From: Bodo saltans
Lineage: Eukaryota > Euglenozoa > Kinetoplastea > Eubodonida > Bodonidae
Direction of reading: 5' to 3'
Assembly: GCA_001460835.1 (NCBI GenBank)
Contig: CYKH01002252.1
Coordinates: 91,830 to 155,829 of the forward strand
Length of the DNA stretch: 64,000 nt
This document shows positions 1 to 64,000 of the stretch, piece by piece (within the stretch, counting starts at the first letter, position 1; each line of letters starts with the position of its first letter). The translations under genes were made by a program, and so were the position numbers. The notes beneath the pieces are model-generated. The model made no database searches. It was not told the DNA's origin and saw nothing but the letters and a program-made list of their open reading frames with translations.

Positions 1-3
1 AGG

Positions 4-42
4 CTTTTGCTTTTTGTGTTTTTCTTTTGCAACTTACACAAG
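4..42 (+). promoter_or_regulatory. Predicted trans-splice acceptor (polypyrimidine tract + AG) for the GRIP gene
   Basis: A pyrimidine-rich run at about 4-29 is followed by the first AG at 41-42, 41 bases before the ATG at 83. This arrangement is what kinetoplastid spliced-leader trans-splicing uses, and it recurs before most genes in the window. That it is used as an acceptor is inferred. Confidence 0.5.
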
Positions 43-82
43 CCATACACTTTATCCCCCATTTTATTTTATTAAATTGACA

Positions 83-1474
83 ATGCCTGTCGATGAAGTC
101 AGCGCGCTAAAGGCTGAGGTTGAGAAATCTCAAGAAAAATTGGCTGAGTGGAAGGCGAAGGCAAAAAAAGGTGTCGATCAGCTTCGAGAGCAACTTTTAG
201 AAGCATCTGATCAGTTATCGCGTGTGAGGAGCGAGAGGGACTCGTTGCGTGCGCAAATTGTGCAGCTTGGGGAGCCGAGCAGTATCGCCACATCGTCCGC
301 CACAATGAGCTCTGCTTCATGTGCTCTATTGGACCAGGCTCATCGTGTTTTCAGTGCATCTGCTGAAACACTTTTTCACGGTGTCAGTCTTCAACAGAAC
401 GCTTTCGTTGATGCCGTTCGTACACTTCGGCAGGAGCAGCAAAACGGAAGTTCGCAACAACAGCAATCACAGCAGGATCTTCAGGCTGCATTCGACAAAT
501 ATCGTCGGAGAGCAGAGCAGTCGATCAAGCTGTCGTCGAAACAGCAGGAGACTCTGGCAGCTGAAAATAAAGACCTGCAGAAAGAGTTAGAGCATGCGCT
601 TCAAGAACTCAACCACCATCATCAGCAGGCCGCTGAAGTCAGAACTTCACTGGAGAAGCAGCTGGATACTGCACTTTACGCAATCGATACCCTTCGATCG
701 GAGCAGGCAGATCGCAATCGTCAGGACCAGCAACGTGTAGCGGACGAGAATGATCGAAAATGGATTTCAGTGGACGAAGCGAAGGCGGAAATTGAACTTG
801 TCCATGGACACTTTGTGGAGCGCGAAGAAGAGCTTCGCCAGCGCCACACCGAGGAGATCCAACGCCTTCATCATGCGCATGAAGAAGCAATCGCAATGCT
901 GGAGGAAGAACTTGCAACTGCTCGAGAAGAGTCACCATTGTTAGCATCGTCGTCAAGGCGCGAAGTTGAGCTAGCTGGAAGCGATGGGCTGTTTGCATCT
1001 GACGAAGCGTACGGATCGCTGCTGCAGGAGCGTGACTTGCTGAAAGCGAAAATCCAAGAGCGGGAGGCCAGAATTCAGCAACTGGAAAAGAATCTAGACA
1101 AGAATACTGCTGCTGCTAATAGCACGACGCAGGATCGGTGCACGACAAGCCTCTCGCCTGCAAGCTCTTCCTTCAGCCCTGCATCGGCGAAGCAACGCAT
1201 CAGCGAACTCGAGCTGCAGGTGTCCACCCTTTCTGAGCAACTTTGGGTTGCCAACAACGTCATCCTCGAGAACAAAGCAAAGCGCAGCACGGACAAGACA
1301 GGAAAGTCGACAGAAGGCCAACAATCATCTTACTTGAAGTCGATCGTTGTGAAACTGCTTTGTGAGAAGTCTGATGCTGTGAGGTCGAACTTGGTACCAG
1401 TCTTGGCCACTCTTCTTGTCTTGGACCCTGAGGACCTGCGGTCGATTTACACCGCAAACCCAGCGTGGCGTTGA
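83..1474 (+). CDS. GRIP-domain golgin (coiled-coil trans-Golgi protein)
   Basis: This 463-residue protein is almost entirely predicted coiled coil, rich in E, Q, K and R heptads, from about residue 5 to 390. It ends in a GRIP-like domain at about residues 415-460. The domain opens with the YLK motif containing the near-invariant tyrosine, followed by hydrophobic helices and an LVPVLATLL-type segment. GRIP domains are known to bind Arl1-GTP on the trans-Golgi membrane, so the likely role is vesicle tethering at the Golgi. I start it at the ATG at 83. The reading frame is open to a non-conserved ATG at 14, but the predicted splice acceptor AG at 41-42 lies between the two. No other domain is recognised. 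The family call rests on the C-terminal 45 residues plus the coiled-coil architecture. Confidence 0.75.
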   Translation: MPVDEVSALKAEVEKSQEKLAEWKAKAKKGVDQLREQLLEASDQLSRVRSERDSLRAQIVQLGEPSSIATSSATMSSASCALLDQAHRVFSASAETLFHGVSLQQNAFVDAVRTLRQEQQNGSSQQQQSQQDLQAAFDKYRRRAEQSIKLSSKQQETLAAENKDLQKELEHALQELNHHHQQAAEVRTSLEKQLDTALYAIDTLRSEQADRNRQDQQRVADENDRKWISVDEAKAEIELVHGHFVEREEELRQRHTEEIQRLHHAHEEAIAMLEEELATAREESPLLASSSRREVELAGSDGLFASDEAYGSLLQERDLLKAKIQEREARIQQLEKNLDKNTAAANSTTQDRCTTSLSPASSSFSPASAKQRISELELQVSTLSEQLWVANNVILENKAKRSTDKTGKSTEGQQSSYLKSIVVKLLCEKSDAVRSNLVPVLATLLVLDPEDLRSIYTANPAWR

Positions 1475-1649
1475 TGAGTGAAGTCGACTTTGTTTTAGTT
1501 TTTCTTGCATGCAAAGCATATGACAGTCAAAACAACTCACTACTCCCCGCGTCAACTCATCGTGTATTTCCTTTCCATTTTCACTCGATTTTTTATCGAA
1601 GAGTAGGAGTCGTCATCCTCTTTTAGACGCCCACCCTCACTGCAGCGCT

Positions 1650-4202
1650 ATGAATGCAGTCGTGTGGAAACTCAACACAGTCTTCCTGGATGGGGAATGT
1701 GAAAAAGAGGGTCGCAACATTGAGGCCAACGTTGAACTCTTGATTGACGCCTTCCAGCACCCTAAAGGGATGTGTGAGGCCGCAAAGCACGATGACGGGT
1801 TCGACGATCACTTCGCATCCATACTTGCCGCAATGCGCCTTCGTCATCGCCATGAAGCCCCGACGACACCAAAGAAAACGCCATCGAAGGGTCGTATCGT
1901 GCGGAAAGAGTTGGCCAGCGATCCCGTCGTCGTGGACCTGAGCAATGGGAATAGCCGTGGTGTACAGAATGTGACAGATCACAGAGCAGCAGTACGCGAT
2001 CTTTTGTATGGCGCCGAGCAACTAGCGCGTATTGTCCCACGTCGAAACCGTGTCGCTGCGCAATCCGCGCCCAGATGCCCCCACTGTAAATTATTTGAGC
2101 ACGATCCTAAGTTCTTTGAAGTTCCTGTCACTGCTGAAGGAAAGTCACTCTACGCGGCGAGTGGTGCTCGCGGCAAAGCAATCACTTACGGCAACCTTCC
2201 ATTAGGAATTGTTTCCAAAGACTTGGTGATGGACCAACTGTGGTTGGCGGTGGCAAAGCTGCAGTTGCCAACATATGCCTCATTGACGCTTGAGCAGCGT
2301 GCTTCATGTTGCCGTGAACATTTCCTGTCTCACATTGGCCTCCCACCTTGGATGGAGCAGTTGATCGAAGACGAGCGCCGTCATCGTCGACACGTCTCGG
2401 CGCTTGAAGCTGATTTGGATATCCTGAAAGAGCGCAACGCAGAAGTTGTCAACGAAATTCGTCGGCAGCAGAAATTTCTTCAATTAGCATCATCCCTTAA
2501 GGACACAATGAATCAAGAGCACGAGCGAACAGCGCTCCTGGGTCAGCTGGCAGTCGCCAAAGCAGAACTAGTGGACAAACGCTGGCAGCTAGAAGAAGCT
2601 GCGCGGAAGAATGCCCGCGACAAAATCCACCACAACGTTGAAACCGGTCTCATTGCACTTCGTACTGAGGAAACTCAGAGGCTTCTCTTGTCCATCTCAA
2701 TGATGTCTGAAGTCCTCAATGAAGCTGAAGCTGCACGTGCAGCCAAGGCTGCGAGCAACAGCAATAGCTATTCGAAATCGATGTCGGTCGCGGACAGTGC
2801 TACCACCAGCGCTCAAAAGGAAGTTCACACCGATATCCGAGAAAAGATCATTGATATTCTTGGCAATTTACCCTCTGCAGAGTTCGGACGCTCATGTCGA
2901 CGATCTGCTGGTGCCAGCAAGCATCCCGCATCACGTTATGTTCAGTGCAAACACTGTTTGCTCCCTCTGTCGTATGCTCCGTACTGTGGTGTCACCGGAA
3001 CGCTGCACCAGGAGCAGCTGGACAACGATGGTACAGCACCGATCGACCTCCGTCCCCTCACATCGGACGAACCCAAGTTGGCCACCCCTCTAGGCTCAGA
3101 CGAATGTACCGAGTCGTCGGATGAAGGCTCCGACGCATCGTCACCAACGCACGCTGCTGCACACGAACTTGCAATGGGTGGCTCAATGGAGGCAAGTCGT
3201 CGCAAGGGCAGCGGAAGTGGTCGTGGAAGTAGTGCGGCCGGCTTTGATGCACGTCGGTCGTTGCGTCGAGCACCGTCAGCAGTGATTGCTCGCTCCATGT
3301 CTAGCGCTCGGCCAGCTGATGCTGCAGCAGCTGTGGACGCTTTAAAACCGAAACGTCGCCGCCGAAAAGGTGGGAAGAAAGATGTAGATTCTCATCTTGG
3401 TAGCCCCGATAGCACCGAGGGGTTTCCTGTTCCCATTTCAAACAGTGCGGTGAAGTCGCTAGGCACCCTCGATTCGACCGATTCCGCCTCCGATATTGCA
3501 GCAGTCAACGAATTGTTCACTCTCTTTGCTAGCCACACTTGTCGTTTTGTGGAAGCAGCGTCTCGGACTGACTTCAATAGTATGAAACTGATTCTTGAAG
3601 AGGTTGACAGTGGCGCGCCGTTAAGCACCGATCAAAGCCTTCCTCAACGGTTTCCTGCAACTTGTGCAGCGTTGCTTGACTTGGAGGAGCGCTTCATGGA
3701 ATGGCTGTATGCTCTGAGTCTTGAGCCACCTCCACCTCAGCATACCCCACCCGGAACATCTCACAACAGCATCGAAACAGATTCTGGGAAGTTAGTTCGC
3801 CTGAAGAAGGACCTTCGAGAGCTTCAGCACTCGTTTGCAAAAAGGCCAAATGCTCGAAGCCAAGGCATCAACCTGGACGAGGAAGCCTTTGAGGCAATCG
3901 CCTTTCGAACAACAGAGCTCGAACGCAGAGTCACTCAGCTAAAAGCAAAGCTGTCGTCCACATCCACTGCAACCGCTGCAACCACATCAGGTGCAACATC
4001 ATCTGCCACTGCCACTGCGCCAACGGAAGAAACGCCACTCACACCAGACGGGAAATCGATTATGATGCTGGCGATGGCCCAAGCACCTCCGAAGACCACC
4101 ATGCCACCCAACATGCCTCCGCAACCGCCTGCCACACATCACAACTTTGCTGCCGCTGGTGGGCGAGCAGTCCGCATGGACTACGGGTCGGCCATGATTT
4201 AG
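1650..4202 (+). CDS. Unrecognised coiled-coil protein with paired CxxC motifs
   Basis: I do not recognise this 850-residue protein. The N-terminal 130 residues look globular. A CPHC motif lies near residue 145 and a CKHC motif followed by a further Cys lies near residue 432. The two could form one split zinc site or two separate partial sites. Between them, at about residues 240-370, is a strongly helical, charged segment with coiled-coil character. The middle (about 470-620) is Ser/Ala/Arg-rich and probably disordered, with a basic KPKRRRRKGGKK-type cluster near residue 570 that could act as a nuclear localisation signal. A shorter helical region follows and the C-terminus is Thr/Ala/Pro-rich. 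It is terminated by TAG. The function is unknown. Confidence 0.8.
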   Translation: MNAVVWKLNTVFLDGECEKEGRNIEANVELLIDAFQHPKGMCEAAKHDDGFDDHFASILAAMRLRHRHEAPTTPKKTPSKGRIVRKELASDPVVVDLSNGNSRGVQNVTDHRAAVRDLLYGAEQLARIVPRRNRVAAQSAPRCPHCKLFEHDPKFFEVPVTAEGKSLYAASGARGKAITYGNLPLGIVSKDLVMDQLWLAVAKLQLPTYASLTLEQRASCCREHFLSHIGLPPWMEQLIEDERRHRRHVSALEADLDILKERNAEVVNEIRRQQKFLQLASSLKDTMNQEHERTALLGQLAVAKAELVDKRWQLEEAARKNARDKIHHNVETGLIALRTEETQRLLLSISMMSEVLNEAEAARAAKAASNSNSYSKSMSVADSATTSAQKEVHTDIREKIIDILGNLPSAEFGRSCRRSAGASKHPASRYVQCKHCLLPLSYAPYCGVTGTLHQEQLDNDGTAPIDLRPLTSDEPKLATPLGSDECTESSDEGSDASSPTHAAAHELAMGGSMEASRRKGSGSGRGSSAAGFDARRSLRRAPSAVIARSMSSARPADAAAAVDALKPKRRRRKGGKKDVDSHLGSPDSTEGFPVPISNSAVKSLGTLDSTDSASDIAAVNELFTLFASHTCRFVEAASRTDFNSMKLILEEVDSGAPLSTDQSLPQRFPATCAALLDLEERFMEWLYALSLEPPPPQHTPPGTSHNSIETDSGKLVRLKKDLRELQHSFAKRPNARSQGINLDEEAFEAIAFRTTELERRVTQLKAKLSSTSTATAATTSGATSSATATAPTEETPLTPDGKSIMMLAMAQAPPKTTMPPNMPPQPPATHHNFAAAGGRAVRMDYGSAMI

Positions 4203-4343
4203 TGTGTACACAACCTGCAACGAATACGATAGACTCTCCTTTTTTATGATTATTGTTGTTCCGTTGCTGCAGATATTATTTTTTTTTTTCTCCCTCCATT
4301 TCACTTCAAACAAAGATAGATTTCGAGTTTTACTTAGCAATTT

Positions 4344-5339
4344 ATGGAGGGAGCGCAAACCTTTCTTGCAGATTTCTGGAAGTGTGTGCAGTACCACAGC
4401 AGCATGTGGAGCAACCGTGTCGTTCATGAAGTGACACACTTCAACGACGTTGAGGAATACGTGGCATCCGAATTGGCAGAAAATCAATTGCTACGCGAGA
4501 GAATTGCAGAAGCGCGTGCACTGGAAGGACAACGGCGCGCAGCACGCAAACTTCAAATTGACGATGAGAAGCGTCAAACGGCAGAGCTCAGGAAAGGATT
4601 TGCACTTCAAGCGAAGCCTTTGCTGGAGAGGTACGACTCCATCAGCTTGGCCAAACATTATTTTAGCGAAACCCTTAACCTTGTCGCTCAGCAGGAGTAT
4701 GGTATCACGAATCTGCAAGAAAGGGAAACAAGCAACTACGGCTACCAAAGCAAGAAGTTGATCTCCGTAGGACTCTCACTTGAAACTCTCCGTCGCCGCT
4801 TGACGGAAGGAAAGCCATTTGCTCAAGAGCTTAAGGCACTTGTTGACGACGCCGATAGCGCTGATGTAGCAATCATCTCGGCGCCTCTGCAAAGTGTCGC
4901 CTCTGTTGGTCTTCCTAAGTTATCCGAGCTTAGGTCTACCGCGTTGTCCGTCGCCACAGCGATGGAGGAGTCTGCTCGATTCCGCCCGAGCAGTGTTGGT
5001 GCTGGGTGGTTCGATATGCTGAAGTTCCGTTCGGTGGTGCAACCAGGGACCTCACAAACACATCAAATGCAGTTAGCCATGGCACGTGATGCTGCTCAAC
5101 TGTTCCTAGCGAAGGTTGACAAGGAAGACTGGAGCGGCGCGTTAAAACTTGCAGAAAAAGATTTCTCTCAGAGCACAACAGCAGCAAGCGTGCGCGATGC
5201 CGCCTATCAATCCGCGCTGGACAATTTCAAGCGCGTCGCATTGCCACAAACCGCAGCTACGCAATTTTTGGATTACGCCACAGCGAGTTTGACGTGTACT
5301 CGAATGGCGTACGTGGAGCAGATGTTGAAGCTGGAGTGA
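4344..5339 (+). CDS. Mic60/mitofilin-like protein (putative MICOS subunit)
   Basis: This protein has 331 residues. Residues about 40-140 are helical and charged (coiled coil). Residues about 145-310 follow the order seen in the mitofilin/Mic60 C-terminal domain: a helix with L..LRR.L..G.PF..EL..L, an A..IISAPL-type helix, a GLP(K/T)LSELR motif, then a W(F)..LK(F)RSVV(Q/T) amphipathic segment, and a final ..A..FL.KVD..DWSGAL..A helix. Known Mic60 proteins shape mitochondrial crista junctions and are anchored by an N-terminal membrane segment. No such segment or clear targeting peptide is visible here. Kinetoplastid MICOS is known to be divergent, so this may be a membrane-less Mic60 relative. 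The assignment is from motif order only; a profile search would settle it. Confidence 0.5.
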   Translation: MEGAQTFLADFWKCVQYHSSMWSNRVVHEVTHFNDVEEYVASELAENQLLRERIAEARALEGQRRAARKLQIDDEKRQTAELRKGFALQAKPLLERYDSISLAKHYFSETLNLVAQQEYGITNLQERETSNYGYQSKKLISVGLSLETLRRRLTEGKPFAQELKALVDDADSADVAIISAPLQSVASVGLPKLSELRSTALSVATAMEESARFRPSSVGAGWFDMLKFRSVVQPGTSQTHQMQLAMARDAAQLFLAKVDKEDWSGALKLAEKDFSQSTTAASVRDAAYQSALDNFKRVALPQTAATQFLDYATASLTCTRMAYVEQMLKLE

Positions 5340-5577
5340 TGAGGCGTGCATGGCTGCCGCACTCACCACATTGGCGTCATTTTCACAAAAAAGAAAAAGG
5401 CCCATCGCTTTTGTTTCCACTCAACCCGTTTATCATTCTTTCTTATTCGTCTTCTTGCAACACTCAAGAGAAAGAGGGAGTAGAGAAGTGTCTTAACACT
5501 ATTATTAGAGGTAGAAAGGATCATTTCAAAAAAACTCTCCATAGGGCCGCAACTATTTCATACTTTTCTGCTGAACA

Positions 5578-8500
5578 ATGGCTGTAGTGACAAAAGAGAT
5601 CACGCGCCTACTGACTGAAGCGTCGGAAAAGCGCAGCCTGCCCGCCCTCAACGAGGCTTTTCACTCACTCACGCAACTCGCCGAGGAAAAAGTGATTATG
5701 GACCGAGGCAAGGTGATGCAAGTATCAACTGACCTGTACTTGTTTTGCTGCGAAGCCGCTATTTCGTTGGAACAATGGCCAGTAGCTCAGCATTGTGCGG
5801 ATCGTCTCGTCGAAGGCACCACAACCTCCAAGGCATACCAAATCCGCACACTGTACTGCAGAGCTGCCATTGATGTAGAATCCACTCGAACCCTTCGAGG
5901 GAAAGAGCTTGTGGTACGCATCCACGCGTGCCTTGCTAAGATCGTCAGCGGTATGAAGACTGCTCTCCAAGACGCGGTGCAGTTGTCTCACTTAGTGCAT
6001 CTTGGCGCGCAGCACGTGTGGAACGTTGGTCGGTCGCTCTTTAAAGAGGGCTCGTACCATGAAATTGTGGGAACCTTCGTGTTTACTGTTGCCGCTTTGG
6101 AGAAGATTGACGTGCAGGACTGGCAACTCCGCATTTTGTGGATCCTACGGCTCTCCACAGCGCAAGCTGGTGCCTCCAAAAACAGCGAGGCGAACGCCAC
6201 ACTTCAGAAAGCAGCAGATCTCACTTCCAAGTACCTGCCAAACATGAAGCTGTCCGTGTTCCGGATGCAGGTTGCGATGAGCAAGGTGTTTGCAAACCCG
6301 AAAGTGAAGCAAGATGCTGCACGCGGGATTCTTCGAGCAATCTACGCGTCGAATGCAGTTTTTTGTGGACTCCTCGAGGGGATGGCTGCGGAAGCTGAAC
6401 TTGCAGGAGCGTACGTGGACTTGGTCCCTGATGCCGCTCCAACGTCACCAACGGTCGACAACAGCGGTAAAGCAAAAGCATCCGCTCCTCCACCAAAGAA
6501 GGACGCCGACAAGGGAGGAGCTGCGATCGTCTCAGCTGAGGACGCCGCTCTGCGCGAAGAAGTGTTGGCAGAGCTTGGCCTTGCTCTGGCACTCGCCGGA
6601 GACGTGGAGCGAGCGTCTGACTGTGCCAAGGCTGCCATTCAATCTCGAAGCCTGAAGTCTCGAGTGTATGGTGAGTACACAGCCTCCCTCGTCAAGGCCA
6701 TACGTTGCGGTGGCATGGCTGTGCAACAAGAAGGCAACGCCAATAATTTGACCAGTGCCATGATTGCTGACCTTTCTGCTGCAATCCGCGATGTAGACCG
6801 CACGATTGAATCTGCACAGCGAGTCAGCGATTCCTCTGATCGCAATCACCTTGTTCAGTACGGTTGCGTGCTTGTCTGGAACATGTCGCTGCCGTTGCTA
6901 CAATCCTCCACGAAAGGGCAGATCGCTCGTTGCTTGCAAAATGCTGCAAAACACTTGGACGACATTCAAAGCAACATGCTGACACTCCGGGCATTGCTGC
7001 TGTACGAAGCTGCGTTGACTGATGTGGAATCTGACTTCCTGAACAAAGCTACGATCAAAGTGGATAAAGCGCTTGGAACAGATTACCATGCCGACCCTGA
7101 AGATCAGAAAGTCTACAGCTTGCTCAAGCCGCTCGACCGGTTCTTGGTGTGGTTGAAACGGAAGCTGGATGTCCGCAGCAATTTGTACGGCAAACCTGAC
7201 AACGCTGAAGATGAAGCGCTCATTATTATCGAGCAGGCACAAGGTGCGCCCCTTGGAAATCGTCTGTCGATGCTCACAAGAGTCATTGGCATCTTACAAA
7301 ACTCTGAGCCTGCCGCTGACTATTACGTGGATGCCAGCATCCCCAAAGTAGAGGACACTGTCAACAAGAAAGACCCAAAGAAAGGTGGTGGTGGTGGTGC
7401 TGCCAAAAAAGGAGGCAAAGGAGCAGATGATGCCGACGATGGAGCAGCTATGAAGTACGACCCAGTCGTGGAGGGTTGCCGGAATCACCTGCGTGTTCGC
7501 AGCTCCCTGTGGCACATGCTTCTCACAAGCGCGTGGGCAGAGCGCTCGCCGATGATGATTTCAATCGTCAAACAAGCAGTCGCTGCCTTAACATCGCGCG
7601 CATGGGTTCGCAAAGGCGATCGCGATATGAAACAAATGCAAGCTGACGCTTACTTTACACTTGCTGACGCTATTTCTGTCGAGCTTGCTCAACAAGAGCT
7701 GTTCGTCGCGCAGCGTCTCTTCTTCGCCGCCGACGACGCCTCTGATGACGACGATGATGAGGAAAAGAACGAAGAGAGCGCCGACACAGCCGGTAAGGGC
7801 GGAAAGAGTGCTGCCAATGGTGCGAATGCAAAGAAGTCAGGCAAGCGCCCACCAGGGAGCTTACCCGTGTTCGTAGGCGACGAGATCGTTCTCGCAAAGC
7901 GTATCGACGAGCTGACCCAAGTTGTCAACACCGCAGAGGGTGTCGTCATTCATAGCCTCGTGGAAAGTGCCAAGATCGGAGCAGAGTTGGTCCAGCTCGG
8001 ATACGAGGACCACTGGATCTCCGCCAATGCCGCCTCTATCTTGTGGAACTTGCACGCTCGTGCATTCCGCGAATCGCGCGACTTTCTCGCTCCGTTGAGT
8101 GGGTTTGAGCAGATCTATCAAACCTTGCTCACTATCCAACTGGATCCTAAGAAAGAAACAGAACTGATCCGGGACACGGCGCTATCGTATGTCACTGGGC
8201 TCGTCCAAAGCTACGTCAAAGATAAGCTTGCCGCGGATCCCGCGAACGCAAAGTTATCGTCGACTGCGCTCGGTGTGCAAGCCGCGAAGGTGGACATTGC
8301 GACGTTCAAGGTGGAGGCAGGCAATGCCAAACTTGTGAAGGCGTGGGAAGTGTGTGACAAAATGATCAGCATGCTACCTACTCCTCTCGACGCAAAGAGC
8401 TTTTTGTTCTTCAGCGCCTCCATCCAACGCCTTCTTGGTAAGCCCATGGAGCAACGCGCCCATCCTCAGCAGCGACTTTTCTCCATCATTGAGCAGCTCA

Positions 8501-11500
8501 AGCAACCCGCTGCAAACCCCGAAGAGAAACGCACATTGCTGAACAACACCGGTATGGACTTGCTGCAACAAGACGCAAACATTGAACTCTGCGCGAGGTT
8601 GGCAGGAGCATCCCTTGCCATGGCGGGCAACGATCGTGTGACGGTTCGTATCGCAGCTATCGGTCAACAACTGTATCAAGAGGGGCGGCTGGGATGGCGT
8701 CAAAACGATATGAGTGCCACAACGAATACCACCGGCAAAGATGCCAAAGGCAAGGCCGCTGCATCACCGAAGCCCACCAACAACGACACTCCCACAACAC
8801 CTGCTGCCGGAGGGGATTCACCGTCCCCACCACCAACACCAGAGAACTGGCACTGGCTTGCACTGCTGCTGCAGTACCAGGGTATCGCGTTGTCTCGATT
8901 GGTGAATCCCGTGTTACAGGAAAAACCTGTTCAGTGGGACATTCGTCAGCGTGCGCTTGTGTCACTGACCAACAGCGCCATGGCTGCCGTACAAGGGCTG
9001 CCGGAGTACCGCAGTGAGTCGATCCGAAAAGTTCTGCAACTCTACCGCGCGAATTGTCAAGAATTTGTCGGGGACTCCCTCGCTCGCAGCTACCTTCTTA
9101 CAAGTTTGAGGCAATTGTTAAGCGAAAAGATTCTGCGCCATGCTACACTGACCACCGTTGCATCGTCTCCCACTGTTGCAGCTGACGTCGATGTCGTCCA
9201 GGAGCTCGCCGTGATTCTGCTGCTGTGCCTCCGCGATGCCGAGGAAGACGAAGAAGGCCTGCAGACGCTAAAGCTCATGATGAAGTTCCTTCCCGCATCG
9301 CATCACCGCCCCTTCTGGGGCTTCGACATTCAATTTCGCTGCGCTGCTGGCCTACCCACCAGTCAAACATTGCTGCGGGTGAAGGAGTACGCTCCTGAAA
9401 TTCAAGCTCAGGTGTGGATTGTGTTTGCCAAGTACGCCAAAACGATAGAAGATCAGCGCTTCGCGATGCAAAGTGCAGTTGACGTGCTCGCTGAGAAGCC
9501 GGTGGAGCAAGCAGCTCACATGCTCCTCTTTGCCCAGTGGATTCTTCAGACGAACTATCCCGTCACAATCGATGTTCTTGTCGACCTCATTATGTCTGCT
9601 GTGGATCTCGTCGGTCAATCCGTCGACACCGAGGCAGACGAGGAAATGTATGCCTCAGATATGGCGTCAAGTGCAGGAGGAACGGTGAAAGGGCTCTCCC
9701 GTCATGGCAGTTTGTCAGGAGCACGCAGTATGGCCGCCACAAAGACAATGGGAACCCGCTCCGTTGCCGCTTCAGTGCACGGAGGCGCGACGACCCGAGG
9801 TGGCAAGCGCGTGGAGAAGAAACCAACCCTACGTGCGTTGAAGGTGGCACTTGAGGCATACTACATTCTGGCGCGAATCAGTGGTCATGGGCCCGTTGCA
9901 GATTCGTCGATTGCCGGCGTCAGTTTTGGCAGCAACATGGTGAATGCCCGCAGTGCGTTAGCGATGGTCGTTCACTACGTCATGCGCATCTTAAGTGTTA
10001 CCATTGGCGTCACAAACGCTTACAACCACCGCAAACGTGCCAAGTTTGTGAAGGCACAACGGATTGCTGCCGCCAACGGCACTGCACCACCTGCCGATTC
10101 AGACCCCAACTCTGTCCCCAAGGACTTCGACATTCCATCCTCTGTACACGGTTGGGCCGGCTTTTTGATGAGTCAAGATGTCATTCAAACTCTCAAAGAA
10201 ATGAAGAATCCCAGTGCTGTCGGTCCGCACTCCATCGGAAACGTCTACACGTTTATTTCGGTTCTGCAAGACGTTGTCGCGATGTTAACACGCGAAGGCA
10301 TGGAGCTTCAAGCGCACCCCGTCCTGCAGCTGATGCTGATGTCGATCGAAGTGTGCATGCCTGCTGGTCAACCAATGGCCAAATCAGCCAAAGATGTGGT
10401 TCAGGCACAGATGTTCTTAACAGCGTGTGGTGGCGTGGGTTCACTAGCCGTCGTACACCGAATCACTGACCCATACCTGCCACAAAATGACATCTTAGCC
10501 CTTCGAGAGGATGCTCGCATCGTCACCGAGCGTGCACGCCATGTTGGCGATGATGCGGTGTCACAGGAAGGAGCCTCTGCACAGCCCACTGTGAAGGTCG
10601 TGGAGACGAACATCTCAACGACCTTGCACAAGTACTGGGGAGCGTTAGCTCGATCCATGTTGCTTGAGGGTCGAGTGGTGGCAGCCGCAACACTCTCAAA
10701 TGAAGCACTATTCCACGCAGAAGCGCACCGTGATCGCAGCGGCCAAGCCTTGTGCAAGTGGACATTAGCTCAAGTCACCTTCCTAGAGGGTCAGCTCGAC
10801 GCCGCACTGGATCAAGTCCGAGCAGTACAATCCACATACATCAATGATATGTGTGCCCATATGTACATCGAGTTGAAGCTGTTCGAATTGGAAATCCTCA
10901 TTGCGTTGGGCAAGATTGAAGAATCGTTTGTGACTGCCAAGGCAACGAAAGCTCTCCTTGAGCAACAAATCTCGCAAAGCGAAGGGTTAGCCAAGGACAT
11001 CGCGTCACGTGTTGTGCCTGAGCTGCTCACACTGTTCCTCATGCGGTTCTCCGCAATGGTGATCAAGAAACTCCAACTCCCGTCTATTGTTAACTCGGCG
11101 AACCCATCACTTGCATTGTACAGAGGAGAGCTCGCCGATCTCATTCGAGCCTCCATTGAGTATGCCAAAGACGATGTGTCGATGCAATCGCAATATTACA
11201 TTTTCCAAGTGGAGCTCAGCAAACTTGAGGCGGACATGTTCCCTGTTGACCCCTCACGCAGACTTCTGTCCAAGAAGAAACGCCTGTGTAACGAAGCTCG
11301 TTGGCTTGCGCAAGCCATCTCGGCCGCCAAAGAGCAGCTCACGTACGGGATCGAGACAGAAAGTCAGACAATTGCCTTGCTACCATCGCCCGTATCCAGC
11401 GCGAGTCAGATGCTGTGTGCTCTCGGACAGAACATCTTGGAACGCGTGGAGCTCAATCAAAAGCTGCTGAAAGTATTTCGAGGCTCCGATTACACCACTC

Positions 11501-13836
11501 TGCAGTATCCCAAAGTGGCAGAAGATCCATCCACGTTTGAGCCGAGTGTTGTCTATTTCATGCGAAGCACAAAGAAGCAGCGTGGTGCAGATGTTCAAAA
11601 AGAACGCCGCCGCGAGCTTCGTCGTGAGATTGAAGCAAAGAGAGAGCAAGCCCGTCGGATTAAACAAGAAGAACTTGACCGTCGTCGTGAGCAGCGCCGC
11701 ATTGAAGCCGAAGCTGCAGCTCAAGCTGCTGGAGGCAAGAAAGACGCGAAGAAGCCCGTGGGCAAACCTGGTGTCGTCGTTGCGGAAGAGTTTGAGGTCG
11801 ATCCAAAGGACAAATGTGGTATTGTCTCTCCTCCGGGAAGTGACGATGAAGGCCATGGCGAGGATAGCCAGAGCGATGAAGAAGAGGAGCTTCGCCTCGC
11901 CCTGCGCGAGTTGCCCGATGGAGATATCGAGATCGAGTCACGCATTTCGGTCCAAGCTGCGGAGTCCTGTTTCCAACAGGCGGTAGAGCTCACCAGCGAT
12001 GCGACAACGGTTGGCATCGAAGCTAAGCTCGGCATCGCAGTCGCAATGATGAGGAGTTACGAGCTCGGAACCGTTGGCGCAGAGGAGCGCGAGGCACTTC
12101 TTAAGGGGGAACAGCGAGCGGGGTCGCAATGGAGCGCATCGGTTGCCGCGAAGTGGAACAAAGCGGTAGAGGTTGTCATCGAGGATGACACCAACGCAAA
12201 GGGTAAGAAGCAAGCCGACGCAAAGAAGCCTCCTCCAAAGGGCGCGAAGGAGATCGTTCGTCCACTCAGCGCACCGCCCGTCGATCCTAAAGCAGCGGCG
12301 GAGCAAGTGACGATTCGTAACTTCACCAGTCAGCTGGAGTACTGTGTTGCTCAAGCTGCACTGCTTCAGAATCCTGTGTTGCAGCGGAACGCACTGCTTG
12401 CCTACGCCCAGGCGCTTGTTCTTAGTGGCTTACAACAAGCTGCGGGACTTGCCATCGAGTCCGCACAAGCACTCTCCATGCAGACATACCTCGTTGATTT
12501 GTGGGGCAGCGCAACGCATCCCGATACCAATGAAGCGGTTCTCTTCAATGCTGTCAAGGCGACTGAGAGCAATCTTCCCTCAGTGAAGGTATCGCCGTAC
12601 GTCAACGACATGAATAAGTCATCCTCGTCTGCGTCTAAAATGCTGGCCAGGCTGCGTCCATCATCGACGACCGCCATTAGCAGCACAACGCCCACTGAGC
12701 CTGCTGTGTTTTCCCAAGACGTTTGCACCATTACCGCAACTCAACTTGATGAAGAGCGATGGGTTGTGGCGTTCCGTCGTCCCAACGGAATTATCGATGT
12801 GCGGAATGTTCTGTGTCCTTCGGAGCCACTTGCCAACTACTGTCTTGTGTTAGAAGAGCTTGAGGGTGCACGAGCGTCATTGCTGATCCACGATGACAGC
12901 TCCAACCCGCTACAGCTGAAGGAAGCATCTGGCCGTATTCGCGAGCTTTCCGCAGCTGCATTGGGTGCTGTGAATGCCCTTTGGGCTCCGTTCCAGCAGC
13001 TTATCGACGCCATTGGACCGAAATCACACGTTGTCCTTTGTGTCGATCCACTGCTACAACCACTTCCTCTCGAGTGGTGCGAGGGTCTCTCCAAGTTCTT
13101 GTCAGTTCAGCGAGATCTTTCCGTGCAGCAAGTTTCATCGAAGCTCTTGCGACGCACATCGGAACGGTACAGTGGCACAAATGCAGTTCTTATCGTAGAC
13201 CCACGCCGGGAGGTGCAGGGCGCTGTTGCTGCGGCGCTCGGTGATGAGAAGCCAAAGCTCGCCGGATGGCAACTCCTCACTGGCATCATCGATGAGAACA
13301 AGCAGCCTCGTTACCCGGGTGTAGCGCAGGTGCAACGTGCTATCACAAACCCGGCTGTGTCAAATGTGCTTATCAACGGTTGTGGCCGCTTCACGTCGCT
13401 GTTCCCCATACGATCCTTCGCTGGGCTCAGCTTGGAGAACCTTCGCACAATGTTTCTGTTTGACCGAGGTGCCAAGGAAGCAAGCTTCCGTCGTGAGAAC
13501 CAGGCCGACATGATGAAAAGCTCGCAGGAATTGTGGGCTGAGTATTCTTGGAACGCGGCGCTACTTCTGCTTGCTCGTGGCGTGGAATTTGTTGCGGTGA
13601 ATCGTACAACTGTCCCGTCCACCTTCAATGACCAGCTTACCAAGTCAGTCCTTGGGAACATGGAAAAACCTCAAGTCAAGAGCTACGCTGAAGTACTCCT
13701 TCAAACCATGCGCAAGTTCGCTGTGGATGAAGAGACCTCCACAGATCCCAAAGCACCATCGTACGCTGACTGTGTGAGTGTGGGCCTATTTGGACTGAGC
13801 TTCGACGAGGCAGTTGGAGGAAAGCCAACTAAGTAA
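5578..13836 (+). CDS. CFAP46: CFAP46 (TTC40) orthologue, central-pair C1d projection protein
   Basis: A single uninterrupted reading frame encodes 2752 residues, close to the usual CFAP46 length of about 2700. Most of it is TPR-like helical repeat. A segment at about residues 425-560 (WNMSLPLLQ, then a paired helix set ending in EDEALIIIEQAQ) matches the order of conserved blocks known from CFAP46. The C-terminus (about 2480-2600) carries the family PLPLEW and IVDP..E.QG motifs. Known CFAP46 is a component of the C1d projection of the ciliary central apparatus, with CFAP54, CFAP74 and CFAP221, and is needed for normal beating. Oddities are Lys/Gly/Ala-rich low-complexity insertions near residues 300, 600, 740 and 2050-2080, the last embedded in a long basic helix. 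The C-terminal 350 residues resemble a degenerate caspase-like (CHAT) fold. Confidence 0.85.
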   Translation: MAVVTKEITRLLTEASEKRSLPALNEAFHSLTQLAEEKVIMDRGKVMQVSTDLYLFCCEAAISLEQWPVAQHCADRLVEGTTTSKAYQIRTLYCRAAIDVESTRTLRGKELVVRIHACLAKIVSGMKTALQDAVQLSHLVHLGAQHVWNVGRSLFKEGSYHEIVGTFVFTVAALEKIDVQDWQLRILWILRLSTAQAGASKNSEANATLQKAADLTSKYLPNMKLSVFRMQVAMSKVFANPKVKQDAARGILRAIYASNAVFCGLLEGMAAEAELAGAYVDLVPDAAPTSPTVDNSGKAKASAPPPKKDADKGGAAIVSAEDAALREEVLAELGLALALAGDVERASDCAKAAIQSRSLKSRVYGEYTASLVKAIRCGGMAVQQEGNANNLTSAMIADLSAAIRDVDRTIESAQRVSDSSDRNHLVQYGCVLVWNMSLPLLQSSTKGQIARCLQNAAKHLDDIQSNMLTLRALLLYEAALTDVESDFLNKATIKVDKALGTDYHADPEDQKVYSLLKPLDRFLVWLKRKLDVRSNLYGKPDNAEDEALIIIEQAQGAPLGNRLSMLTRVIGILQNSEPAADYYVDASIPKVEDTVNKKDPKKGGGGGAAKKGGKGADDADDGAAMKYDPVVEGCRNHLRVRSSLWHMLLTSAWAERSPMMISIVKQAVAALTSRAWVRKGDRDMKQMQADAYFTLADAISVELAQQELFVAQRLFFAADDASDDDDDEEKNEESADTAGKGGKSAANGANAKKSGKRPPGSLPVFVGDEIVLAKRIDELTQVVNTAEGVVIHSLVESAKIGAELVQLGYEDHWISANAASILWNLHARAFRESRDFLAPLSGFEQIYQTLLTIQLDPKKETELIRDTALSYVTGLVQSYVKDKLAADPANAKLSSTALGVQAAKVDIATFKVEAGNAKLVKAWEVCDKMISMLPTPLDAKSFLFFSASIQRLLGKPMEQRAHPQQRLFSIIEQLKQPAANPEEKRTLLNNTGMDLLQQDANIELCARLAGASLAMAGNDRVTVRIAAIGQQLYQEGRLGWRQNDMSATTNTTGKDAKGKAAASPKPTNNDTPTTPAAGGDSPSPPPTPENWHWLALLLQYQGIALSRLVNPVLQEKPVQWDIRQRALVSLTNSAMAAVQGLPEYRSESIRKVLQLYRANCQEFVGDSLARSYLLTSLRQLLSEKILRHATLTTVASSPTVAADVDVVQELAVILLLCLRDAEEDEEGLQTLKLMMKFLPASHHRPFWGFDIQFRCAAGLPTSQTLLRVKEYAPEIQAQVWIVFAKYAKTIEDQRFAMQSAVDVLAEKPVEQAAHMLLFAQWILQTNYPVTIDVLVDLIMSAVDLVGQSVDTEADEEMYASDMASSAGGTVKGLSRHGSLSGARSMAATKTMGTRSVAASVHGGATTRGGKRVEKKPTLRALKVALEAYYILARISGHGPVADSSIAGVSFGSNMVNARSALAMVVHYVMRILSVTIGVTNAYNHRKRAKFVKAQRIAAANGTAPPADSDPNSVPKDFDIPSSVHGWAGFLMSQDVIQTLKEMKNPSAVGPHSIGNVYTFISVLQDVVAMLTREGMELQAHPVLQLMLMSIEVCMPAGQPMAKSAKDVVQAQMFLTACGGVGSLAVVHRITDPYLPQNDILALREDARIVTERARHVGDDAVSQEGASAQPTVKVVETNISTTLHKYWGALARSMLLEGRVVAAATLSNEALFHAEAHRDRSGQALCKWTLAQVTFLEGQLDAALDQVRAVQSTYINDMCAHMYIELKLFELEILIALGKIEESFVTAKATKALLEQQISQSEGLAKDIASRVVPELLTLFLMRFSAMVIKKLQLPSIVNSANPSLALYRGELADLIRASIEYAKDDVSMQSQYYIFQVELSKLEADMFPVDPSRRLLSKKKRLCNEARWLAQAISAAKEQLTYGIETESQTIALLPSPVSSASQMLCALGQNILERVELNQKLLKVFRGSDYTTLQYPKVAEDPSTFEPSVVYFMRSTKKQRGADVQKERRRELRREIEAKREQARRIKQEELDRRREQRRIEAEAAAQAAGGKKDAKKPVGKPGVVVAEEFEVDPKDKCGIVSPPGSDDEGHGEDSQSDEEEELRLALRELPDGDIEIESRISVQAAESCFQQAVELTSDATTVGIEAKLGIAVAMMRSYELGTVGAEEREALLKGEQRAGSQWSASVAAKWNKAVEVVIEDDTNAKGKKQADAKKPPPKGAKEIVRPLSAPPVDPKAAAEQVTIRNFTSQLEYCVAQAALLQNPVLQRNALLAYAQALVLSGLQQAAGLAIESAQALSMQTYLVDLWGSATHPDTNEAVLFNAVKATESNLPSVKVSPYVNDMNKSSSSASKMLARLRPSSTTAISSTTPTEPAVFSQDVCTITATQLDEERWVVAFRRPNGIIDVRNVLCPSEPLANYCLVLEELEGARASLLIHDDSSNPLQLKEASGRIRELSAAALGAVNALWAPFQQLIDAIGPKSHVVLCVDPLLQPLPLEWCEGLSKFLSVQRDLSVQQVSSKLLRRTSERYSGTNAVLIVDPRREVQGAVAAALGDEKPKLAGWQLLTGIIDENKQPRYPGVAQVQRAITNPAVSNVLINGCGRFTSLFPIRSFAGLSLENLRTMFLFDRGAKEASFRRENQADMMKSSQELWAEYSWNAALLLLARGVEFVAVNRTTVPSTFNDQLTKSVLGNMEKPQVKSYAEVLLQTMRKFAVDEETSTDPKAPSYADCVSVGLFGLSFDEAVGGKPTK

Positions 13837-14125
13837 ACCGACGCACGGGCTGGCTGAGCAGCATTCCATCTTTTTTTTTCGTATTTCTCCTCTCTTCCTG
13901 CTTTGTTTCGACGAGTAGGTGTTATGTCCATAGTCCGTCAATCTTAGAAACCGTTTGTTTGATGTGTACGAAGCCACTTGAAAACGCCAAACGTAAGGTG
14001 CAGTTAATTTTATCTCTTTTTTTCTTTCGATTGCCATCTGTTTGATTAAGTTTTTTTGTTGTCGTTTCGTAAACTTAGCAGAGGCAGCGTTTCCCATCTG
14101 AAATACACACCTTCCGCGCGGTGTG

Positions 14126-14758
14126 ATGGCGTCAAGATCTGTCTCGCTCCACCTGGTGCGACCCTCGTCATTGTCAGTCGTCGTCGTTCTCATCATCTTG
14201 TCGCTCTGCTCGCAGCCGGCACTTGCCGATAGTATCTTTGCTGACGCGTTGGAGATTCTCGTGAATCCCTTGCAATCCAGCGTCATTTTTCTTTGCATCA
14301 TCGTCTCCTCTGTCGCACTAGAATTCATCGTTGGTAAGGTTGATTTCATGACCAACAAATATCTCAAAGTGGCCTTGTCCCTGTTCATGGAAGAGGTCAT
14401 GGTGATAGGGTTCGTAGAGGTGTGCTTGCTCACAGTAAGGTCAGCGATTTCCAACATCGGTGAAACAATGGAGCTGGAGTTCAACGTCGTTGCGTTGACG
14501 CTTGTCTTCATGGCACTTTTATTTGGTATCATCAGTAGTGCTCTCGCAGTAAAGCTGCAATCCAAAGGCCGAGATTGGAGGAACTTTGAATGGGGTCGGT
14601 TGGAGGCAGATGCTCAGCACAGCACCGTAGAGGGGCTCTTCAACGGTGTCGATCTCTCATTGTCGGCACGAATCAACTCATTTGGGAAGTGCAATCGTTT
14701 ATTGTTCTGGTGGGATATGGAACAGCCACTGCGTCGGCCATTCTCGCATTCATCGTGA
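14126..14758 (+). CDS. N-terminal part of a frameshifted seven-TM (MLO-like) membrane protein
   Basis: This is the 5' half of one gene broken by a frameshift near 14660-14690. It encodes a probable signal peptide (residues about 12-34, ending SQPALAD) and three strong transmembrane segments (about 45-67, 82-104, 120-143). The first two carry a pattern like the N-terminus of MLO proteins: LEF..GK, then a long loop into EEVMVIGFVEVCLLTV. After residue about 180 the reading becomes unnatural and stops at 14758, while the next frame continues with further transmembrane segments. MLO proteins are known seven-TM, calcium-linked membrane proteins of plants and protists. The resemblance here is distant. 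I start it at ATG 14126; the codon before it, in frame, is GTG. Confidence 0.55.
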   Translation: MASRSVSLHLVRPSSLSVVVVLIILSLCSQPALADSIFADALEILVNPLQSSVIFLCIIVSSVALEFIVGKVDFMTNKYLKVALSLFMEEVMVIGFVEVCLLTVRSAISNIGETMELEFNVVALTLVFMALLFGIISSALAVKLQSKGRDWRNFEWGRLEADAQHSTVEGLFNGVDLSLSARINSFGKCNRLLFWWDMEQPLRRPFSHSS

Positions 14759-15510
14759 GTCGCCGCCTGAAGCGATTCTTAAAAGAAGCCATCACTGCCC
14801 ATCAAGCAGTGGATGCAGTTGTCGATGCTCGTGTGACACAACTCCCAGCGGACGGTGCGTTGGCATTTAACAGCTTCGGCGCAACACTTCAGCTGTACAA
14901 GGTGTTTCATCTCATCATGATGTGGTACCTCGCCATGTATGTTGTGGTAGAAGCGAAGCTTAGCTACGATGGGCATGGGTGGTATTGCATTTTGGTGGCA
15001 GTGGAGGCACTCATTCCTGTCGTGGTGTTTTATGTGCGATACCCCACCTCCGTGTTTGTGCCGCTGATTGCAGTTGCTCTTGGGCGCCACGTCAACGAAG
15101 ACGCGATTGAGGGTTTGAAGAAGGGATGTAACTTAGATGACTCATCCTCGGAAGACGACGATATTGACGAAGATGAACGATGCGAGAAGATTGCGGCGGC
15201 AGCAGGCGCGACTCAGCGCATGGATGCAGTGCGCATGGGTCCAGCTGTGAGTCGTCCACTCCCCTCGTCATCCATGGCAACTGCAATTAATCAGCAAGGG
15301 GGCACCATCAGACTTCGGCACGACGACGATGACGAACGAATACCTTGTGATGATGAGGTAGACGACGACTTCGGCACCTTCCACGACGGTGTCCCGGAAG
15401 ACCAAGCCCCGCCGCCTGGAGAGCCTCCTAGAGTCATGGGAGTGCCGCCCACCAACGCCATGCAGAAAAGGAAATGGAACGTGAAGACGTTAGAGCCAGT
15501 ATTCCTTTAG
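14590..15510 (+). CDS. C-terminal part of the frameshifted seven-TM (MLO-like) membrane protein
   Basis: This is the 3' half of the same gene, in the -1 frame relative to the 5' half. Natural-looking protein begins near 14670 (IWEVQSFIVLVGYG). The 80 bases after the ATG at 14590 merely overlap the other half out of frame. It adds about four hydrophobic segments (around 14690-14755, 14900-14965, 14985-15045 and 15045-15090), giving about seven in total. A long cytoplasm-like acidic tail follows, with runs of D and E and a Pro-rich end. The tail sits where MLO proteins carry their calmodulin-binding region, but no such site is evident. Loss of one base, real or in sequencing, explains the break. 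Confidence 0.55.
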   Translation: MGSVGGRCSAQHRRGALQRCRSLIVGTNQLIWEVQSFIVLVGYGTATASAILAFIVSRRLKRFLKEAITAHQAVDAVVDARVTQLPADGALAFNSFGATLQLYKVFHLIMMWYLAMYVVVEAKLSYDGHGWYCILVAVEALIPVVVFYVRYPTSVFVPLIAVALGRHVNEDAIEGLKKGCNLDDSSSEDDDIDEDERCEKIAAAAGATQRMDAVRMGPAVSRPLPSSSMATAINQQGGTIRLRHDDDDERIPCDDEVDDDFGTFHDGVPEDQAPPPGEPPRVMGVPPTNAMQKRKWNVKTLEPVFL

Positions 15511-15863
15511 AACTTGCAGAAAGGAGGTCAAAAAAGGAAGAGGATTAGGAAGATATTGAGTACACTCCAGTTAACGACAATCAGACTGATTGTCGTTTTT
15601 GTTCACTATCCCCCGCAAAGCAACACAATGATGAGATTGGCGTTTCCCTTAACGCCGTCATCACAAATGTTTTTCCTCTTTTATTTGTTTGATTGCTTGC
15701 TTCAGTATATCGGGACTACACATTGATCTTTTGAAAAAAAAAAGTGCAAAAAAAAAAGCGGAGACGCGAACATAAAAAAAAAGAGTTTCTTGTCGCAGAT
15801 GCCGAACGTCTTTTTGCTCAAGGAGGAAAAGTCAAAAACCTTTCCTTTTGGGGCTACAAAATC
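15511..15863 (+). other. Spacer with poly-A runs, hairpin and probable missing start of the sorting nexin
   Basis: This spacer holds a perfect hairpin at 15573-15597. It also holds A-homopolymers of 8-11 bases at about 15734-15781. Frame 0 is open from about 15730 and encodes recognisable PX-domain sequence from about 15783, before any ATG, so the annotated start of the next gene is probably too late. Confidence 0.5.
15573..15597 (+). other. Perfect 11-bp hairpin with 3-nt loop followed by a T-run
   Basis: The arms 15573-15583 and 15587-15597 are exact reverse complements around the loop GAC, and the right arm runs into further Ts. The hairpin lies 60 bases after the stop of the MLO-like gene, in its 3' untranslated region. 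In bacteria this would be called a terminator. In a kinetoplastid cluster a 3'UTR stability or processing element is more plausible. The function is unknown. Confidence 0.5.
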
Positions 15864-17666
15864 ATGACCAGGAGCACCCTGGCGTCATTCCAAGTGCCTC
15901 CGTTGTTCCCTCGAGTTGTGTCAACACCCCCCACGAACACCATCTCTGGGGAAGGCTACGTCGATTATTGCACGTGGCATCGCTACTCTGATTTTGAATG
16001 GTTCATTGCGCAGCTCACTCATCACTTCCCCGGCTACGTGTTCCCGCCAATCCCTGACAAGGACTCTGACGGAACACGAGACAAGCTGTCTGATTTATTC
16101 GCGAGAGCTGACAGCAGCGAGCACAGTCGAGATAATGATTTAGTGCAAAAACGTATTCGCCACTTGCAATTATTCTTCGACGTGCTACAGCAGCTCACCA
16201 TCACGCACGAGTCCGAGATTGTGAAGGCGTTTACAACAATGGAGGAGCCTGAGTGGCTTGCCTACAAGGAGCGAGTCACCGCTGCACAAAAAGGGAAGGG
16301 TTGGGAGGCGTTGAAGAGCAAAGGGCTTGGCTTCATTAGCCGCATCGGTTCGATCGGAGACAAGAAGCCTGTTGCGTTCCCTGATGGTCACCCTATCGCC
16401 AACATCAAAGCAAAGATGCTTGAAGAGGGCAACTCCCTTCGTGCTGCAGCAATGCACATGTTGTATCTCAAGAAGTACGGCCACTACTCCCCTGATCTGG
16501 AAACGGAGGCTGGAGACGACGCTGCGAAGAAGGTCAACACCGATGGCACCACAACTGTTCAAGTGTTGCCGCAAACCCTCGTCTACAACGGTCACTTCGT
16601 CTCTGAAGTCAACGATCGAGTGAAGCAGGGCGTCGTGCGTCACGTGGAGGGGTCGTCCGCATGGGTGGATTGGGGGAATGGGACGCCTCTATCTAGAATC
16701 CCCGTCTCCCAGCTGTGCTACCCTCCCTCTGGCGTCTCAGATCCGGCCATGTTCGCCGCACGTGAGCTTGCGTCGCAAGTGGATTCCTTCTGTACGTACC
16801 TCAGCATGCGCCCAGAGGCGCGTCAATTAGAACGCCTTACCGATTTATTGTACTTCTGGGCGAAGCATTGCCTGCAAGCCGTTGTGTACATCGATAGCCT
16901 TCAAGAGGCGCTGGAGGAGCTTACCATTGCAGAGAAAGACCTTTCAAAGATGAAAGAGAGCGCAGACAAAGTTGCTGCTGCAGCCCGCACAGCATCCCTT
17001 CGGCAGCGGTACGAATCTGGTGTGAGTGTCCTTCAAGAAACGGGATATCCCTTCCTTCGTCAGCACCTCAAGAAAGCTCTTCTAGACACTACTCACTTGT
17101 TTGGTGGACTCTCAGTGTCATTCCTTTGCGACGATGAATGGGAAACGCGTCTCCAACGCGCTGATGTAGCCCTGCCACTGTTGTTTGAACCACCACAAGA
17201 AGTGGTGGATACGTTAACACAAGAGGCGAAGGCAAGTCAATATCTGGATCCATTGCCTCAATCGCAGCAACAACAGCAATACTCCACGACGTGGGTTGCA
17301 CAGCCTCCGCCGCAAGCTGCCCCACCTCAGCCTGTCTACCAGCAACAACAACAGCAGCCTGATTATCAGCAACAACAGCGGTACCCTCCCTCACCAGTCA
17401 CACCGCCATCGCCGACTCCATCGCCAGTTGTTGTGCGACACCAGGACCCAACGCCACTGCTCTCTGCATCAGCGCCACCAGAGGACGACATTCCCCCGCC
17501 ACTGCCTCCCTCACAAGCCCCACCAGCTACAGCACAGCAGCAACCGCAAAGCGCCGGTGTTGAGCATGATTGGGAGATCACGAAGCCTCGTACCCGCTCT
17601 TGGGAACCTGAGCAGGAAACAACAACTCTAGAACCACCACCGCCTCCTCCGTCACACGAAGCGTAA
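15864..17666 (+). CDS. PX-domain sorting nexin with BAR-like helical region
   Basis: The first ATG gives 600 residues. The PX domain spans the start to about residue 130. It includes the HRYSDFEWF motif, in which the arginine contacts PI3P in known PX domains, the PPIPDKD proline loop, and the R.LQ.FF..L helix. Homology appears to extend about 25 codons upstream of this ATG (open from about 15783), so the real start is probably missing or hidden by a homopolymer error. A short beta-rich stretch at about residues 240-290 (VV..VEGS.AWVDWGNG) resembles a Tudor/SH3-like barrel. Residues about 300-460 are long helices typical of the BAR dimer of SNX-BAR proteins. The C-terminus is Gln/Pro-rich and disordered. 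The likely role is endosomal sorting. Confidence 0.8.
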   Translation: MTRSTLASFQVPPLFPRVVSTPPTNTISGEGYVDYCTWHRYSDFEWFIAQLTHHFPGYVFPPIPDKDSDGTRDKLSDLFARADSSEHSRDNDLVQKRIRHLQLFFDVLQQLTITHESEIVKAFTTMEEPEWLAYKERVTAAQKGKGWEALKSKGLGFISRIGSIGDKKPVAFPDGHPIANIKAKMLEEGNSLRAAAMHMLYLKKYGHYSPDLETEAGDDAAKKVNTDGTTTVQVLPQTLVYNGHFVSEVNDRVKQGVVRHVEGSSAWVDWGNGTPLSRIPVSQLCYPPSGVSDPAMFAARELASQVDSFCTYLSMRPEARQLERLTDLLYFWAKHCLQAVVYIDSLQEALEELTIAEKDLSKMKESADKVAAAARTASLRQRYESGVSVLQETGYPFLRQHLKKALLDTTHLFGGLSVSFLCDDEWETRLQRADVALPLLFEPPQEVVDTLTQEAKASQYLDPLPQSQQQQQYSTTWVAQPPPQAAPPQPVYQQQQQQPDYQQQQRYPPSPVTPPSPTPSPVVVRHQDPTPLLSASAPPEDDIPPPLPPSQAPPATAQQQPQSAGVEHDWEITKPRTRSWEPEQETTTLEPPPPPPSHEA

Positions 17667-17951
17667 CACCCGTTGACTACCTGCGATACACTCTATTGAG
17701 GAATTAGTCGATCGGAGAAGAAACAAACGAGATCAGCCAAGAAGGAGATTACGACCAAAATTTGATTGACGCTCATTTCAATCAAGTATCACATCATCGT
17801 TGCTGCTGTATTTGCAAAACGCCAAACTCGAAACTGAGGACGGAATTATTGGAAGTGCAGCATTATTATTTTCAACGTAACGATCCACCTTGATTCACTA
17901 CCAGTCTGTTGACGATTTCACAAAGAACACAAAAAGAGAGAACACAATTCA

Positions 17952-18998
17952 ATGAACTTCGTCAAGGAATTCCTCAAGCGCCCTGCTGGTAGCGCAGCAC
18001 CTCGCCTAAACCTTGATGGCATTGTCTCCCAACGTCTTCCGTATCACATGTCGTCCATCAGATGGCATGGTGACAGTCGACCATCGTGTGCAGTGATTGC
18101 CGTGCACGATGTGTTTTCCACGGGCAAGTCGTGGAGCCCATTCATTCGGTCATTGTCACAGCTGCCGGTCAGGTCGTCGGAACAGCAGCACAACAGCCTA
18201 GCGCATCCCAACAACAACGAAGTCCTCACGACTACCACCCCGGCGGACGTGTATGCAGTGGATCTGCGCATGCACGGCAAAGCCACCGCACTGACTGCTG
18301 ACTTAGAGCAATCATTCTTGTTGCAGTGTGCTGCTGATATTACCGCGTTTCGAGCAGCATACGTCCCTCGAGGCACAAAGCTGCACCTCGTTGGAATGGG
18401 AGTTGGTGCGCAGGTGTGTGCCCTCGCTTCCCTAGCAATGCCTACAGATGTGAACAGCCTCACCATGCTCATGCCCTCTGGTGACTCTGCCGTGACAAGC
18501 TCCTCCTGCACACTGGACTCTGTGAAGGAGCGCCTTCAGACACTGAGTGACGTGATGGGGGAAGCGACCAACTGGGAAGAGCTTCAACAACTGCTGAAGA
18601 AGCGAATCCCCAATGAATGGGAGCGCATGCTGCTCCTCCAGCATGTTGTGACGCGGACTTCTGCTAACGATCCGTCAAGCCCGTTATTCACTTGCCAGTC
18701 ACGCGCTGGAGAGCTGGTAAATGATGGTTACGACTTGGCGTGGCCAACCGCCAAACTTGTGGCGCCGGAGGGTGAAGCGACCCCAGTGTACAGTGGCAAG
18801 GCAACGCTGCTGCATCATGGTCTCAGCCAGTGTGTAAGCGATGCCTTGAAAGTGAATTTTCCCACGTTGGAAGCGCATTCGGTACCCAGCTTTGGGTTCC
18901 TTAGCAACGGCACTGCGGACGTTGACTTAGCCGCTCGTATTGGCGAGGCCATGTCGCTTGTGACCGTAGCAGAGCAGCCTGCCTTAGGACTGCCCTAA
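17952..18998 (+). CDS. Alpha/beta-hydrolase-fold protein, probably catalytically dead
   Basis: This 348-residue protein follows the ABHD10/ABHD11-type order. There is a first strand with the oxyanion-loop region AVHDVFSTGKSW, then DVYAVDLRMHGKA, then the strand-nucleophile elbow LHLVGMGVGA. In active members that elbow reads GHSMGG, with the serine as nucleophile. Here the serine position is glycine. The usual acid region and the C-terminal catalytic histidine (GH near the last strand) are also not evident; FGFLSNGTADVD stands there instead. It is therefore probably a pseudo-hydrolase. The basic N-terminus (NFVKEFLKRP) could be a mitochondrial signal. The cap region is helical. The fold assignment is fairly secure; the role is unknown. 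Confidence 0.65.
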   Translation: MNFVKEFLKRPAGSAAPRLNLDGIVSQRLPYHMSSIRWHGDSRPSCAVIAVHDVFSTGKSWSPFIRSLSQLPVRSSEQQHNSLAHPNNNEVLTTTTPADVYAVDLRMHGKATALTADLEQSFLLQCAADITAFRAAYVPRGTKLHLVGMGVGAQVCALASLAMPTDVNSLTMLMPSGDSAVTSSSCTLDSVKERLQTLSDVMGEATNWEELQQLLKKRIPNEWERMLLLQHVVTRTSANDPSSPLFTCQSRAGELVNDGYDLAWPTAKLVAPEGEATPVYSGKATLLHHGLSQCVSDALKVNFPTLEAHSVPSFGFLSNGTADVDLAARIGEAMSLVTVAEQPALGLP

Positions 18999-19256
18999 AC
19001 CCCCTGCCTTTTGCGAACTATTTAAAGGTACTTTCACAACACACTGTTCTCTCTTCACAAATGTTTGATTTGTGCTTTGCAAATGTGAGCATTGGTCACA
19101 TGCGCAAAGAGATCCGTTAACAAAATTGAGGGGGGGTTTTGTCTTGTCTTCTCAATATGCCAGTCAATTGGGTTTGGTGCACGTACCTTTACCTTTCTTT
19201 TTGTTTGATGTCGTCAACGAAGAATACCCCGAAAGAAGTGCCTTTCGAGGAATACA

Positions 19257-21830
19257 ATGCAAACGAAGTTATTACTTGCTTCCATCGTCGTTGTTGCAGT
19301 GACGATTGCTGCAGTCAACGGTATCCTGCACGAAGATGAAATTGGAAAGCGTGATTGGCGCTTAGCTGGAGTTGGTCGTCTCGAGCAGGCAGCCATCATC
19401 AACACGCCCACGGCAAAGCAAACTATGGTCAGTACCAAGAAGGGTGTGGTCGCTGCGTTAGCGACACTCGACAAGGGGACAATCCGGTGGCGCCACGTTC
19501 TTGGGGAGCCGCAAGTGTGCCTCTCAGCAAATGCCAAATCCACTCTTGTGATGGATAAGCGTGGTGTGGGGCATGTGTTTCACACCGTCACGGGCTCCCT
19601 GGTCACCGCGTTCAGCGTGAACTTGGAGAGCCGCACTCTGGCAGATTGCTTCCTTGACTCTGCTCGTGGAAAGGGTCATGCTCACGTTGTGGCGTTCTCG
19701 GGCTCAACGGTGGTGTACGAAGCATTCAGCCTCAATGATGATGCGTCTGACCTCGAAGCGCGTCCTGTGGAGCTTACCAACATCATTGAGACGTCATCTG
19801 CCGTCACTGCAGTGAAGCTTGCCGGAGACGTCAATATTTGGATCGAGCGCAATGGCACCGGAGTCGACGTCGTTGCCCTCCAAGGGGACAAGAAAAAGCA
19901 GCTCACCAAGACGGATACAATGGGCTACCTCGGTCAAACAAGCCCCACAGGCGACGCGTTCCTCTCATTCTACAAGGGTGAGACAGGCCCGAAGAATTCT
20001 GAGGCCGGCCGCCTGGTCAGGATCATGTCCGCAGAGAACGGTGTCATCAAGTCAAAGGATGAGAAGAAGGGCACGTCGTGCCAAGCCTGTCGTACCGGAC
20101 TGAGCGTCCTGGAGACGGCTGCCACCAAGGAAGGTGCGGGTACCTCCACCACGGGCGATGTTGTCCTTACGATTCGCGAAAGCGAAGAGAACTTCTTTTT
20201 GCATGTCGCCTCGAAGAGGTTCACTGTTGCCTACCGCGGCCACTTTCCGCCGGCAGTCATTGCAGCACGTCAAACTGACAAGAAGGCAGAAGTCCTCCTC
20301 CGCACCGACAACAACCACATCCTGTTCGTAACCGCCTCACTTGACGACGAGGCTGCCACTGTCGCGTGGGAACGCTTCGAAGGCATCACTGCTCCAGCGC
20401 AAGTCAAGATTGTGCGACTTGGCGACAAATCTCTTGTGAGTGCTGAGGAAGAGGCAGATCACTTCGGCTTCAATGTGGACGCCATCGTCCTCTCCACATA
20501 CGGCACTCTTTACCGCGTCCCAGTTGCCAACAATGGCTCCCACGTGCAGGTTATCGCGGACGTCTCTGCGACACTGCGCAAGGTGCTCGACACCACGCAC
20601 ACCTGCGGCACACAGTACAAGGAGTTGGTGATCAGTGACGACGGCATCGCCACAATTGTTGCCCAGTATGGTGCCGAGACAGTGCTCATCAACGTTGAGC
20701 TTTCAACCGGTATCGTGACGTCCACCAGCGGACCAGTTGTTGGCGCCACCCTCCAATCACCCAACCTGCTCCTCGATGCCGACTTCAAGCTTGCCGTGGG
20801 GACCCCGTCCGTTGTAGCCCAGTACTTCTACAAGGTTGATCAGAAGGCGGGCAAATTGTCTGGCCTGAAACTCCCAGCTGGCGCATCCACAGCGATTCCG
20901 ACGTGGGAAGTATCCCTTGGCTCGATTGTGTCTGTTGCTGCCCCTAAAGACAAGCTTACTGTGCTGACCACCGAGTACTTACGCGTGTTCCCGAACACGA
21001 GCAAGATTAACGAAGTGCGCCGCAAGTATCCCACCCAAAACATCGTTGCTGTCGCCACGCAGAGCGCAGAGGACGATGTCCTCACTGTGTTTATTGTCGA
21101 CACAATTACAGGAAATATTTTAGCCTCCGTGCAGCACCAAGAAGCACGTGCCCCTGTGCATATGATCATCGTAGAGCATGTGGTTGTGTACCACTTCCTC
21201 AACACCGATCGCATGCGTTACGCTCTTGGTGTGTTGGAACTGTTTGAACGAGAGGAAGTGATCGTCAGCGATGCAACGACCGCGTCCCCAGCACAAGCTG
21301 TCGCATCGTTCTTCGTGTCCCAGAAAACGTTCAGTTCTCTGACCGCTCGACCACCGGTTGTGGCCTCGATGGTGCTTGCATTCCCCGGCGGTGCATTGAG
21401 TGCTGTAGGCGTCACGACGTCGTACCTTGGCATCAATCGCAAGCAACTTTTGTTTGCGCTGGCCAACGGCCACGTCCACGCTGTGGACCTTAGGGCTGTC
21501 TGCTTCGGCGGGCAAGTCAATCCTCAGAAGCCTGAGGAAGTCTTCCAACATGTGATGCTGCCAAGCATCAATATTGTCTCGCACATCATGGAGGTTGCCC
21601 AGCCGCGTCTGATTGTCAGCACCCCAACTGAGCTGGAAAGCTCCGCCCATGTTGTGGTCGCAGGTTTGGACCTGTTCTACACTCGTGTCTCAGCAGGGAA
21701 AGCGTATGACATGGTTAACGAAGACTTCAATCACACAGGCCTCATGCTGGTGTGCGGCGTCATGGGAGTACTGAGCATTGTGACAAGGTACTTCGCTGGA
21801 CGCAAGGCGCTCAAAAATAACTGGGCGTAA
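19257..21830 (+). CDS. EMC1: EMC1, ER membrane protein complex subunit 1
   Basis: This 857-residue protein has a cleavable signal peptide (residues 1-22), then the family N-terminal motif with GK.DWR and VGR near residues 30-42, and an IRWRH block near residue 80. A long beta-propeller-type lumenal region follows. Near the C-terminus the hallmark EMC1 (DUF1620) blocks are present: NPQKPEE with a following LP.IN, LIVSTPTELESS.HV, and a DLFYTRV..GKAYDMVNEDFNH motif running into one transmembrane helix (about 828-846). The short cytosolic tail is lysine-rich. The EMC inserts tail-anchored and multipass membrane proteins in the ER, and EMC1 is its large lumenal scaffold. The length is somewhat below the human protein (about 990). 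Confidence 0.9.
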   Translation: MQTKLLLASIVVVAVTIAAVNGILHEDEIGKRDWRLAGVGRLEQAAIINTPTAKQTMVSTKKGVVAALATLDKGTIRWRHVLGEPQVCLSANAKSTLVMDKRGVGHVFHTVTGSLVTAFSVNLESRTLADCFLDSARGKGHAHVVAFSGSTVVYEAFSLNDDASDLEARPVELTNIIETSSAVTAVKLAGDVNIWIERNGTGVDVVALQGDKKKQLTKTDTMGYLGQTSPTGDAFLSFYKGETGPKNSEAGRLVRIMSAENGVIKSKDEKKGTSCQACRTGLSVLETAATKEGAGTSTTGDVVLTIRESEENFFLHVASKRFTVAYRGHFPPAVIAARQTDKKAEVLLRTDNNHILFVTASLDDEAATVAWERFEGITAPAQVKIVRLGDKSLVSAEEEADHFGFNVDAIVLSTYGTLYRVPVANNGSHVQVIADVSATLRKVLDTTHTCGTQYKELVISDDGIATIVAQYGAETVLINVELSTGIVTSTSGPVVGATLQSPNLLLDADFKLAVGTPSVVAQYFYKVDQKAGKLSGLKLPAGASTAIPTWEVSLGSIVSVAAPKDKLTVLTTEYLRVFPNTSKINEVRRKYPTQNIVAVATQSAEDDVLTVFIVDTITGNILASVQHQEARAPVHMIIVEHVVVYHFLNTDRMRYALGVLELFEREEVIVSDATTASPAQAVASFFVSQKTFSSLTARPPVVASMVLAFPGGALSAVGVTTSYLGINRKQLLFALANGHVHAVDLRAVCFGGQVNPQKPEEVFQHVMLPSINIVSHIMEVAQPRLIVSTPTELESSAHVVVAGLDLFYTRVSAGKAYDMVNEDFNHTGLMLVCGVMGVLSIVTRYFAGRKALKNNWA

Positions 21831-22166
21831 GAAAAGAAAGAGAATTTGCTGAGAAGTGTAGAAGAAGAGAATGAAAAATCCCGAATTCATGCCGATGGAT
21901 TCGATTTGTGTGTGCTTTTGTGGTAGCAGATTGTGAGAAGAGATGGGGGAAGCCCACGCGACCTATTCTAACACGCGATAACAAGAAAACAGGTTTGAGC
22001 GTATCGTTTTCGCGATGCCTCTGTTTCATATTGCTCAAGAACAACTCAATCAGTTACTGCGGTTGACCACAATTGTCCTTTTTTCTTCATGAAACTCTCT
22101 CAATTCATTTTATTTTTTTTGTTTGTTTGCCGAAATAAGGGTGGCATCAGGAAAGGGTACAAGTGA
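21831..22166 (+). other. Intergenic spacer, no gene seen
   Basis: Untranslated spacer. A T-rich run at about 22074-22128 precedes the ATG at 22167 and is probably the pyrimidine tract for trans-splicing. I see no RNA gene or repeat in it. Confidence 0.5.
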
Positions 22167-24266
22167 ATGTATTCCTTTAAGGAACCGAAGGATAGGTCGT
22201 CATCGGCGAAAGCTGCGACTAGGTCATCAAGGTCGGTCCCTGACTATGCCCCTCCCCCTTCAAATTCTTTTCTAGGACGAACACATGAGACTGCAGGCGC
22301 GTCGGGTCCAAGTGAAGTTGCCGACATGCAAACTCATAGCCGTGCACCCAAAACGTCAGTGACTTCTGACATGGCAGCATGGAAAGCCACCGTGCAAGCA
22401 GAACGGCAGCGGCGCCTCATCGCCTCTCAGAAGCGCGAAGCTGCTTCGCAGCAACGAAGGCAGGATCCAGTCAAAGGGATTCATGATGACGCGCATCAAC
22501 GAGCCATGGCGGCGAGGAGCTCCCCTGTCTCGCAACAACATAACGAGAGACTTCATCAATTTGAAACAGCGGAGCAGCACCGTGTTGTATCAGGACTCCA
22601 GACCACCATGTCTTTCGATGAGTATCGCAGTGCAATTCTGTCGACAAGACCAGCAGGAGAATTGGTCTCCACAATTCCTTCTAGCAGAAGTGCGTCTCGT
22701 GACTCAAGTCATCCTCCCCACGGCTCACTTCATTTGCAACGGCAGCCTCCGTCACCAGCAGATGTTCCACCCCAGCGAAGAGCGCCAGTTGGCGGCAGTA
22801 GCCCAAGTCCGATCACAATCCCGCACAAATGGATCGATCCAATGGACGTGGAGTACCGCCCAGCACGAAGCGTTGTGCGGCAGTACCGAGAGCAAGAGCC
22901 CAGCCAATACTTCTTGCGGAAAAATGTGTACGGTGCGGTAGACCAATACACAGACCAAGCTGCGTCCACGTATCAACGCCAAGCGTCATCGACTCCACGT
23001 GATCGCTCCTCCGGTGTTGTATCGCGGTCAATCAACAAAAGCTCCGTCGTCCCTCTTCGCCCTTACAAGGAACCGAGAGCAGTGTGGAGAGAAGCTCCTA
23101 TGACCCCGCAATACGACTTCCCCACGCCTCGCAGCACGACCCTGCGCAATCAACATATTGCCCAGCGTCGGAGAGCGCTAGAAGCGGCACCGGACGACAT
23201 TTGTTACGGTACGATAGGGCGTTCGAGCTCACTTTCATCTGCACGACCGGCAGACCGCCCAACGCGCACCGGGCATCCACAGCCTTTTGTAAGAACACAA
23301 TCGGCTACTGCCGTTGATCATCAACGGCACACTGTTGTTCGCCCAGGCTCGAAAGACGCTCGGCTTGTCGGCGCGCCGTCGCCACGTCCCAAGGTCACCG
23401 CAGCCATTTCAGAGCGCTTGATCAGTCCGCATCACAACGGCGCGAAGGCATTAAAGTCTCGTCGGCAAGGTGGAGATGGATATGGCGACGACTCCGTCGA
23501 ACGTTACGATAACTTTGAAGAAGATGAGCTCGATCCTGTGCCACTTACATTCGCACCCTCGCCAAAGATGCAATTCGACGAATCGTCGTCTGTTGCTTAT
23601 GGCGGTTTACAGGGCTCTCCTTCGACTCTGCGCCGGCATCATCCTGTGGCCTCGTCACCACAGCAGCAGCCTCGGCCATACTTTCCTGGGAACAACCATG
23701 ACTTCCGTCACGGCGACGCCTCACCGGGTGTGGATGTTTCACCGCCAACCCCATACCGATCTGCTGAGTATCAGCCCCTCACGGACTCCATCGATGCCGC
23801 CGATGTGTCTCTTGATACACCGCTTCGCCATAACACGTCACAGACACAGGAAAGAGTGCCACGTGGGCAAGAAGCGCCACGCAACCATTTTGACGACGCT
23901 AGGCGAGACCATATTGTCAGCGTCGATGCATCGCGTGAAACTGTAAAGCCAGCGTGGTCTATTCCGCAGCCAATGGTGCTTCCTACAATGCGTTCCCAGC
24001 GTGCTGACCTCTTCCAAGGCATCTCGGTGTTTGGTGGCGGTGGTACTCGTGGGGACGGTGCGGCGACTAGCATCACGGAAGCGGAAGGCAACCTTCGGCA
24101 GTCCTCCGTCCATGACCGACTTGAGCAAGATCTCTTAGCGAGAAGGAATGGTCGGCCATCCCCGCAGCGGTTATTCGCAGCTGCCCCGAGTGACGGGAGA
24201 GTTGACGAACTTTCAACTTCCAGGACACTGTTGAGGGACCTCGCGACGAAGCGAGTGCCTCGTTAA
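22167..24266 (+). CDS. Unrecognised, largely disordered basic protein
   Basis: I do not recognise this 699-residue protein. It is rich in S, R, P, Q and H and low in hydrophobic residues, so most of it is probably disordered. A helical basic segment of KATVQAERQRRL type lies at about residues 70-110. The most ordered-looking stretch is at about 215-275 (HKWIDPMDVEYRPARSVV then QYFLRKNVYG). Such proteins in kinetoplastids are often cytoskeletal, but nothing here proves that. Codon use and base composition match the neighbours, and one frame is open across 2.1 kb, so it is a real gene. Confidence 0.75.
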   Translation: MYSFKEPKDRSSSAKAATRSSRSVPDYAPPPSNSFLGRTHETAGASGPSEVADMQTHSRAPKTSVTSDMAAWKATVQAERQRRLIASQKREAASQQRRQDPVKGIHDDAHQRAMAARSSPVSQQHNERLHQFETAEQHRVVSGLQTTMSFDEYRSAILSTRPAGELVSTIPSSRSASRDSSHPPHGSLHLQRQPPSPADVPPQRRAPVGGSSPSPITIPHKWIDPMDVEYRPARSVVRQYREQEPSQYFLRKNVYGAVDQYTDQAASTYQRQASSTPRDRSSGVVSRSINKSSVVPLRPYKEPRAVWREAPMTPQYDFPTPRSTTLRNQHIAQRRRALEAAPDDICYGTIGRSSSLSSARPADRPTRTGHPQPFVRTQSATAVDHQRHTVVRPGSKDARLVGAPSPRPKVTAAISERLISPHHNGAKALKSRRQGGDGYGDDSVERYDNFEEDELDPVPLTFAPSPKMQFDESSSVAYGGLQGSPSTLRRHHPVASSPQQQPRPYFPGNNHDFRHGDASPGVDVSPPTPYRSAEYQPLTDSIDAADVSLDTPLRHNTSQTQERVPRGQEAPRNHFDDARRDHIVSVDASRETVKPAWSIPQPMVLPTMRSQRADLFQGISVFGGGGTRGDGAATSITEAEGNLRQSSVHDRLEQDLLARRNGRPSPQRLFAAAPSDGRVDELSTSRTLLRDLATKRVPR

Positions 24267-24380
24267 TCAAACCACAGTTTTTGTATGACTACTATGCCCA
24301 ACTAGACCAAGAGAGGAAAAGGAAGGCGACCAAACCTCTTTGTGGCATGAAACATGCACGCAAACCAGACTCACCATTTA

Positions 24381-24407
24381 CTTTTCTTTTTTTGTGCGTG
24401 TATGTAG
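24381..24407 (+). promoter_or_regulatory. Predicted trans-splice acceptor for RPA1
   Basis: A CT-rich run at 24381-24393 is followed by AG at 24406-24407, 18 bases before the ATG at 24425. It lies downstream of an earlier in-frame ATG at 24281, which supports 24425 as the true start. Confidence 0.5.
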
Positions 24408-24424
24408 GAACTCATAGAAAGCGG

Positions 24425-26407
24425 ATGACGCAAGCCATTTCATCTGGGTTTTGTCATTACTGTCATCATACTGAACCTCTTGCATCGCTGGATGAACTCA
24501 GCGCAACACAAGAGTCCCTTTGGCAACGACCCGTTCTTCAACTTCTTGACATTCAACTTTTCTCCAGTGACGAAGGTTGTTGTAATGAGCCCTCTCGATT
24601 CTATCTTGCGTTGTCGGACAGCAGACATTGTGTTTGGGGTATTGTTCCACCTGGGAGTGCCCTTGAGGCATCGATTCAAGCGTCTGATGTGGAATGTGGC
24701 TGTTTGATGACCATCGTCGACTACGTGGTGGTCGCCGCCAAGTGCGGCAAGTGTGTCATGGTCATTCTAGACGCACTGCACTCGTCAACGTCATTCTCGT
24801 TGATGGGAGAACCTGTTGTCAACAGCAAGTGGATGCAGTTGTCCAACAAGTCGCTTGTACAGCAGCGCTCTGAAGCGCAGGCAGCAACAGCAGCAGCCGT
24901 TGCTGGTCGAGCATCTGCGAGATTTCCTCACAAAACGTTCACAAACCGCTTCATGCGTGAGTTCCTTCCAGAGAATGGAGTTGTCATGCTCGACCCGATG
25001 GAGCGCTGGAGTGTTTCTGGCCGCGTCCTGTGGAAAAGTAAACTGAGAAGAATGGATACGAACGCCTCCAACTATGGTGGGCAGCAGCAACAGCATTATC
25101 CATTTCAGCGACATGAAAACGAACATGATGACGATGGTGCATTCCGATATGTGTTCGACTGTGTGTTGGTCGATGGACGAGGTGACGCCATGAAACTTGT
25201 ATTCTATGGATGTCGACGACACTTTGAGAGTGTGACGCAGGGGAAGTGTGTCCGGGTGTGCGACGGTTTGGTGAAGCGTGGTGACAATCACGAGCCTATT
25301 TGTTTGAATTTCCAAGAGCGCTCGATTGTTGAGCCTCTGAGTGAAGAAGACGATGGGAGGAGCATAGACGGCGATCAACAGGTCCACGGCGTGCCACCTG
25401 ACGACATTTCCAATTCCATGCCAACCAAACCAACGCGTTTGATAGGTGCATGTGCCGTTCCGTTTCTTACTGTTGGCGACGTGGTGAGAAATCGGGGAGT
25501 TGGAGATTTGATCACCGTTCAGGGGCAAGTTGTGGCCACCCAACCGTGTGTACAGATCCGTACTGTCCGTGGCAATGTCGACAAGATGAGCATCACGCTT
25601 CGAGAATGCGCACAGCGGGGCTCTCAAGCTGCTCCCTCATCCGGTCCGCTTTTATCCATTGAAGTGACTCTTTGGGATGAATCGGCACGCACTTGTCGTG
25701 CAATGCCAGGAGAACTATGGTGCATCCGAGATGCGACCGTGAGATTCTTTGGATCCGTCAAGCAGCTCTCCACACGTGCGTCCAGTGAACTGTTTCAGCT
25801 CCCTGCTACGTTCTTGGACTCATGGGACCCTGCTACTGTGTTTGCGGTACCCGGCAAGAACGACGAACACAAGAAACGTACGCGTACCATAGAACCGGTG
25901 CATCTTGTAGATGAGGAAGAAGACGGTGGGCCGCGTCTTGAAGGAGCGCCATTCTTCTTCGATGTCTGCCACGCAAACAATGCAGAGACGTCATTTCTCC
26001 TGTGTCGTATTTACCACATCAAGTTGCCCCTCTTTTATGTGGCGTGCAAATCGTGTGGAGGGCAAATGAAAGGAATGGCGTGCTTGTCGTGCTCATCCAG
26101 CACTACCGAGCTCCGCTTCTTGCTGCGCATGGACATCACAGATGGCGTGGATCAGCTGTCTGGTGTTGTAGGATTCACGAGCGTCGCAGAAACGTTGTTT
26201 GGAGAGACAACGGCCTCGTTTCTGAACAAGATTGCTGCGGATCCCACTTTTGGGCAACGATCCATTGCAGATCTTATCGGTCTCCCCGTGCTGGTGAAGG
26301 TTGCTAAGAGTGGTACTGGGGTCCGACATATTCTTGAACTCAAGCACGTCGATCTGGCAATGACCGCAATAGAAGTTGCCAATGCTATTGCATCGTTTGG
26401 CTACTGA
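24425..26407 (+). CDS. RPA1: Replication protein A large subunit (RPA1)
   Basis: This 660-residue protein has four OB folds in RPA70 order. The first, at about residues 25-110, has LLDIQLF...FYLALSD and a KCVMVILD strand, as in the protein-recruiting DBD-F domain. The second, about 195-300, has the W.V.GRV and VFYG.....F signatures of DBD-A. The third, about 335-460, has the TLWDE motif containing the DNA-stacking Trp of DBD-B. The fourth, about 505-655, is DBD-C with a CxxC...CxxC zinc ribbon (CKSCGG / CLSCSS) inserted in the fold. RPA coats single-stranded DNA in replication and repair, with RPA2 and RPA3. An N-terminal DBD-F is reported as lost in trypanosomatid RPA1, so its apparent presence here is notable. 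A meiosis-specific paralogue is less likely because DBD-F and the zinc ribbon are both present. Confidence 0.8.
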   Translation: MTQAISSGFCHYCHHTEPLASLDELSATQESLWQRPVLQLLDIQLFSSDEGCCNEPSRFYLALSDSRHCVWGIVPPGSALEASIQASDVECGCLMTIVDYVVVAAKCGKCVMVILDALHSSTSFSLMGEPVVNSKWMQLSNKSLVQQRSEAQAATAAAVAGRASARFPHKTFTNRFMREFLPENGVVMLDPMERWSVSGRVLWKSKLRRMDTNASNYGGQQQQHYPFQRHENEHDDDGAFRYVFDCVLVDGRGDAMKLVFYGCRRHFESVTQGKCVRVCDGLVKRGDNHEPICLNFQERSIVEPLSEEDDGRSIDGDQQVHGVPPDDISNSMPTKPTRLIGACAVPFLTVGDVVRNRGVGDLITVQGQVVATQPCVQIRTVRGNVDKMSITLRECAQRGSQAAPSSGPLLSIEVTLWDESARTCRAMPGELWCIRDATVRFFGSVKQLSTRASSELFQLPATFLDSWDPATVFAVPGKNDEHKKRTRTIEPVHLVDEEEDGGPRLEGAPFFFDVCHANNAETSFLLCRIYHIKLPLFYVACKSCGGQMKGMACLSCSSSTTELRFLLRMDITDGVDQLSGVVGFTSVAETLFGETTASFLNKIAADPTFGQRSIADLIGLPVLVKVAKSGTGVRHILELKHVDLAMTAIEVANAIASFGY

Positions 26408-26514
26408 TGAGCAACGCGTTACAGACATATTTTTTTTTCCATTTTCGTTGCTGAATGACAATGTTATTGCGCCTCGGCATGCACGCATGCGCTTTCCCAT
26501 CTAATGTTTACGAT

Positions 26515-26562
26515 CCCTTCTTTTTCGTGTTTTCCTCGTTTAACAAGTCACTTCCTAAACAG
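26515..26562 (+). promoter_or_regulatory. Predicted trans-splice acceptor directly abutting the ZCCHC10-like ATG
   Basis: A long pyrimidine-rich run at about 26515-26541 is followed by the first strong AG at 26561-26562, immediately before the ATG at 26563. If used, the 5'UTR would be essentially the spliced leader alone. Confidence 0.5.
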
Positions 26563-26961
26563 ATGGCAGACCGTCTTCCTCCAAAAGGATACAGCATCAC
26601 CAGAGGGCCAGCTACCAACGCAGCTGTGCAATGTCAATCGTGTGGAGCCCAAGGGCATTGGACGTACGAGTGTCCAAAGAAAGCAAGCTCTTCATCTTCT
26701 ACTTCAGTGAAACCGTCAACAAAGCTTAGTCGCACTCAAATGCTGCGTTTCGGCATTCAGAAACCCCTTCAGGAAATTGCGCCTCCTAAAAGTGACCGTG
26801 AAGTGTACGATGAGCAATTCAAGGAAGCGGAGAAGCAACTCCTCGGCTCTGACGCAACAACTGCTTCTGCGGGCAAAAAGCGACCGAGAGAAGAAGCCAC
26901 CATCACCGCCAAGCATAGTGAGCCTGCTAGTGATGCGCCAAACCCACTAGATCAACTCTGA
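26563..26961 (+). CDS. ZCCHC10-like zinc-knuckle protein
   Basis: This small protein (132 residues) has one CCHC zinc knuckle at about residues 23-36, spaced CX2CX4HX4C with the sequence C..CGAQGHWTYEC. The HWTYEC core is the signature of the ZCCHC10 family of nuclear proteins. The rest is Ser/Lys-rich and probably disordered, with a KKRPREE basic cluster that may be a nuclear localisation signal. The start at 26563 is chosen over an upstream in-frame ATG (26455) because the predicted splice acceptor lies between them and the extra sequence is pyrimidine-rich leader. The molecular role of ZCCHC10 proteins is poorly known; RNA binding is the usual assumption. Confidence 0.7.
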   Translation: MADRLPPKGYSITRGPATNAAVQCQSCGAQGHWTYECPKKASSSSSTSVKPSTKLSRTQMLRFGIQKPLQEIAPPKSDREVYDEQFKEAEKQLLGSDATTASAGKKRPREEATITAKHSEPASDAPNPLDQL

Positions 26962-27193
26962 CGGCAAATTAAGAGAACAAAAACAACGGTTAATCTTCGA
27001 GTGGAGTTCTGTACAATGGTTATGTTGATTTGTAATTGGCTTTACTTAACTGTGAAAGGTCTTTTATTTGCAAATGGCCTCATTGGTTTGACACTCACAT
27101 AGAAACAACACCAGCCTTCAAATAAATAGCAGTCGAAGGCGCCACTCCCTTACTCAAGTATATTGTGTTGACAGTTGCGCCTTCACAAAACTC

Positions 27194-28753
27194 ATGAGGA
27201 GACGTTCAGCGGCTCCATCTGTCAGTAGCAGGCCCAAGGTGATATTGATCGTTTTAGTGCTCAGTATTTTTACGTACTTCAACTACAAATGGGCGTTAAG
27301 CAGCCGAGGCAGTGGAGGTGGTTCTCGATCTGCTCCTGGGACGACTGGTGGCAAAACCTCACAACAAGCAACCGGTGCGGCTGGGCTTACCGTCGAAGAA
27401 CATCCCTCACAAGTGCCTGCGACGCAGCAAGTACCACATGAGAGTGGCGTGCAGTATTCCCCTGCAGGAGACCCCCACACAACAGCACCCGATAAGCAAA
27501 TTTTCAACATCAGCTTTACCGAAGCATTGAGTCTCTTCCAAGACAACCAGGCTGCTGAAGTGCATGAAGATATCAAGCAACCGACCAAAGGCTTTGTGGA
27601 TGTGCTAGAGCACCCTGATCACGGCGTCCTCCTTCCGCACGATCCCCTGCAAGTGTCTCCAGAGGAAGAATGGATGGCGTGTGACCAGCGCAATGCAGAG
27701 TTCACGGTAGAACGCGATGCGTTGTGTCAGCGGTACTTGAGCAACTTGAACAATATGCGCTCGATCAAGGCACTCTCGGCAGTTCTGAAGCGTGGTAGAA
27801 CTATCAAGTTCAAAATCTTTTATCATCACAATAACATTGAGGCGATTGTGAAAGTGTCACAAAATAAATTTGTGTTTGAGCCTGTCAGTGAGTATTTGGC
27901 TTACGCATTAGATCGAGAGCTGAACTTTACTCGAACTCCAACCGCTGCGTACGTGCCGCTGCCGTTAGATTTCATGAAAGCTGCGTCTGCCATCGTGTCT
28001 CCATTTTTTAGTCAATGGTTCCGTTACTTTATAATGGACTATGAATACACAAAGCGCTTCTTCGTGCACTGCTCCTATGCAGGAGGTCCGGAGGGACAAA
28101 AGGACTGTTCCCTTGTCTCCATACAGTTGTGGATGAAGGATCTCCATAGTGCGTTATACACCACCTTGGCAGTGCCTTACGAATACGACGAGCACTTTGC
28201 TCGTAAGTATTTGAACCCGACTGGTGCGAAAAGATGGCCACCGAAACCAGAGCGACTGCGCGCCGTTGGGGACTTGAATGTGAGGTTTATCTTCGATTTC
28301 ATGATGGGAAACACTGACAGGGGGATGAACGATCACAACAATTTTGTGTACGGAGGTTGTGACAGCACCACGCGGTGTGCTCCTGAGCCGCCAGAAGATC
28401 GCACCAAAGGCATCGCCAAGTACGCCTTCGTGGATCACGGTAGTAGCTTCTACTCTCGTAAGGAGCCTGAAGACAACCCGTTCACGGGAAACCTCACCGA
28501 CGTTCTTATTTGTCGATACCGCAAATCAACGTACGATTCGCTTAAGCGCTTCTTACCGACTAATGAAGACAAAGAACCTCTGATCACTGCTGTTCGAACG
28601 AAGCTTCCCAAAAACCTATTCCGTATCGTGAGCGTCCACACCTTCCAGCAAACTCAAGTGCGGCTCGAGAAAATTCTCACAGTCATCGAGACCTGCATCA
28701 CGAAATACGGGGCTGCCGGTGTGTTTTCCCTGCCTGAGTATTGGGAAGGCTAG
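27194..28753 (+). CDS. FAM20/four-jointed-like secretory-pathway kinase
   Basis: This 519-residue type II membrane protein has a basic N-terminus, one TM helix (residues 15-30), a Gly/Ser/Thr-rich stem (about 35-90), and a lumenal domain. In the lumenal domain IEAIVKVSQ (about 215) looks like the nucleotide-binding lysine strand. FDFMMGNTDRGMNDHNNF (about 366-383) matches the atypical catalytic loop of the FAM20C/FJX1 fold, with Asp375 as the candidate catalytic base. FVDHGSSF (about 412-419) matches the metal-binding DNG/DFG-equivalent. A CRYR..TYDSL motif follows, as in four-jointed. Known members phosphorylate secreted proteins or glycans in the Golgi. The substrate here is unknown. Confidence 0.65.
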   Translation: MRRRSAAPSVSSRPKVILIVLVLSIFTYFNYKWALSSRGSGGGSRSAPGTTGGKTSQQATGAAGLTVEEHPSQVPATQQVPHESGVQYSPAGDPHTTAPDKQIFNISFTEALSLFQDNQAAEVHEDIKQPTKGFVDVLEHPDHGVLLPHDPLQVSPEEEWMACDQRNAEFTVERDALCQRYLSNLNNMRSIKALSAVLKRGRTIKFKIFYHHNNIEAIVKVSQNKFVFEPVSEYLAYALDRELNFTRTPTAAYVPLPLDFMKAASAIVSPFFSQWFRYFIMDYEYTKRFFVHCSYAGGPEGQKDCSLVSIQLWMKDLHSALYTTLAVPYEYDEHFARKYLNPTGAKRWPPKPERLRAVGDLNVRFIFDFMMGNTDRGMNDHNNFVYGGCDSTTRCAPEPPEDRTKGIAKYAFVDHGSSFYSRKEPEDNPFTGNLTDVLICRYRKSTYDSLKRFLPTNEDKEPLITAVRTKLPKNLFRIVSVHTFQQTQVRLEKILTVIETCITKYGAAGVFSLPEYWEG

Positions 28754-28927
28754 AATTGAAATGTCTGTTTGTTGTCATGATTTGGATTCCGGATAGAACA
28801 AGTGCAAGCTGCTTGCTAATCTCATCAAATTGTTGACATCCTTTGACCCCGACAATCATGCTTTGTGCGTTGTTCGCTCATCATTCTACTTTTTCCCCCT
28901 GTTGCACTCACAATTTGAAGCAACATC

Positions 28928-29347
28928 ATGCAAGATGAGTGGGGGAGAACAAAACCCAAGCAACGGAGTTCGTCTGCGTCCTCACGTGTGAATAACCGAG
29001 GGGCAAGTCGCGCACTAGATTGGCTTACTGTGTTGGAATCTCCTGGAACGCTACCCGCAACTTCTGCATTGATTCTACCGAAGCGACAACCCCCCACGCA
29101 GTCTGACGATCCTCTGCAGCATCGAGAAATCGTGCTACGAACTCACGGCAACCCAAACACTGATAGAACTCATGCGTCATCCTCCCCGTTTCACCCTGCT
29201 CCCGTCGAACAAGCACAACAGCATCACACGGTGAATGAGCTTACGTTGGAGATTCAAGCACTTCGAGCCGATGTTGCGGAGCGTCAATGGGCAAGTGCGC
29301 GTGTTCTTGAATTGGGTGCTACGAACTCACGGCAACCCAAACACTGA
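28928..29347 (+). pseudogene. 5' fragment of a broken coiled-coil gene
   Basis: An ATG-initiated frame of 139 residues: a basic, disordered N-terminus, then at about residues 100-130 the start of a coiled coil (NELTLEIQALRADVAERQ). It terminates at 29347, inside the second copy of a 123-bp direct repeat whose 184-bp period is not a multiple of three, so the duplication itself throws the frame. Read in the +1 frame, the second copy repeats the same peptide and leads on towards the 3' part of the gene. The fragment is probably the beginning of a single coiled-coil protein continued at 29529-30515. No function is recognised. Confidence 0.5.
29132..29254 (+). repeat. 123-bp direct repeat, copy 1
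   Basis: 29132-29254 and 29316-29438 match over 123 bases with one difference (C/A, giving Pro or Gln), separated by 61 unrelated bases. The 184-bp offset shifts the frame by one. Confidence 0.9.
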
Positions 29348-29438
29348 TAGAACTCATGCGTCATCCTCCCAGTTTCACCCTGCTCCCGTCGAACAAGCAC
29401 AACAGCATCACACGGTGAATGAGCTTACGTTGGAGATT
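29316..29438 (+). repeat. 123-bp direct repeat, copy 2
   Basis: Second copy of the repeat at 29132-29254. Its coding sense is in the frame that runs to the double stop TAGTAG at 29514-29519 and, beyond that, into the 3' coiled-coil part. Confidence 0.9.
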
Positions 29439-29528
29439 GTTCGTGAAGCTCGGCTACAACGCCTCGCAGTTACCCGTTCACGCGCACACGAACTTAACCC
29501 GCGACGTGACCTGTAGTAGTGCCTTGTT

Positions 29529-30515
29529 TTGTGTTGGGAGTGGCGACTTCACGCTGCCCTTCGGAGACAGCTCGAGGAGCTGGAATTGCTGCGGCGAGCA
29601 CAACATGTGCTAATCGCCGCCGTGGACGCTGGAGGTATCGACTCCAACCGATTGATTCAATTGCTGTCTCAGTCAGAGTCCCTTCAAGCTTCGTGTAGTG
29701 AACTGCAGGATGCGTGCCGTGCTGTGGCGAAATGGGGCCCATCGTCCTGTCCCTCGTGCCTTGCGGCAAAGGAAGAAAAGTACCGCGCTGAGGTGGCGCT
29801 GAAAGAGTCCTCCTCGCGGCAAAGCATCCAAGCAGCGTGGGAAGCGTTGTTTGCTACCCAGAGGTATTGCACCATTCAATACACGGAGGTAGAAGCCGAG
29901 AGGATGTGGCAAGAGGATATGTATTCACACTACGCCACACTCCAAGTGCTGCAACGGGACTGTGCAAGAGCCCAACGCGAAGCCCGGTTGGTGCCCGCAC
30001 TTCAAGACGAAGTGCTGTACTGGAAAGACAAAGTAGCGTTACAGTCACGGCAGCACGCAACGCAAATGGAAGATCTTCGAGGAGAATACGACGATAAGTT
30101 GAGAGACTGGAAGCGTTCCTTCCTGCGCAGTGACGGCAACACAAATATGCTCCGATGGCTCTTGGTGTCTGGCCTAAAATCGTTTCATGCGCACGGAAGG
30201 CTCCTGTACGCGGCCGCTATTCAACGAAAACACCTTAGGATGATACAACACGAGTTGTCTCAATTTGGCTCTGAGTTGGTCGCTCAATTGCGGCAGCTGG
30301 AAACATTCTGCCAACAAAGCCTTGGTCGAATTGCGCCGCAAGAGTGGGCATCTATTCCCTCGGAAGCACCTTCTAGGGGCCACAAATGTGAAGGCCCTCA
30401 ATTTGCCCACCCTCCAGTGCTGTCTTCATACGCTCGGAATGCTGTTGTCGTACAACGCAGCGGAAGTGCCAAAAGAAGTAGCAGTGCTCCAAAGAACAAA
30501 CCGTTCTTGACGTGA
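29529..30515 (+). pseudogene. 3' part of the broken coiled-coil gene
   Basis: A 328-residue open stretch with no ATG at its beginning (the first in-frame ATG is 29904). It lies directly after two consecutive in-frame TAG codons (29514-29519) and in the same frame as the coding sense of repeat copy 2. The protein is a coiled coil (LRRQLEELELLRRAQ onward) with a CPSC motif near residue 75, a long helix with W-K-D heptads, and a basic Ser-rich tail. TAG is a normal terminator elsewhere in this window (for example at 4200 and 41127), so read-through is unlikely. It may be expressed from 29904 as a 203-residue protein, or the locus is dead or misassembled. Confidence 0.55.
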
Positions 30516-30709
30516 TAAAATTGAGAGAACTCTCACGCCATACACTGTTTCTGATAGAAATTGCAACGACTTGTAAATTTGAAGTTGACAGTCATCAATA
30601 AATCATTTTCCTTGGTTGTGTCGCTTTTGCTTTTTACCCCTCTATTGTTGTTTGACGTTTGGGCTTGTTGCGTTGTTCCTCGTCATAGAAAATACTTATT
30701 TTACGATTG

Positions 30710-31630
30710 ATGTCTGTCAATCTCGATGCGTGGGAAGAAAAATTGCGAAAGTTTCAGCCACTTGAACTTCGTGAAATGAAATTATTGCTGCGCTTAGCAA
30801 TGGAGATCTTAGTGGAAGAGAGCACTGTCCAAGCCGTTGCAGCCCCAGTCACAATGTGCGGTGATATTCATGGTCAATTCCCCGATTTGCTTCACTTATT
30901 CGAGATTGCCGGCGAGATATCACCCTCATCATCGATGTCTTACATTTTCCTCGGTGACCTCGTGGATCGAGGATACAATAGCGTCGAGACGTTAAGTTTC
31001 TTGCTGCTGATGAAGGTGAAGTACCCAGACAAGGTGTTCCTTATTCGAGGGAACCATGAAACACGAACTGTCACGAGTATCTACGGCTTCTACGACGAGT
31101 GTAATAAGAAATACGGCACAACAGAAGTGTGGAGGCAATGTTGCGATGTGTTTGATTGCTTCCCCGTTGCAGCACTTGTTGATGGCAAGGCTCTGTGTGT
31201 TCATGGCGGTTTGAGTCCTGAGCTGCGCACGATTGACCAGATTCGGTTACTACACCGCCGCCAGGAGATTCCCAACGAAGGTCCCTTTTCGGACTTGGTT
31301 TGGTCAGACCCGGAAAACGTGAATGGGTGGGTCGTATCGCAACGTGGCGCTGGATATTTGTTCGGTGAACGCGTGACGAGGGAATTTATGTTTATCAATG
31401 GCCTCCACCTCATAGCTCGTGCACATCAACTTGTGCAGGAGGGTTACCGATATCACTTTGATGAAGAACAATTAGTCACCGTCTGGTCAGCACCGAACTA
31501 CTGCTACCGATGCAACAACCTTGCCAGTGTGTTGCGTGTGTATGAAGATGAGGCGAGAGAGTTTGTCCTGTTTAGAGAAGTCGATCGTCAAACCGTCGAT
31601 GATCAGCAGAAACCGTCTTACTTTCTGTAA
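30710..31630 (+). CDS. PP2A-family protein phosphatase catalytic subunit (PP4/PP6-like)
   Basis: This 306-residue protein is the typical size for PP2A/PP4/PP6 catalytic subunits. All metal-site motifs are present: GDIHG (51-55), GDLVDRG (82-88) and RGNHE (113-117), plus HGGLSP, RGAGYLFG, the RAHQLV histidine, and the SAPNYCYRC toxin/inhibitor-loop motif. It ends in YFL, the conserved tail that in PP2A-family enzymes is carboxymethylated on leucine. LCVHGG and the DPE(N/D)V segment lean towards PP6 and the EGYRYHF segment towards PP4, so I do not choose. Such enzymes are Ser/Thr phosphatases with regulatory subunits, acting in cell-cycle and DNA-damage control. The start is the ATG at 30710; the preceding codon is TTG. 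Confidence 0.9.
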   Translation: MSVNLDAWEEKLRKFQPLELREMKLLLRLAMEILVEESTVQAVAAPVTMCGDIHGQFPDLLHLFEIAGEISPSSSMSYIFLGDLVDRGYNSVETLSFLLLMKVKYPDKVFLIRGNHETRTVTSIYGFYDECNKKYGTTEVWRQCCDVFDCFPVAALVDGKALCVHGGLSPELRTIDQIRLLHRRQEIPNEGPFSDLVWSDPENVNGWVVSQRGAGYLFGERVTREFMFINGLHLIARAHQLVQEGYRYHFDEEQLVTVWSAPNYCYRCNNLASVLRVYEDEAREFVLFREVDRQTVDDQQKPSYFL

Positions 31631-31748
31631 TCGATGCGTTCCATCAGTTGTTGTTTGCTTCCTTTCAAGATCGTGCGGGTCTTCTGTGAGAACAACTCTC
31701 TTGAGATGGATCGCGACAAAAGTTGACCTTTTAATTTTGATTTACACG

Positions 31749-32462
31749 ATGATGGACGGTAGAAATATATTCGAAGCCACACAGTTGTCAACACAAGACG
31801 AAAGAATGAGTGCTGCCCCCCTTCCAATGGACGTCTCCTCGCTTTTTGCGTCCGTCCTCTCTGCACTTCGCTCCACCGCCCCGCCAGAGCAACGCGACGG
31901 CATTGTCTTCCAAGCTGTCATGATGCTGATGGCAGACAATTGGAGCGCCTTCGATACCGCCCGGCCTCCGGTGCAGCAATACTTGCAGCAGGTCATCACT
32001 GGCGATATCACGCGTGAGGCGTACGTGTACTCCTTGTCACAGACCCTAGTGTTATGCTTGAGCGAAGATGCTGACGTCAGCTTGGAGCTTGTCTCTGTGT
32101 GCCGAGAGGACGCCGATCCCCTTGGCATGACTGCTGATTTGTGCAACCGACATTTTAAGAATATCGTTGACGGACTTCTTGATTTCGAAGCAACCCCTGA
32201 GCAACCCTTTAGCCGTGCGTTCCGAGGAGCCGTCATTGCCTTCGTCGGAGAATGGTTTGATGCACTTATTGAGCTCTTCTTGTATGGAGAGCAAGCCTTA
32301 CCCGGACTGTTGCAACACATTTCGCAGCTCGCCGCGCGTACGATTGCCCAGCGGTCCCCTGAGCACGCAGGAATGGCAATGATGGCTGCCCCAATGGCAA
32401 TGGGATTCTTTCAGCGCCTGTACCGTGAGTACAAGGCAACACAAGTCGCTGGTGCACAGTAA
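31749..32462 (+). CDS. Unrecognised helical protein
   Basis: I do not recognise this protein (237 residues from the first plausible ATG; a third in-frame ATG at 31806 would give 218). It is predicted to be nearly all alpha-helical with short amphipathic helices, is Met/Ala-rich near the end, and has no signal peptide or TM segment. Open frame upstream of 31749 overlaps the end of the phosphatase gene and is leader. No motif stands out. Confidence 0.7.
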   Translation: MMDGRNIFEATQLSTQDERMSAAPLPMDVSSLFASVLSALRSTAPPEQRDGIVFQAVMMLMADNWSAFDTARPPVQQYLQQVITGDITREAYVYSLSQTLVLCLSEDADVSLELVSVCREDADPLGMTADLCNRHFKNIVDGLLDFEATPEQPFSRAFRGAVIAFVGEWFDALIELFLYGEQALPGLLQHISQLAARTIAQRSPEHAGMAMMAAPMAMGFFQRLYREYKATQVAGAQ

Positions 32463-32666
32463 CAGCAGGAACCACACATGTTATTGTTTCTCTTGAACTT
32501 GTCAATATTAATTGCATTCAGCCTCATACGATGGTCAACTGTTGTCATTCAAGATCAGCACATAATCATTGTTACTGATATCGCGTTGATTACCTGTTTT
32601 CTCTTTTGCGGATAAAAAAACAGACTTGATTGAGATAGAGCGTATTTTCATACACACATCACACCG

Positions 32667-34568
32667 ATGGCAACAGAACTTCTGTATTCATGGATTCGTG
32701 GTGGTCGATCCACTGTGACTGCTCGAGAACTCTCGCGTGCCAGTGGGATCACAATGTCGTTGGTCGAGGCTGCGATGCTGTCTGAGGCGGAGAGCAACGG
32801 ATCAGCGTGGGATGTGCAGTTTACAGTCAGCTTTACAAGCGACACCGTCGGAATTGGTATCAAGCGATTCCACTCGCAACGAGATGCTCAGGCATTTGCT
32901 TCGGAAGCGTCAGATCGCAAGGTGCAGCTTCACAGTGTGAGTGTCAAGGACAACTCCCGCACAGCTCCGTTATCCATGAGTGAGTTGATCACGCAGCGCT
33001 TCGGTGACATTTCTTTGCAACGTAGCGGCTCGCTTCGCGTGGCTCAAGAATCATATCCCCTCCTATCGAGGCAAGCCACCATTGAGAAGTCCATGAGCAG
33101 TGGAGACCTTCCCCCTCAGACGCTTGCAGTGAAGTCTGCAACTACTCAACCGGTGCCGCCAGTACCGCCGAAAACGCTTCCAGCGGCTGCTGCGGCGAAA
33201 GTTACACCCGCAGTGCCGACCGTGACTAGTGTTGTCACCATCGCAAAACCCATTACCCCCTCTGTCGCTCATGTCGTCCAGACAGGCAACTCACCGATCA
33301 AGCAAACCGCACAGACAATTTTGTCGGAGGCTACTGCTACTACTACTGCTGCTTCTGTGAGCGCCGTCAACGAAGAAGAACCTTTGTTATCGATTGCACC
33401 AGTCGCAGCACCAAGCAGCAATACGCTCGCCAAAGAAGAGCAGCCTTCGATCACCTCACCTCCTGTTAAGGCCGTTGTCGATCCTCCTAAGGCAGTTGAT
33501 CGCGCGGAGAACGTGGTGGCGCCTCAACCTCAAGGCGGGAAAGTGCAAAAGTCGCTATTTGACATGATGAAGCCGGTGAAGCGTTCACGAGATGATGGTG
33601 CCGTTGACACCGTTGTTGCCGCACCCCCAAAGCCAGCCCCCTCCAAGAAAGCTCCTGCTTCTGCACCAGCAAAAGCGCCAAAAGCGAAGCCCCTCAAGGA
33701 AACAAAGAGTCTTGCAAAGCTTGCGTCACGAAATGGTAACAAGGACGATGCCCCGGTGCCTTCCAGCAGCCTGGTCCTCGACGCCGAAGAGCAAGACGAC
33801 AGTGACGCCGAGCGGGAAGAAGATGATCACGATAAATACCTTGCTCAAGTTCTGCAAACTCCTCCTCGTCCAAAGGGCAACGTCAAAGCATCGAAGATTG
33901 ATCTTTCGAATGTCATCTTGCCTTGTGGAGACGATGAAGATATTCTCCTTTTTCCCTCTGCTGGGGATGACGATTGCGTTCTTGGTGACGCAGCGACTCT
34001 CATCCGGCAACCAACGACGGTCCCAACAGTACCAGCAGCAGTATCACCAAAGCCTCAATCTCCCTCTCCTGGTCGCTTTGCACCGACGACGATCGCGCCA
34101 CAAAAGAGGCCTCGCGAGGCTGCTGAAGCTGTTCCGATCATCACTGGGAACTTGGACTCCTTCTTCAACACGAAACTGTTTGCGTTCCAGCAAATGTACA
34201 CACACGAACACAAGAGTGAATGCGCAGTGGTCAATGGAGAGTACATCTTCAATGAAGTCACGTTCTACCAGCACAAGGAAAGCAAAGACACACTCACGGA
34301 GGAACAGTATCAAACAAAGCAGCGACAGCTGATTGCAAAGTTCGAGGAAGAGCGAGCAGCGAAGAAGAAGCTACAGCAGCAAGAGTCACAGCCAACTGCT
34401 GACGAAGCGCCACAACCGTCGTCAACACCGAATGTCAAGCTTGCATCTAAGGAAGGGACAACCGTCACGAAGACTGCGTTGTCGAAAGCAGCGAAGGCTG
34501 CTACTGCTGCATCTGCACAAACTGGCCCAAAGCAAACAACTTTGTTTTCCTTTATGAAGAAGAATTGA
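32667..34568 (+). CDS. POLD3-like subunit of DNA polymerase delta
   Basis: This 633-residue protein has a domain at residues about 1-95 with the POLD3 winged-helix order: a first helix with LYSWI, a TARELSR..GI helix, an LVEAAML helix, then strands WDVQFTVSF and VGIGIKRF and a final LHSVSV strand. After that it is long, disordered and Lys/Pro-rich, as in POLD3 (p66/Cdc27). A canonical-like PCNA-binding motif closes the protein: QTTLFSFM at 623-630, three residues from the C-terminus, where POLD3 has its PIP box. A second PIP-like sequence, QKSLFDMM, lies near residue 294. A conserved-looking block (about 490-565, NLDSFFNTKLFAFQQ) is unexplained. The likely role is to tether polymerase delta to PCNA. 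The call rests on both ends agreeing. Confidence 0.55.
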   Translation: MATELLYSWIRGGRSTVTARELSRASGITMSLVEAAMLSEAESNGSAWDVQFTVSFTSDTVGIGIKRFHSQRDAQAFASEASDRKVQLHSVSVKDNSRTAPLSMSELITQRFGDISLQRSGSLRVAQESYPLLSRQATIEKSMSSGDLPPQTLAVKSATTQPVPPVPPKTLPAAAAAKVTPAVPTVTSVVTIAKPITPSVAHVVQTGNSPIKQTAQTILSEATATTTAASVSAVNEEEPLLSIAPVAAPSSNTLAKEEQPSITSPPVKAVVDPPKAVDRAENVVAPQPQGGKVQKSLFDMMKPVKRSRDDGAVDTVVAAPPKPAPSKKAPASAPAKAPKAKPLKETKSLAKLASRNGNKDDAPVPSSSLVLDAEEQDDSDAEREEDDHDKYLAQVLQTPPRPKGNVKASKIDLSNVILPCGDDEDILLFPSAGDDDCVLGDAATLIRQPTTVPTVPAAVSPKPQSPSPGRFAPTTIAPQKRPREAAEAVPIITGNLDSFFNTKLFAFQQMYTHEHKSECAVVNGEYIFNEVTFYQHKESKDTLTEEQYQTKQRQLIAKFEEERAAKKKLQQQESQPTADEAPQPSSTPNVKLASKEGTTVTKTALSKAAKAATAASAQTGPKQTTLFSFMKKN

Positions 34569-34838
34569 AACTGAGTCGCAGGAAGATTTTTTTCAAGACA
34601 TAGAAGAAATTGAACGATAGACACCTAAACAACAACAGGATTCATTGCAACTACTTGTCTGGAGATTGGCGCAAGAAGAGCCACTATTTCATGATTATTA
34701 TTGAGCACGTGGCAAACACCACATGTAGTTTTCACTGTTCATTTGTCGTTAAGAACATCATACACACGTATTAGGCACCACTATTCACTCCTCCCCCCTA
34801 GCACCGCCCATTTACACATACAGTCATACTCTATCGCA

Positions 34839-35849
34839 ATGGTACCGCGTCGTACGTATCAACGCGTTGTGTTGCTCGTCGTTGGGGCCATCATTGTGAT
34901 TGCCTTAGGCATCGGACACTCGATGGTGTCGGTGCTCAAAGGTATGACCATCGGAGATGATGTGCTCAAGGAAGGGTTGCTGAAGCAACAACAACATGAG
35001 GCCTCTGCACCGACTACGGCAGCAGATAATAATAAAGACAGTAGCGGAAAAGGTGAAGACGACGCAGTGTCCGTGTCAACGCCACCATCCACGAAATCAC
35101 CACACGACTCAATATGGAATTTCACGCATCGCTCCTCTGCATCCAATGCGGTCACTAGTGTCCGTGGAATTCCGATCGAAGGCATTCATCCGTTCTTGAA
35201 GAAAAAATCAGGTGGTCGATGGATAGGCATTCACCCCAATGATTTGAAGATCAGCCCGCTGCTTCCAAAAGTTGAGGGGAGCGTGACAGCAGCCTCGAAG
35301 CTTGTGTTTATGGATCTTGGTGCAAGGATGTACCCGGGGAGCACTGGGTGGTTCCTGAAACATTACCCTCGGTCTCGCGAGTTCAACGTGGTCGTGTTCG
35401 AGCTCTTAGACTTGGAGCACACGTACACTGCTGCGAAACCGTACTTCAAGTCCTTCACATATGAAAGGAAAGCAGCCTGGACGCATGGTAACGGCGTTGC
35501 GATCAAGGGCATGCGAATGGCGCGTGTGGATGACAACGTCGTGGTGCAGAAGGGTGACAACCGCCCTACGTGGCTCTCCCCCAGCGTCGACGTTGCCAAC
35601 TACATTTTATCGAATTTCACGAAAGAAGACTTTGTGGTCATCAAGTTAGATATTGAAGGCGGGGAGTGGACGTTAATTCCTCACTTGGTACGCACAGGCG
35701 CCATGGAGCTTATTGATGAAGTATTCTTTGAGTGCCACCCCATGGACTTCGATGATTACAAAAAGCAACCGAATCGACTCCCATCCATTTGTGTGGACTT
35801 CATCAATGATTTGAGGGCCATGGGTGTTTATTGCCATCGGTGGTTCTAG
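34839..35849 (+). CDS. Type II membrane FkbM-like methyltransferase
   Basis: This 336-residue protein has a short basic N-terminus, one TM helix (residues about 8-28), a Ser/Thr-rich stem, and a Rossmann-type methyltransferase domain. KLVFMDLGAR at about 154-163 is SAM motif I. EFNVVVFEL carries the acidic residue at the end of strand 2. DFVVIKLDIEGGEW at about 264-277 is the conserved FkbM motif (KLDIEG.E), followed by DEVFFECH. The family methylates hydroxyls, often on sugars or small molecules. The TM anchor suggests a Golgi/ER lumenal enzyme, perhaps modifying glycans. It is directly upstream of a GT10 glycosyltransferase with the same topology. The ATG at 34839 is chosen because the upstream open frame lacks an ATG. 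Confidence 0.65.
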   Translation: MVPRRTYQRVVLLVVGAIIVIALGIGHSMVSVLKGMTIGDDVLKEGLLKQQQHEASAPTTAADNNKDSSGKGEDDAVSVSTPPSTKSPHDSIWNFTHRSSASNAVTSVRGIPIEGIHPFLKKKSGGRWIGIHPNDLKISPLLPKVEGSVTAASKLVFMDLGARMYPGSTGWFLKHYPRSREFNVVVFELLDLEHTYTAAKPYFKSFTYERKAAWTHGNGVAIKGMRMARVDDNVVVQKGDNRPTWLSPSVDVANYILSNFTKEDFVVIKLDIEGGEWTLIPHLVRTGAMELIDEVFFECHPMDFDDYKKQPNRLPSICVDFINDLRAMGVYCHRWF

Positions 35850-35940
35850 AAACCAACTGTTCTTCTCCTATGTGATTTTTGCTCCACATTTTTCGCAAGC
35901 ATTACTATCGACACGTGAACACTTTCCTCGTGACATGTAC

Positions 35941-35965
35941 TTTTTTTTCAATTGTTGCATTTCAG
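35941..35965 (+). promoter_or_regulatory. Predicted trans-splice acceptor for the GT10 gene
   Basis: T8 followed by a mixed pyrimidine run ends in TTTCAG at 35960-35965, 21 bases before the ATG at 35987. It lies downstream of earlier open frame, supporting 35987 as the start. Confidence 0.55.
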
Positions 35966-35986
35966 TCATCACGTTCCACCTGCAAT

Positions 35987-37318
35987 ATGATTCGTAAACG
36001 TCTCGCTGCTCTTCAGCGACGCATGTCGGTGGTGGTGTCTGTTGTCACGTTTACAGCAGTGATTGTGCTCATGTCGTGGCATCGAAGCACCGTTCAGCGT
36101 GAAGTCCTCTCACCCACACAACAGCCACCCACACAACGGCCACAGCAGCTTGGAGAAAGTCATTCCGGCAACGGTGCTGAAGTACCACTATTGTCAGTCG
36201 AGAAGCCGCAAAGCTCAGTTCACGGCGCCACGCGCGATGCCCACTTAGATAGCACCGCATCGCCGGCGATTGAATCCTGCGTTGCTGCAAAGAAAGACGT
36301 TCTACTTGTAGGAAATCGACCTGTTGGGACATACTTGTGCTCGTACTTTCCCACTGCGAAAATCATCAGTGGAGGTTGCAAATTGCCGTGTGGTGGATCA
36401 GGAAGTACAACTTCACCCTTCACTTGCACCATTCTGAACATGGGCTCCAGTTCCCAAATGAAATCGGCTGACATCGTTGTCAACCATCACGGTCCTATCC
36501 CAACAAAGTTTTCGCCTCTGGAGCCTGTCATCACATTATTTTACAGTGGTGAGAGCAATGTTTCCGAAGGGCTGAAGAAGAAAGCCTCACATGCGTATCA
36601 AATCAAGTACGACAACGTTGTGTCGTTTCACCAGCATCGCCCTTGGTACTTCACCTGGACCAATCGCTTTGAAGGAGAATTTCGTGCAGTATTGGCAGGT
36701 ACATTGCAGAAAGATTGGCCTGCGTGGGAGAAGCGGCGCAATGCAGTGGCCATTTTTGTATCGCGGTGTAAGAAGGGTGGTCGTGAGCGAGTGATCCAGG
36801 CACTCAAGGATGTCTACCCTGTGCACTCGTTTGGGAAGTGCTTTAACACACACAGAATTGAGAATGAATTCCCAAAATGTGCTGCTCTGCCTGGTGGCCG
36901 CTACCCGCAGAAACTGTGCGTGTTCAATCAGTACAAGTATATCTTAGCACTTGATAACACAAGAGAGCTTGACTACGTGACGGAAAAGGTGTACCACGCA
37001 CTTGTTGCAGGTGCAGTGCCTATTTACGATGGAGCGCCGAATGCTGACAAATTTTTGCCTGGCGGATGGGGGAGCGTCGTTCGACTTTCGGATTTCGACG
37101 ATGGCTCTGGCGGAACCGACTATCTCCGACTACAGAGGACGTTACAAGAGCTCGAGCACGTAGAATCTCCCAAGCTAGAAGGATTGAAAGAGTGGACAAA
37201 AGCAACATCTGAAGAAGCATGGGGTGATGAATTCGTTGCAAATTTGCATCATGGCGAGCCAACTTGTGATGTGTGTGACGCTGCACGCAGAAAAAAGTGT
37301 GAAGGCGCAGCACTCTAG
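35987..37318 (+). CDS. GT10-family (alpha-1,3/4-fucosyltransferase-like) glycosyltransferase
   Basis: This 443-residue type II membrane protein has a basic N-terminus, one TM helix (about 13-30), a Pro/Gln/Ser stem, and a lumenal domain. The hallmark GT10 donor-binding motif is present at about residues 317-350: YKYILALDNT...DYVTEKVYHALVAGAVPIYDG. It is followed by the ..FLPGGWGSVVRLSDF block that in fucosyltransferases reads .FIHVDDF. The FYSGESN-like strand and the HHGPIPTKFSP segment fit the N-terminal half of the catalytic fold. GT10 enzymes transfer fucose from GDP-fucose to N-acetylglucosamine in Golgi glycans. Cysteines in the lumenal part and a C-terminal CDVC motif may form disulfides. 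The sugar specificity is not determinable from sequence. Confidence 0.75.
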   Translation: MIRKRLAALQRRMSVVVSVVTFTAVIVLMSWHRSTVQREVLSPTQQPPTQRPQQLGESHSGNGAEVPLLSVEKPQSSVHGATRDAHLDSTASPAIESCVAAKKDVLLVGNRPVGTYLCSYFPTAKIISGGCKLPCGGSGSTTSPFTCTILNMGSSSQMKSADIVVNHHGPIPTKFSPLEPVITLFYSGESNVSEGLKKKASHAYQIKYDNVVSFHQHRPWYFTWTNRFEGEFRAVLAGTLQKDWPAWEKRRNAVAIFVSRCKKGGRERVIQALKDVYPVHSFGKCFNTHRIENEFPKCAALPGGRYPQKLCVFNQYKYILALDNTRELDYVTEKVYHALVAGAVPIYDGAPNADKFLPGGWGSVVRLSDFDDGSGGTDYLRLQRTLQELEHVESPKLEGLKEWTKATSEEAWGDEFVANLHHGEPTCDVCDAARRKKCEGAAL

Positions 37319-37452
37319 CTTTCCTCATGCTTTGTGTGGTTTTGTTGTTCGTTTGCAAAGATTTCGCCTTTTTTTCTTGTTTGTTTTTATGAATTCCCGT
37401 TCCACTGTTCATTCATGTTGCTCACCTTAATTATTGTGTCGCCAAGTACAAC

Positions 37453-38070
37453 ATGAATCCTTATCTTGCACACACTATCCCCTTAGCCAAGGGGAAAGAC
37501 GTCCACAACAGAATTGCCAAACTCGCTCTGTACAAGGAATGCCTTGCATTGGCCATTTCAATCGAAGACAGAAAATCAGCTGGAATGACCCTTAAGGAGG
37601 TCAGGACACAGTGGAGAGAACATCGTGGCGCTGGTGGTTCTTCGCTTGAAGTGCAACTTGCCTCAGTGCTCGACCGTATTGCGTACGGGCGGATGTGCAT
37701 TACGAAGCAACGCCTCCGCAATGTGCCAAACGCAAGTGAAGATTACGATTGGGATGTTATCAACCCACTCGAAAATCACGCAAAGCGCATGCATAAGAAG
37801 CGGTCAGAAAAAGCGTCGCCGGACGCTTACCCGATTGGCGAGGGCCGACGTGACTTTGTCCCAATGACGAATTGGGGTGGCGGCAATGTGATGGATCCTG
37901 ACGTGACAAAGAAGCACAAAGAGTTGACGGAGCGTCAATTCTTCATGGGACCCACGTGGCGAGCGAAGCCGAAACCTGTGATGTTGGAAGATCTCAGCTT
38001 TGAGGAGCAGATGCACATGCACTTCCAACCGAAGCCGAAAATGCGCAAGACTCCAAAGAAGGAATACTAA
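37453..38070 (+). CDS. Small basic protein, possible LYR-motif mitochondrial protein
   Basis: This protein has 205 residues, is basic, and has no TM segment. Residues about 17-45 (RIAKLALYKECLALAISI) resemble the first helix of LYR proteins, with LYK in place of LYR. That would suggest a mitochondrial assembly or ribosomal protein, but the match is short. The C-terminal half is Pro/Lys/Trp-rich with an FFMGPTWRAKPKP motif and a lysine-rich tail, the style of a mitoribosomal accessory protein. I do not assign a function. Confidence 0.65.
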   Translation: MNPYLAHTIPLAKGKDVHNRIAKLALYKECLALAISIEDRKSAGMTLKEVRTQWREHRGAGGSSLEVQLASVLDRIAYGRMCITKQRLRNVPNASEDYDWDVINPLENHAKRMHKKRSEKASPDAYPIGEGRRDFVPMTNWGGGNVMDPDVTKKHKELTERQFFMGPTWRAKPKPVMLEDLSFEEQMHMHFQPKPKMRKTPKKEY

Positions 38071-38259
38071 AACATTCCAAGGAAGCATATTTTCATTTTG
38101 CGTCGAACTCTTGTCACACTAGTGAGTAATGGAGTGCAAAAGGGACATCATTTTTGATCATCTGACACGAGGCGTTCAGTACTTTTTGTTGTTGTTGTTG
38201 TAAACTTTCTTATTGCAGAATAGTTTGAGAAGAAACAGTGACCTGTCACTAAACCTCGG

Positions 38260-40631
38260 ATGGCAGAGACTCTGAACCTCCCACAGAATGTAAAGCCGCT
38301 GTGGATCGAGGGACTTTTCACGTCCGAATACGAGCGCGATACTCTACCTCTCTTGTTTGCGGCGGACAAGGTGTATCAAGACTACTACACTGCGCTGCGG
38401 ACAAAGAACCCCAATCTGTCCGTTGCGATCGATCAAATTCGAGAGCGGAACAATCTTGCTCGCCTTGAGAGACAAGACGGGATGTGGATGGAATGTGTAG
38501 ATTCTCTAGCATATTGCGTGAACCTACGCAAAGCTGTTTTTGATGAAACAGACTTTCAGTACACCGCTGCTCAGAAACATCATATCATGTCCCTGCTCAA
38601 CTTCGCAACGTTCTTTTTGCGCGAGAGCAACGGCAAGACGCGAGAGCCTATGCTGATGAGAAGTTTTGAGTTGTTCAAGAAGGCCGAAGAATCAGTAGCA
38701 CATGTTCGAGGGCGTGAAGATAGAGCGTTTTTGAAGACAGCAATCGAAAATAATTACTCTGTCTACTTCGCAAAGCGAAAGAAGTACTGTGCCGCGGCTC
38801 AACGAATGATGCTTGCTGTTCGCGCATGGCTGCCTCTTCAAATCAAAGAACATCAATTCTACTTTGCAGTGCAGAAGAGTAGTGGTGATCTGTGGAGTGG
38901 TCGTGTAGACGATGCAGTGATTGGGTTGAAGCAAGCGACAACGCTGTACTCCAAGAGGAAAATGGAGAAAGCCGCCTCCCCTCAACGACAACGAACAGAA
39001 CAGGAGTACTCTGACGACAGTGATGAAGCGTTGTCTAGCGATGATGAAGATGGTCGTGGCGCCGGTCAAATGCAAGCCCAAGGGTCGGGCAACACAGCGG
39101 CGCCATTTAGGTACAAAATTCACGTTTTGAACAGCGGACTGGACGCTGATATTGCGTCGTGCATCGCGGTGCACCATAACCTTGCGATTGCGCTTATCGC
39201 CCAACGTCGGTACAAAGAGGCGGTTGGATGGGTCATCAAAGCACTGGAGATTGCCAGCGCGCAAAGTGCCCTTCTCACTGCCACGCACCCCATCGTAGTC
39301 GCCATCCGTCACGCAGAGGAATTTTGCAACAAAATGTCGCTTGGCTCCAAGATGAGCTTGTTTAAGATGAAGAAGGATGAGCACTCGTCCCAGCAGCATC
39401 GCGAAATGCAGGCTGCAGTGCTCAAGACGCGCGATGTTGCACCAAAGCCTCCTGGAGGCCGTGGAAACTCCGCTCAGCCTCCTCGTTTCCGCAAGCCTTC
39501 CCATGTGGAAGCGATTCAAACGTACATCAAGAATATTAGCACACGCCGCCTCGTCGAAGAATACGGATTTGAAGATCCTCGAAAATCCAGATCGAAATCA
39601 CCTCCTAAGCGTGACATGTCATCTTCACCCCCACGCAGTACTCGACCCACCTCGAGCCCTCAACGAGAAGGTCCACGTGTGAAGCAAGATGAACGTTCCT
39701 CGGCACCCTCTGCGGAACCCTCGCCTGCGCGTGCAGCATCGTCCCGGTCGAATACTCCCGCATCATCACGATCGTCGCGAACGCCCTCACCACCATCGTC
39801 GAGAGCCTCATCTCGATCACCATCGCACTCTCCCATTCGTCCACGANNNNNNNNNNNNNNNNNNNNNNNNNNNNNNNNNNNNNNNNNNNNNNNNNNNNNN
39901 NNNNNNNNNNNNNNNNNNNNNNNNNNNNNNNNNNNNNNNNNNNNNNNNNNNNNNNNNNNNNNNNNNNNNNNNNNNNNNNNNNNNNNNNNNNNNNNNNNNN
40001 NNNNNNNNNNNNNNNNNNNNNNNNNNNNNNNNNNNNNNNNNNNNNNNNNNNNNNNNNNNNNNNNNNNNNNNNNNNNNNNNNNNNNNNNNNNNNNNNNNNN
40101 NNNNNNNNNNNNNNNNNNNNNNNNNNNNNNNNNNNNNNNNNNNNNNTTGAAAGTGCGTCAGAGGCAGGATCGCCACAGAAAGCCAAACCGGCTGAGTACG
40201 AGGCTGCTGCTGCATCTCCCCCAACATCAGTAGAGGACAACTCCACTGTGGCGGTGCCAGCACCTGTCGTTGCCCCGCCAACGCCAGCAGAGGGCAACTT
40301 AGGTGCCACACGAGCATCCACCTCTTACGAAGACGATGGGTTCGAGGCGTCGGAAGCCGGTTCTCCAGAGAAGAAACCTGCTGATGCCTCGCGTGCCCAA
40401 GATTACACAATGGACTTCGATGCTACAGCCGACTCCAACTTCAGTCCCCCTCCTCCAAAGCGACAAGAGTCAAACGAGGACAAAAGCAGCGCTGCTCAGC
40501 AAAATCCTGAAGGCGACGCTCCTGCAGGCGGCAGCGATGAAACGTTGAACACGTCTGAAGTGGAGCGGGTCTTGCCGGGTGCAGACACAACCTACGGGGA
40601 TGGAGAGTTTGACACTGATACATCAGCTTGA
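38260..40631 (+). CDS. TPR-like protein with long Ser/Pro-rich tail, crossing an assembly gap
   Basis: Residues 1 to about 375 are helical, with pairs of helices spaced like TPR repeats (for example RLERQDGMWMECVDSLAYCVNLRKAV, and AIALIAQRRYKEAVGWVIKALEIA near residue 315). An acidic, low-complexity insert lies near residue 245. Then come basic linker helices and a very long Ser/Arg/Pro-rich disordered tail that runs into the run of Ns. After the gap the tail continues in a different nominal frame (ESASEAGSP onward) to TGA at 40629. The gap is 300 Ns, a placeholder-like length, so frame across it means nothing and I treat both sides as one gene. The function is unknown. The N-terminal KPLWIEGLFTSEYERDTLPLLF block may be a specific domain. 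Confidence 0.7.
39847..40146. other. Assembly gap of exactly 300 Ns
   Basis: 300 consecutive Ns lie inside the Ser/Pro-rich coding tail. The sequence on both sides is low-complexity and Ser/Pro/Ala-rich, which probably caused the assembly to break. The true length is unknown. Confidence 0.99.
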
Positions 40632-40835
40632 CAGATGCGTTGAAAGTGTTGAGGGAATGTACACAAGAAGGAAGATTTACTGATTGTAGACTGTACTGGA
40701 CGTTGAAGCTGAGTGAGCGTCCATCGCCCTTACTATGGCGCACCTTCACTGCAGTCTAAATTTTGGCTTCTTCTTTCACTTTCTTGAATCCGCGTAATAA
40801 AACCTAGAACGTCGTTTGTGGAAGAAGAGGGAGCT

Positions 40836-41129
40836 ATGTCTACAGTTGCTGCACTCAAGGAGCAACTCCTATCGCAAAACGTCGCAGATTTCGTCATCTT
40901 CACGCCTATTGGTGAAGTTGTGGAAAAGAGTGGCGATTTTGCTGCATCGGCTCATAAATGTCAATCGGCGTATCTGATTGTCCAGCAATGTAGTGGCCTG
41001 ATGAAAGCGCAAGAGAAGCTTAAGCGCGTTACTGTTACCTTCGACGATGCCGTGTACGTTGCAACGGTGACGACATTGTCTGGAAAGCCCCATGGCGTTG
41101 TTGTAAAGCGCCAAGCACCACCTCAATAG
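40836..41129 (+). CDS. LAMTOR4-like Ragulator subunit
   Basis: This 97-residue protein is nearly the same size as LAMTOR4 (99 residues). The order matches that family's minimal roadblock-like fold: a first helix, then strand DFVIFTPIGEVVEKSGDF (compare the LAMTOR4 strand with VL.S.G..L.SSGDL), a central helix, then LKRVTVTFDDAVYVATV, and a final strand GVVVKRQ. The VVKRQ ending is shared with LAMTOR4. Ragulator (LAMTOR1-5) anchors Rag GTPases and mTORC1 on lysosomes. The start is the ATG at 40836; an in-frame GTG lies 6 codons upstream. At this size the call depends on two short motifs, and a generic roadblock/LC7 protein is the alternative. Confidence 0.5.
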   Translation: MSTVAALKEQLLSQNVADFVIFTPIGEVVEKSGDFAASAHKCQSAYLIVQQCSGLMKAQEKLKRVTVTFDDAVYVATVTTLSGKPHGVVVKRQAPPQ

Positions 41130-41309
41130 TTGCCTCTGTGTGTGGTGAAAAAATACGGTGTTCATTCGTTGTGTCAACAAAAACAAACCTTAACAATATT
41201 TCGTTGATATCACTTTTTGATGCAAATGCAAACTGCTCCTCTCATTGTTTTTCTGGCCAAAGAATCGCTCCCTCTCCCACTGCAAATCCATCACGCAAAT
41301 TCATCGTTG

Positions 41310-43049
41310 ATGTCCGCCACGAATGAAAGCGCCGCCTCGGTAACCGAGGGTCCATCACTCGTCGCTGAAATGCAATCCACTGACGTGGCTTCACCGCATT
41401 CTCACGCCTCATCGTTACCACCCCCGTCTCGAGGGCTTGTCCCCTACGTTCTCTTGAATATGGTCACTGGCGTCACGTTCCCGCTGTTTGAAGGTCGGAA
41501 CGTCATTGGGCGAAGTCCTAGTCCTATTCACGACGTCTTCTTCATCAACTTGGAGTCGCCACGTTCGGCGATCAGCCGCGTGCATGCAGAGATTGTCGTT
41601 GCCCCAAACGGCGATGTGTGGGTTGCCGATGCAAAAAGTACAAACGGAACGCACATTGCTGTGAGAGAAGGAGCAGGTATCGCCTTGGAGGTCGATAGGA
41701 GCTACTATTGTGTGAGTGGCACTCGTATGCTGTTTGGTGATGTGGAGCTCACGTTAGTGATTGACGACACGCTCATGGGGGAGAGTCAGCTTGGCGTAGC
41801 GCTTGGGCTCATCGCGCCGCAAGGGGGCGATATGATGGACGCAGCAATGGTTCCTTCGTACTTTGCGAGAATATCAAGCCCATCGCCAGGGCCACACGCA
41901 AGCTCGTTGCCGCTCGTTCCGAGAACGTTGAGCGACCTTCCTGTGGGTTTTGTGACACGAGCACGGTCGCACTCCACCTCTCGTCGCAGTAGCTCGCAAC
42001 CTAGGAGCCGAACGTCTAAAGGCGAGGATGAGTCCGAAGTTGACAAGATTCCTGTGAAAGTGAACTTTCCGTTTGCTGGCAGTGCAGATCGCATGGCTGC
42101 CCAGCTTCTTAATGCTGGATCATCTGGTGCATCCGTTGGCGGTCCGCTGCCTCCCTCCGTGCCAGCAGCTTCCGTCGTTGGTGGCGCGAATGCAACAGTG
42201 ATTGGTGCTCCCACATCGTCTGAAGAGAGATCTGGGGAGCAACAAAGGACGTCGACTGGCAGCAACCGTTCCCTCATCCCATACCTCCAAGATGTTGATG
42301 ACGATGACGACGAAAAGGTGCCAATCGCAAAGGCACCGGCACCTGCAGCTGCTCGGCAACAAGAGCCCTCAGCTCCTGCCGCTGGCCGCCAGAAGAAACC
42401 CGCAGCGGCCTCCAAAGCAGCTGTACGTGGAAAGCAAAAGCAAAGTCGAGATGGGGATGAAGGCGAGGAAGCAGAAGCCCCACCAAAGAAAGACTCCAGA
42501 GTCGAGGCCTCAGTAGCCCCAGTGACGGTGTGCCTCTCTGGCTTTGACAGCAAAGAAAAGGATGTCCTTACGAAGCTCGTCAAATCCCGCAAAGGGGCCG
42601 TCATTGATAACATGGCTGACAAGAACGTCGATGTGCTTGTTGTTCGTGAGCCACCCACGAGGACTCCTAAGTTCCTAATTTCCATGGGCAGGGGGCGTCC
42701 CATTGTGACTTCCCGTTTTCTGGAGGATGCGGCGCCACTGTCTCGTGCGTTTGAGTACCTCCCTGACCTCCTCCACAACGGTGTCCGCTACACGGGAAAG
42801 AAAATGCAGCAAGTGCTACAAAATGTCCAGTCGAGCACTGATGCTGCGATAAAGGCAGAAGGAGTTCTACGCGGCAGGAGTTTCTTTATTTCAGAAACAG
42901 TTGGTGCCGCAAAGCAAGTTTTGGTGGACGTCATTAAAGGATGCGGAGGTCAAATTTCTCGCAAAAAGAATGACGATGATGTCGACCTCGTAACCGATGC
43001 GGACGAGGTTTATCGCAAGCTGCTTACCGGTGAATACACGAGAAAGTAA
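41310..43049 (+). CDS. FHA plus tandem BRCT protein (MDC1/NBS1-like DNA-damage adaptor)
   Basis: From the ATG at 41310 the protein has 579 residues; an earlier ATG at 41220 would add 30. An FHA domain spans about residues 50-135, with the GRNVIGRSP, SAISRVHAEI and DAKSTNGT motifs, that is the phospho-threonine-binding Arg, Ser/His and Asn. A long Ser/Pro/Ala-rich linker with basic clusters follows. BRCT1 starts near 404 (VTVCLSGF) and contains KFLISMGRGRPIVTSRFLEDA, very like the MDC1 KFL.ALGRG.PI motif. A second BRCT begins near 518 (LRGRSFFISE ... IKGCGGQI) but has only about 60 residues and lacks the usual final Trp helix. FHA+BRCT2 is the architecture of MDC1 and NBS1, which bring repair factors to breaks. 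Confidence 0.7.
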   Translation: MSATNESAASVTEGPSLVAEMQSTDVASPHSHASSLPPPSRGLVPYVLLNMVTGVTFPLFEGRNVIGRSPSPIHDVFFINLESPRSAISRVHAEIVVAPNGDVWVADAKSTNGTHIAVREGAGIALEVDRSYYCVSGTRMLFGDVELTLVIDDTLMGESQLGVALGLIAPQGGDMMDAAMVPSYFARISSPSPGPHASSLPLVPRTLSDLPVGFVTRARSHSTSRRSSSQPRSRTSKGEDESEVDKIPVKVNFPFAGSADRMAAQLLNAGSSGASVGGPLPPSVPAASVVGGANATVIGAPTSSEERSGEQQRTSTGSNRSLIPYLQDVDDDDDEKVPIAKAPAPAAARQQEPSAPAAGRQKKPAAASKAAVRGKQKQSRDGDEGEEAEAPPKKDSRVEASVAPVTVCLSGFDSKEKDVLTKLVKSRKGAVIDNMADKNVDVLVVREPPTRTPKFLISMGRGRPIVTSRFLEDAAPLSRAFEYLPDLLHNGVRYTGKKMQQVLQNVQSSTDAAIKAEGVLRGRSFFISETVGAAKQVLVDVIKGCGGQISRKKNDDDVDLVTDADEVYRKLLTGEYTRK

Positions 43050-43249
43050 GATTTACTTACCATAGATTGTTTTGTCCTACTTTTGATCATTTTAAGGTCT
43101 TTCTCAATTTTGGACAGTTGTCATTTTCATTGAAAATGATGCGTCCACCAGAAACGAAGAAGATTCTTTCGTTGCCTTACTTTTCAAAAAGCTCTGAGCT
43201 TGCAAATGTCAGTTGTTACCTTTTCAACGGCCTTTCAAACAATGGCTTG

Positions 43250-43270
43250 ATCATTTCTCGCTTTTCGCAG
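43250..43270 (+). promoter_or_regulatory. Predicted trans-splice acceptor for the first kinesin
   Basis: A pyrimidine-rich run ends in TTTTCGCAG at 43262-43270, 25 bases before the ATG at 43295. Confidence 0.5.
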
Positions 43271-43294
43271 TAAATTAGTGACAATACTACCACG

Positions 43295-46200
43295 ATGGCA
43301 TCCCCAGATAGTGTTGAGACAATGAGCCGTCGTCGGCAAACGAAGTTCGCTGACGCCCTCGTCGATGAAGACAGCGAAGAAAACGTGAAAGTTTGCATCC
43401 GTGTTCGCCCCTTCAACAACCGTGAACTCGAGTTGCAGCGCCAACAAACAGACAAGCCTCTGCGAAGTGTCGTCGCAATGCCCGATGGAATGGCAGGTAA
43501 GGTTGCGTTCTACGAGAAGACAGCTGGGGCGTCGCAAGAGTACAAGCTAAGCGACGAGTTCCAATACACAAAGACGTTCTGGTCAGTTCCAGAGGAACAA
43601 CAGCCTCACGCGTTCGCGCCTGTCAGTCAAGAAGACGTGTACGAGTCCATTGGAAGGCCAATGGTGCGCTACGCAGTGGCTGGGTTCCATAATTGTGTGT
43701 TTGCCTATGGCCAAACGGGCAGTGGCAAGACGCACACTATGATGGGCGACTTCCATGGGCAGATGACACCCCTCGCAGGATTGATTCCACGTCTGTGCGT
43801 GGAGCTGTTTGAAAAGGTCGAGAACCTTCGTCGTGAGAAGCAAGAAGGCATTATCGCTACTGCTGAAGTGAAGCTCACTGCCATTGAAATCTACAACGAG
43901 CAAGTTAGAGATTTAATGTGGAAACTGACTCCAGGTCGCACCAAGAATCAATCCTTGAAGGTCCGTAAGCATCCAGCAGATGGCTCGTTTTTTGTCGATC
44001 AGCTTACCGTCGTTTCACCTGAGTCGTGGTTGGACTGTCTCAGACACATCGAAAAGGCAGTTTCTGAGCGTACGGTCGCCTCCACTGATATGAACGATGA
44101 AAGCAGTAGATCGCACTGCATTTTTCAACTGATATTAGAGCAGACAGAGACCGTTCATGTTGTCTCCGATGACCCAGATGAGCGATACACGAAGCCCGTC
44201 ACCAACAAAAAGGTCTCCAAGATTAACTTGGTAGATCTAGCTGGCTCTGAACGCCTGAAGAAAAGTAATGCGCAAGGACAGCAATTAAAAGAGGCTGCTG
44301 GTATTAACCTATCGCTGACAACGCTGAAGAAGGTCATCGACGCTCTCGTCCAAAATTCTAAAGAAATCAATCCCAAGAGGCAAGTGTTGGTTCCATTCCG
44401 AGAGTCCGCCCTTACATTGCTGCTCTCTGATAGTCTTGGTGGTAACAGCAAAACAACAATGATTGCTTGTGTCAGCCCGCACTATGACAATCAAGAAGAA
44501 ACGCTGCTTACGCTGCGGTACGCCAATCGCACCGGGACCATCGTAAATCACGCGAGGGTGAACGAAGACTCGGCAGCAAAGCAAGCCTTGCGCTTGAAAC
44601 ACGAAATTCTTGAGCTGCAGCGACGGTTGGCAGAAGGACCGATTGATGAAGAAGCAGACGACTTGCAAGATCAACTTGAACTTGGAAGAAGATCACTGAA
44701 GGAAATGGAAGAAACGAACCGCCGTGTCGCAGAAACTGCCGACTCCCTTCGGCGTCAGGCGAAGCAAGAAGAAGAAGCTCGCATGTCCTCCGCCTTCTAC
44801 AACTCCATGAAGATGGCACTCTTGCAGCAACAACGCGAGCAACTCGAGGTGAGTGCTGCGGAGATGGAGGAACGTATTCGTAGCAACAAGGAAGAGTCCG
44901 CAACCCTTTCTAACGCAATCAAAGATCATGAAGACTCAGAAAAGCTCCAGTTGAAGCAACTTGACAAACTACGGAAGGAAAGTCAAGCGATGAGAATCAA
45001 GGAACTTGATCAGGAACGGCAGAATGGCAAATTGTCACATGAGTCTCAAGAAATCCACCGTAAGTTGGAGAAGGAGATGGAGTTGCGGTACGCTCAGAAA
45101 ATGCTCAACTCGTATCGATTGAAGAAAGAAAATGAGCGCACGAAGTGCGAGCTCGAATCACTGGCGCAAGTACAAGAGCAGAAGCTGACTGTTGTGATCT
45201 CAGAAGCAGCTGAGCAATACGAACTACAAGTGAGACAATTTGCTGATGCAGAAACGATTGTGCAGCAGCGAACGTCCAAAATCGAGAAAGAGATTCACCA
45301 ATTGAATTTGAAAAGGGAAGAATGCGAGACTGAGGCCGCCCAACTCATGCAAAACATTCGCGATGCAGAGCGCCGCCATGTCGAAACCATCCACTCCATC
45401 GAACGAGACTGGAAGGACAGGTACCATCTACTTAAAGAAGGGTACGAAAAGGAAATTCTCATCATGGACGACGCCTTCTACAGCGCACAGAAGATGCGAG
45501 ATACAGACTTAGAGTCCATCCCACGTGACAGCACGACAGAGCAAGAAGATGCCATCAAGGAGTTGGAGAAGGAAGTGCAAAAGGCGGAAACGTATTGGAA
45601 CAAACGTGTGACCGACTTGGTGGAAGAGAAAGCCGACGAAATGGATCTCCTTATGAAAGAACAACGTGAGCTTCACGCAGTTGCCGCTGCCCGAAAACGA
45701 AAGGAGTATGAACATCGGATTGGTGACCTTGTCGCTCAGCTTCAGAGCATTCAATCGGTTGAGCGTGAAGTGGAGGAGTGCATTAGCTATCTAGAGCAAT
45801 CTGTTGCCCCGTTGATGCACTTGCACGACACGATTTCATCCAATGGTAACTCAGGTCCTGCTGGGCATTATGGAGATCGCGACGGCACCTCTTTCCTTCC
45901 CTCTCGCTACCAAGGCTACAGCCCAGAGTACATTGATTTCAGACGGCGACTTGTGCGATTTGACGGAGCTGTCGCATCGGTAAAGCCCATCGCGGTAGAT
46001 GCGTTCAGAGACCCAACGCAAAATGCTATGACGCAACTAGCAAGTCCATGGAGAACAAGGAAACCAGGAAGTGACGATCCTCTGGGCCCTGTATTTCCTT
46101 CGACGCCGGTAGGCCGTGTCAAGCTTAGCAAAACCACCTACGCCGATGCTCAAGCAAATCTAGTAGCCGCCATGGAGCAATCTGCACGCAAGACACAAGA

Positions 46201-46348
46201 GCCGATGGTGAGCCAAAGCCCAATGTTCCGAAGAGCAAGCAACTTGGTAAGCCGACCGTCATTTTCTAGTCCCGCTGCGACGTCGAGCAAAGGAAACAAC
46301 TCTTTGTCGCCGACGCCGTTGACACCTGGCTTCTCTTTCCGGCGTTGA
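43295..46348 (+). CDS. N-terminal-motor kinesin (kinesin-3-like)
   Basis: This protein has 1017 residues. The motor occupies about 28-425, with KVCIRVRPFNNRE, the P-loop GQTGSGKTHT near 139, switch I NDESSRSH near 268, switch II DLAGSE near 312, and the LRYANR motif near 408. The segment just after (IVNHARVNEDSAAKQ, then ALRLKHEILEL) resembles the kinesin-3 neck. Continuous coiled coil follows from about 430 to 850. The tail is Ser/Pro/Arg-rich and disordered, without an FHA, PH or other cargo domain. Compared with typical motors there are insertions after strand 1 and in the loop before LVDLAGSE. It is likely a plus-end motor; the cargo is unknown. Confidence 0.85.
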   Translation: MASPDSVETMSRRRQTKFADALVDEDSEENVKVCIRVRPFNNRELELQRQQTDKPLRSVVAMPDGMAGKVAFYEKTAGASQEYKLSDEFQYTKTFWSVPEEQQPHAFAPVSQEDVYESIGRPMVRYAVAGFHNCVFAYGQTGSGKTHTMMGDFHGQMTPLAGLIPRLCVELFEKVENLRREKQEGIIATAEVKLTAIEIYNEQVRDLMWKLTPGRTKNQSLKVRKHPADGSFFVDQLTVVSPESWLDCLRHIEKAVSERTVASTDMNDESSRSHCIFQLILEQTETVHVVSDDPDERYTKPVTNKKVSKINLVDLAGSERLKKSNAQGQQLKEAAGINLSLTTLKKVIDALVQNSKEINPKRQVLVPFRESALTLLLSDSLGGNSKTTMIACVSPHYDNQEETLLTLRYANRTGTIVNHARVNEDSAAKQALRLKHEILELQRRLAEGPIDEEADDLQDQLELGRRSLKEMEETNRRVAETADSLRRQAKQEEEARMSSAFYNSMKMALLQQQREQLEVSAAEMEERIRSNKEESATLSNAIKDHEDSEKLQLKQLDKLRKESQAMRIKELDQERQNGKLSHESQEIHRKLEKEMELRYAQKMLNSYRLKKENERTKCELESLAQVQEQKLTVVISEAAEQYELQVRQFADAETIVQQRTSKIEKEIHQLNLKREECETEAAQLMQNIRDAERRHVETIHSIERDWKDRYHLLKEGYEKEILIMDDAFYSAQKMRDTDLESIPRDSTTEQEDAIKELEKEVQKAETYWNKRVTDLVEEKADEMDLLMKEQRELHAVAAARKRKEYEHRIGDLVAQLQSIQSVEREVEECISYLEQSVAPLMHLHDTISSNGNSGPAGHYGDRDGTSFLPSRYQGYSPEYIDFRRRLVRFDGAVASVKPIAVDAFRDPTQNAMTQLASPWRTRKPGSDDPLGPVFPSTPVGRVKLSKTTYADAQANLVAAMEQSARKTQEPMVSQSPMFRRASNLVSRPSFSSPAATSSKGNNSLSPTPLTPGFSFRR

Positions 46349-46507
46349 TGATGATCACTTTCTCTTTCCATTTTGTACACGCGTTCGAACCTGGGGGTTT
46401 TTTGTGGGTCAACTTGACATTTCTTATTTTTGCATGCATGTGGTTTACTCCCAGTTGATAATCAACGCTTTTGAGAAGATAACCATAGATTCTTTGACTG
46501 AGCGGTT

Positions 46508-48739
46508 ATGGCGAAGAAGACTCGTCGAACAGTTGATGACATCTTCGATGATCTTGACAACATCGGCAAACGCAAGCCATCCATGGCCGAGCTGTACCCT
46601 GAGGAGTTTGAGTCGCAACAGCAAGAACCGGCGGCGAGAATTGACGAGGATGCCCGTGTGGCATCAATGGAAGAACTGCAATCATCAGATGAGCACAGCT
46701 TTGCCTCTCCGCCGAGCAGAAAGCAGTCCAGGGTAGAAGGCAACACGTCAAGGAGCACAATTGCTGTGACCCCAACTCCCCATCAGCACCTAACGGGAGG
46801 CTCGACGAGGCTGCGGACCAACCAAAATATTGTCACGCCGGTGACTGTGTGCGGAGGCAGCCCAGCACTGTCAGACGCATCCTTTTCCGTCGACAGTTCC
46901 CCTGCATTTGCCTCTGAACTCACAACAAAGCATCGCAAAGCTGAGGAAGCGGCGGATCTCGCTGTGTACCTTGCAGACTCCATGTGGAAGTCGCCTGGGT
47001 ACGATGGGTTGGAGCACCTCGTCAAGCACCTGACCGCCACCGGTGTGCGCTATGTCCTCCGATCACTACGAATTGCAGGACTTCTGCGGCAATTTTTGAA
47101 AGGTTTTCTGAACGATCAGAAGTACCATCTTCAACGAAGCCCCTCGTACCAACAAACGTACTTGTCGTTGCTCCATGCGTTTGTCGAGCATGTCCCCCAT
47201 GATGCAGTTCCAATTGATGAAACGTTCAAACGACTGATTGAAGTGCTCACACCCTCAGCCGCCGTAAATCCACCACTTGTCGCCGATGCCCCCACACGAA
47301 CAAAGTCCTCTGGCGGACTTGCTGCTAGCGCTGCCATCATGGCATTGAAACAACGTGCCACTGCAACAACGGCAAAGCCAGTGGTAGTCGCACAAGGTGA
47401 TGATTCGAACAACGCGCAATGGATCCGAACAGCTGTTGGGCAACTAGTGACCGAGCTAGACCACGCAACGCAATCGCAGCCAACAGACAGTCAGTCGCCT
47501 TTGTTGGGCAACGATGCGCACCCTCTTTTTGAGGGCGGCTCAGCAGCGGAAGCGTTTCCTAAAGCAGAGCTTCTTGTACTCACCATTGTCACGAACCTGC
47601 TGCTGAGCCACAATCAGCAAGCACAACTCCAAGTGGATGGATTCACTGTTCGATCGTTGTCGAATGTCATTAGCAAGTCGGCAGCAGTTCTGTTTCTCGA
47701 GGCTGGTGGTGTCACATCGATGTTGCAGTTCCTTCGGCACAACGAGGGGCAACTTACTGCTGGGAAGTCTTCGATGGAAGATATCGCCACCACTGTCCTC
47801 GCTGCATTCCGGCTGCTGGTGCTGGTCACTTGTGACGCAGAAACTGCTCATACTGCCCAGCGTGACACCGCCATCTTAGAATCATTGGAGGCATTGCTTG
47901 AGTACTCGATGCACAGCGCCTCCACTTGGCTGAAGAATGCGTCTTCGAATGCAGCCTCAGTTAACGACGCCCACCACCAAACGAGCGACCTTTCTTTTGA
48001 GGCCATTCGCGTCGTCATCAATTTGACGTCGGTACTTCCGCAACTCATCCCATCGTCTGCACGGTCTCTCTTTTTACAAGAAGCTTGCGCATGGGCGCGA
48101 CAGTACATTCATCTCCTAGACCCATCTGCAGTGGTAGCAGAGGAGGGTAGCGATGACAACGGCACTGACGACTTTTATGACAATGTGACGCTGAGTATTT
48201 GCCTCGCCATCAATTTGCTTCGTCGTGGGGCGAATGTGGAGGCAGTGCGCTGCCTCACTGAGAACAACAACCTCGCCTCGGCTTCAGCACTTCTCCACGC
48301 AGCGAAAGTGATGGTGTACTGGTACGAGTCCGGCGACACCCGACAAAGCGTCTTGAGTGGCTACATTGCAATGCTTCTCGCTTGCATATCGTTGTGCACC
48401 GGTAGCAGCGAAGACTACCGAGTCGCAGTCATCACTGCAATCACCAAGGGTATTGCGTCCAAGTCATTGTTGCGTGGCGAAACTCAACTATCCCTGGAAA
48501 ATAGCCAAGACAGTCATGAGCTTCACTGTGCCGTCAGTCGGCAAGACGAAGCAGCAAACAACGCAAGGAAGCTGCGCGCCAAACCGATGATGCTGGTCGT
48601 TGCTATCCTCCAGGAGTTTGTTCTTTTTCAAAGCAGTGCAGGGATCCTCACAAAAGAAGTTCTCCTTTCCATGCACCATGTGGTGGAAAAGCTTATTCAG
48701 CAGAATCACATCGTCGTGGAGCGCGGCGATGATGATTAA
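46508..48739 (+). CDS. Armadillo-like helical protein, possibly WAPL-like
   Basis: This protein has 743 residues. A short conserved-looking N-terminus (KTRRTVDDIFDDLD) is followed by a disordered stretch to about residue 130. From there to the end are amphipathic helix pairs of armadillo/HEAT type: LEHLVKHLTATGVRYVLRSLRIAGLLRQFL near 165, LLVLTIVTNLLLSHNQQ near 360, AIRVVINLTSVLPQ near 500, and NVTLSICLAINLLRR near 560. The INL/TNLL phrases and the arrangement recall the WAPL domain, which releases cohesin from chromatin by binding PDS5 and SMC3. This is a weak resemblance. I am sure only of the helical-repeat nature. Confidence 0.65.
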   Translation: MAKKTRRTVDDIFDDLDNIGKRKPSMAELYPEEFESQQQEPAARIDEDARVASMEELQSSDEHSFASPPSRKQSRVEGNTSRSTIAVTPTPHQHLTGGSTRLRTNQNIVTPVTVCGGSPALSDASFSVDSSPAFASELTTKHRKAEEAADLAVYLADSMWKSPGYDGLEHLVKHLTATGVRYVLRSLRIAGLLRQFLKGFLNDQKYHLQRSPSYQQTYLSLLHAFVEHVPHDAVPIDETFKRLIEVLTPSAAVNPPLVADAPTRTKSSGGLAASAAIMALKQRATATTAKPVVVAQGDDSNNAQWIRTAVGQLVTELDHATQSQPTDSQSPLLGNDAHPLFEGGSAAEAFPKAELLVLTIVTNLLLSHNQQAQLQVDGFTVRSLSNVISKSAAVLFLEAGGVTSMLQFLRHNEGQLTAGKSSMEDIATTVLAAFRLLVLVTCDAETAHTAQRDTAILESLEALLEYSMHSASTWLKNASSNAASVNDAHHQTSDLSFEAIRVVINLTSVLPQLIPSSARSLFLQEACAWARQYIHLLDPSAVVAEEGSDDNGTDDFYDNVTLSICLAINLLRRGANVEAVRCLTENNNLASASALLHAAKVMVYWYESGDTRQSVLSGYIAMLLACISLCTGSSEDYRVAVITAITKGIASKSLLRGETQLSLENSQDSHELHCAVSRQDEAANNARKLRAKPMMLVVAILQEFVLFQSSAGILTKEVLLSMHHVVEKLIQQNHIVVERGDDD

Positions 48740-49015
48740 ATCTCGTAGTGTTGTTGATTTTGATAGATGCACACAGCAAAATGCACTCGCGGACCCAATG
48801 TGTCGCGGATGCATGCACAACAGATTACAAGCACCTCCTGCTAAGCCTTGTTTTTGTGTGTAAGCTTTACGCAGAAGAGAAGCAATTTCACTTTTGTATT
48901 CGATTTGCCTCGTTTTGCATAGGAGAAAGGTTTCTTTCCCCCCTTGCGAACATAAAGAAACCACGAAAGTTTTGATCTTATTGAACTTCAAAAACAACAA
49001 CAACGAATAGCAGTC

Positions 49016-50023
49016 ATGTCATTCCTTGCGAGACTGTACTTCTCAGTGAAGGCGATCGTTGTCATTTTGTTCCTATGCATGACGCTCGCTCCCATCGTAC
49101 CAATTATGTGCCTCGTGTGGGTCATCGTACGACCGTTCTCACGTGTTGTGTACTTGAAATTCGCGAGCTTCCTCCAGATGTCTTGGCTTAGCGTTGAGGT
49201 CTTCACGTTTGAAATTCTTTCCAATGTGAAGTTGCGCATCACAGGTGATGTTCCTACCCCCGAGCCTGCGCTTTGCATTTCAAATCACATCACCCACGAT
49301 TATGTGATGATCTACAGCTTGGCGTACAGAACCGGCACTCTTGCAGATACACGAGCTATTATCAAGAACTCCATTAAGTACACACCCTTCCTGGGACCTG
49401 CTGTGTACATGTGCTACTGGCCGTTCATCTCTCGCAACTTCCAGAAGGACATCCGCACCTTGAAGAGCCTTTTCAAGCTGTATCGTGAGGCAGACATGCC
49501 TGCTCAGATCTGGATCTTCCCGGAGGGCACTCGACTCGCGGAAGATAAGCTGAAGTCGTCTCAAGAGTATGCCGCGAAGAAGGGGTACCCGGTGTGGAAC
49601 AACGTGATGCTGCCCAAGTACCGTGGCTTCTCCACCGCATTGGACTCCATGAAGGAGACATTCCACAGGATCAACGACGTCACGATTCAATTTGAAGGAT
49701 GGCCGGATGAGCGCATCCCAGGGCTGTGGGATATCTTCGCAGCCGACACTCGCGTGCCACACACTCTGCACATTCACATCAAGCGCCACAATATTGCTGA
49801 TGTACCAGAGAACGACGAAGGTCGCCAGAAGTGGCTGATGGATCGGTTTGAAGAGAAGGAAGCACTCATCAACGATTATAAGAAGAACAACAGGAGGTTC
49901 CCAGGCAAAGAATTGTCGATGAACATCGTCTTGTCCCAGATTATTGTGCACCCACTAGTCTGGGGCATCGGATCATTCGCAGCGTGCTTCGCTTCGTGGT
50001 ACTACTACCCATATCAATTCTAG
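49016..50023 (+). CDS. PlsC-type lysophospholipid acyltransferase (LCLAT1/AGPAT-like)
   Basis: This protein has 335 residues. Two hydrophobic segments lie at the N-terminus (about 10-45) and one near the C-terminus (about 305-330). Motif I of PlsC enzymes appears at about 88-95 as SNHITHDYV; the usual spacing is HX4D, but here it is HX3D (H90, D94). Motif III is WIFPEGTRLAEDK near 166-178, and the following KSSQEYAAKKGYP...VMLPKYRGF block is the LCLAT1-type motif containing the conserved proline. These enzymes transfer acyl groups from acyl-CoA to lysophospholipids at the ER or mitochondrial membrane. The C-terminal W...RFEEKEALI block also matches LCLAT1/LPGAT1. The exact substrate is unknown. 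Confidence 0.8.
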   Translation: MSFLARLYFSVKAIVVILFLCMTLAPIVPIMCLVWVIVRPFSRVVYLKFASFLQMSWLSVEVFTFEILSNVKLRITGDVPTPEPALCISNHITHDYVMIYSLAYRTGTLADTRAIIKNSIKYTPFLGPAVYMCYWPFISRNFQKDIRTLKSLFKLYREADMPAQIWIFPEGTRLAEDKLKSSQEYAAKKGYPVWNNVMLPKYRGFSTALDSMKETFHRINDVTIQFEGWPDERIPGLWDIFAADTRVPHTLHIHIKRHNIADVPENDEGRQKWLMDRFEEKEALINDYKKNNRRFPGKELSMNIVLSQIIVHPLVWGIGSFAACFASWYYYPYQF

Positions 50024-50179
50024 AGTGACGAAATGAGTGATGGTGTTCTTTAAGAAACAACAAAAAGGAGAACTAGATGCTGACGTAATGCTTTGTCTTA
50101 TGGGTGCGTGATGTACTTCTTACCTTTTTTGTGGTTGGACATAGCGGAAAAAAGAATCCTAAACAAAGAAAAGCAAATT

Positions 50180-53100
50180 ATGTCAGTTCAAGTGGCTGTT
50201 CGCAGTCGCCCATTGAACCGCGACGAAACGGACTGTGGGTCCAGCATTATCGTGCGCATGAATCAAGGCCAAGTGGAAGTGATCAACTCATCTCAAGGTC
50301 AAGGTCAAAAGTTTAACTTCGATCACGCCCTGTGGTCTACTGACGCGGTCGTCCCTGGTAATAAGAACCCCGTGGCAAGTCAAGAATCTGTGTTCGAGGC
50401 AGTCGGCCGCCAGACCTTGGAGCACACGTTTACCGGGTACAATTCATGCATCTTTGCCTACGGACAGACTGGTAGTGGTAAGACGTACTCCATGATGGGC
50501 TCTGCGTCCGACCTTGGACTTGTTCCTCGCATTGCAAGTCATATCTTTGAGCTTGCGTCGCAGCAGCAAGCCAACGGTGCCGAGGTATGCGTGGAAGTTT
50601 CATTTTTAGAGATCTACAACGAGCGTGTGCGTTGCTTGCTGAATCCGTCAAAGCAGAGCAGCGCTGATGGCAGCGAAGACACTCACCCCCTTCGCGTTCG
50701 TGAGCACCCCGTTCATGGCCCTTACGTCGAGGGTCTCGCAAAACTCGTCGTCACCAGCAAAGAGCAATTTCTTAACCTCATGAACGATGGCAACAAGCTC
50801 CGAACCACCGCCGCGACGCTCATGAACGCAACGAGCAGCCGCTCCCATGCGCTGTTTCAAGTTGCTGTAACGCAGAAGCTTGTCAAGGGCTCTGTTCAAA
50901 CTACCACAAAATCCAAGATGAACCTTGTCGATCTTGCCGGCAGCGAGCGTGCCACGAAGACCAACGCTACAGGCGCTCGTCTCACCGAAGGCGCGAACAT
51001 TAACAAAAGTCTCTCGGCGCTCGGTCTTGTCATTAGCAACCTTGCCGAAGAGTTCGAAAGCGGCAAGCAGCGCCACATTCCTTATCGCGACTCAGTCCTC
51101 ACGTGGATTCTCAAGGACAACTTAGGCGGCAACTCCAAGACTGTGATGCTCGCCGCCATCAGTCCTGCATCTGCGCAGTACGAAGAAACCATGAGCACCC
51201 TGCGCTACGCTGAGCGCGCCAAGAAGATTCAGAATAAGGCCCAGATCAATCAGTCGAATAACAATGAAGTGGTTGCAGCACTTCAAAAGGAGATCGAAGC
51301 CCTACGAATGCAGCTGAAGTCAACCGCCGACGCTGACAAGAGGGGCGCACTTGCCGAGCAGCTGGAAATTTCTGAGGCGTTTGAGCACGAGCTTGCTCAA
51401 TCCCTCGAGCAGAAGCTGCAGCAGACGAACTCCCTTATGGCCGAGCGTGAGGCGAAGATGGCCCAGCTTCAAGTGGAACTTGACCAACAGAAGCACATGG
51501 TGGAGAACCTGAGTCAAATCAACAGTGAGAAGGACAAGAAGATCGCTGACCTGCTTGGGAAAATCGCAGAACGTGAAACCTCTTCCTCCAAGACAAGCAC
51601 CAGCGTTCATGATGAAATTGATCGCCTTCGACTCCAAATCGCAGAGCTCGAAGTACAACGAGACGAAGAGGATGCCAAGGAGAAGGCACGACAAAAAGAA
51701 GCCGCAAATGCACGACTCCGCCAGGAAGATTTAGGCAACGTTGGTGCTGCTGCCGCAGGTGCAAGTGGTAAGGTCTCTGTTCGAGCACTTGCACGTGCCT
51801 TCGAATCGCATGGAAACGTCAAGCAAGAAGTCAAGAAGACTGTCAACGACGTCCCTGAGCCTAAGCGTCTGCCCCATATTCTGCAGCAGGCTCTCGCCAA
51901 GAATCAACCCGCAGCCACAACCGCCAGCAGTGCCGCGGCTACCAGCAGCGCTGCAGAGCCTGAACTTGAGCTCGAAGAGGAAAATATTCTTGAGAACTTG
52001 GAAGATGATATTCAAGTTGATGAACCAGCAGTGGAGGATCAAGAGCTCGACGATGACGTTGCCATCGATGATGACGACGACATTGCCCTTGATGATGACG
52101 AGCCTGCTGCAGAGGCCGCTGCGGACGATGACGAAATTGCGGTTGATGACGAAGAGCCTGGGGAGGACAACGGAGACCTTCACGTCGACGATGATGAAAT
52201 CGAGCTCGAAGACGAAGAGCACAAGGACGATGATGGAGTTGAGCTTGATGATGACGATATTGAGCTCGATGAAGGAGAAGGCGCCGCAGCAGTCGCTGTG
52301 GAAGAGCCAGTGGAAGTTGCCTCGCCGACAAAGGTTGTGAAGTCGGACGATGTGGAGCTTGCATCATCGGAGGCCCACCACGTTGAACCGACTGCGCAAA
52401 GTGGAGCATCAACCAGTGCAGATATCGATCAGCCAATCAACAAACCAGCTGCTGGTGGTGGCGAAGAATCTGCACAGCAGCAACGTGCACGTGCTCAAAC
52501 GATCACGGCCAAGAAAGCTGCTACCACCCCGGCCGCTGCCGCCCCCACTGGGGCCATCACCGCGCTAGCCATCCCCTCGCATGCCCTCCCTAACAACCGA
52601 TTCCTGCGTGAGCCCTTCAAGGTGATCAAGATTGACGAAGGTGCTCTCATTGGCGGGAAGAAGGAGCGCATTTGGGACGTTGACTTCTTCGGCAAGAAGT
52701 TTGCCAACCTCGACATGACCGGATACGAATCGTTCTCCCAGCCCAGCTCCAATCTATTCCGTGTGGAAAAGGACCAGCAGAACTCAAAGAAGTTGACCAT
52801 GTACTTCTTTGACGCTGCACATCCTTATGATCTGGAGTTCACCTCCACCGAACGCCGTCAACGATTTTATGAGCTCGCCATGCTCCAACGGCGCAACTCG
52901 ATCATGTGGTGCCCATCCCTCTGCCCAGAGGGAGAAAACGACGTCATTCTCAACATCCAAGGAACTACCATTGACCGCCCCAACGGGAAGGTGGTAAAGG
53001 CTAAGGGCGAGGTGAAGTTCATGATTGCTCGCATGCCGTATGAAGTAATCGACTTGTACTACGGCTGCTTTTCGCTCCAAGAGAAGCCCCTCCCTCGCAG

Positions 53101-53242
53101 CGCAGCGATGCTTGCATCGTTCATCCCGCGCACGATGCACGAAGTGTACGTCATTGGCGTCACTGATGTTCCAAAGGAATTGATTGGAAATGCGGAGATT
53201 CGCTCCAAGAGAAGCCCCTCCCTCGCAGCGCAGCGATGCTAG
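50180..53242 (+). CDS. Kinesin-3-type motor, 5' part of an interrupted composite kinesin gene
   Basis: The motor is at residues 1 to about 345: VQVAVRSRPLN, P-loop GQTGSGKT at 95-102, SSRSHA, DLAGSE, LGGNSKT, and LRYAERAKKIQN. The VREHP..GPYVEGL phrase is typical of kinesin-3. Coiled coil spans about 355-560 and a very acidic Asp/Glu stretch about 620-730. A PH-like domain lies at about 805-905 (FKVIKIDEGALIGGKKERIW ... ERRQRFYELAMLQRR). From about 915 an inositol-5-phosphatase-like domain begins and is cut off when the frame is lost in a 128-bp tandem duplication (53071-53327). The start is at ATG 50180; an upstream in-frame ATG at 50093 is probably leader. The last 14 residues are out of the original frame. 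The true protein probably continues in 53236-54807. Confidence 0.85.
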   Translation: MSVQVAVRSRPLNRDETDCGSSIIVRMNQGQVEVINSSQGQGQKFNFDHALWSTDAVVPGNKNPVASQESVFEAVGRQTLEHTFTGYNSCIFAYGQTGSGKTYSMMGSASDLGLVPRIASHIFELASQQQANGAEVCVEVSFLEIYNERVRCLLNPSKQSSADGSEDTHPLRVREHPVHGPYVEGLAKLVVTSKEQFLNLMNDGNKLRTTAATLMNATSSRSHALFQVAVTQKLVKGSVQTTTKSKMNLVDLAGSERATKTNATGARLTEGANINKSLSALGLVISNLAEEFESGKQRHIPYRDSVLTWILKDNLGGNSKTVMLAAISPASAQYEETMSTLRYAERAKKIQNKAQINQSNNNEVVAALQKEIEALRMQLKSTADADKRGALAEQLEISEAFEHELAQSLEQKLQQTNSLMAEREAKMAQLQVELDQQKHMVENLSQINSEKDKKIADLLGKIAERETSSSKTSTSVHDEIDRLRLQIAELEVQRDEEDAKEKARQKEAANARLRQEDLGNVGAAAAGASGKVSVRALARAFESHGNVKQEVKKTVNDVPEPKRLPHILQQALAKNQPAATTASSAAATSSAAEPELELEEENILENLEDDIQVDEPAVEDQELDDDVAIDDDDDIALDDDEPAAEAAADDDEIAVDDEEPGEDNGDLHVDDDEIELEDEEHKDDDGVELDDDDIELDEGEGAAAVAVEEPVEVASPTKVVKSDDVELASSEAHHVEPTAQSGASTSADIDQPINKPAAGGGEESAQQQRARAQTITAKKAATTPAAAAPTGAITALAIPSHALPNNRFLREPFKVIKIDEGALIGGKKERIWDVDFFGKKFANLDMTGYESFSQPSSNLFRVEKDQQNSKKLTMYFFDAAHPYDLEFTSTERRQRFYELAMLQRRNSIMWCPSLCPEGENDVILNIQGTTIDRPNGKVVKAKGEVKFMIARMPYEVIDLYYGCFSLQEKPLPRSAAMLASFIPRTMHEVYVIGVTDVPKELIGNAEIRSKRSPSLAAQRC

Positions 53243-53327
53243 CGTCGTTCATCCCCCGCACGATGCACGAAGTGTACGTCATTGGTGTCACTGATGTTCC
53301 AAAGGAATTGATTGGAAATGCGGAGAT
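53071..53327 (+). repeat. 128-bp perfect-length tandem duplication in the kinesin gene
   Basis: 53071-53198 and 53199-53326 are head-to-tail copies with four mismatches, all at third codon positions and all silent (Leu, Ala, Pro, Gly). 128 is not a multiple of three, so the duplication alone breaks the reading frame; removing either copy would rejoin it. Confidence 0.95.
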
Positions 53328-54807
53328 AGCCAACTACCTCCTCTCGTACCTTGGCCCCTCGATGTACTTTGTATTGGCCAACACTGCCGTTGACGGAAAG
53401 ACAAAGACCTCCAACAACGTGATGGTGGTGATTGTCCGCCGCTCATTTATCGTTCGCGTCTCTCACATCGAAGCAATGGAGATTGCCCCTGTCCGCAAGG
53501 AAGGCGTCACAAAGACGGATTTCACCGGTGTTGGCTGCTCCATGAAGATCAATGAGTGCTCCATTGGCGTGATCCTTATTAACGCAAACCCCGCCGTGAC
53601 GGACCCAACCCTTCGTGCCGGATGCATTCGAGGATTGATGGCGAACTTGCCATTCGGAAACACGCAAGTTGACATCGGTGCTCGGTTTGACTATCTTATC
53701 TGCTCTGGTAGCCTCGGCTTCCGTGGAGATTTTACAGAGGCGGATATGTTGAAGAAGCAAATGAAGGCAGGTAACGTCATGTCTGACTTCGGAGAAGCAG
53801 AGCCCCATGCAAGCCTCACCAGCACCACCAACCCTATTCGTATCTTGAGCGCAGTTCGCCCTCGAGTGTGCCGCATGGATGTGAAGCAATATCAAACCTC
53901 CCGTGCTATGTCGGTGCCGAACTCCTTTATCACCGCTGATATCTTCTGCCAACGCGCATTCCTTAGTACCTTCGGTGAGCAGGTCCCTCGCACTCAATTC
54001 ATCTTCACATCCCTCAGTGTCCTGGGACACCGCATTCCCCACATCAATAGCGCCGATATTGTGATCAATGGCGACTGGGCCGAATCGTCTCCCCTCGTGG
54101 TTCCAATCACGAAGCAAGGCGAGTCGTACGTTGCCACTGGAAAGGTCATTCCCCCCATTGTCCCTGTCGTGAGCAATTTTGACTTCCTACGCCTGCAATC
54201 GCTGAGCTTCACCATCATGGCGATGCTCCCTGCTTCCCGCGAAAAGAAGAAGATTGTTATCGCGTCTGCTACGCTGCCCCTTAAGAATTCCTTCTCATTA
54301 GGCGAAGCAGTTGACTTCTCTGTTCCTTTGTACTACCGCGGCTGCACTGTCGGTTTCCTCAACGGATCTATTCTGCAAGTACATGCAGAGAAGAACGACG
54401 CTGATATGCAATCTGCCGGACTTCAGGCTGGTGAGCGTGACGCTCATGTTGTATCCTGTTTCGAGAACCAAATCGTTGATGCGCAAGGTACTTGGGTCTC
54501 CGCGATGAATGATGCCCACAGTGCATTCAACTGGAGCTCTGCGGCCAATCCCAGTGTTGAGGCCCGCCGTGAATCATTCCAGCTACCTGACGCTGACAAG
54601 TGGAAGTGGCTCACTCAATGGCGTCATGAGGCACGTGCTGATAACGTTGACGGTTGGACCTACTCGTCTGACTTCAAAAGCCCTTTCGAAGTCCGCAAAT
54701 CGAAGGCGCATCACGTTCGCCGGCGCCGTTGGACTCGTGTGATGCAAGCCGAAGATGCACTCACACTGCACGCTTATCTTGAGTCGCTCCACAAGCAAGC
54801 ATCATAG
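53236..54807 (+). CDS. 3' part of the composite kinesin: degenerate 5-phosphatase, C2-like and dysferlin-type domains
   Basis: These 523 residues continue the upstream kinesin. Residues 1 to about 200 line up with the inositol polyphosphate 5-phosphatase fold: EVYVIGVTD where active enzymes have IGLQE, then TDFTGVGCSM for GNKG, ILINANPAV for the N.HL segment, and FDYLICSGSLGFRGDF for FWLGDLNYR. Every catalytic or metal residue I can locate is changed, so it is a pseudo-enzyme. About 250-380 reads as a C2-like beta-sandwich (QFIFTSLSVLG, FDFLRLQSLSFTIMA, ASATLPLKNSF, GFLNGSILQVHA). About 445-500 has the dysferlin-type ending WTYSSDF..PF and RRRRWTR. The ATG at 53236 lies inside the second repeat copy and is probably not a natural start. 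Confidence 0.75.
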   Translation: MLASFIPRTMHEVYVIGVTDVPKELIGNAEIANYLLSYLGPSMYFVLANTAVDGKTKTSNNVMVVIVRRSFIVRVSHIEAMEIAPVRKEGVTKTDFTGVGCSMKINECSIGVILINANPAVTDPTLRAGCIRGLMANLPFGNTQVDIGARFDYLICSGSLGFRGDFTEADMLKKQMKAGNVMSDFGEAEPHASLTSTTNPIRILSAVRPRVCRMDVKQYQTSRAMSVPNSFITADIFCQRAFLSTFGEQVPRTQFIFTSLSVLGHRIPHINSADIVINGDWAESSPLVVPITKQGESYVATGKVIPPIVPVVSNFDFLRLQSLSFTIMAMLPASREKKKIVIASATLPLKNSFSLGEAVDFSVPLYYRGCTVGFLNGSILQVHAEKNDADMQSAGLQAGERDAHVVSCFENQIVDAQGTWVSAMNDAHSAFNWSSAANPSVEARRESFQLPDADKWKWLTQWRHEARADNVDGWTYSSDFKSPFEVRKSKAHHVRRRRWTRVMQAEDALTLHAYLESLHKQAS

Positions 54808-55153
54808 TCCTTCTCGAAGGAAAAGCAAAAAAAAAAAAACACAAAAGGTTAGATGTCACAGAGGACTCGACACATACACACCTCCATTTTAGAGATGTCC
54901 CTCAACAGGTTATTTGTTCTATGACTTATCCCCCCTTCTCTCTATGCGGAACTGCTGTGCTATCTACAACGACGAGCGACATTTTCTGATGTCAAACAAC
55001 CAAATTCACTAGGAGACATATCTAATGAACGCAACAAATGAAAACAAAAAAAAGCCATGCGTTGTTTCGTTGATGTGGAGGTTAGAAGCGTGCGTTGTTG
55101 GCCATGTGTGCTTCTTGCTTTTTCATTGCCTCGCTAGAAAATCCTCCATAGAC
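54808..55153 (+). other. Spacer with A-run, pyrimidine tracts and splice acceptor for DCN1
   Basis: Just after the stop is a run of about 13 As. Pyrimidine-rich runs lie at 54929-54946 and 55111-55133, the second followed by AG at 55136-55137, 17 bases before the DCN1 ATG at 55154. An in-frame ATG at 55025 lies upstream of that acceptor and is disfavoured. Confidence 0.5.
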
Positions 55154-55951
55154 ATGAGCGCGAAGCCAGTTCCTAAGGCCAAGGCGCCACCTGCCAAACC
55201 CCCTCAGGCAAATGCTTCTACCAGCGAAACAAAGTCAAAAAAAGCAGCCACAACCACTCAAGCAGCAAGTGCAGCGGAGAAGGCAGCCGTGCGTGGCCGT
55301 AGTGAAATGGAGCAGATATTTGACAAGTACCGTACATTAGACCGACTCGATGAAGCGATGGACGCAATTGGCCCCAAAGGCCTCACCCAGCTGTGCTCCG
55401 ATATTGGCACCAATTTTGGTGACTTAGACTCCTTCATTTTAGTGTGGAAGTTAGGCGCTACGCAGAGCGGCTGCATCACACGCTCAGAGTGGATGCATGG
55501 GATGTATCAATGGAAGATTGAGCATATTGGCACCATCAAAACCCTCTTGCCTCAGTGGAGAGTACAAGTCGAGGACGATGAGACGATGTTCACAGAAATG
55601 TACTACCACCTGTACGACTTTGTAAGAGGCGATGAAGATAAACTGCTGCCAGTGGAGAAGGCTCTTAAAGCGTGGCAGGTGCTGCTACCAGAGAGCGAGC
55701 GGTTCCCGCTGTTTACCATGTGGGTTCAGTGGATCTCGACGGAATACAAACGAAATGTCACTCGAGACCTTTGGAGACAATTATGGGAGTTTGCACGCAA
55801 AATTGGAAAGAACATTCAAATGTACGATAGCAACGACAAGTGGCCAACGGCGTTAGATGACTTTGTAGACTGGGCTCGAGAGAAGATAGCGGCGAAGGAT
55901 GCCGCCCAACGTGAGCGCGACGCTGCACGCACGAAAACAACTCGAGAGTAG
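55154..55951 (+). CDS. DCN1-like protein (DCUN1 domain, cullin neddylation)
   Basis: This protein has 265 residues. The Lys/Pro/Ala-rich N-terminus (about 50 residues) has no recognisable UBA domain. The DCUN1 (PONY) domain occupies about 55-250. Its blocks are F.KYRTLDR, GLTQLCSDIG, D.FILVWKLGA..SG.ITR.EWMHGM, F..MYYHLYDF, LPVEKALKAWQVLLPES, W..WISTEYKRNVTRDLW, and the closing NDKWPTALDDFVDWAREK. The family acts as a NEDD8 E3 ligase that binds the E2 (Ubc12) and cullins. It has no close sequence neighbours of the same pathway in the window. The start is set by the splice acceptor at 55136. Confidence 0.85.
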   Translation: MSAKPVPKAKAPPAKPPQANASTSETKSKKAATTTQAASAAEKAAVRGRSEMEQIFDKYRTLDRLDEAMDAIGPKGLTQLCSDIGTNFGDLDSFILVWKLGATQSGCITRSEWMHGMYQWKIEHIGTIKTLLPQWRVQVEDDETMFTEMYYHLYDFVRGDEDKLLPVEKALKAWQVLLPESERFPLFTMWVQWISTEYKRNVTRDLWRQLWEFARKIGKNIQMYDSNDKWPTALDDFVDWAREKIAAKDAAQRERDAARTKTTRE

Positions 55952-56114
55952 ACCCTTTTTTTTTGTCGTTGTGAATGATGGCCTCCTCCCGTGTGATGCG
56001 GGACACCCGTGTAGATGTCAAAGATTTGAAGGACATTTATTTGTATCCTTCTTGGTTTGTTTGGCACCAAACTTGTTTTTTTTTATTTTATGTCTATCAG
56101 GAAGAGGGCACTAG

Positions 56115-57539
<1,425 letters not shown>

Positions 57540-57738
57540 GAAAGCTGTCGAGAAGCAATTGGTTGTTATTGGCTCTCGCTTTCTGTATTCCTAAGCAATC
57601 ACGAAAGTACAAAATGACTCACTTACTTTTCTTTATTCTCTTCTGTGAAATGCACGTGTCTCCGTCTCATTCCTTGTTGCCAAAGAACGACATGACTGCT
57701 TCGTTAGGTTGACCAAGAATAATCTCGTTCGTACTGTA

Positions 57739-58782
57739 ATGCAAGATGTTGGTGCGTTTGTTTGGAAGCAGCCGGGCTGCAGGAAAAGGTTGCTGTGCTA
57801 CTCACCACAGCTGCAAGCGCATATTTGGCCGTACACCTTCAGCCTGTTTATGCCAGCTGCTCGACCAATGAGCCAGTGGGCCTCAAGAAACGGCGTCAAG
57901 ATTCACCCCGCCCTCCGCCTTGTGTCACGGGGTGAAAAGGGGATTGGTGTTGTCACCTTGCGAGGGCTGTCGTCCGGCACACCAGTCATGTCCGTTCCAT
58001 TGAAGTTAGCGCTTGCTAGCTCAAACGAAGACCGTCAAACGCTGTTTCTGGGAATGACGAGCCCCAGAGAGCAGCTATCTCACATGTTTGTGCGTGGTCT
58101 CGTTGACCCAACTTGCCAATGGAAAAAGTACTTTGAGTTCCTGCACGATACGCACAACATGGAGAGCGAGGAAGAAGAAGCCATCCTAAACAGTAGTCCA
58201 GGTTTGATTGATGCTGTCGATGAGGTGATGGACGGGAACGCCCTGGTCATGAGCGGTGTGCCGAATGCGCCGTTCTTGGATAAGAAGCTGCTGACGGAGG
58301 CGAAGCACCGAGTGCAGTGGGTTCGGTGGCAACAAGCCCGTCGAGATTTGGAGCAAGCGGTACCGCACTACGCAGCTCAAGCCGCGGCGTGGGGCATCAG
58401 TATGGTGCTTTCCCGTAGCACCCCCTGCCCCGAGGAAATGTGTGATTCCGCAGCACAAGAATACATGGTCGTTCCCTTTGTTGATTTCTTGAATCACAAC
58501 GGGCGTACGCCCTCTGCAAAGTGTATCTTCACCTTCCCACCATCTGCAGGCTCCCTTCGTCGGCATCGGACGGTTGCGACGCGCTCGGCGCCTGCAACGG
58601 TCGGGATGGTCAATCACAACGCCGCTGAACCCCATGTGCATGTTGTCGTTGAAAGGGATGTTAAACCAGGTGCGGAGATCACCATCTGTTACTCAGATGT
58701 CACAGATCCAGAACATTGGCTGTTGAACTGGGGGTTCATTCCCGCTGAACTTCAGCAAAAAGCAGTACGAAAGCGACGATGA
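57739..58782 (+). CDS. SET-domain protein (Rubisco-LSMT/SETD3-6 class lysine/histidine methyltransferase)
   Basis: This protein has 347 residues from the first ATG; a second ATG at 57850 is possible. After a basic N-terminus that may be a mitochondrial signal (KQPGCRKRLLCYS), the protein has SQWASRNGVKIHPALRLVSRGEKGIGVVTLRGLSSGTPVMSVP, the split-SET N-terminal block in which GIG contacts SAM. A helical insert follows (about 90-220). Then come VVPFVDFLNHN, the NH motif for SAM binding, and VERDVKPGAEITICYSDV followed by LLNWGFIPAE. This is the order of Rubisco-LSMT, SETD3 and SETD6, although the C-terminal substrate-binding domain is absent. The substrate is unknown. Confidence 0.8.
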   Translation: MQDVGAFVWKQPGCRKRLLCYSPQLQAHIWPYTFSLFMPAARPMSQWASRNGVKIHPALRLVSRGEKGIGVVTLRGLSSGTPVMSVPLKLALASSNEDRQTLFLGMTSPREQLSHMFVRGLVDPTCQWKKYFEFLHDTHNMESEEEEAILNSSPGLIDAVDEVMDGNALVMSGVPNAPFLDKKLLTEAKHRVQWVRWQQARRDLEQAVPHYAAQAAAWGISMVLSRSTPCPEEMCDSAAQEYMVVPFVDFLNHNGRTPSAKCIFTFPPSAGSLRRHRTVATRSAPATVGMVNHNAAEPHVHVVVERDVKPGAEITICYSDVTDPEHWLLNWGFIPAELQQKAVRKRR

Positions 58783-58941
58783 GTCTAAACTTATCACGCT
58801 TAAATTTGGTGGGTTTGAATTGCCACATCCACCTTTTGTAATTTGAGAGGGACTGGTCAGTGGTGCTCACAATCCATTTTTGTTCTCTTAAATTCATTTT
58901 TCTCCCCTTTTAAACGATCTCTCAAGACAACAACCACATAT

Positions 58942-59391
58942 ATGGCTTTTGACCTTCTGGACTCCGTCACGGCAGCAGCAGCCGAGGTTGGTGGCTCGAA
59001 GGAAAATACCCTCCACCCCTCTCCAGTGGAGAGGTGCCATCCGCTTCTCCGTGTCCTTCGCATGATGTTGGTGGAAGCCCATCGCTACCACACACAATCC
59101 ACCATGCTGGCGCAACCCTTTCAGAGGTACCACGCGGGATCCATTAAAGCGCTTTTCCGTCAACTGGACTACTTTTGGGAAGAGTTCGACGCTGATCCAA
59201 GTGAAAAGTATGAGTTTCTTCGCAGCCGGTTGTCGCTTGTGTACCTGTGGCATGCCGACAACAGTCACAGTCTCTCACGATGCATGATGAACCCTCCCGC
59301 TCACCTGCCAGGCGTTTTCCGCCAGCACCGGCAGCGCGTGCTGGCCGAGTTGCCGCCAGGAGAGCTGTTCGTGCACCACTCAAGTCCTTGA
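58942..59391 (+). CDS. Tandem small-protein family, member A (unrecognised)
   Basis: This 149-residue protein is the first of four paralogues in a row. The shared core is HPLL..LRMMLVEA.R near residue 32, a QLDYFW block, KYEFLR.RLSLVYLW near 91-104, RCMMNPP.HL, and a C-terminal L..L..GELFV. The predicted structure is mostly helical. There is no signal peptide or TM segment and no known motif. The ATG at 58942 follows a pyrimidine-rich leader (about 58876-58922). This member is the most divergent from C and D. The family's function is unknown to me. Confidence 0.7.
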   Translation: MAFDLLDSVTAAAAEVGGSKENTLHPSPVERCHPLLRVLRMMLVEAHRYHTQSTMLAQPFQRYHAGSIKALFRQLDYFWEEFDADPSEKYEFLRSRLSLVYLWHADNSHSLSRCMMNPPAHLPGVFRQHRQRVLAELPPGELFVHHSSP

Positions 59392-60028
59392 ATTTGAATT
59401 TGATTGCCCTTGGCTGATACCTTTCTCCACTCTTAGATGACGCACCCCTTCGATGATGTGTTTTGTTGTGAAATTTGCTGACTGCACACCGAATCTGCTG
59501 CTCATTGTGAAAACTCTATGCTCATGAATTTGCCAACCGCAATGCCTCCGTTATGGCAGAATCATATGCTGTCAAATCAAAGTGGGATTGTTTACTTTCC
59601 TTAGGGTTGCTTCTTTTCTTGTCGGTTTGATTAACACTCAAGAAGTCGATTTCAAACCCAGAATGTGTTTCATTTTCATTCCCTTGTCACGAGTCATAAA
59701 GAAGTCGTCAGCAACACACACACCGTTGCTCGAGTGCATGTTCACTCTTGTTGATACCGCAATGTTTTCACCCCCTCCATTGATTGCGTTGTTTGTTTCT
59801 GCTGTTTTTTTTTGTAGTTCTCGATGAAACTCTCTCAATGGTTTTTTTGATGTGCGATTAGTTTGGGTTTTTTCCCAGTGGGCTCAACGACGAGGGATGC
59901 CTGAATTTCCCATTGCACTACGCACCGTCGTGGTTAACTTTCACTCAAAACATGACATACGTCCCTCTTTCTTTTTTTTTACTGAACTGCAGAAAAGATA
60001 CTCCGTACAACGACAGCATCGTCCTTTC
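59392..60028 (+). other. Long spacer, no gene seen, with trans-splice acceptor at its end
   Basis: Mostly AT-rich and pyrimidine-rich sequence. The end (59961-59992) is a strong pyrimidine tract including about T9, with AG at 59991-59992, 37 bases before the next ATG. I find no RNA gene or conserved frame. Confidence 0.45.
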
Positions 60029-60430
60029 ATGGCAGTCGGTGTTTGCCAGAAGAAGAGTGCTTCTCAGCTGAGGACCACCGTAAAGAAACCTCTCGCTGAA
60101 AAAGTTCACCCACTGTTGCGCCTTCTGCATATGATGCTTGCTGAGGCGCAACGATACCATCGTGTCACATTACGATCCAATGAATCTTTCTCGTCACTTC
60201 ATCAGCAGCTCGATTTTCTTTGGGTTGAATGTGGGGGTGAAGCACTAGAGAAGTATGAGTTTCTTCGCAACCGATTGTCCCTCGTGTACTTGTGGAAGGA
60301 CAGTTCCTCGGGGGAGTGTTTTTCCCGCTGCCTGATGAATCCTCCGACTCATTTAACAAGCAAATTTCATTGTACTCGTCAAATGTTGCTTGCTCAATTA
60401 AAGACGGGGGACCTTTTCGTTGAACAATAA
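60029..60430 (+). CDS. Tandem small-protein family, member B (unrecognised)
   Basis: This 133-residue protein has the same core as member A: HPLLRLLHMMLAEAQRYH, a QLDFLW block, EKYEFLRNRLSLVYLWK, RCLMNPPTHL and GDLFV. The ATG at 60029 follows the acceptor AG at 59991. The N-terminal 25 residues differ from the other members. No function is recognised. Confidence 0.7.
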   Translation: MAVGVCQKKSASQLRTTVKKPLAEKVHPLLRLLHMMLAEAQRYHRVTLRSNESFSSLHQQLDFLWVECGGEALEKYEFLRNRLSLVYLWKDSSSGECFSRCLMNPPTHLTSKFHCTRQMLLAQLKTGDLFVEQ

Positions 60431-61387
60431 CGCATTGCAGTTGCCCGATGAGTTAAGCTCAAAATCAGTGTGACTGCTAGCTGTTCTTCACAGCTTGAGA
60501 TCGAACCTTTCAGCAGCGTGAAGAAAAAAAAAGAAGGAAAAAACGCGGTATTTTGAAATAATTGGGGTCATGGACCTCGAAGAAAAAGAGAGCGAAATGT
60601 GAGCAAACTTCTTGTCGCTGCTGTTTCGCGTAGCGACCCGCGGAGAACAGCGGAAAATAATGTGCTACTTCCCAAGAGCCCCCACTGCTATTTCTTTTTC
60701 TCGCGAGAGCGAACGCGTCATCCCGACGTGGTTCGTGCCTCTGGATTTTCCTGCTAGTCAGGATATATTTTTTGTTTCTCTTTCTGCTTGTATGGGAATT
60801 GCTCCAACTTGAGAATCGTGCCATAGTGCAATATCGCACTTTGCGCAATACAATTCAAAACCGTCCCCCCTTTTCAGCTTACTGCCTATCCCATCTCATT
60901 TTCTCTTTATTACGTTGTTCGTTTTTGATTTGGTTTCCTTTTGTTTTTTGTTTTTTGCTTTTTGGGAAGTGAAATTTCAATTCAAATCTGAAGTTCAAAG
61001 TATGTTTTTTGTTGTGTTTGTTTGCTTGTGATAGCGAACTGTTCAAGTTTGCGCGAGTCGCTGTTGTTGTTGATGATTCCCATTGAAGCACTCCTAAGCG
61101 CCCCTTCCTTTGTTGACGCTTTTATTTTTTGAGTAAGAAAAATACCTGTGTGATGTGTATGACACCTTAGCCTTTGCCGCTGTGAGTGATGAGGCTGCGA
61201 AACGAGTATATTTTGGTTAGAGGTTTTTGCCTGCATTATGAGGGCATGTTGTCTCGCGTGCAGCGTAAAAATACAGGGCGTCCTCCTGCAACCAGAAAAT
61301 AATATTGTTTTGGCACGTTACGTGGTACTCTCATTGTTCTTGTGCTTGTATGATTGCATCGTATTTTTGCAGTTTCAAAGACTTATT
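60431..61387 (+). other. 957-bp spacer, no gene seen
   Basis: Non-coding by eye: A- and T-runs and short open stretches without ATG-led frames of natural composition. The last part has a pyrimidine run and TTTTTGCAG at 61364-61372, 16 bases before the ATG at 61388, as splice acceptor. It is far longer than the usual spacer in this window. Confidence 0.45.
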
Positions 61388-61810
61388 ATGGCAGGCCCGA
61401 CAAAGACATCGTCTGCTGGCGTTGAGTTTTCTCCTTGTTGTCAGGACTCAACAGGGCAAGCTTGTCATCCCCTTCTCCATCTCCTGCGCATGCTGCTAGT
61501 GGAGGCAATGCGCCAGAAGAAAATCCAGTGCAGCGGCAGCACGGAGTCGTACTTGAACCTTCTGTATCAGCTTGATTTCCTCTGGGGCCACCTCAAGGGT
61601 GAAGCGATCGAGAAGTACGAATTTCTGCGCAACCGACTATCGTTGGTGTACCTGTGGAAGAGCGAGGACTTTCTGGGAAATGACAACTTCACTCGATGCA
61701 TCATGAACCCGCCCCTGCACATGGCCGATGTCTTCCGCGATAAGCGCATGCGCCTGCTGAGTACTCTACGTCCAGACAAGTTGTTTGTCGACGCAAGCAG
61801 CACCCATTAA
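61388..61810 (+). CDS. Tandem small-protein family, member C (unrecognised)
   Basis: This protein has 140 residues. A short Ser/Thr/Gly N-terminus is followed by the family core HPLLHLLRMLLVEAMRQ, LYQLDFLW, EKYEFLRNRLSLVYLW, RCIMNPPLHM and L..LRPDKLFVDA. Its core DNA (61466-61796) is almost identical to member D. No function is recognised. Confidence 0.75.
   Translation: MAGPTKTSSAGVEFSPCCQDSTGQACHPLLHLLRMLLVEAMRQKKIQCSGSTESYLNLLYQLDFLWGHLKGEAIEKYEFLRNRLSLVYLWKSEDFLGNDNFTRCIMNPPLHMADVFRDKRMRLLSTLRPDKLFVDASSTH
61466..61796 (+). repeat. 331-bp near-identical block shared by members C and D (copy 1)
   Basis: 61466-61796 matches 62509-62839 base for base except four positions (one changes Lys to Glu, three are silent). 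Sequence on both sides is unrelated at the DNA level. The pattern suggests gene conversion limited to the coding core. Confidence 0.9.
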
Positions 61811-62433
61811 GATATTGTCTGTTGACGGTGCACCACTCTCACTGAGTTTGTTTGAAGCCTGGATTGCTTCTTAACCCAGGCTTCGTGTAGAACATCGCGA
61901 GCACGAGGTTTGCATAGAAATATGTCACCTCTCAAACTTACAAACGTTCGTTCTTTTGTAATGGATTATGTCTCCCCCTTGTGATTTTCAACGTCCCTCC
62001 ACATTAATTTCCAAGCAGCACTTTGAAGAAAAAAACCGTCACATTGAGATTTTCTCGTTTTGTCACGATCACACCAGGGAATTGTCGCTCTTGGACACAC
62101 TTTCCCCGTTTTTCCCCCTTTCTGCCGTGGAGTGATTTCAATACATTGGCTCAATACCGAATGAAGGTTCATTCGTTGAAACAATTCATCGTTCCCATTA
62201 CGTAACTCTGTTCCCCCTCATCCACTTTTGTTTTCAAGTTTTCGTCTGCACGTTGCCACCCAAGCAGCGCGCAACGTTACTTTTGCAAATTGTTTGTTTG
62301 TTTTTTTCCAGTCGAAGCCTTGAACCCTTCATCTAATCTCTCAGTTGTATCTTTGACTTTTGTTCCGTGTTGTCTCTGGAAATTGATGGGCAGGAGAAAA
62401 TCAGCGCCACACATCTCTTCTAACAGCCCAACC
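61811..62433 (+). other. Spacer with a 9-bp hairpin, no gene seen
   Basis: The arms 61854-61862 and 61876-61884 form a perfect 9-bp stem around a 13-base loop, 44 bases after the stop of member C. The remainder is AT-rich leader and 3'UTR-like sequence. The region just before 62434 has a pyrimidine run and AG at about 62392-62393. Confidence 0.45.
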
Positions 62434-62853
62434 ATGACAGGCTTCAAGTCGTCTCCTGCTGCTGCTGAGATTTGTCCTAACAACCGTCAGCACCCTTCAG
62501 AGTCCTACCATCCCCTTCTCCACCTCCTGCGCATGCTGCTAGTGGAGGCAATGCGCCAGAAGAAAATCCAGTGCAGCGGCAGCACGGAGTCGTACTTGAA
62601 CCTTCTGTATCAACTTGATTTCCTCTGGGGCCACCTCGAGGGTGAAGCGATCGAGAAGTATGAATTTCTGCGCAACCGACTATCGTTGGTGTACCTGTGG
62701 AAGAGCGAGGACTTTCTGGGAAATGACAACTTCACTCGATGCATCATGAACCCGCCCCTGCACATGGCCGATGTCTTCCGCGATAAGCGCATGCGCCTGC
62801 TGAGTACTCTACGTCCAGACAAGTTGTTTGTCGACGCAATTGACATCTTGTAA
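62434..62853 (+). CDS. Tandem small-protein family, member D (unrecognised)
   Basis: This protein has 139 residues. It shares the core of member C with one amino-acid difference in 110 aligned residues, but has its own N-terminus (MTGFKSSPAAAE) and last residues (IDIL). The start aligns with member C; an in-frame ATG 16 codons upstream is possible. No function is recognised. Confidence 0.7.
   Translation: MTGFKSSPAAAEICPNNRQHPSESYHPLLHLLRMLLVEAMRQKKIQCSGSTESYLNLLYQLDFLWGHLEGEAIEKYEFLRNRLSLVYLWKSEDFLGNDNFTRCIMNPPLHMADVFRDKRMRLLSTLRPDKLFVDAIDIL
62509..62839 (+). repeat. 331-bp near-identical block shared by members C and D (copy 2)
   Basis: Second copy of the block at 61466-61796, four mismatches in 331 bases. 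Confidence 0.9.
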
Positions 62854-63230
62854 TGCGCATCCAACGACCAGCCCAAGGTCTAAGAGCTGTGCGCGCAGCA
62901 TCGCTCATGAAGCGAAGTTTCTTGTTTTTCTGGATGTTGTGATTCTCTTCTCTCTTGTTTTCCAGATGTGTTCCCTTCATCTCGCCCCCTCGCACCGTGG
63001 TATTAAATTTAGTTCTTTTTTTTTTGCTGAGCGTTCTTGAAACAGGGACCCTGTCAACAGCAAGCGTGTAGTAACCTACGCAGATTGATGAAATTATTTT
63101 TTGTCAATAATCGGAAGGTGGTGTATCAAGACGATGGAGGCACTCAGAGGCCTCATAACATTATCGTACCATCTTGCCGCCATTTACCCCCCACTCCCCT
63201 CTTTTTGGTGCACAAATATCAAAACCCGTT

Positions 63231-63315
63231 GTGAGGTGAATTGAGTCTTGATTGGTTCTTTTTTTTTTTGTTTCCTTGGCGCCACGACGCGCCACGCCGC
63301 ACGTTAGTTCTCTGG
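63231..63315 (+). repeat. 85-bp direct repeat, copy 1
   Basis: 63231-63315 and 63497-63583 match from GTGAGGTGAA to TTCTCTGG with one substitution and two extra Ts in a T-run in the second copy. The period is 266 bp. The repeat contains a GGCGCCACGACG GC-rich core in otherwise AT-rich DNA. Confidence 0.9.
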
Positions 63316-63496
63316 TTTTTTTTTTTTTCTTAAGGCACACCAATGTGTCACAGATACATTTCCCTACCCCCACACATCATCAGTTGAGATCTTCAGTACA
63401 AACACACTCACCCTCCATACCAAGTGTTGACATATGTTTATCGCACTGCTCAGCGCGCTGCCCTTCCCTTTGGTACGCGCATGAATAAAAGAGTTT

Positions 63497-63583
63497 GTGA
63501 GGTGAATTGAGTCTTGATTGGTTCTTTTTTTTTTTTTGTTTCCTTGGCGCCACGACGCACCACGCCGCACGTTAGTTCTCTGG
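63497..63583 (+). repeat. 85-bp direct repeat, copy 2
   Basis: Second copy of the repeat at 63231-63315. Confidence 0.9.
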
Positions 63584-64000
63584 CTCGAACAAGAAAATTA
63601 GTTGCTGATGCCCTGCGAGAAAGGGAGAATTAGGTACTTTTCAGTGGTCGACTTACGAGGGTTTCAATCTTGAGAAGAAACTAGGTACTTTTTCAATCGG
63701 CCTGTATTGTACTGCGACTGATTTGTTTGTTTTCCAGTTGGTTCGCCTCGTCGCGTTGGAGTACTCCCGCTACCATTTCTTTTTCTTTATTTTTCGTTTG
63801 TTTGTTTTGACCCGTGTTGCATTGCGATCGTTGTTAAAGCGATCACTGCAGCGTAACGATGGTTGCCTTTTATCCCTCTATTATCCCAAATAGATAGGGG
63901 CTTGGCAATTTGTAAATGTGTGAATCTGAAAAAGAAGAAAGGATCAGATGAATGTTTCAAAAGTGTTCCATTTCGTGAGAATCGTGAACATAAAAAAATG

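What the first reader, a model, noticed from the sequence alone, without database searches (positions are those of the whole stretch)
50180..54807. Composite kinesin carrying a PH-like domain, a degenerate inositol-5-phosphatase domain, a C2-like domain and a dysferlin-type C-terminus
Seen: a kinesin-3 motor, coiled coil and acidic linker, then blocks that follow the 5-phosphatase fold in order, with every recognisable catalytic motif altered (QE to TD, GNKG to FTGVG, the N.HL segment to NANPA, GDLNYR to GSLGFR), followed by a C2-like sandwich and a WTY...RRRRW ending like dysferlin/Pex23 domains. Known kinesin-3 motors bind cargo lipids through PH or PX domains. Inference: this motor reads membrane phosphoinositides with a dead phosphatase scaffold.
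Basis: partly seen in the sequence, partly recalled or inferred. Interest (0 to 1): 0.75.

Follow-up and report, generated by a model that had tools for sequence, protein, structure and literature searches.

The report
Kinesin with dead lipid-phosphatase tail
A microtubule motor of a free-living flagellate carries, as its probable cargo-grip, a lipid phosphatase that has lost its catalytic residues but kept its shape, and many relatives, those of trypanosomes among them, keep much the same tail.

The parts
50180..54807 (+). whole kinesin gene; the 99.8%-identical homologue P0001 is one protein of 1499 aa (here interrupted by the 128-base repeat)
50201..51229 (+). kinesin-3 motor domain with P-loop, switch I and switch II motifs
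   Evidence: Pfam; PDB; motifs; coordinates
52100..52561 (+). poorly conserved linker, its first 100 residues 42% D+E
52562..53023 (+). PH_29 PH-like domain; seven strands and a C-terminal helix in the model
   Evidence: Pfam; model
53024..53973 (+). pseudo inositol-5-phosphatase domain (SHIP type); crosses the repeat
53071..53198 (+). first copy of the 128-base repeat; 128 is not a multiple of 3, so the frame shifts
53199..53326 (+). second copy; 4 of 128 bases differ, all synonymous (same 42 residues encoded)
53977..54387 (+). C2 domain following the phosphatase fold as in SHIP1/2 phosphatase-C2
54436..54753 (+). DysF domain (TECPR1/dysferlin type)

Best explanation
One gene for a kinesin-3 motor whose tail is a SHIP-like PH / 5-phosphatase / C2 core followed by a DysF domain. 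The 5-phosphatase has lost catalysis and probably substrate reading but keeps its fold, and now works as a rigid scaffold that holds the PH-like, C2 and DysF surfaces as one membrane-facing tether; the motor carries the membrane so gripped along microtubules. Supported by calls: domain order, homology, loss of catalytic residues, conservation of the dead domain. Inferred: that the tail binds membrane, which lipid, which organelle, direction and regulation. Confidence in the anatomy and the pseudoenzyme about 0.95; in the membrane-tether role about 0.6.
Against: No lipid-binding or localisation data. The phosphatase pocket lacks residues of a lipid reader; the DysF tip differs from the sphingomyelin-binding one. 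PH_29 was not compared alone with solved PH structures. The tail is not tied to a working motor in every relative: 23 of 28 have a Pfam motor; P0011, P0015 and P0018 look complete yet begin after the motor and end after C2, and the motors of P0012 and P0022 are altered while their tails are not. DysF is missing in 4 of 28, so it is not essential to the family.
Confidence: 0.65

Rival explanations
1. The dead phosphatase is a protein-binding platform: the tail docks on a protein receptor or cytoskeletal structure, and lipid plays little part.
Against: Three further modules of types that often meet membranes (PH-like, C2, DysF) sit in the same tail.
Confidence: 0.25
2. The tail regulates its phosphatase relative (PH_29 / 5-phosphatase / C2 protein, C758 in this genome) as a pseudoenzyme partner or decoy.
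For: The families are colinear over PH_29, phosphatase and C2 and both occur in this genome; motorless tail relatives P0011, P0015, P0018 would fit a regulator.
Against: No contact evidence. Among named hits, Leishmania and Leptomonas appear for the kinesin but not for the phosphatase; many hits are unnamed and the searches are limited.
Confidence: 0.1
3. Two real separate genes, or a truly frameshifted gene in this strain.
For: The frame is open only in two pieces in this assembly.
Against: 28 of 28 tail relatives match both pieces in one protein, P0001 at 99.8%; all four differences between the copies are synonymous, as expected for two working alleles joined end to end; another contig of this assembly, C717, shows similar repeated coding stretches.
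Confidence: 0.04
4. The domain is still a phosphatase using other residues.
For: Fold kept.
Against: 0 or 1 of six core residues in 28 of 28; no His in the segment that replaces SEHxPV in the 21 of 28 sequences where a pattern found it.
Confidence: 0.01

Closest known systems
Kinesin-3 (KIF1A/KIF13B/Unc104)
   Same: motor sequence: the first 24 solved sequences by score are KIF13B, KIF1A (one a KIF1A/KIF5C fusion), 'kinesin-3' and KIF14, 370 to 295 bits; OSM-3, the first clearly of another family, has 259 (that KIF14 is a kinesin-3 is recalled)
   Different: no FHA and no standard PH (PF00169) match; loop 12 reads EEFESGKQRH, without the lysine run recalled for KIF1A; tail is PH_29, pseudo-5-phosphatase, C2, DysF
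SHIP1/SHIP2 (INPP5D/INPPL1) phosphatase-C2 core
   Different: catalytic and PTYR residues lost; fused to a motor; DysF added
PH_29 / 5-phosphatase / C2 proteins P0029-P0057 (P0029: 'inositol 5-phosphatase 1, putative [Bodo saltans]')
   Same: colinear PH_29, phosphatase and C2; also in this genome
   Different: none of 29 has any of the three motor motifs; C758 has long WWK-type repeats instead; 21 of 29 keep all six core residues
P0058, P0061 and P0062: kinesin-type proteins with a 5-phosphatase that Pfam still sees
   Same: motor match, PH_29 and 5-phosphatase; P0061's record holds only the second half of the motor, P0062's motor match is weak (E 1.8e-4)
   Different: keep 3, 4 and 4 of 6 core residues (P0058 ends early); an ordinary PH domain as well in P0058 (below Pfam's cut-off) and P0061; no DysF match
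TECPR1 / dysferlin DysF domains
   Different: W154, essential for sphingomyelin binding in TECPR1, is Lys here; the R167 position is Met
Cimex nitrophorin
   Different: haem protein of insect saliva, no motor (recalled)

Membership tests
Kinesin-3 | motor domain closest to kinesin-3 | tested here: met
   by score against solved structures; no tree of kinesin families was built
Kinesin-3 | P-loop, switch I and switch II motifs | tested here: met
   present in P0001 and, counting it, in 21 of 23 proteins over 1200 aa by pattern; not in P0012 and P0022
Kinesin-3 | FHA domain after the motor | tested here: inconclusive
   no Pfam FHA match at E up to 5; a diverged one is not excluded
Inositol polyphosphate 5-phosphatase (active enzyme) | 5-phosphatase fold | tested here: met
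   by predicted model and profile
Inositol polyphosphate 5-phosphatase (active enzyme) | core catalytic residues | tested here: not met
   0 or 1 of 6 in 28 of 28; roles of the residues recalled
Inositol polyphosphate 5-phosphatase (active enzyme) | PTYR Tyr-Arg pair | tested here: not met
   kept in 0 of 28; in 29 of 29 phosphatases
SHIP-type phosphatase-C2 | C2 directly after the phosphatase fold | tested here: met
DysF domain | DysF fold with Trp/Arg stack | tested here: met
   one of the named Arg positions is Met
PH domain | PH fold | tested here: inconclusive
   Pfam PH-like family PH_29 and seven strands plus helix; not searched alone against solved structures
Lipid-binding tail | binds a membrane lipid | not testable with these tools
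   no assay

The most novel reading that the evidence does not exclude
An old fusion of a kinesin-3 with a SHIP-like phosphoinositide 5-phosphatase became a pseudoenzyme tail that couples transport to phosphoinositide turnover, sharing partners or membranes with its still-active relative; in some lineages the motor decays or is absent and the pseudoenzyme tail is what is kept.
Probability: 0.2. Interest if true: 0.78.

Novelty: new variant of a known kind. Interest (0 to 1): 0.6.

Why it matters
It gives a widely conserved kinetoplastid kinesin, named mostly 'Unc104-like kinesin' in the named records, a defined tail: a pseudo-5-phosphatase in a motor protein. In a survey of 45 eukaryotes, 1300 of 1624 kinesins had no recognisable domain outside the motor (PMC2867816, section 6), so a decoded tail with an enzyme relative in the same genome makes the question of how cargo is recognised testable. 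It also shows a pseudoenzyme in an unexpected setting and flags misnamed motorless phosphatases.

Tried and rejected
The separate-genes reading was rejected. The second ORF alone gave no 5-phosphatase match among solved sequences (best TECPR1 E 0.12, then exopolyphosphatase E 0.64) nor in Pfam; it took the phosphatase relatives, profiles and structure. A coiled coil was not shown (61 of 200 shuffles as high). My first switch II pattern was wrong (0 of 28) and was corrected. A basic motif in PH_29 was counted (23 of 28 tails in both forms; phosphatase set with P0058, 20 of 30 loose and 3 of 30 strict) and is not used. An FHA domain seen by eye in P0058 and P0061 had no Pfam support and is not claimed. 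Tail tree (P0060 left out, 61 rows): the 28 tails are one clade (100/100) on a long stem (3.18) and P0058, P0061, P0062 another (100/100); the tool warns of long branches, and whether both groups descend from one fusion is not resolved. PH_29's fold was not searched alone. T. brucei is not among the names; absence is not claimed. Literature: ten searches (listings), passages of PMC2867816, PMC10476172 and PMC10380299, and section 6 of PMC2867816 showed no description of a kinesin with a 5-phosphatase-type tail; only open-licence papers are held, and the supplementary domain tables of PMC2867816 were not read.

Full report
What is there. The window lies in an unnamed 29.3-Mb genome. A protein on another contig of it (C758) is 100% identical over the 621 residues searched to P0029, named 'inositol 5-phosphatase 1, putative [Bodo saltans]', so the organism is Bodo saltans or very close. 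ORF 50111-53242 carries a kinesin motor (Pfam E 1.8e-108) and PH_29 (E 8.7e-82); ORF 53236-54807 carries a Pex24p match near its end (E 1.8e-7).

One gene, not two. The frame breaks at a 128-base tandem repeat, 53071-53198 and 53199-53326, with 4 mismatches. All 4 are synonymous; both copies encode the same 42 residues. A search with residues 810-1025 of the first ORF gave 28 relatives; all 28 match both ORFs in one protein, P0001 at 99.8%. Contig C717 of the assembly shows other repeated coding stretches, seen by eye in its translated frames, and the window has four more repeat families of 41-300 bases at spacings up to 1043. Two allelic contig ends joined end to end is the simplest reading; reads were not available.

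Who has what. Of the 28, 23 carry a Pfam motor and 24 the DysF-type ending. P0020 and P0027 lack the motor but keep the ending; P0014 has the motor but stops after C2; P0011, P0015 and P0018 begin after the motor and stop after C2. Whether the last three are truly motorless or incomplete gene models is open.

The enzyme counterpart. PH_29 occurs at three places in the genome: this gene, C758 and C707; 5-phosphatase matches follow PH_29 on C758 and C707. The C758 protein has PH_29, Exo_endo_phos2 (E 9e-54) and a weak SHIP C2 match (E 0.01); its core matches SHIP2 in sequence (E 1.5e-46). A search with it gave P0029-P0057 and others; named ones are from Bodo and Trypanosoma. Profiles of the tails after PH_29 (28 rows) and of these phosphatases (29 rows, P0058 left out) align over 386 columns, probability 99.6, E 1.4e-24; five column-shuffled and one reversed control gave at most 1.2%, and the two cross-domain pairings 0.3%. 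PH_29 against PH_29 gave 99.8.

Loss of catalysis. At six core columns (Asn of GTFN, Glu of QE, Asp and Asn of GDFN, Asp of CDR, His of SEH; roles recalled) the 28 tails keep 0 (18 rows) or 1 (10 rows); the 29 phosphatases keep 6 (21), 5 (7) or 4 (1). Tyr and Arg of PTYR are both kept in 0 of 28 and in 29 of 29. The alignment near the last motifs has gaps and is less sure, but no His occurs in that segment in the 21 of 28 sequences where a pattern found it. Three other kinesin-type proteins, P0058, P0061 and P0062, have a 5-phosphatase still seen by Pfam and keep 3, 4 and 4 of six; P0058 ends early, and neither of the other two keeps the PTYR pair. So every motor-linked copy seen here has an altered active site, to different degrees.

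Still under constraint. Mean identity to P0001 in 22 long relatives: motor 0.64, PH_29 0.67, pseudo-phosphatase 0.58, C2 0.46, DysF 0.47, stalk 0.36, linker 0.24. In P0012 and P0022 (the latter from a transcriptome labelled Tbor) the motor falls to 0.37 and 0.40 identity; P0012 lost switch I and has an altered switch II, P0022 has milder changes, and both P-loops depart from the usual kinesin form though they still fit a general G-x4-G-K-S/T pattern (recalled). Their PH_29 and pseudo-phosphatase hold 0.54-0.63. With the short forms above, this points to a tail function that does not need a normal motor, and speaks against a plain transporter in every lineage.

How it most likely works. In the window protein the motor motifs are intact (on P0001; the same letters stand in ORF1) and the motor is closest to KIF13B and KIF1A, so I read it as a kinesin-3 gripping membrane by a compact PH-like, pseudo-phosphatase, C2, DysF tail. 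Lipid binding is inferred from domain type only. In TECPR1, W154 at the DysF tip is essential for sphingomyelin binding (PMC10476172, abstract and passages); by the alignment this position is Lys here, so the same ligand is not expected.

Known or new. Named records are mostly 'Unc104-like kinesin', and Pfam already marks motor, PH_29 and Pex24p; the pseudo-phosphatase and C2 between them are marked neither nor in the precomputed domains of the 28. The literature searches listed under Tried and rejected found no description, within open-licence papers. I file it as a new variant of kinesin-3, not as a 5-phosphatase.

Noticed in passing
P0045, P0046, P0048, P0049 (Trypanosoma proteins): Named 'putative Unc104-like kinesin' in databases but without kinesin motor motifs; they are PH_29/5-phosphatase proteins, probably misnamed through the shared tail.
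   Followed up: partly
P0012 and P0022: Members of this family whose motor is altered while the tail stays conserved.
   Followed up: partly
P0011, P0015, P0018: Short relatives that begin after the motor and stop after C2: tail without motor and DysF, or incomplete gene models.
   Followed up: partly
P0062: A PH_29/5-phosphatase protein with a barely recognisable kinesin motor (Pfam E 1.8e-4) and an altered phosphatase.
   Followed up: no
L020 (G000:C717:11000-17000): Repeated coding stretches that look like contig ends joined with overlap, like the 128-base repeat in the window.
   Followed up: partly
window 61466-61765 and 62509-62808; 29132-29254 and 29316-29438; 63229-63315 and 63495-63583: Further near-identical direct repeats (98-100%) at short spacing, origin not examined.
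   Followed up: no
window 43295-46348: A second, different kinesin (1017 aa) lies upstream on the same strand, two ORFs between.
   Followed up: no
L018:948-8849 (C758): A long stretch of WWK-type repeats, seen by eye, before the PH_29/5-phosphatase/C2 core, with no Pfam match.
   Followed up: no
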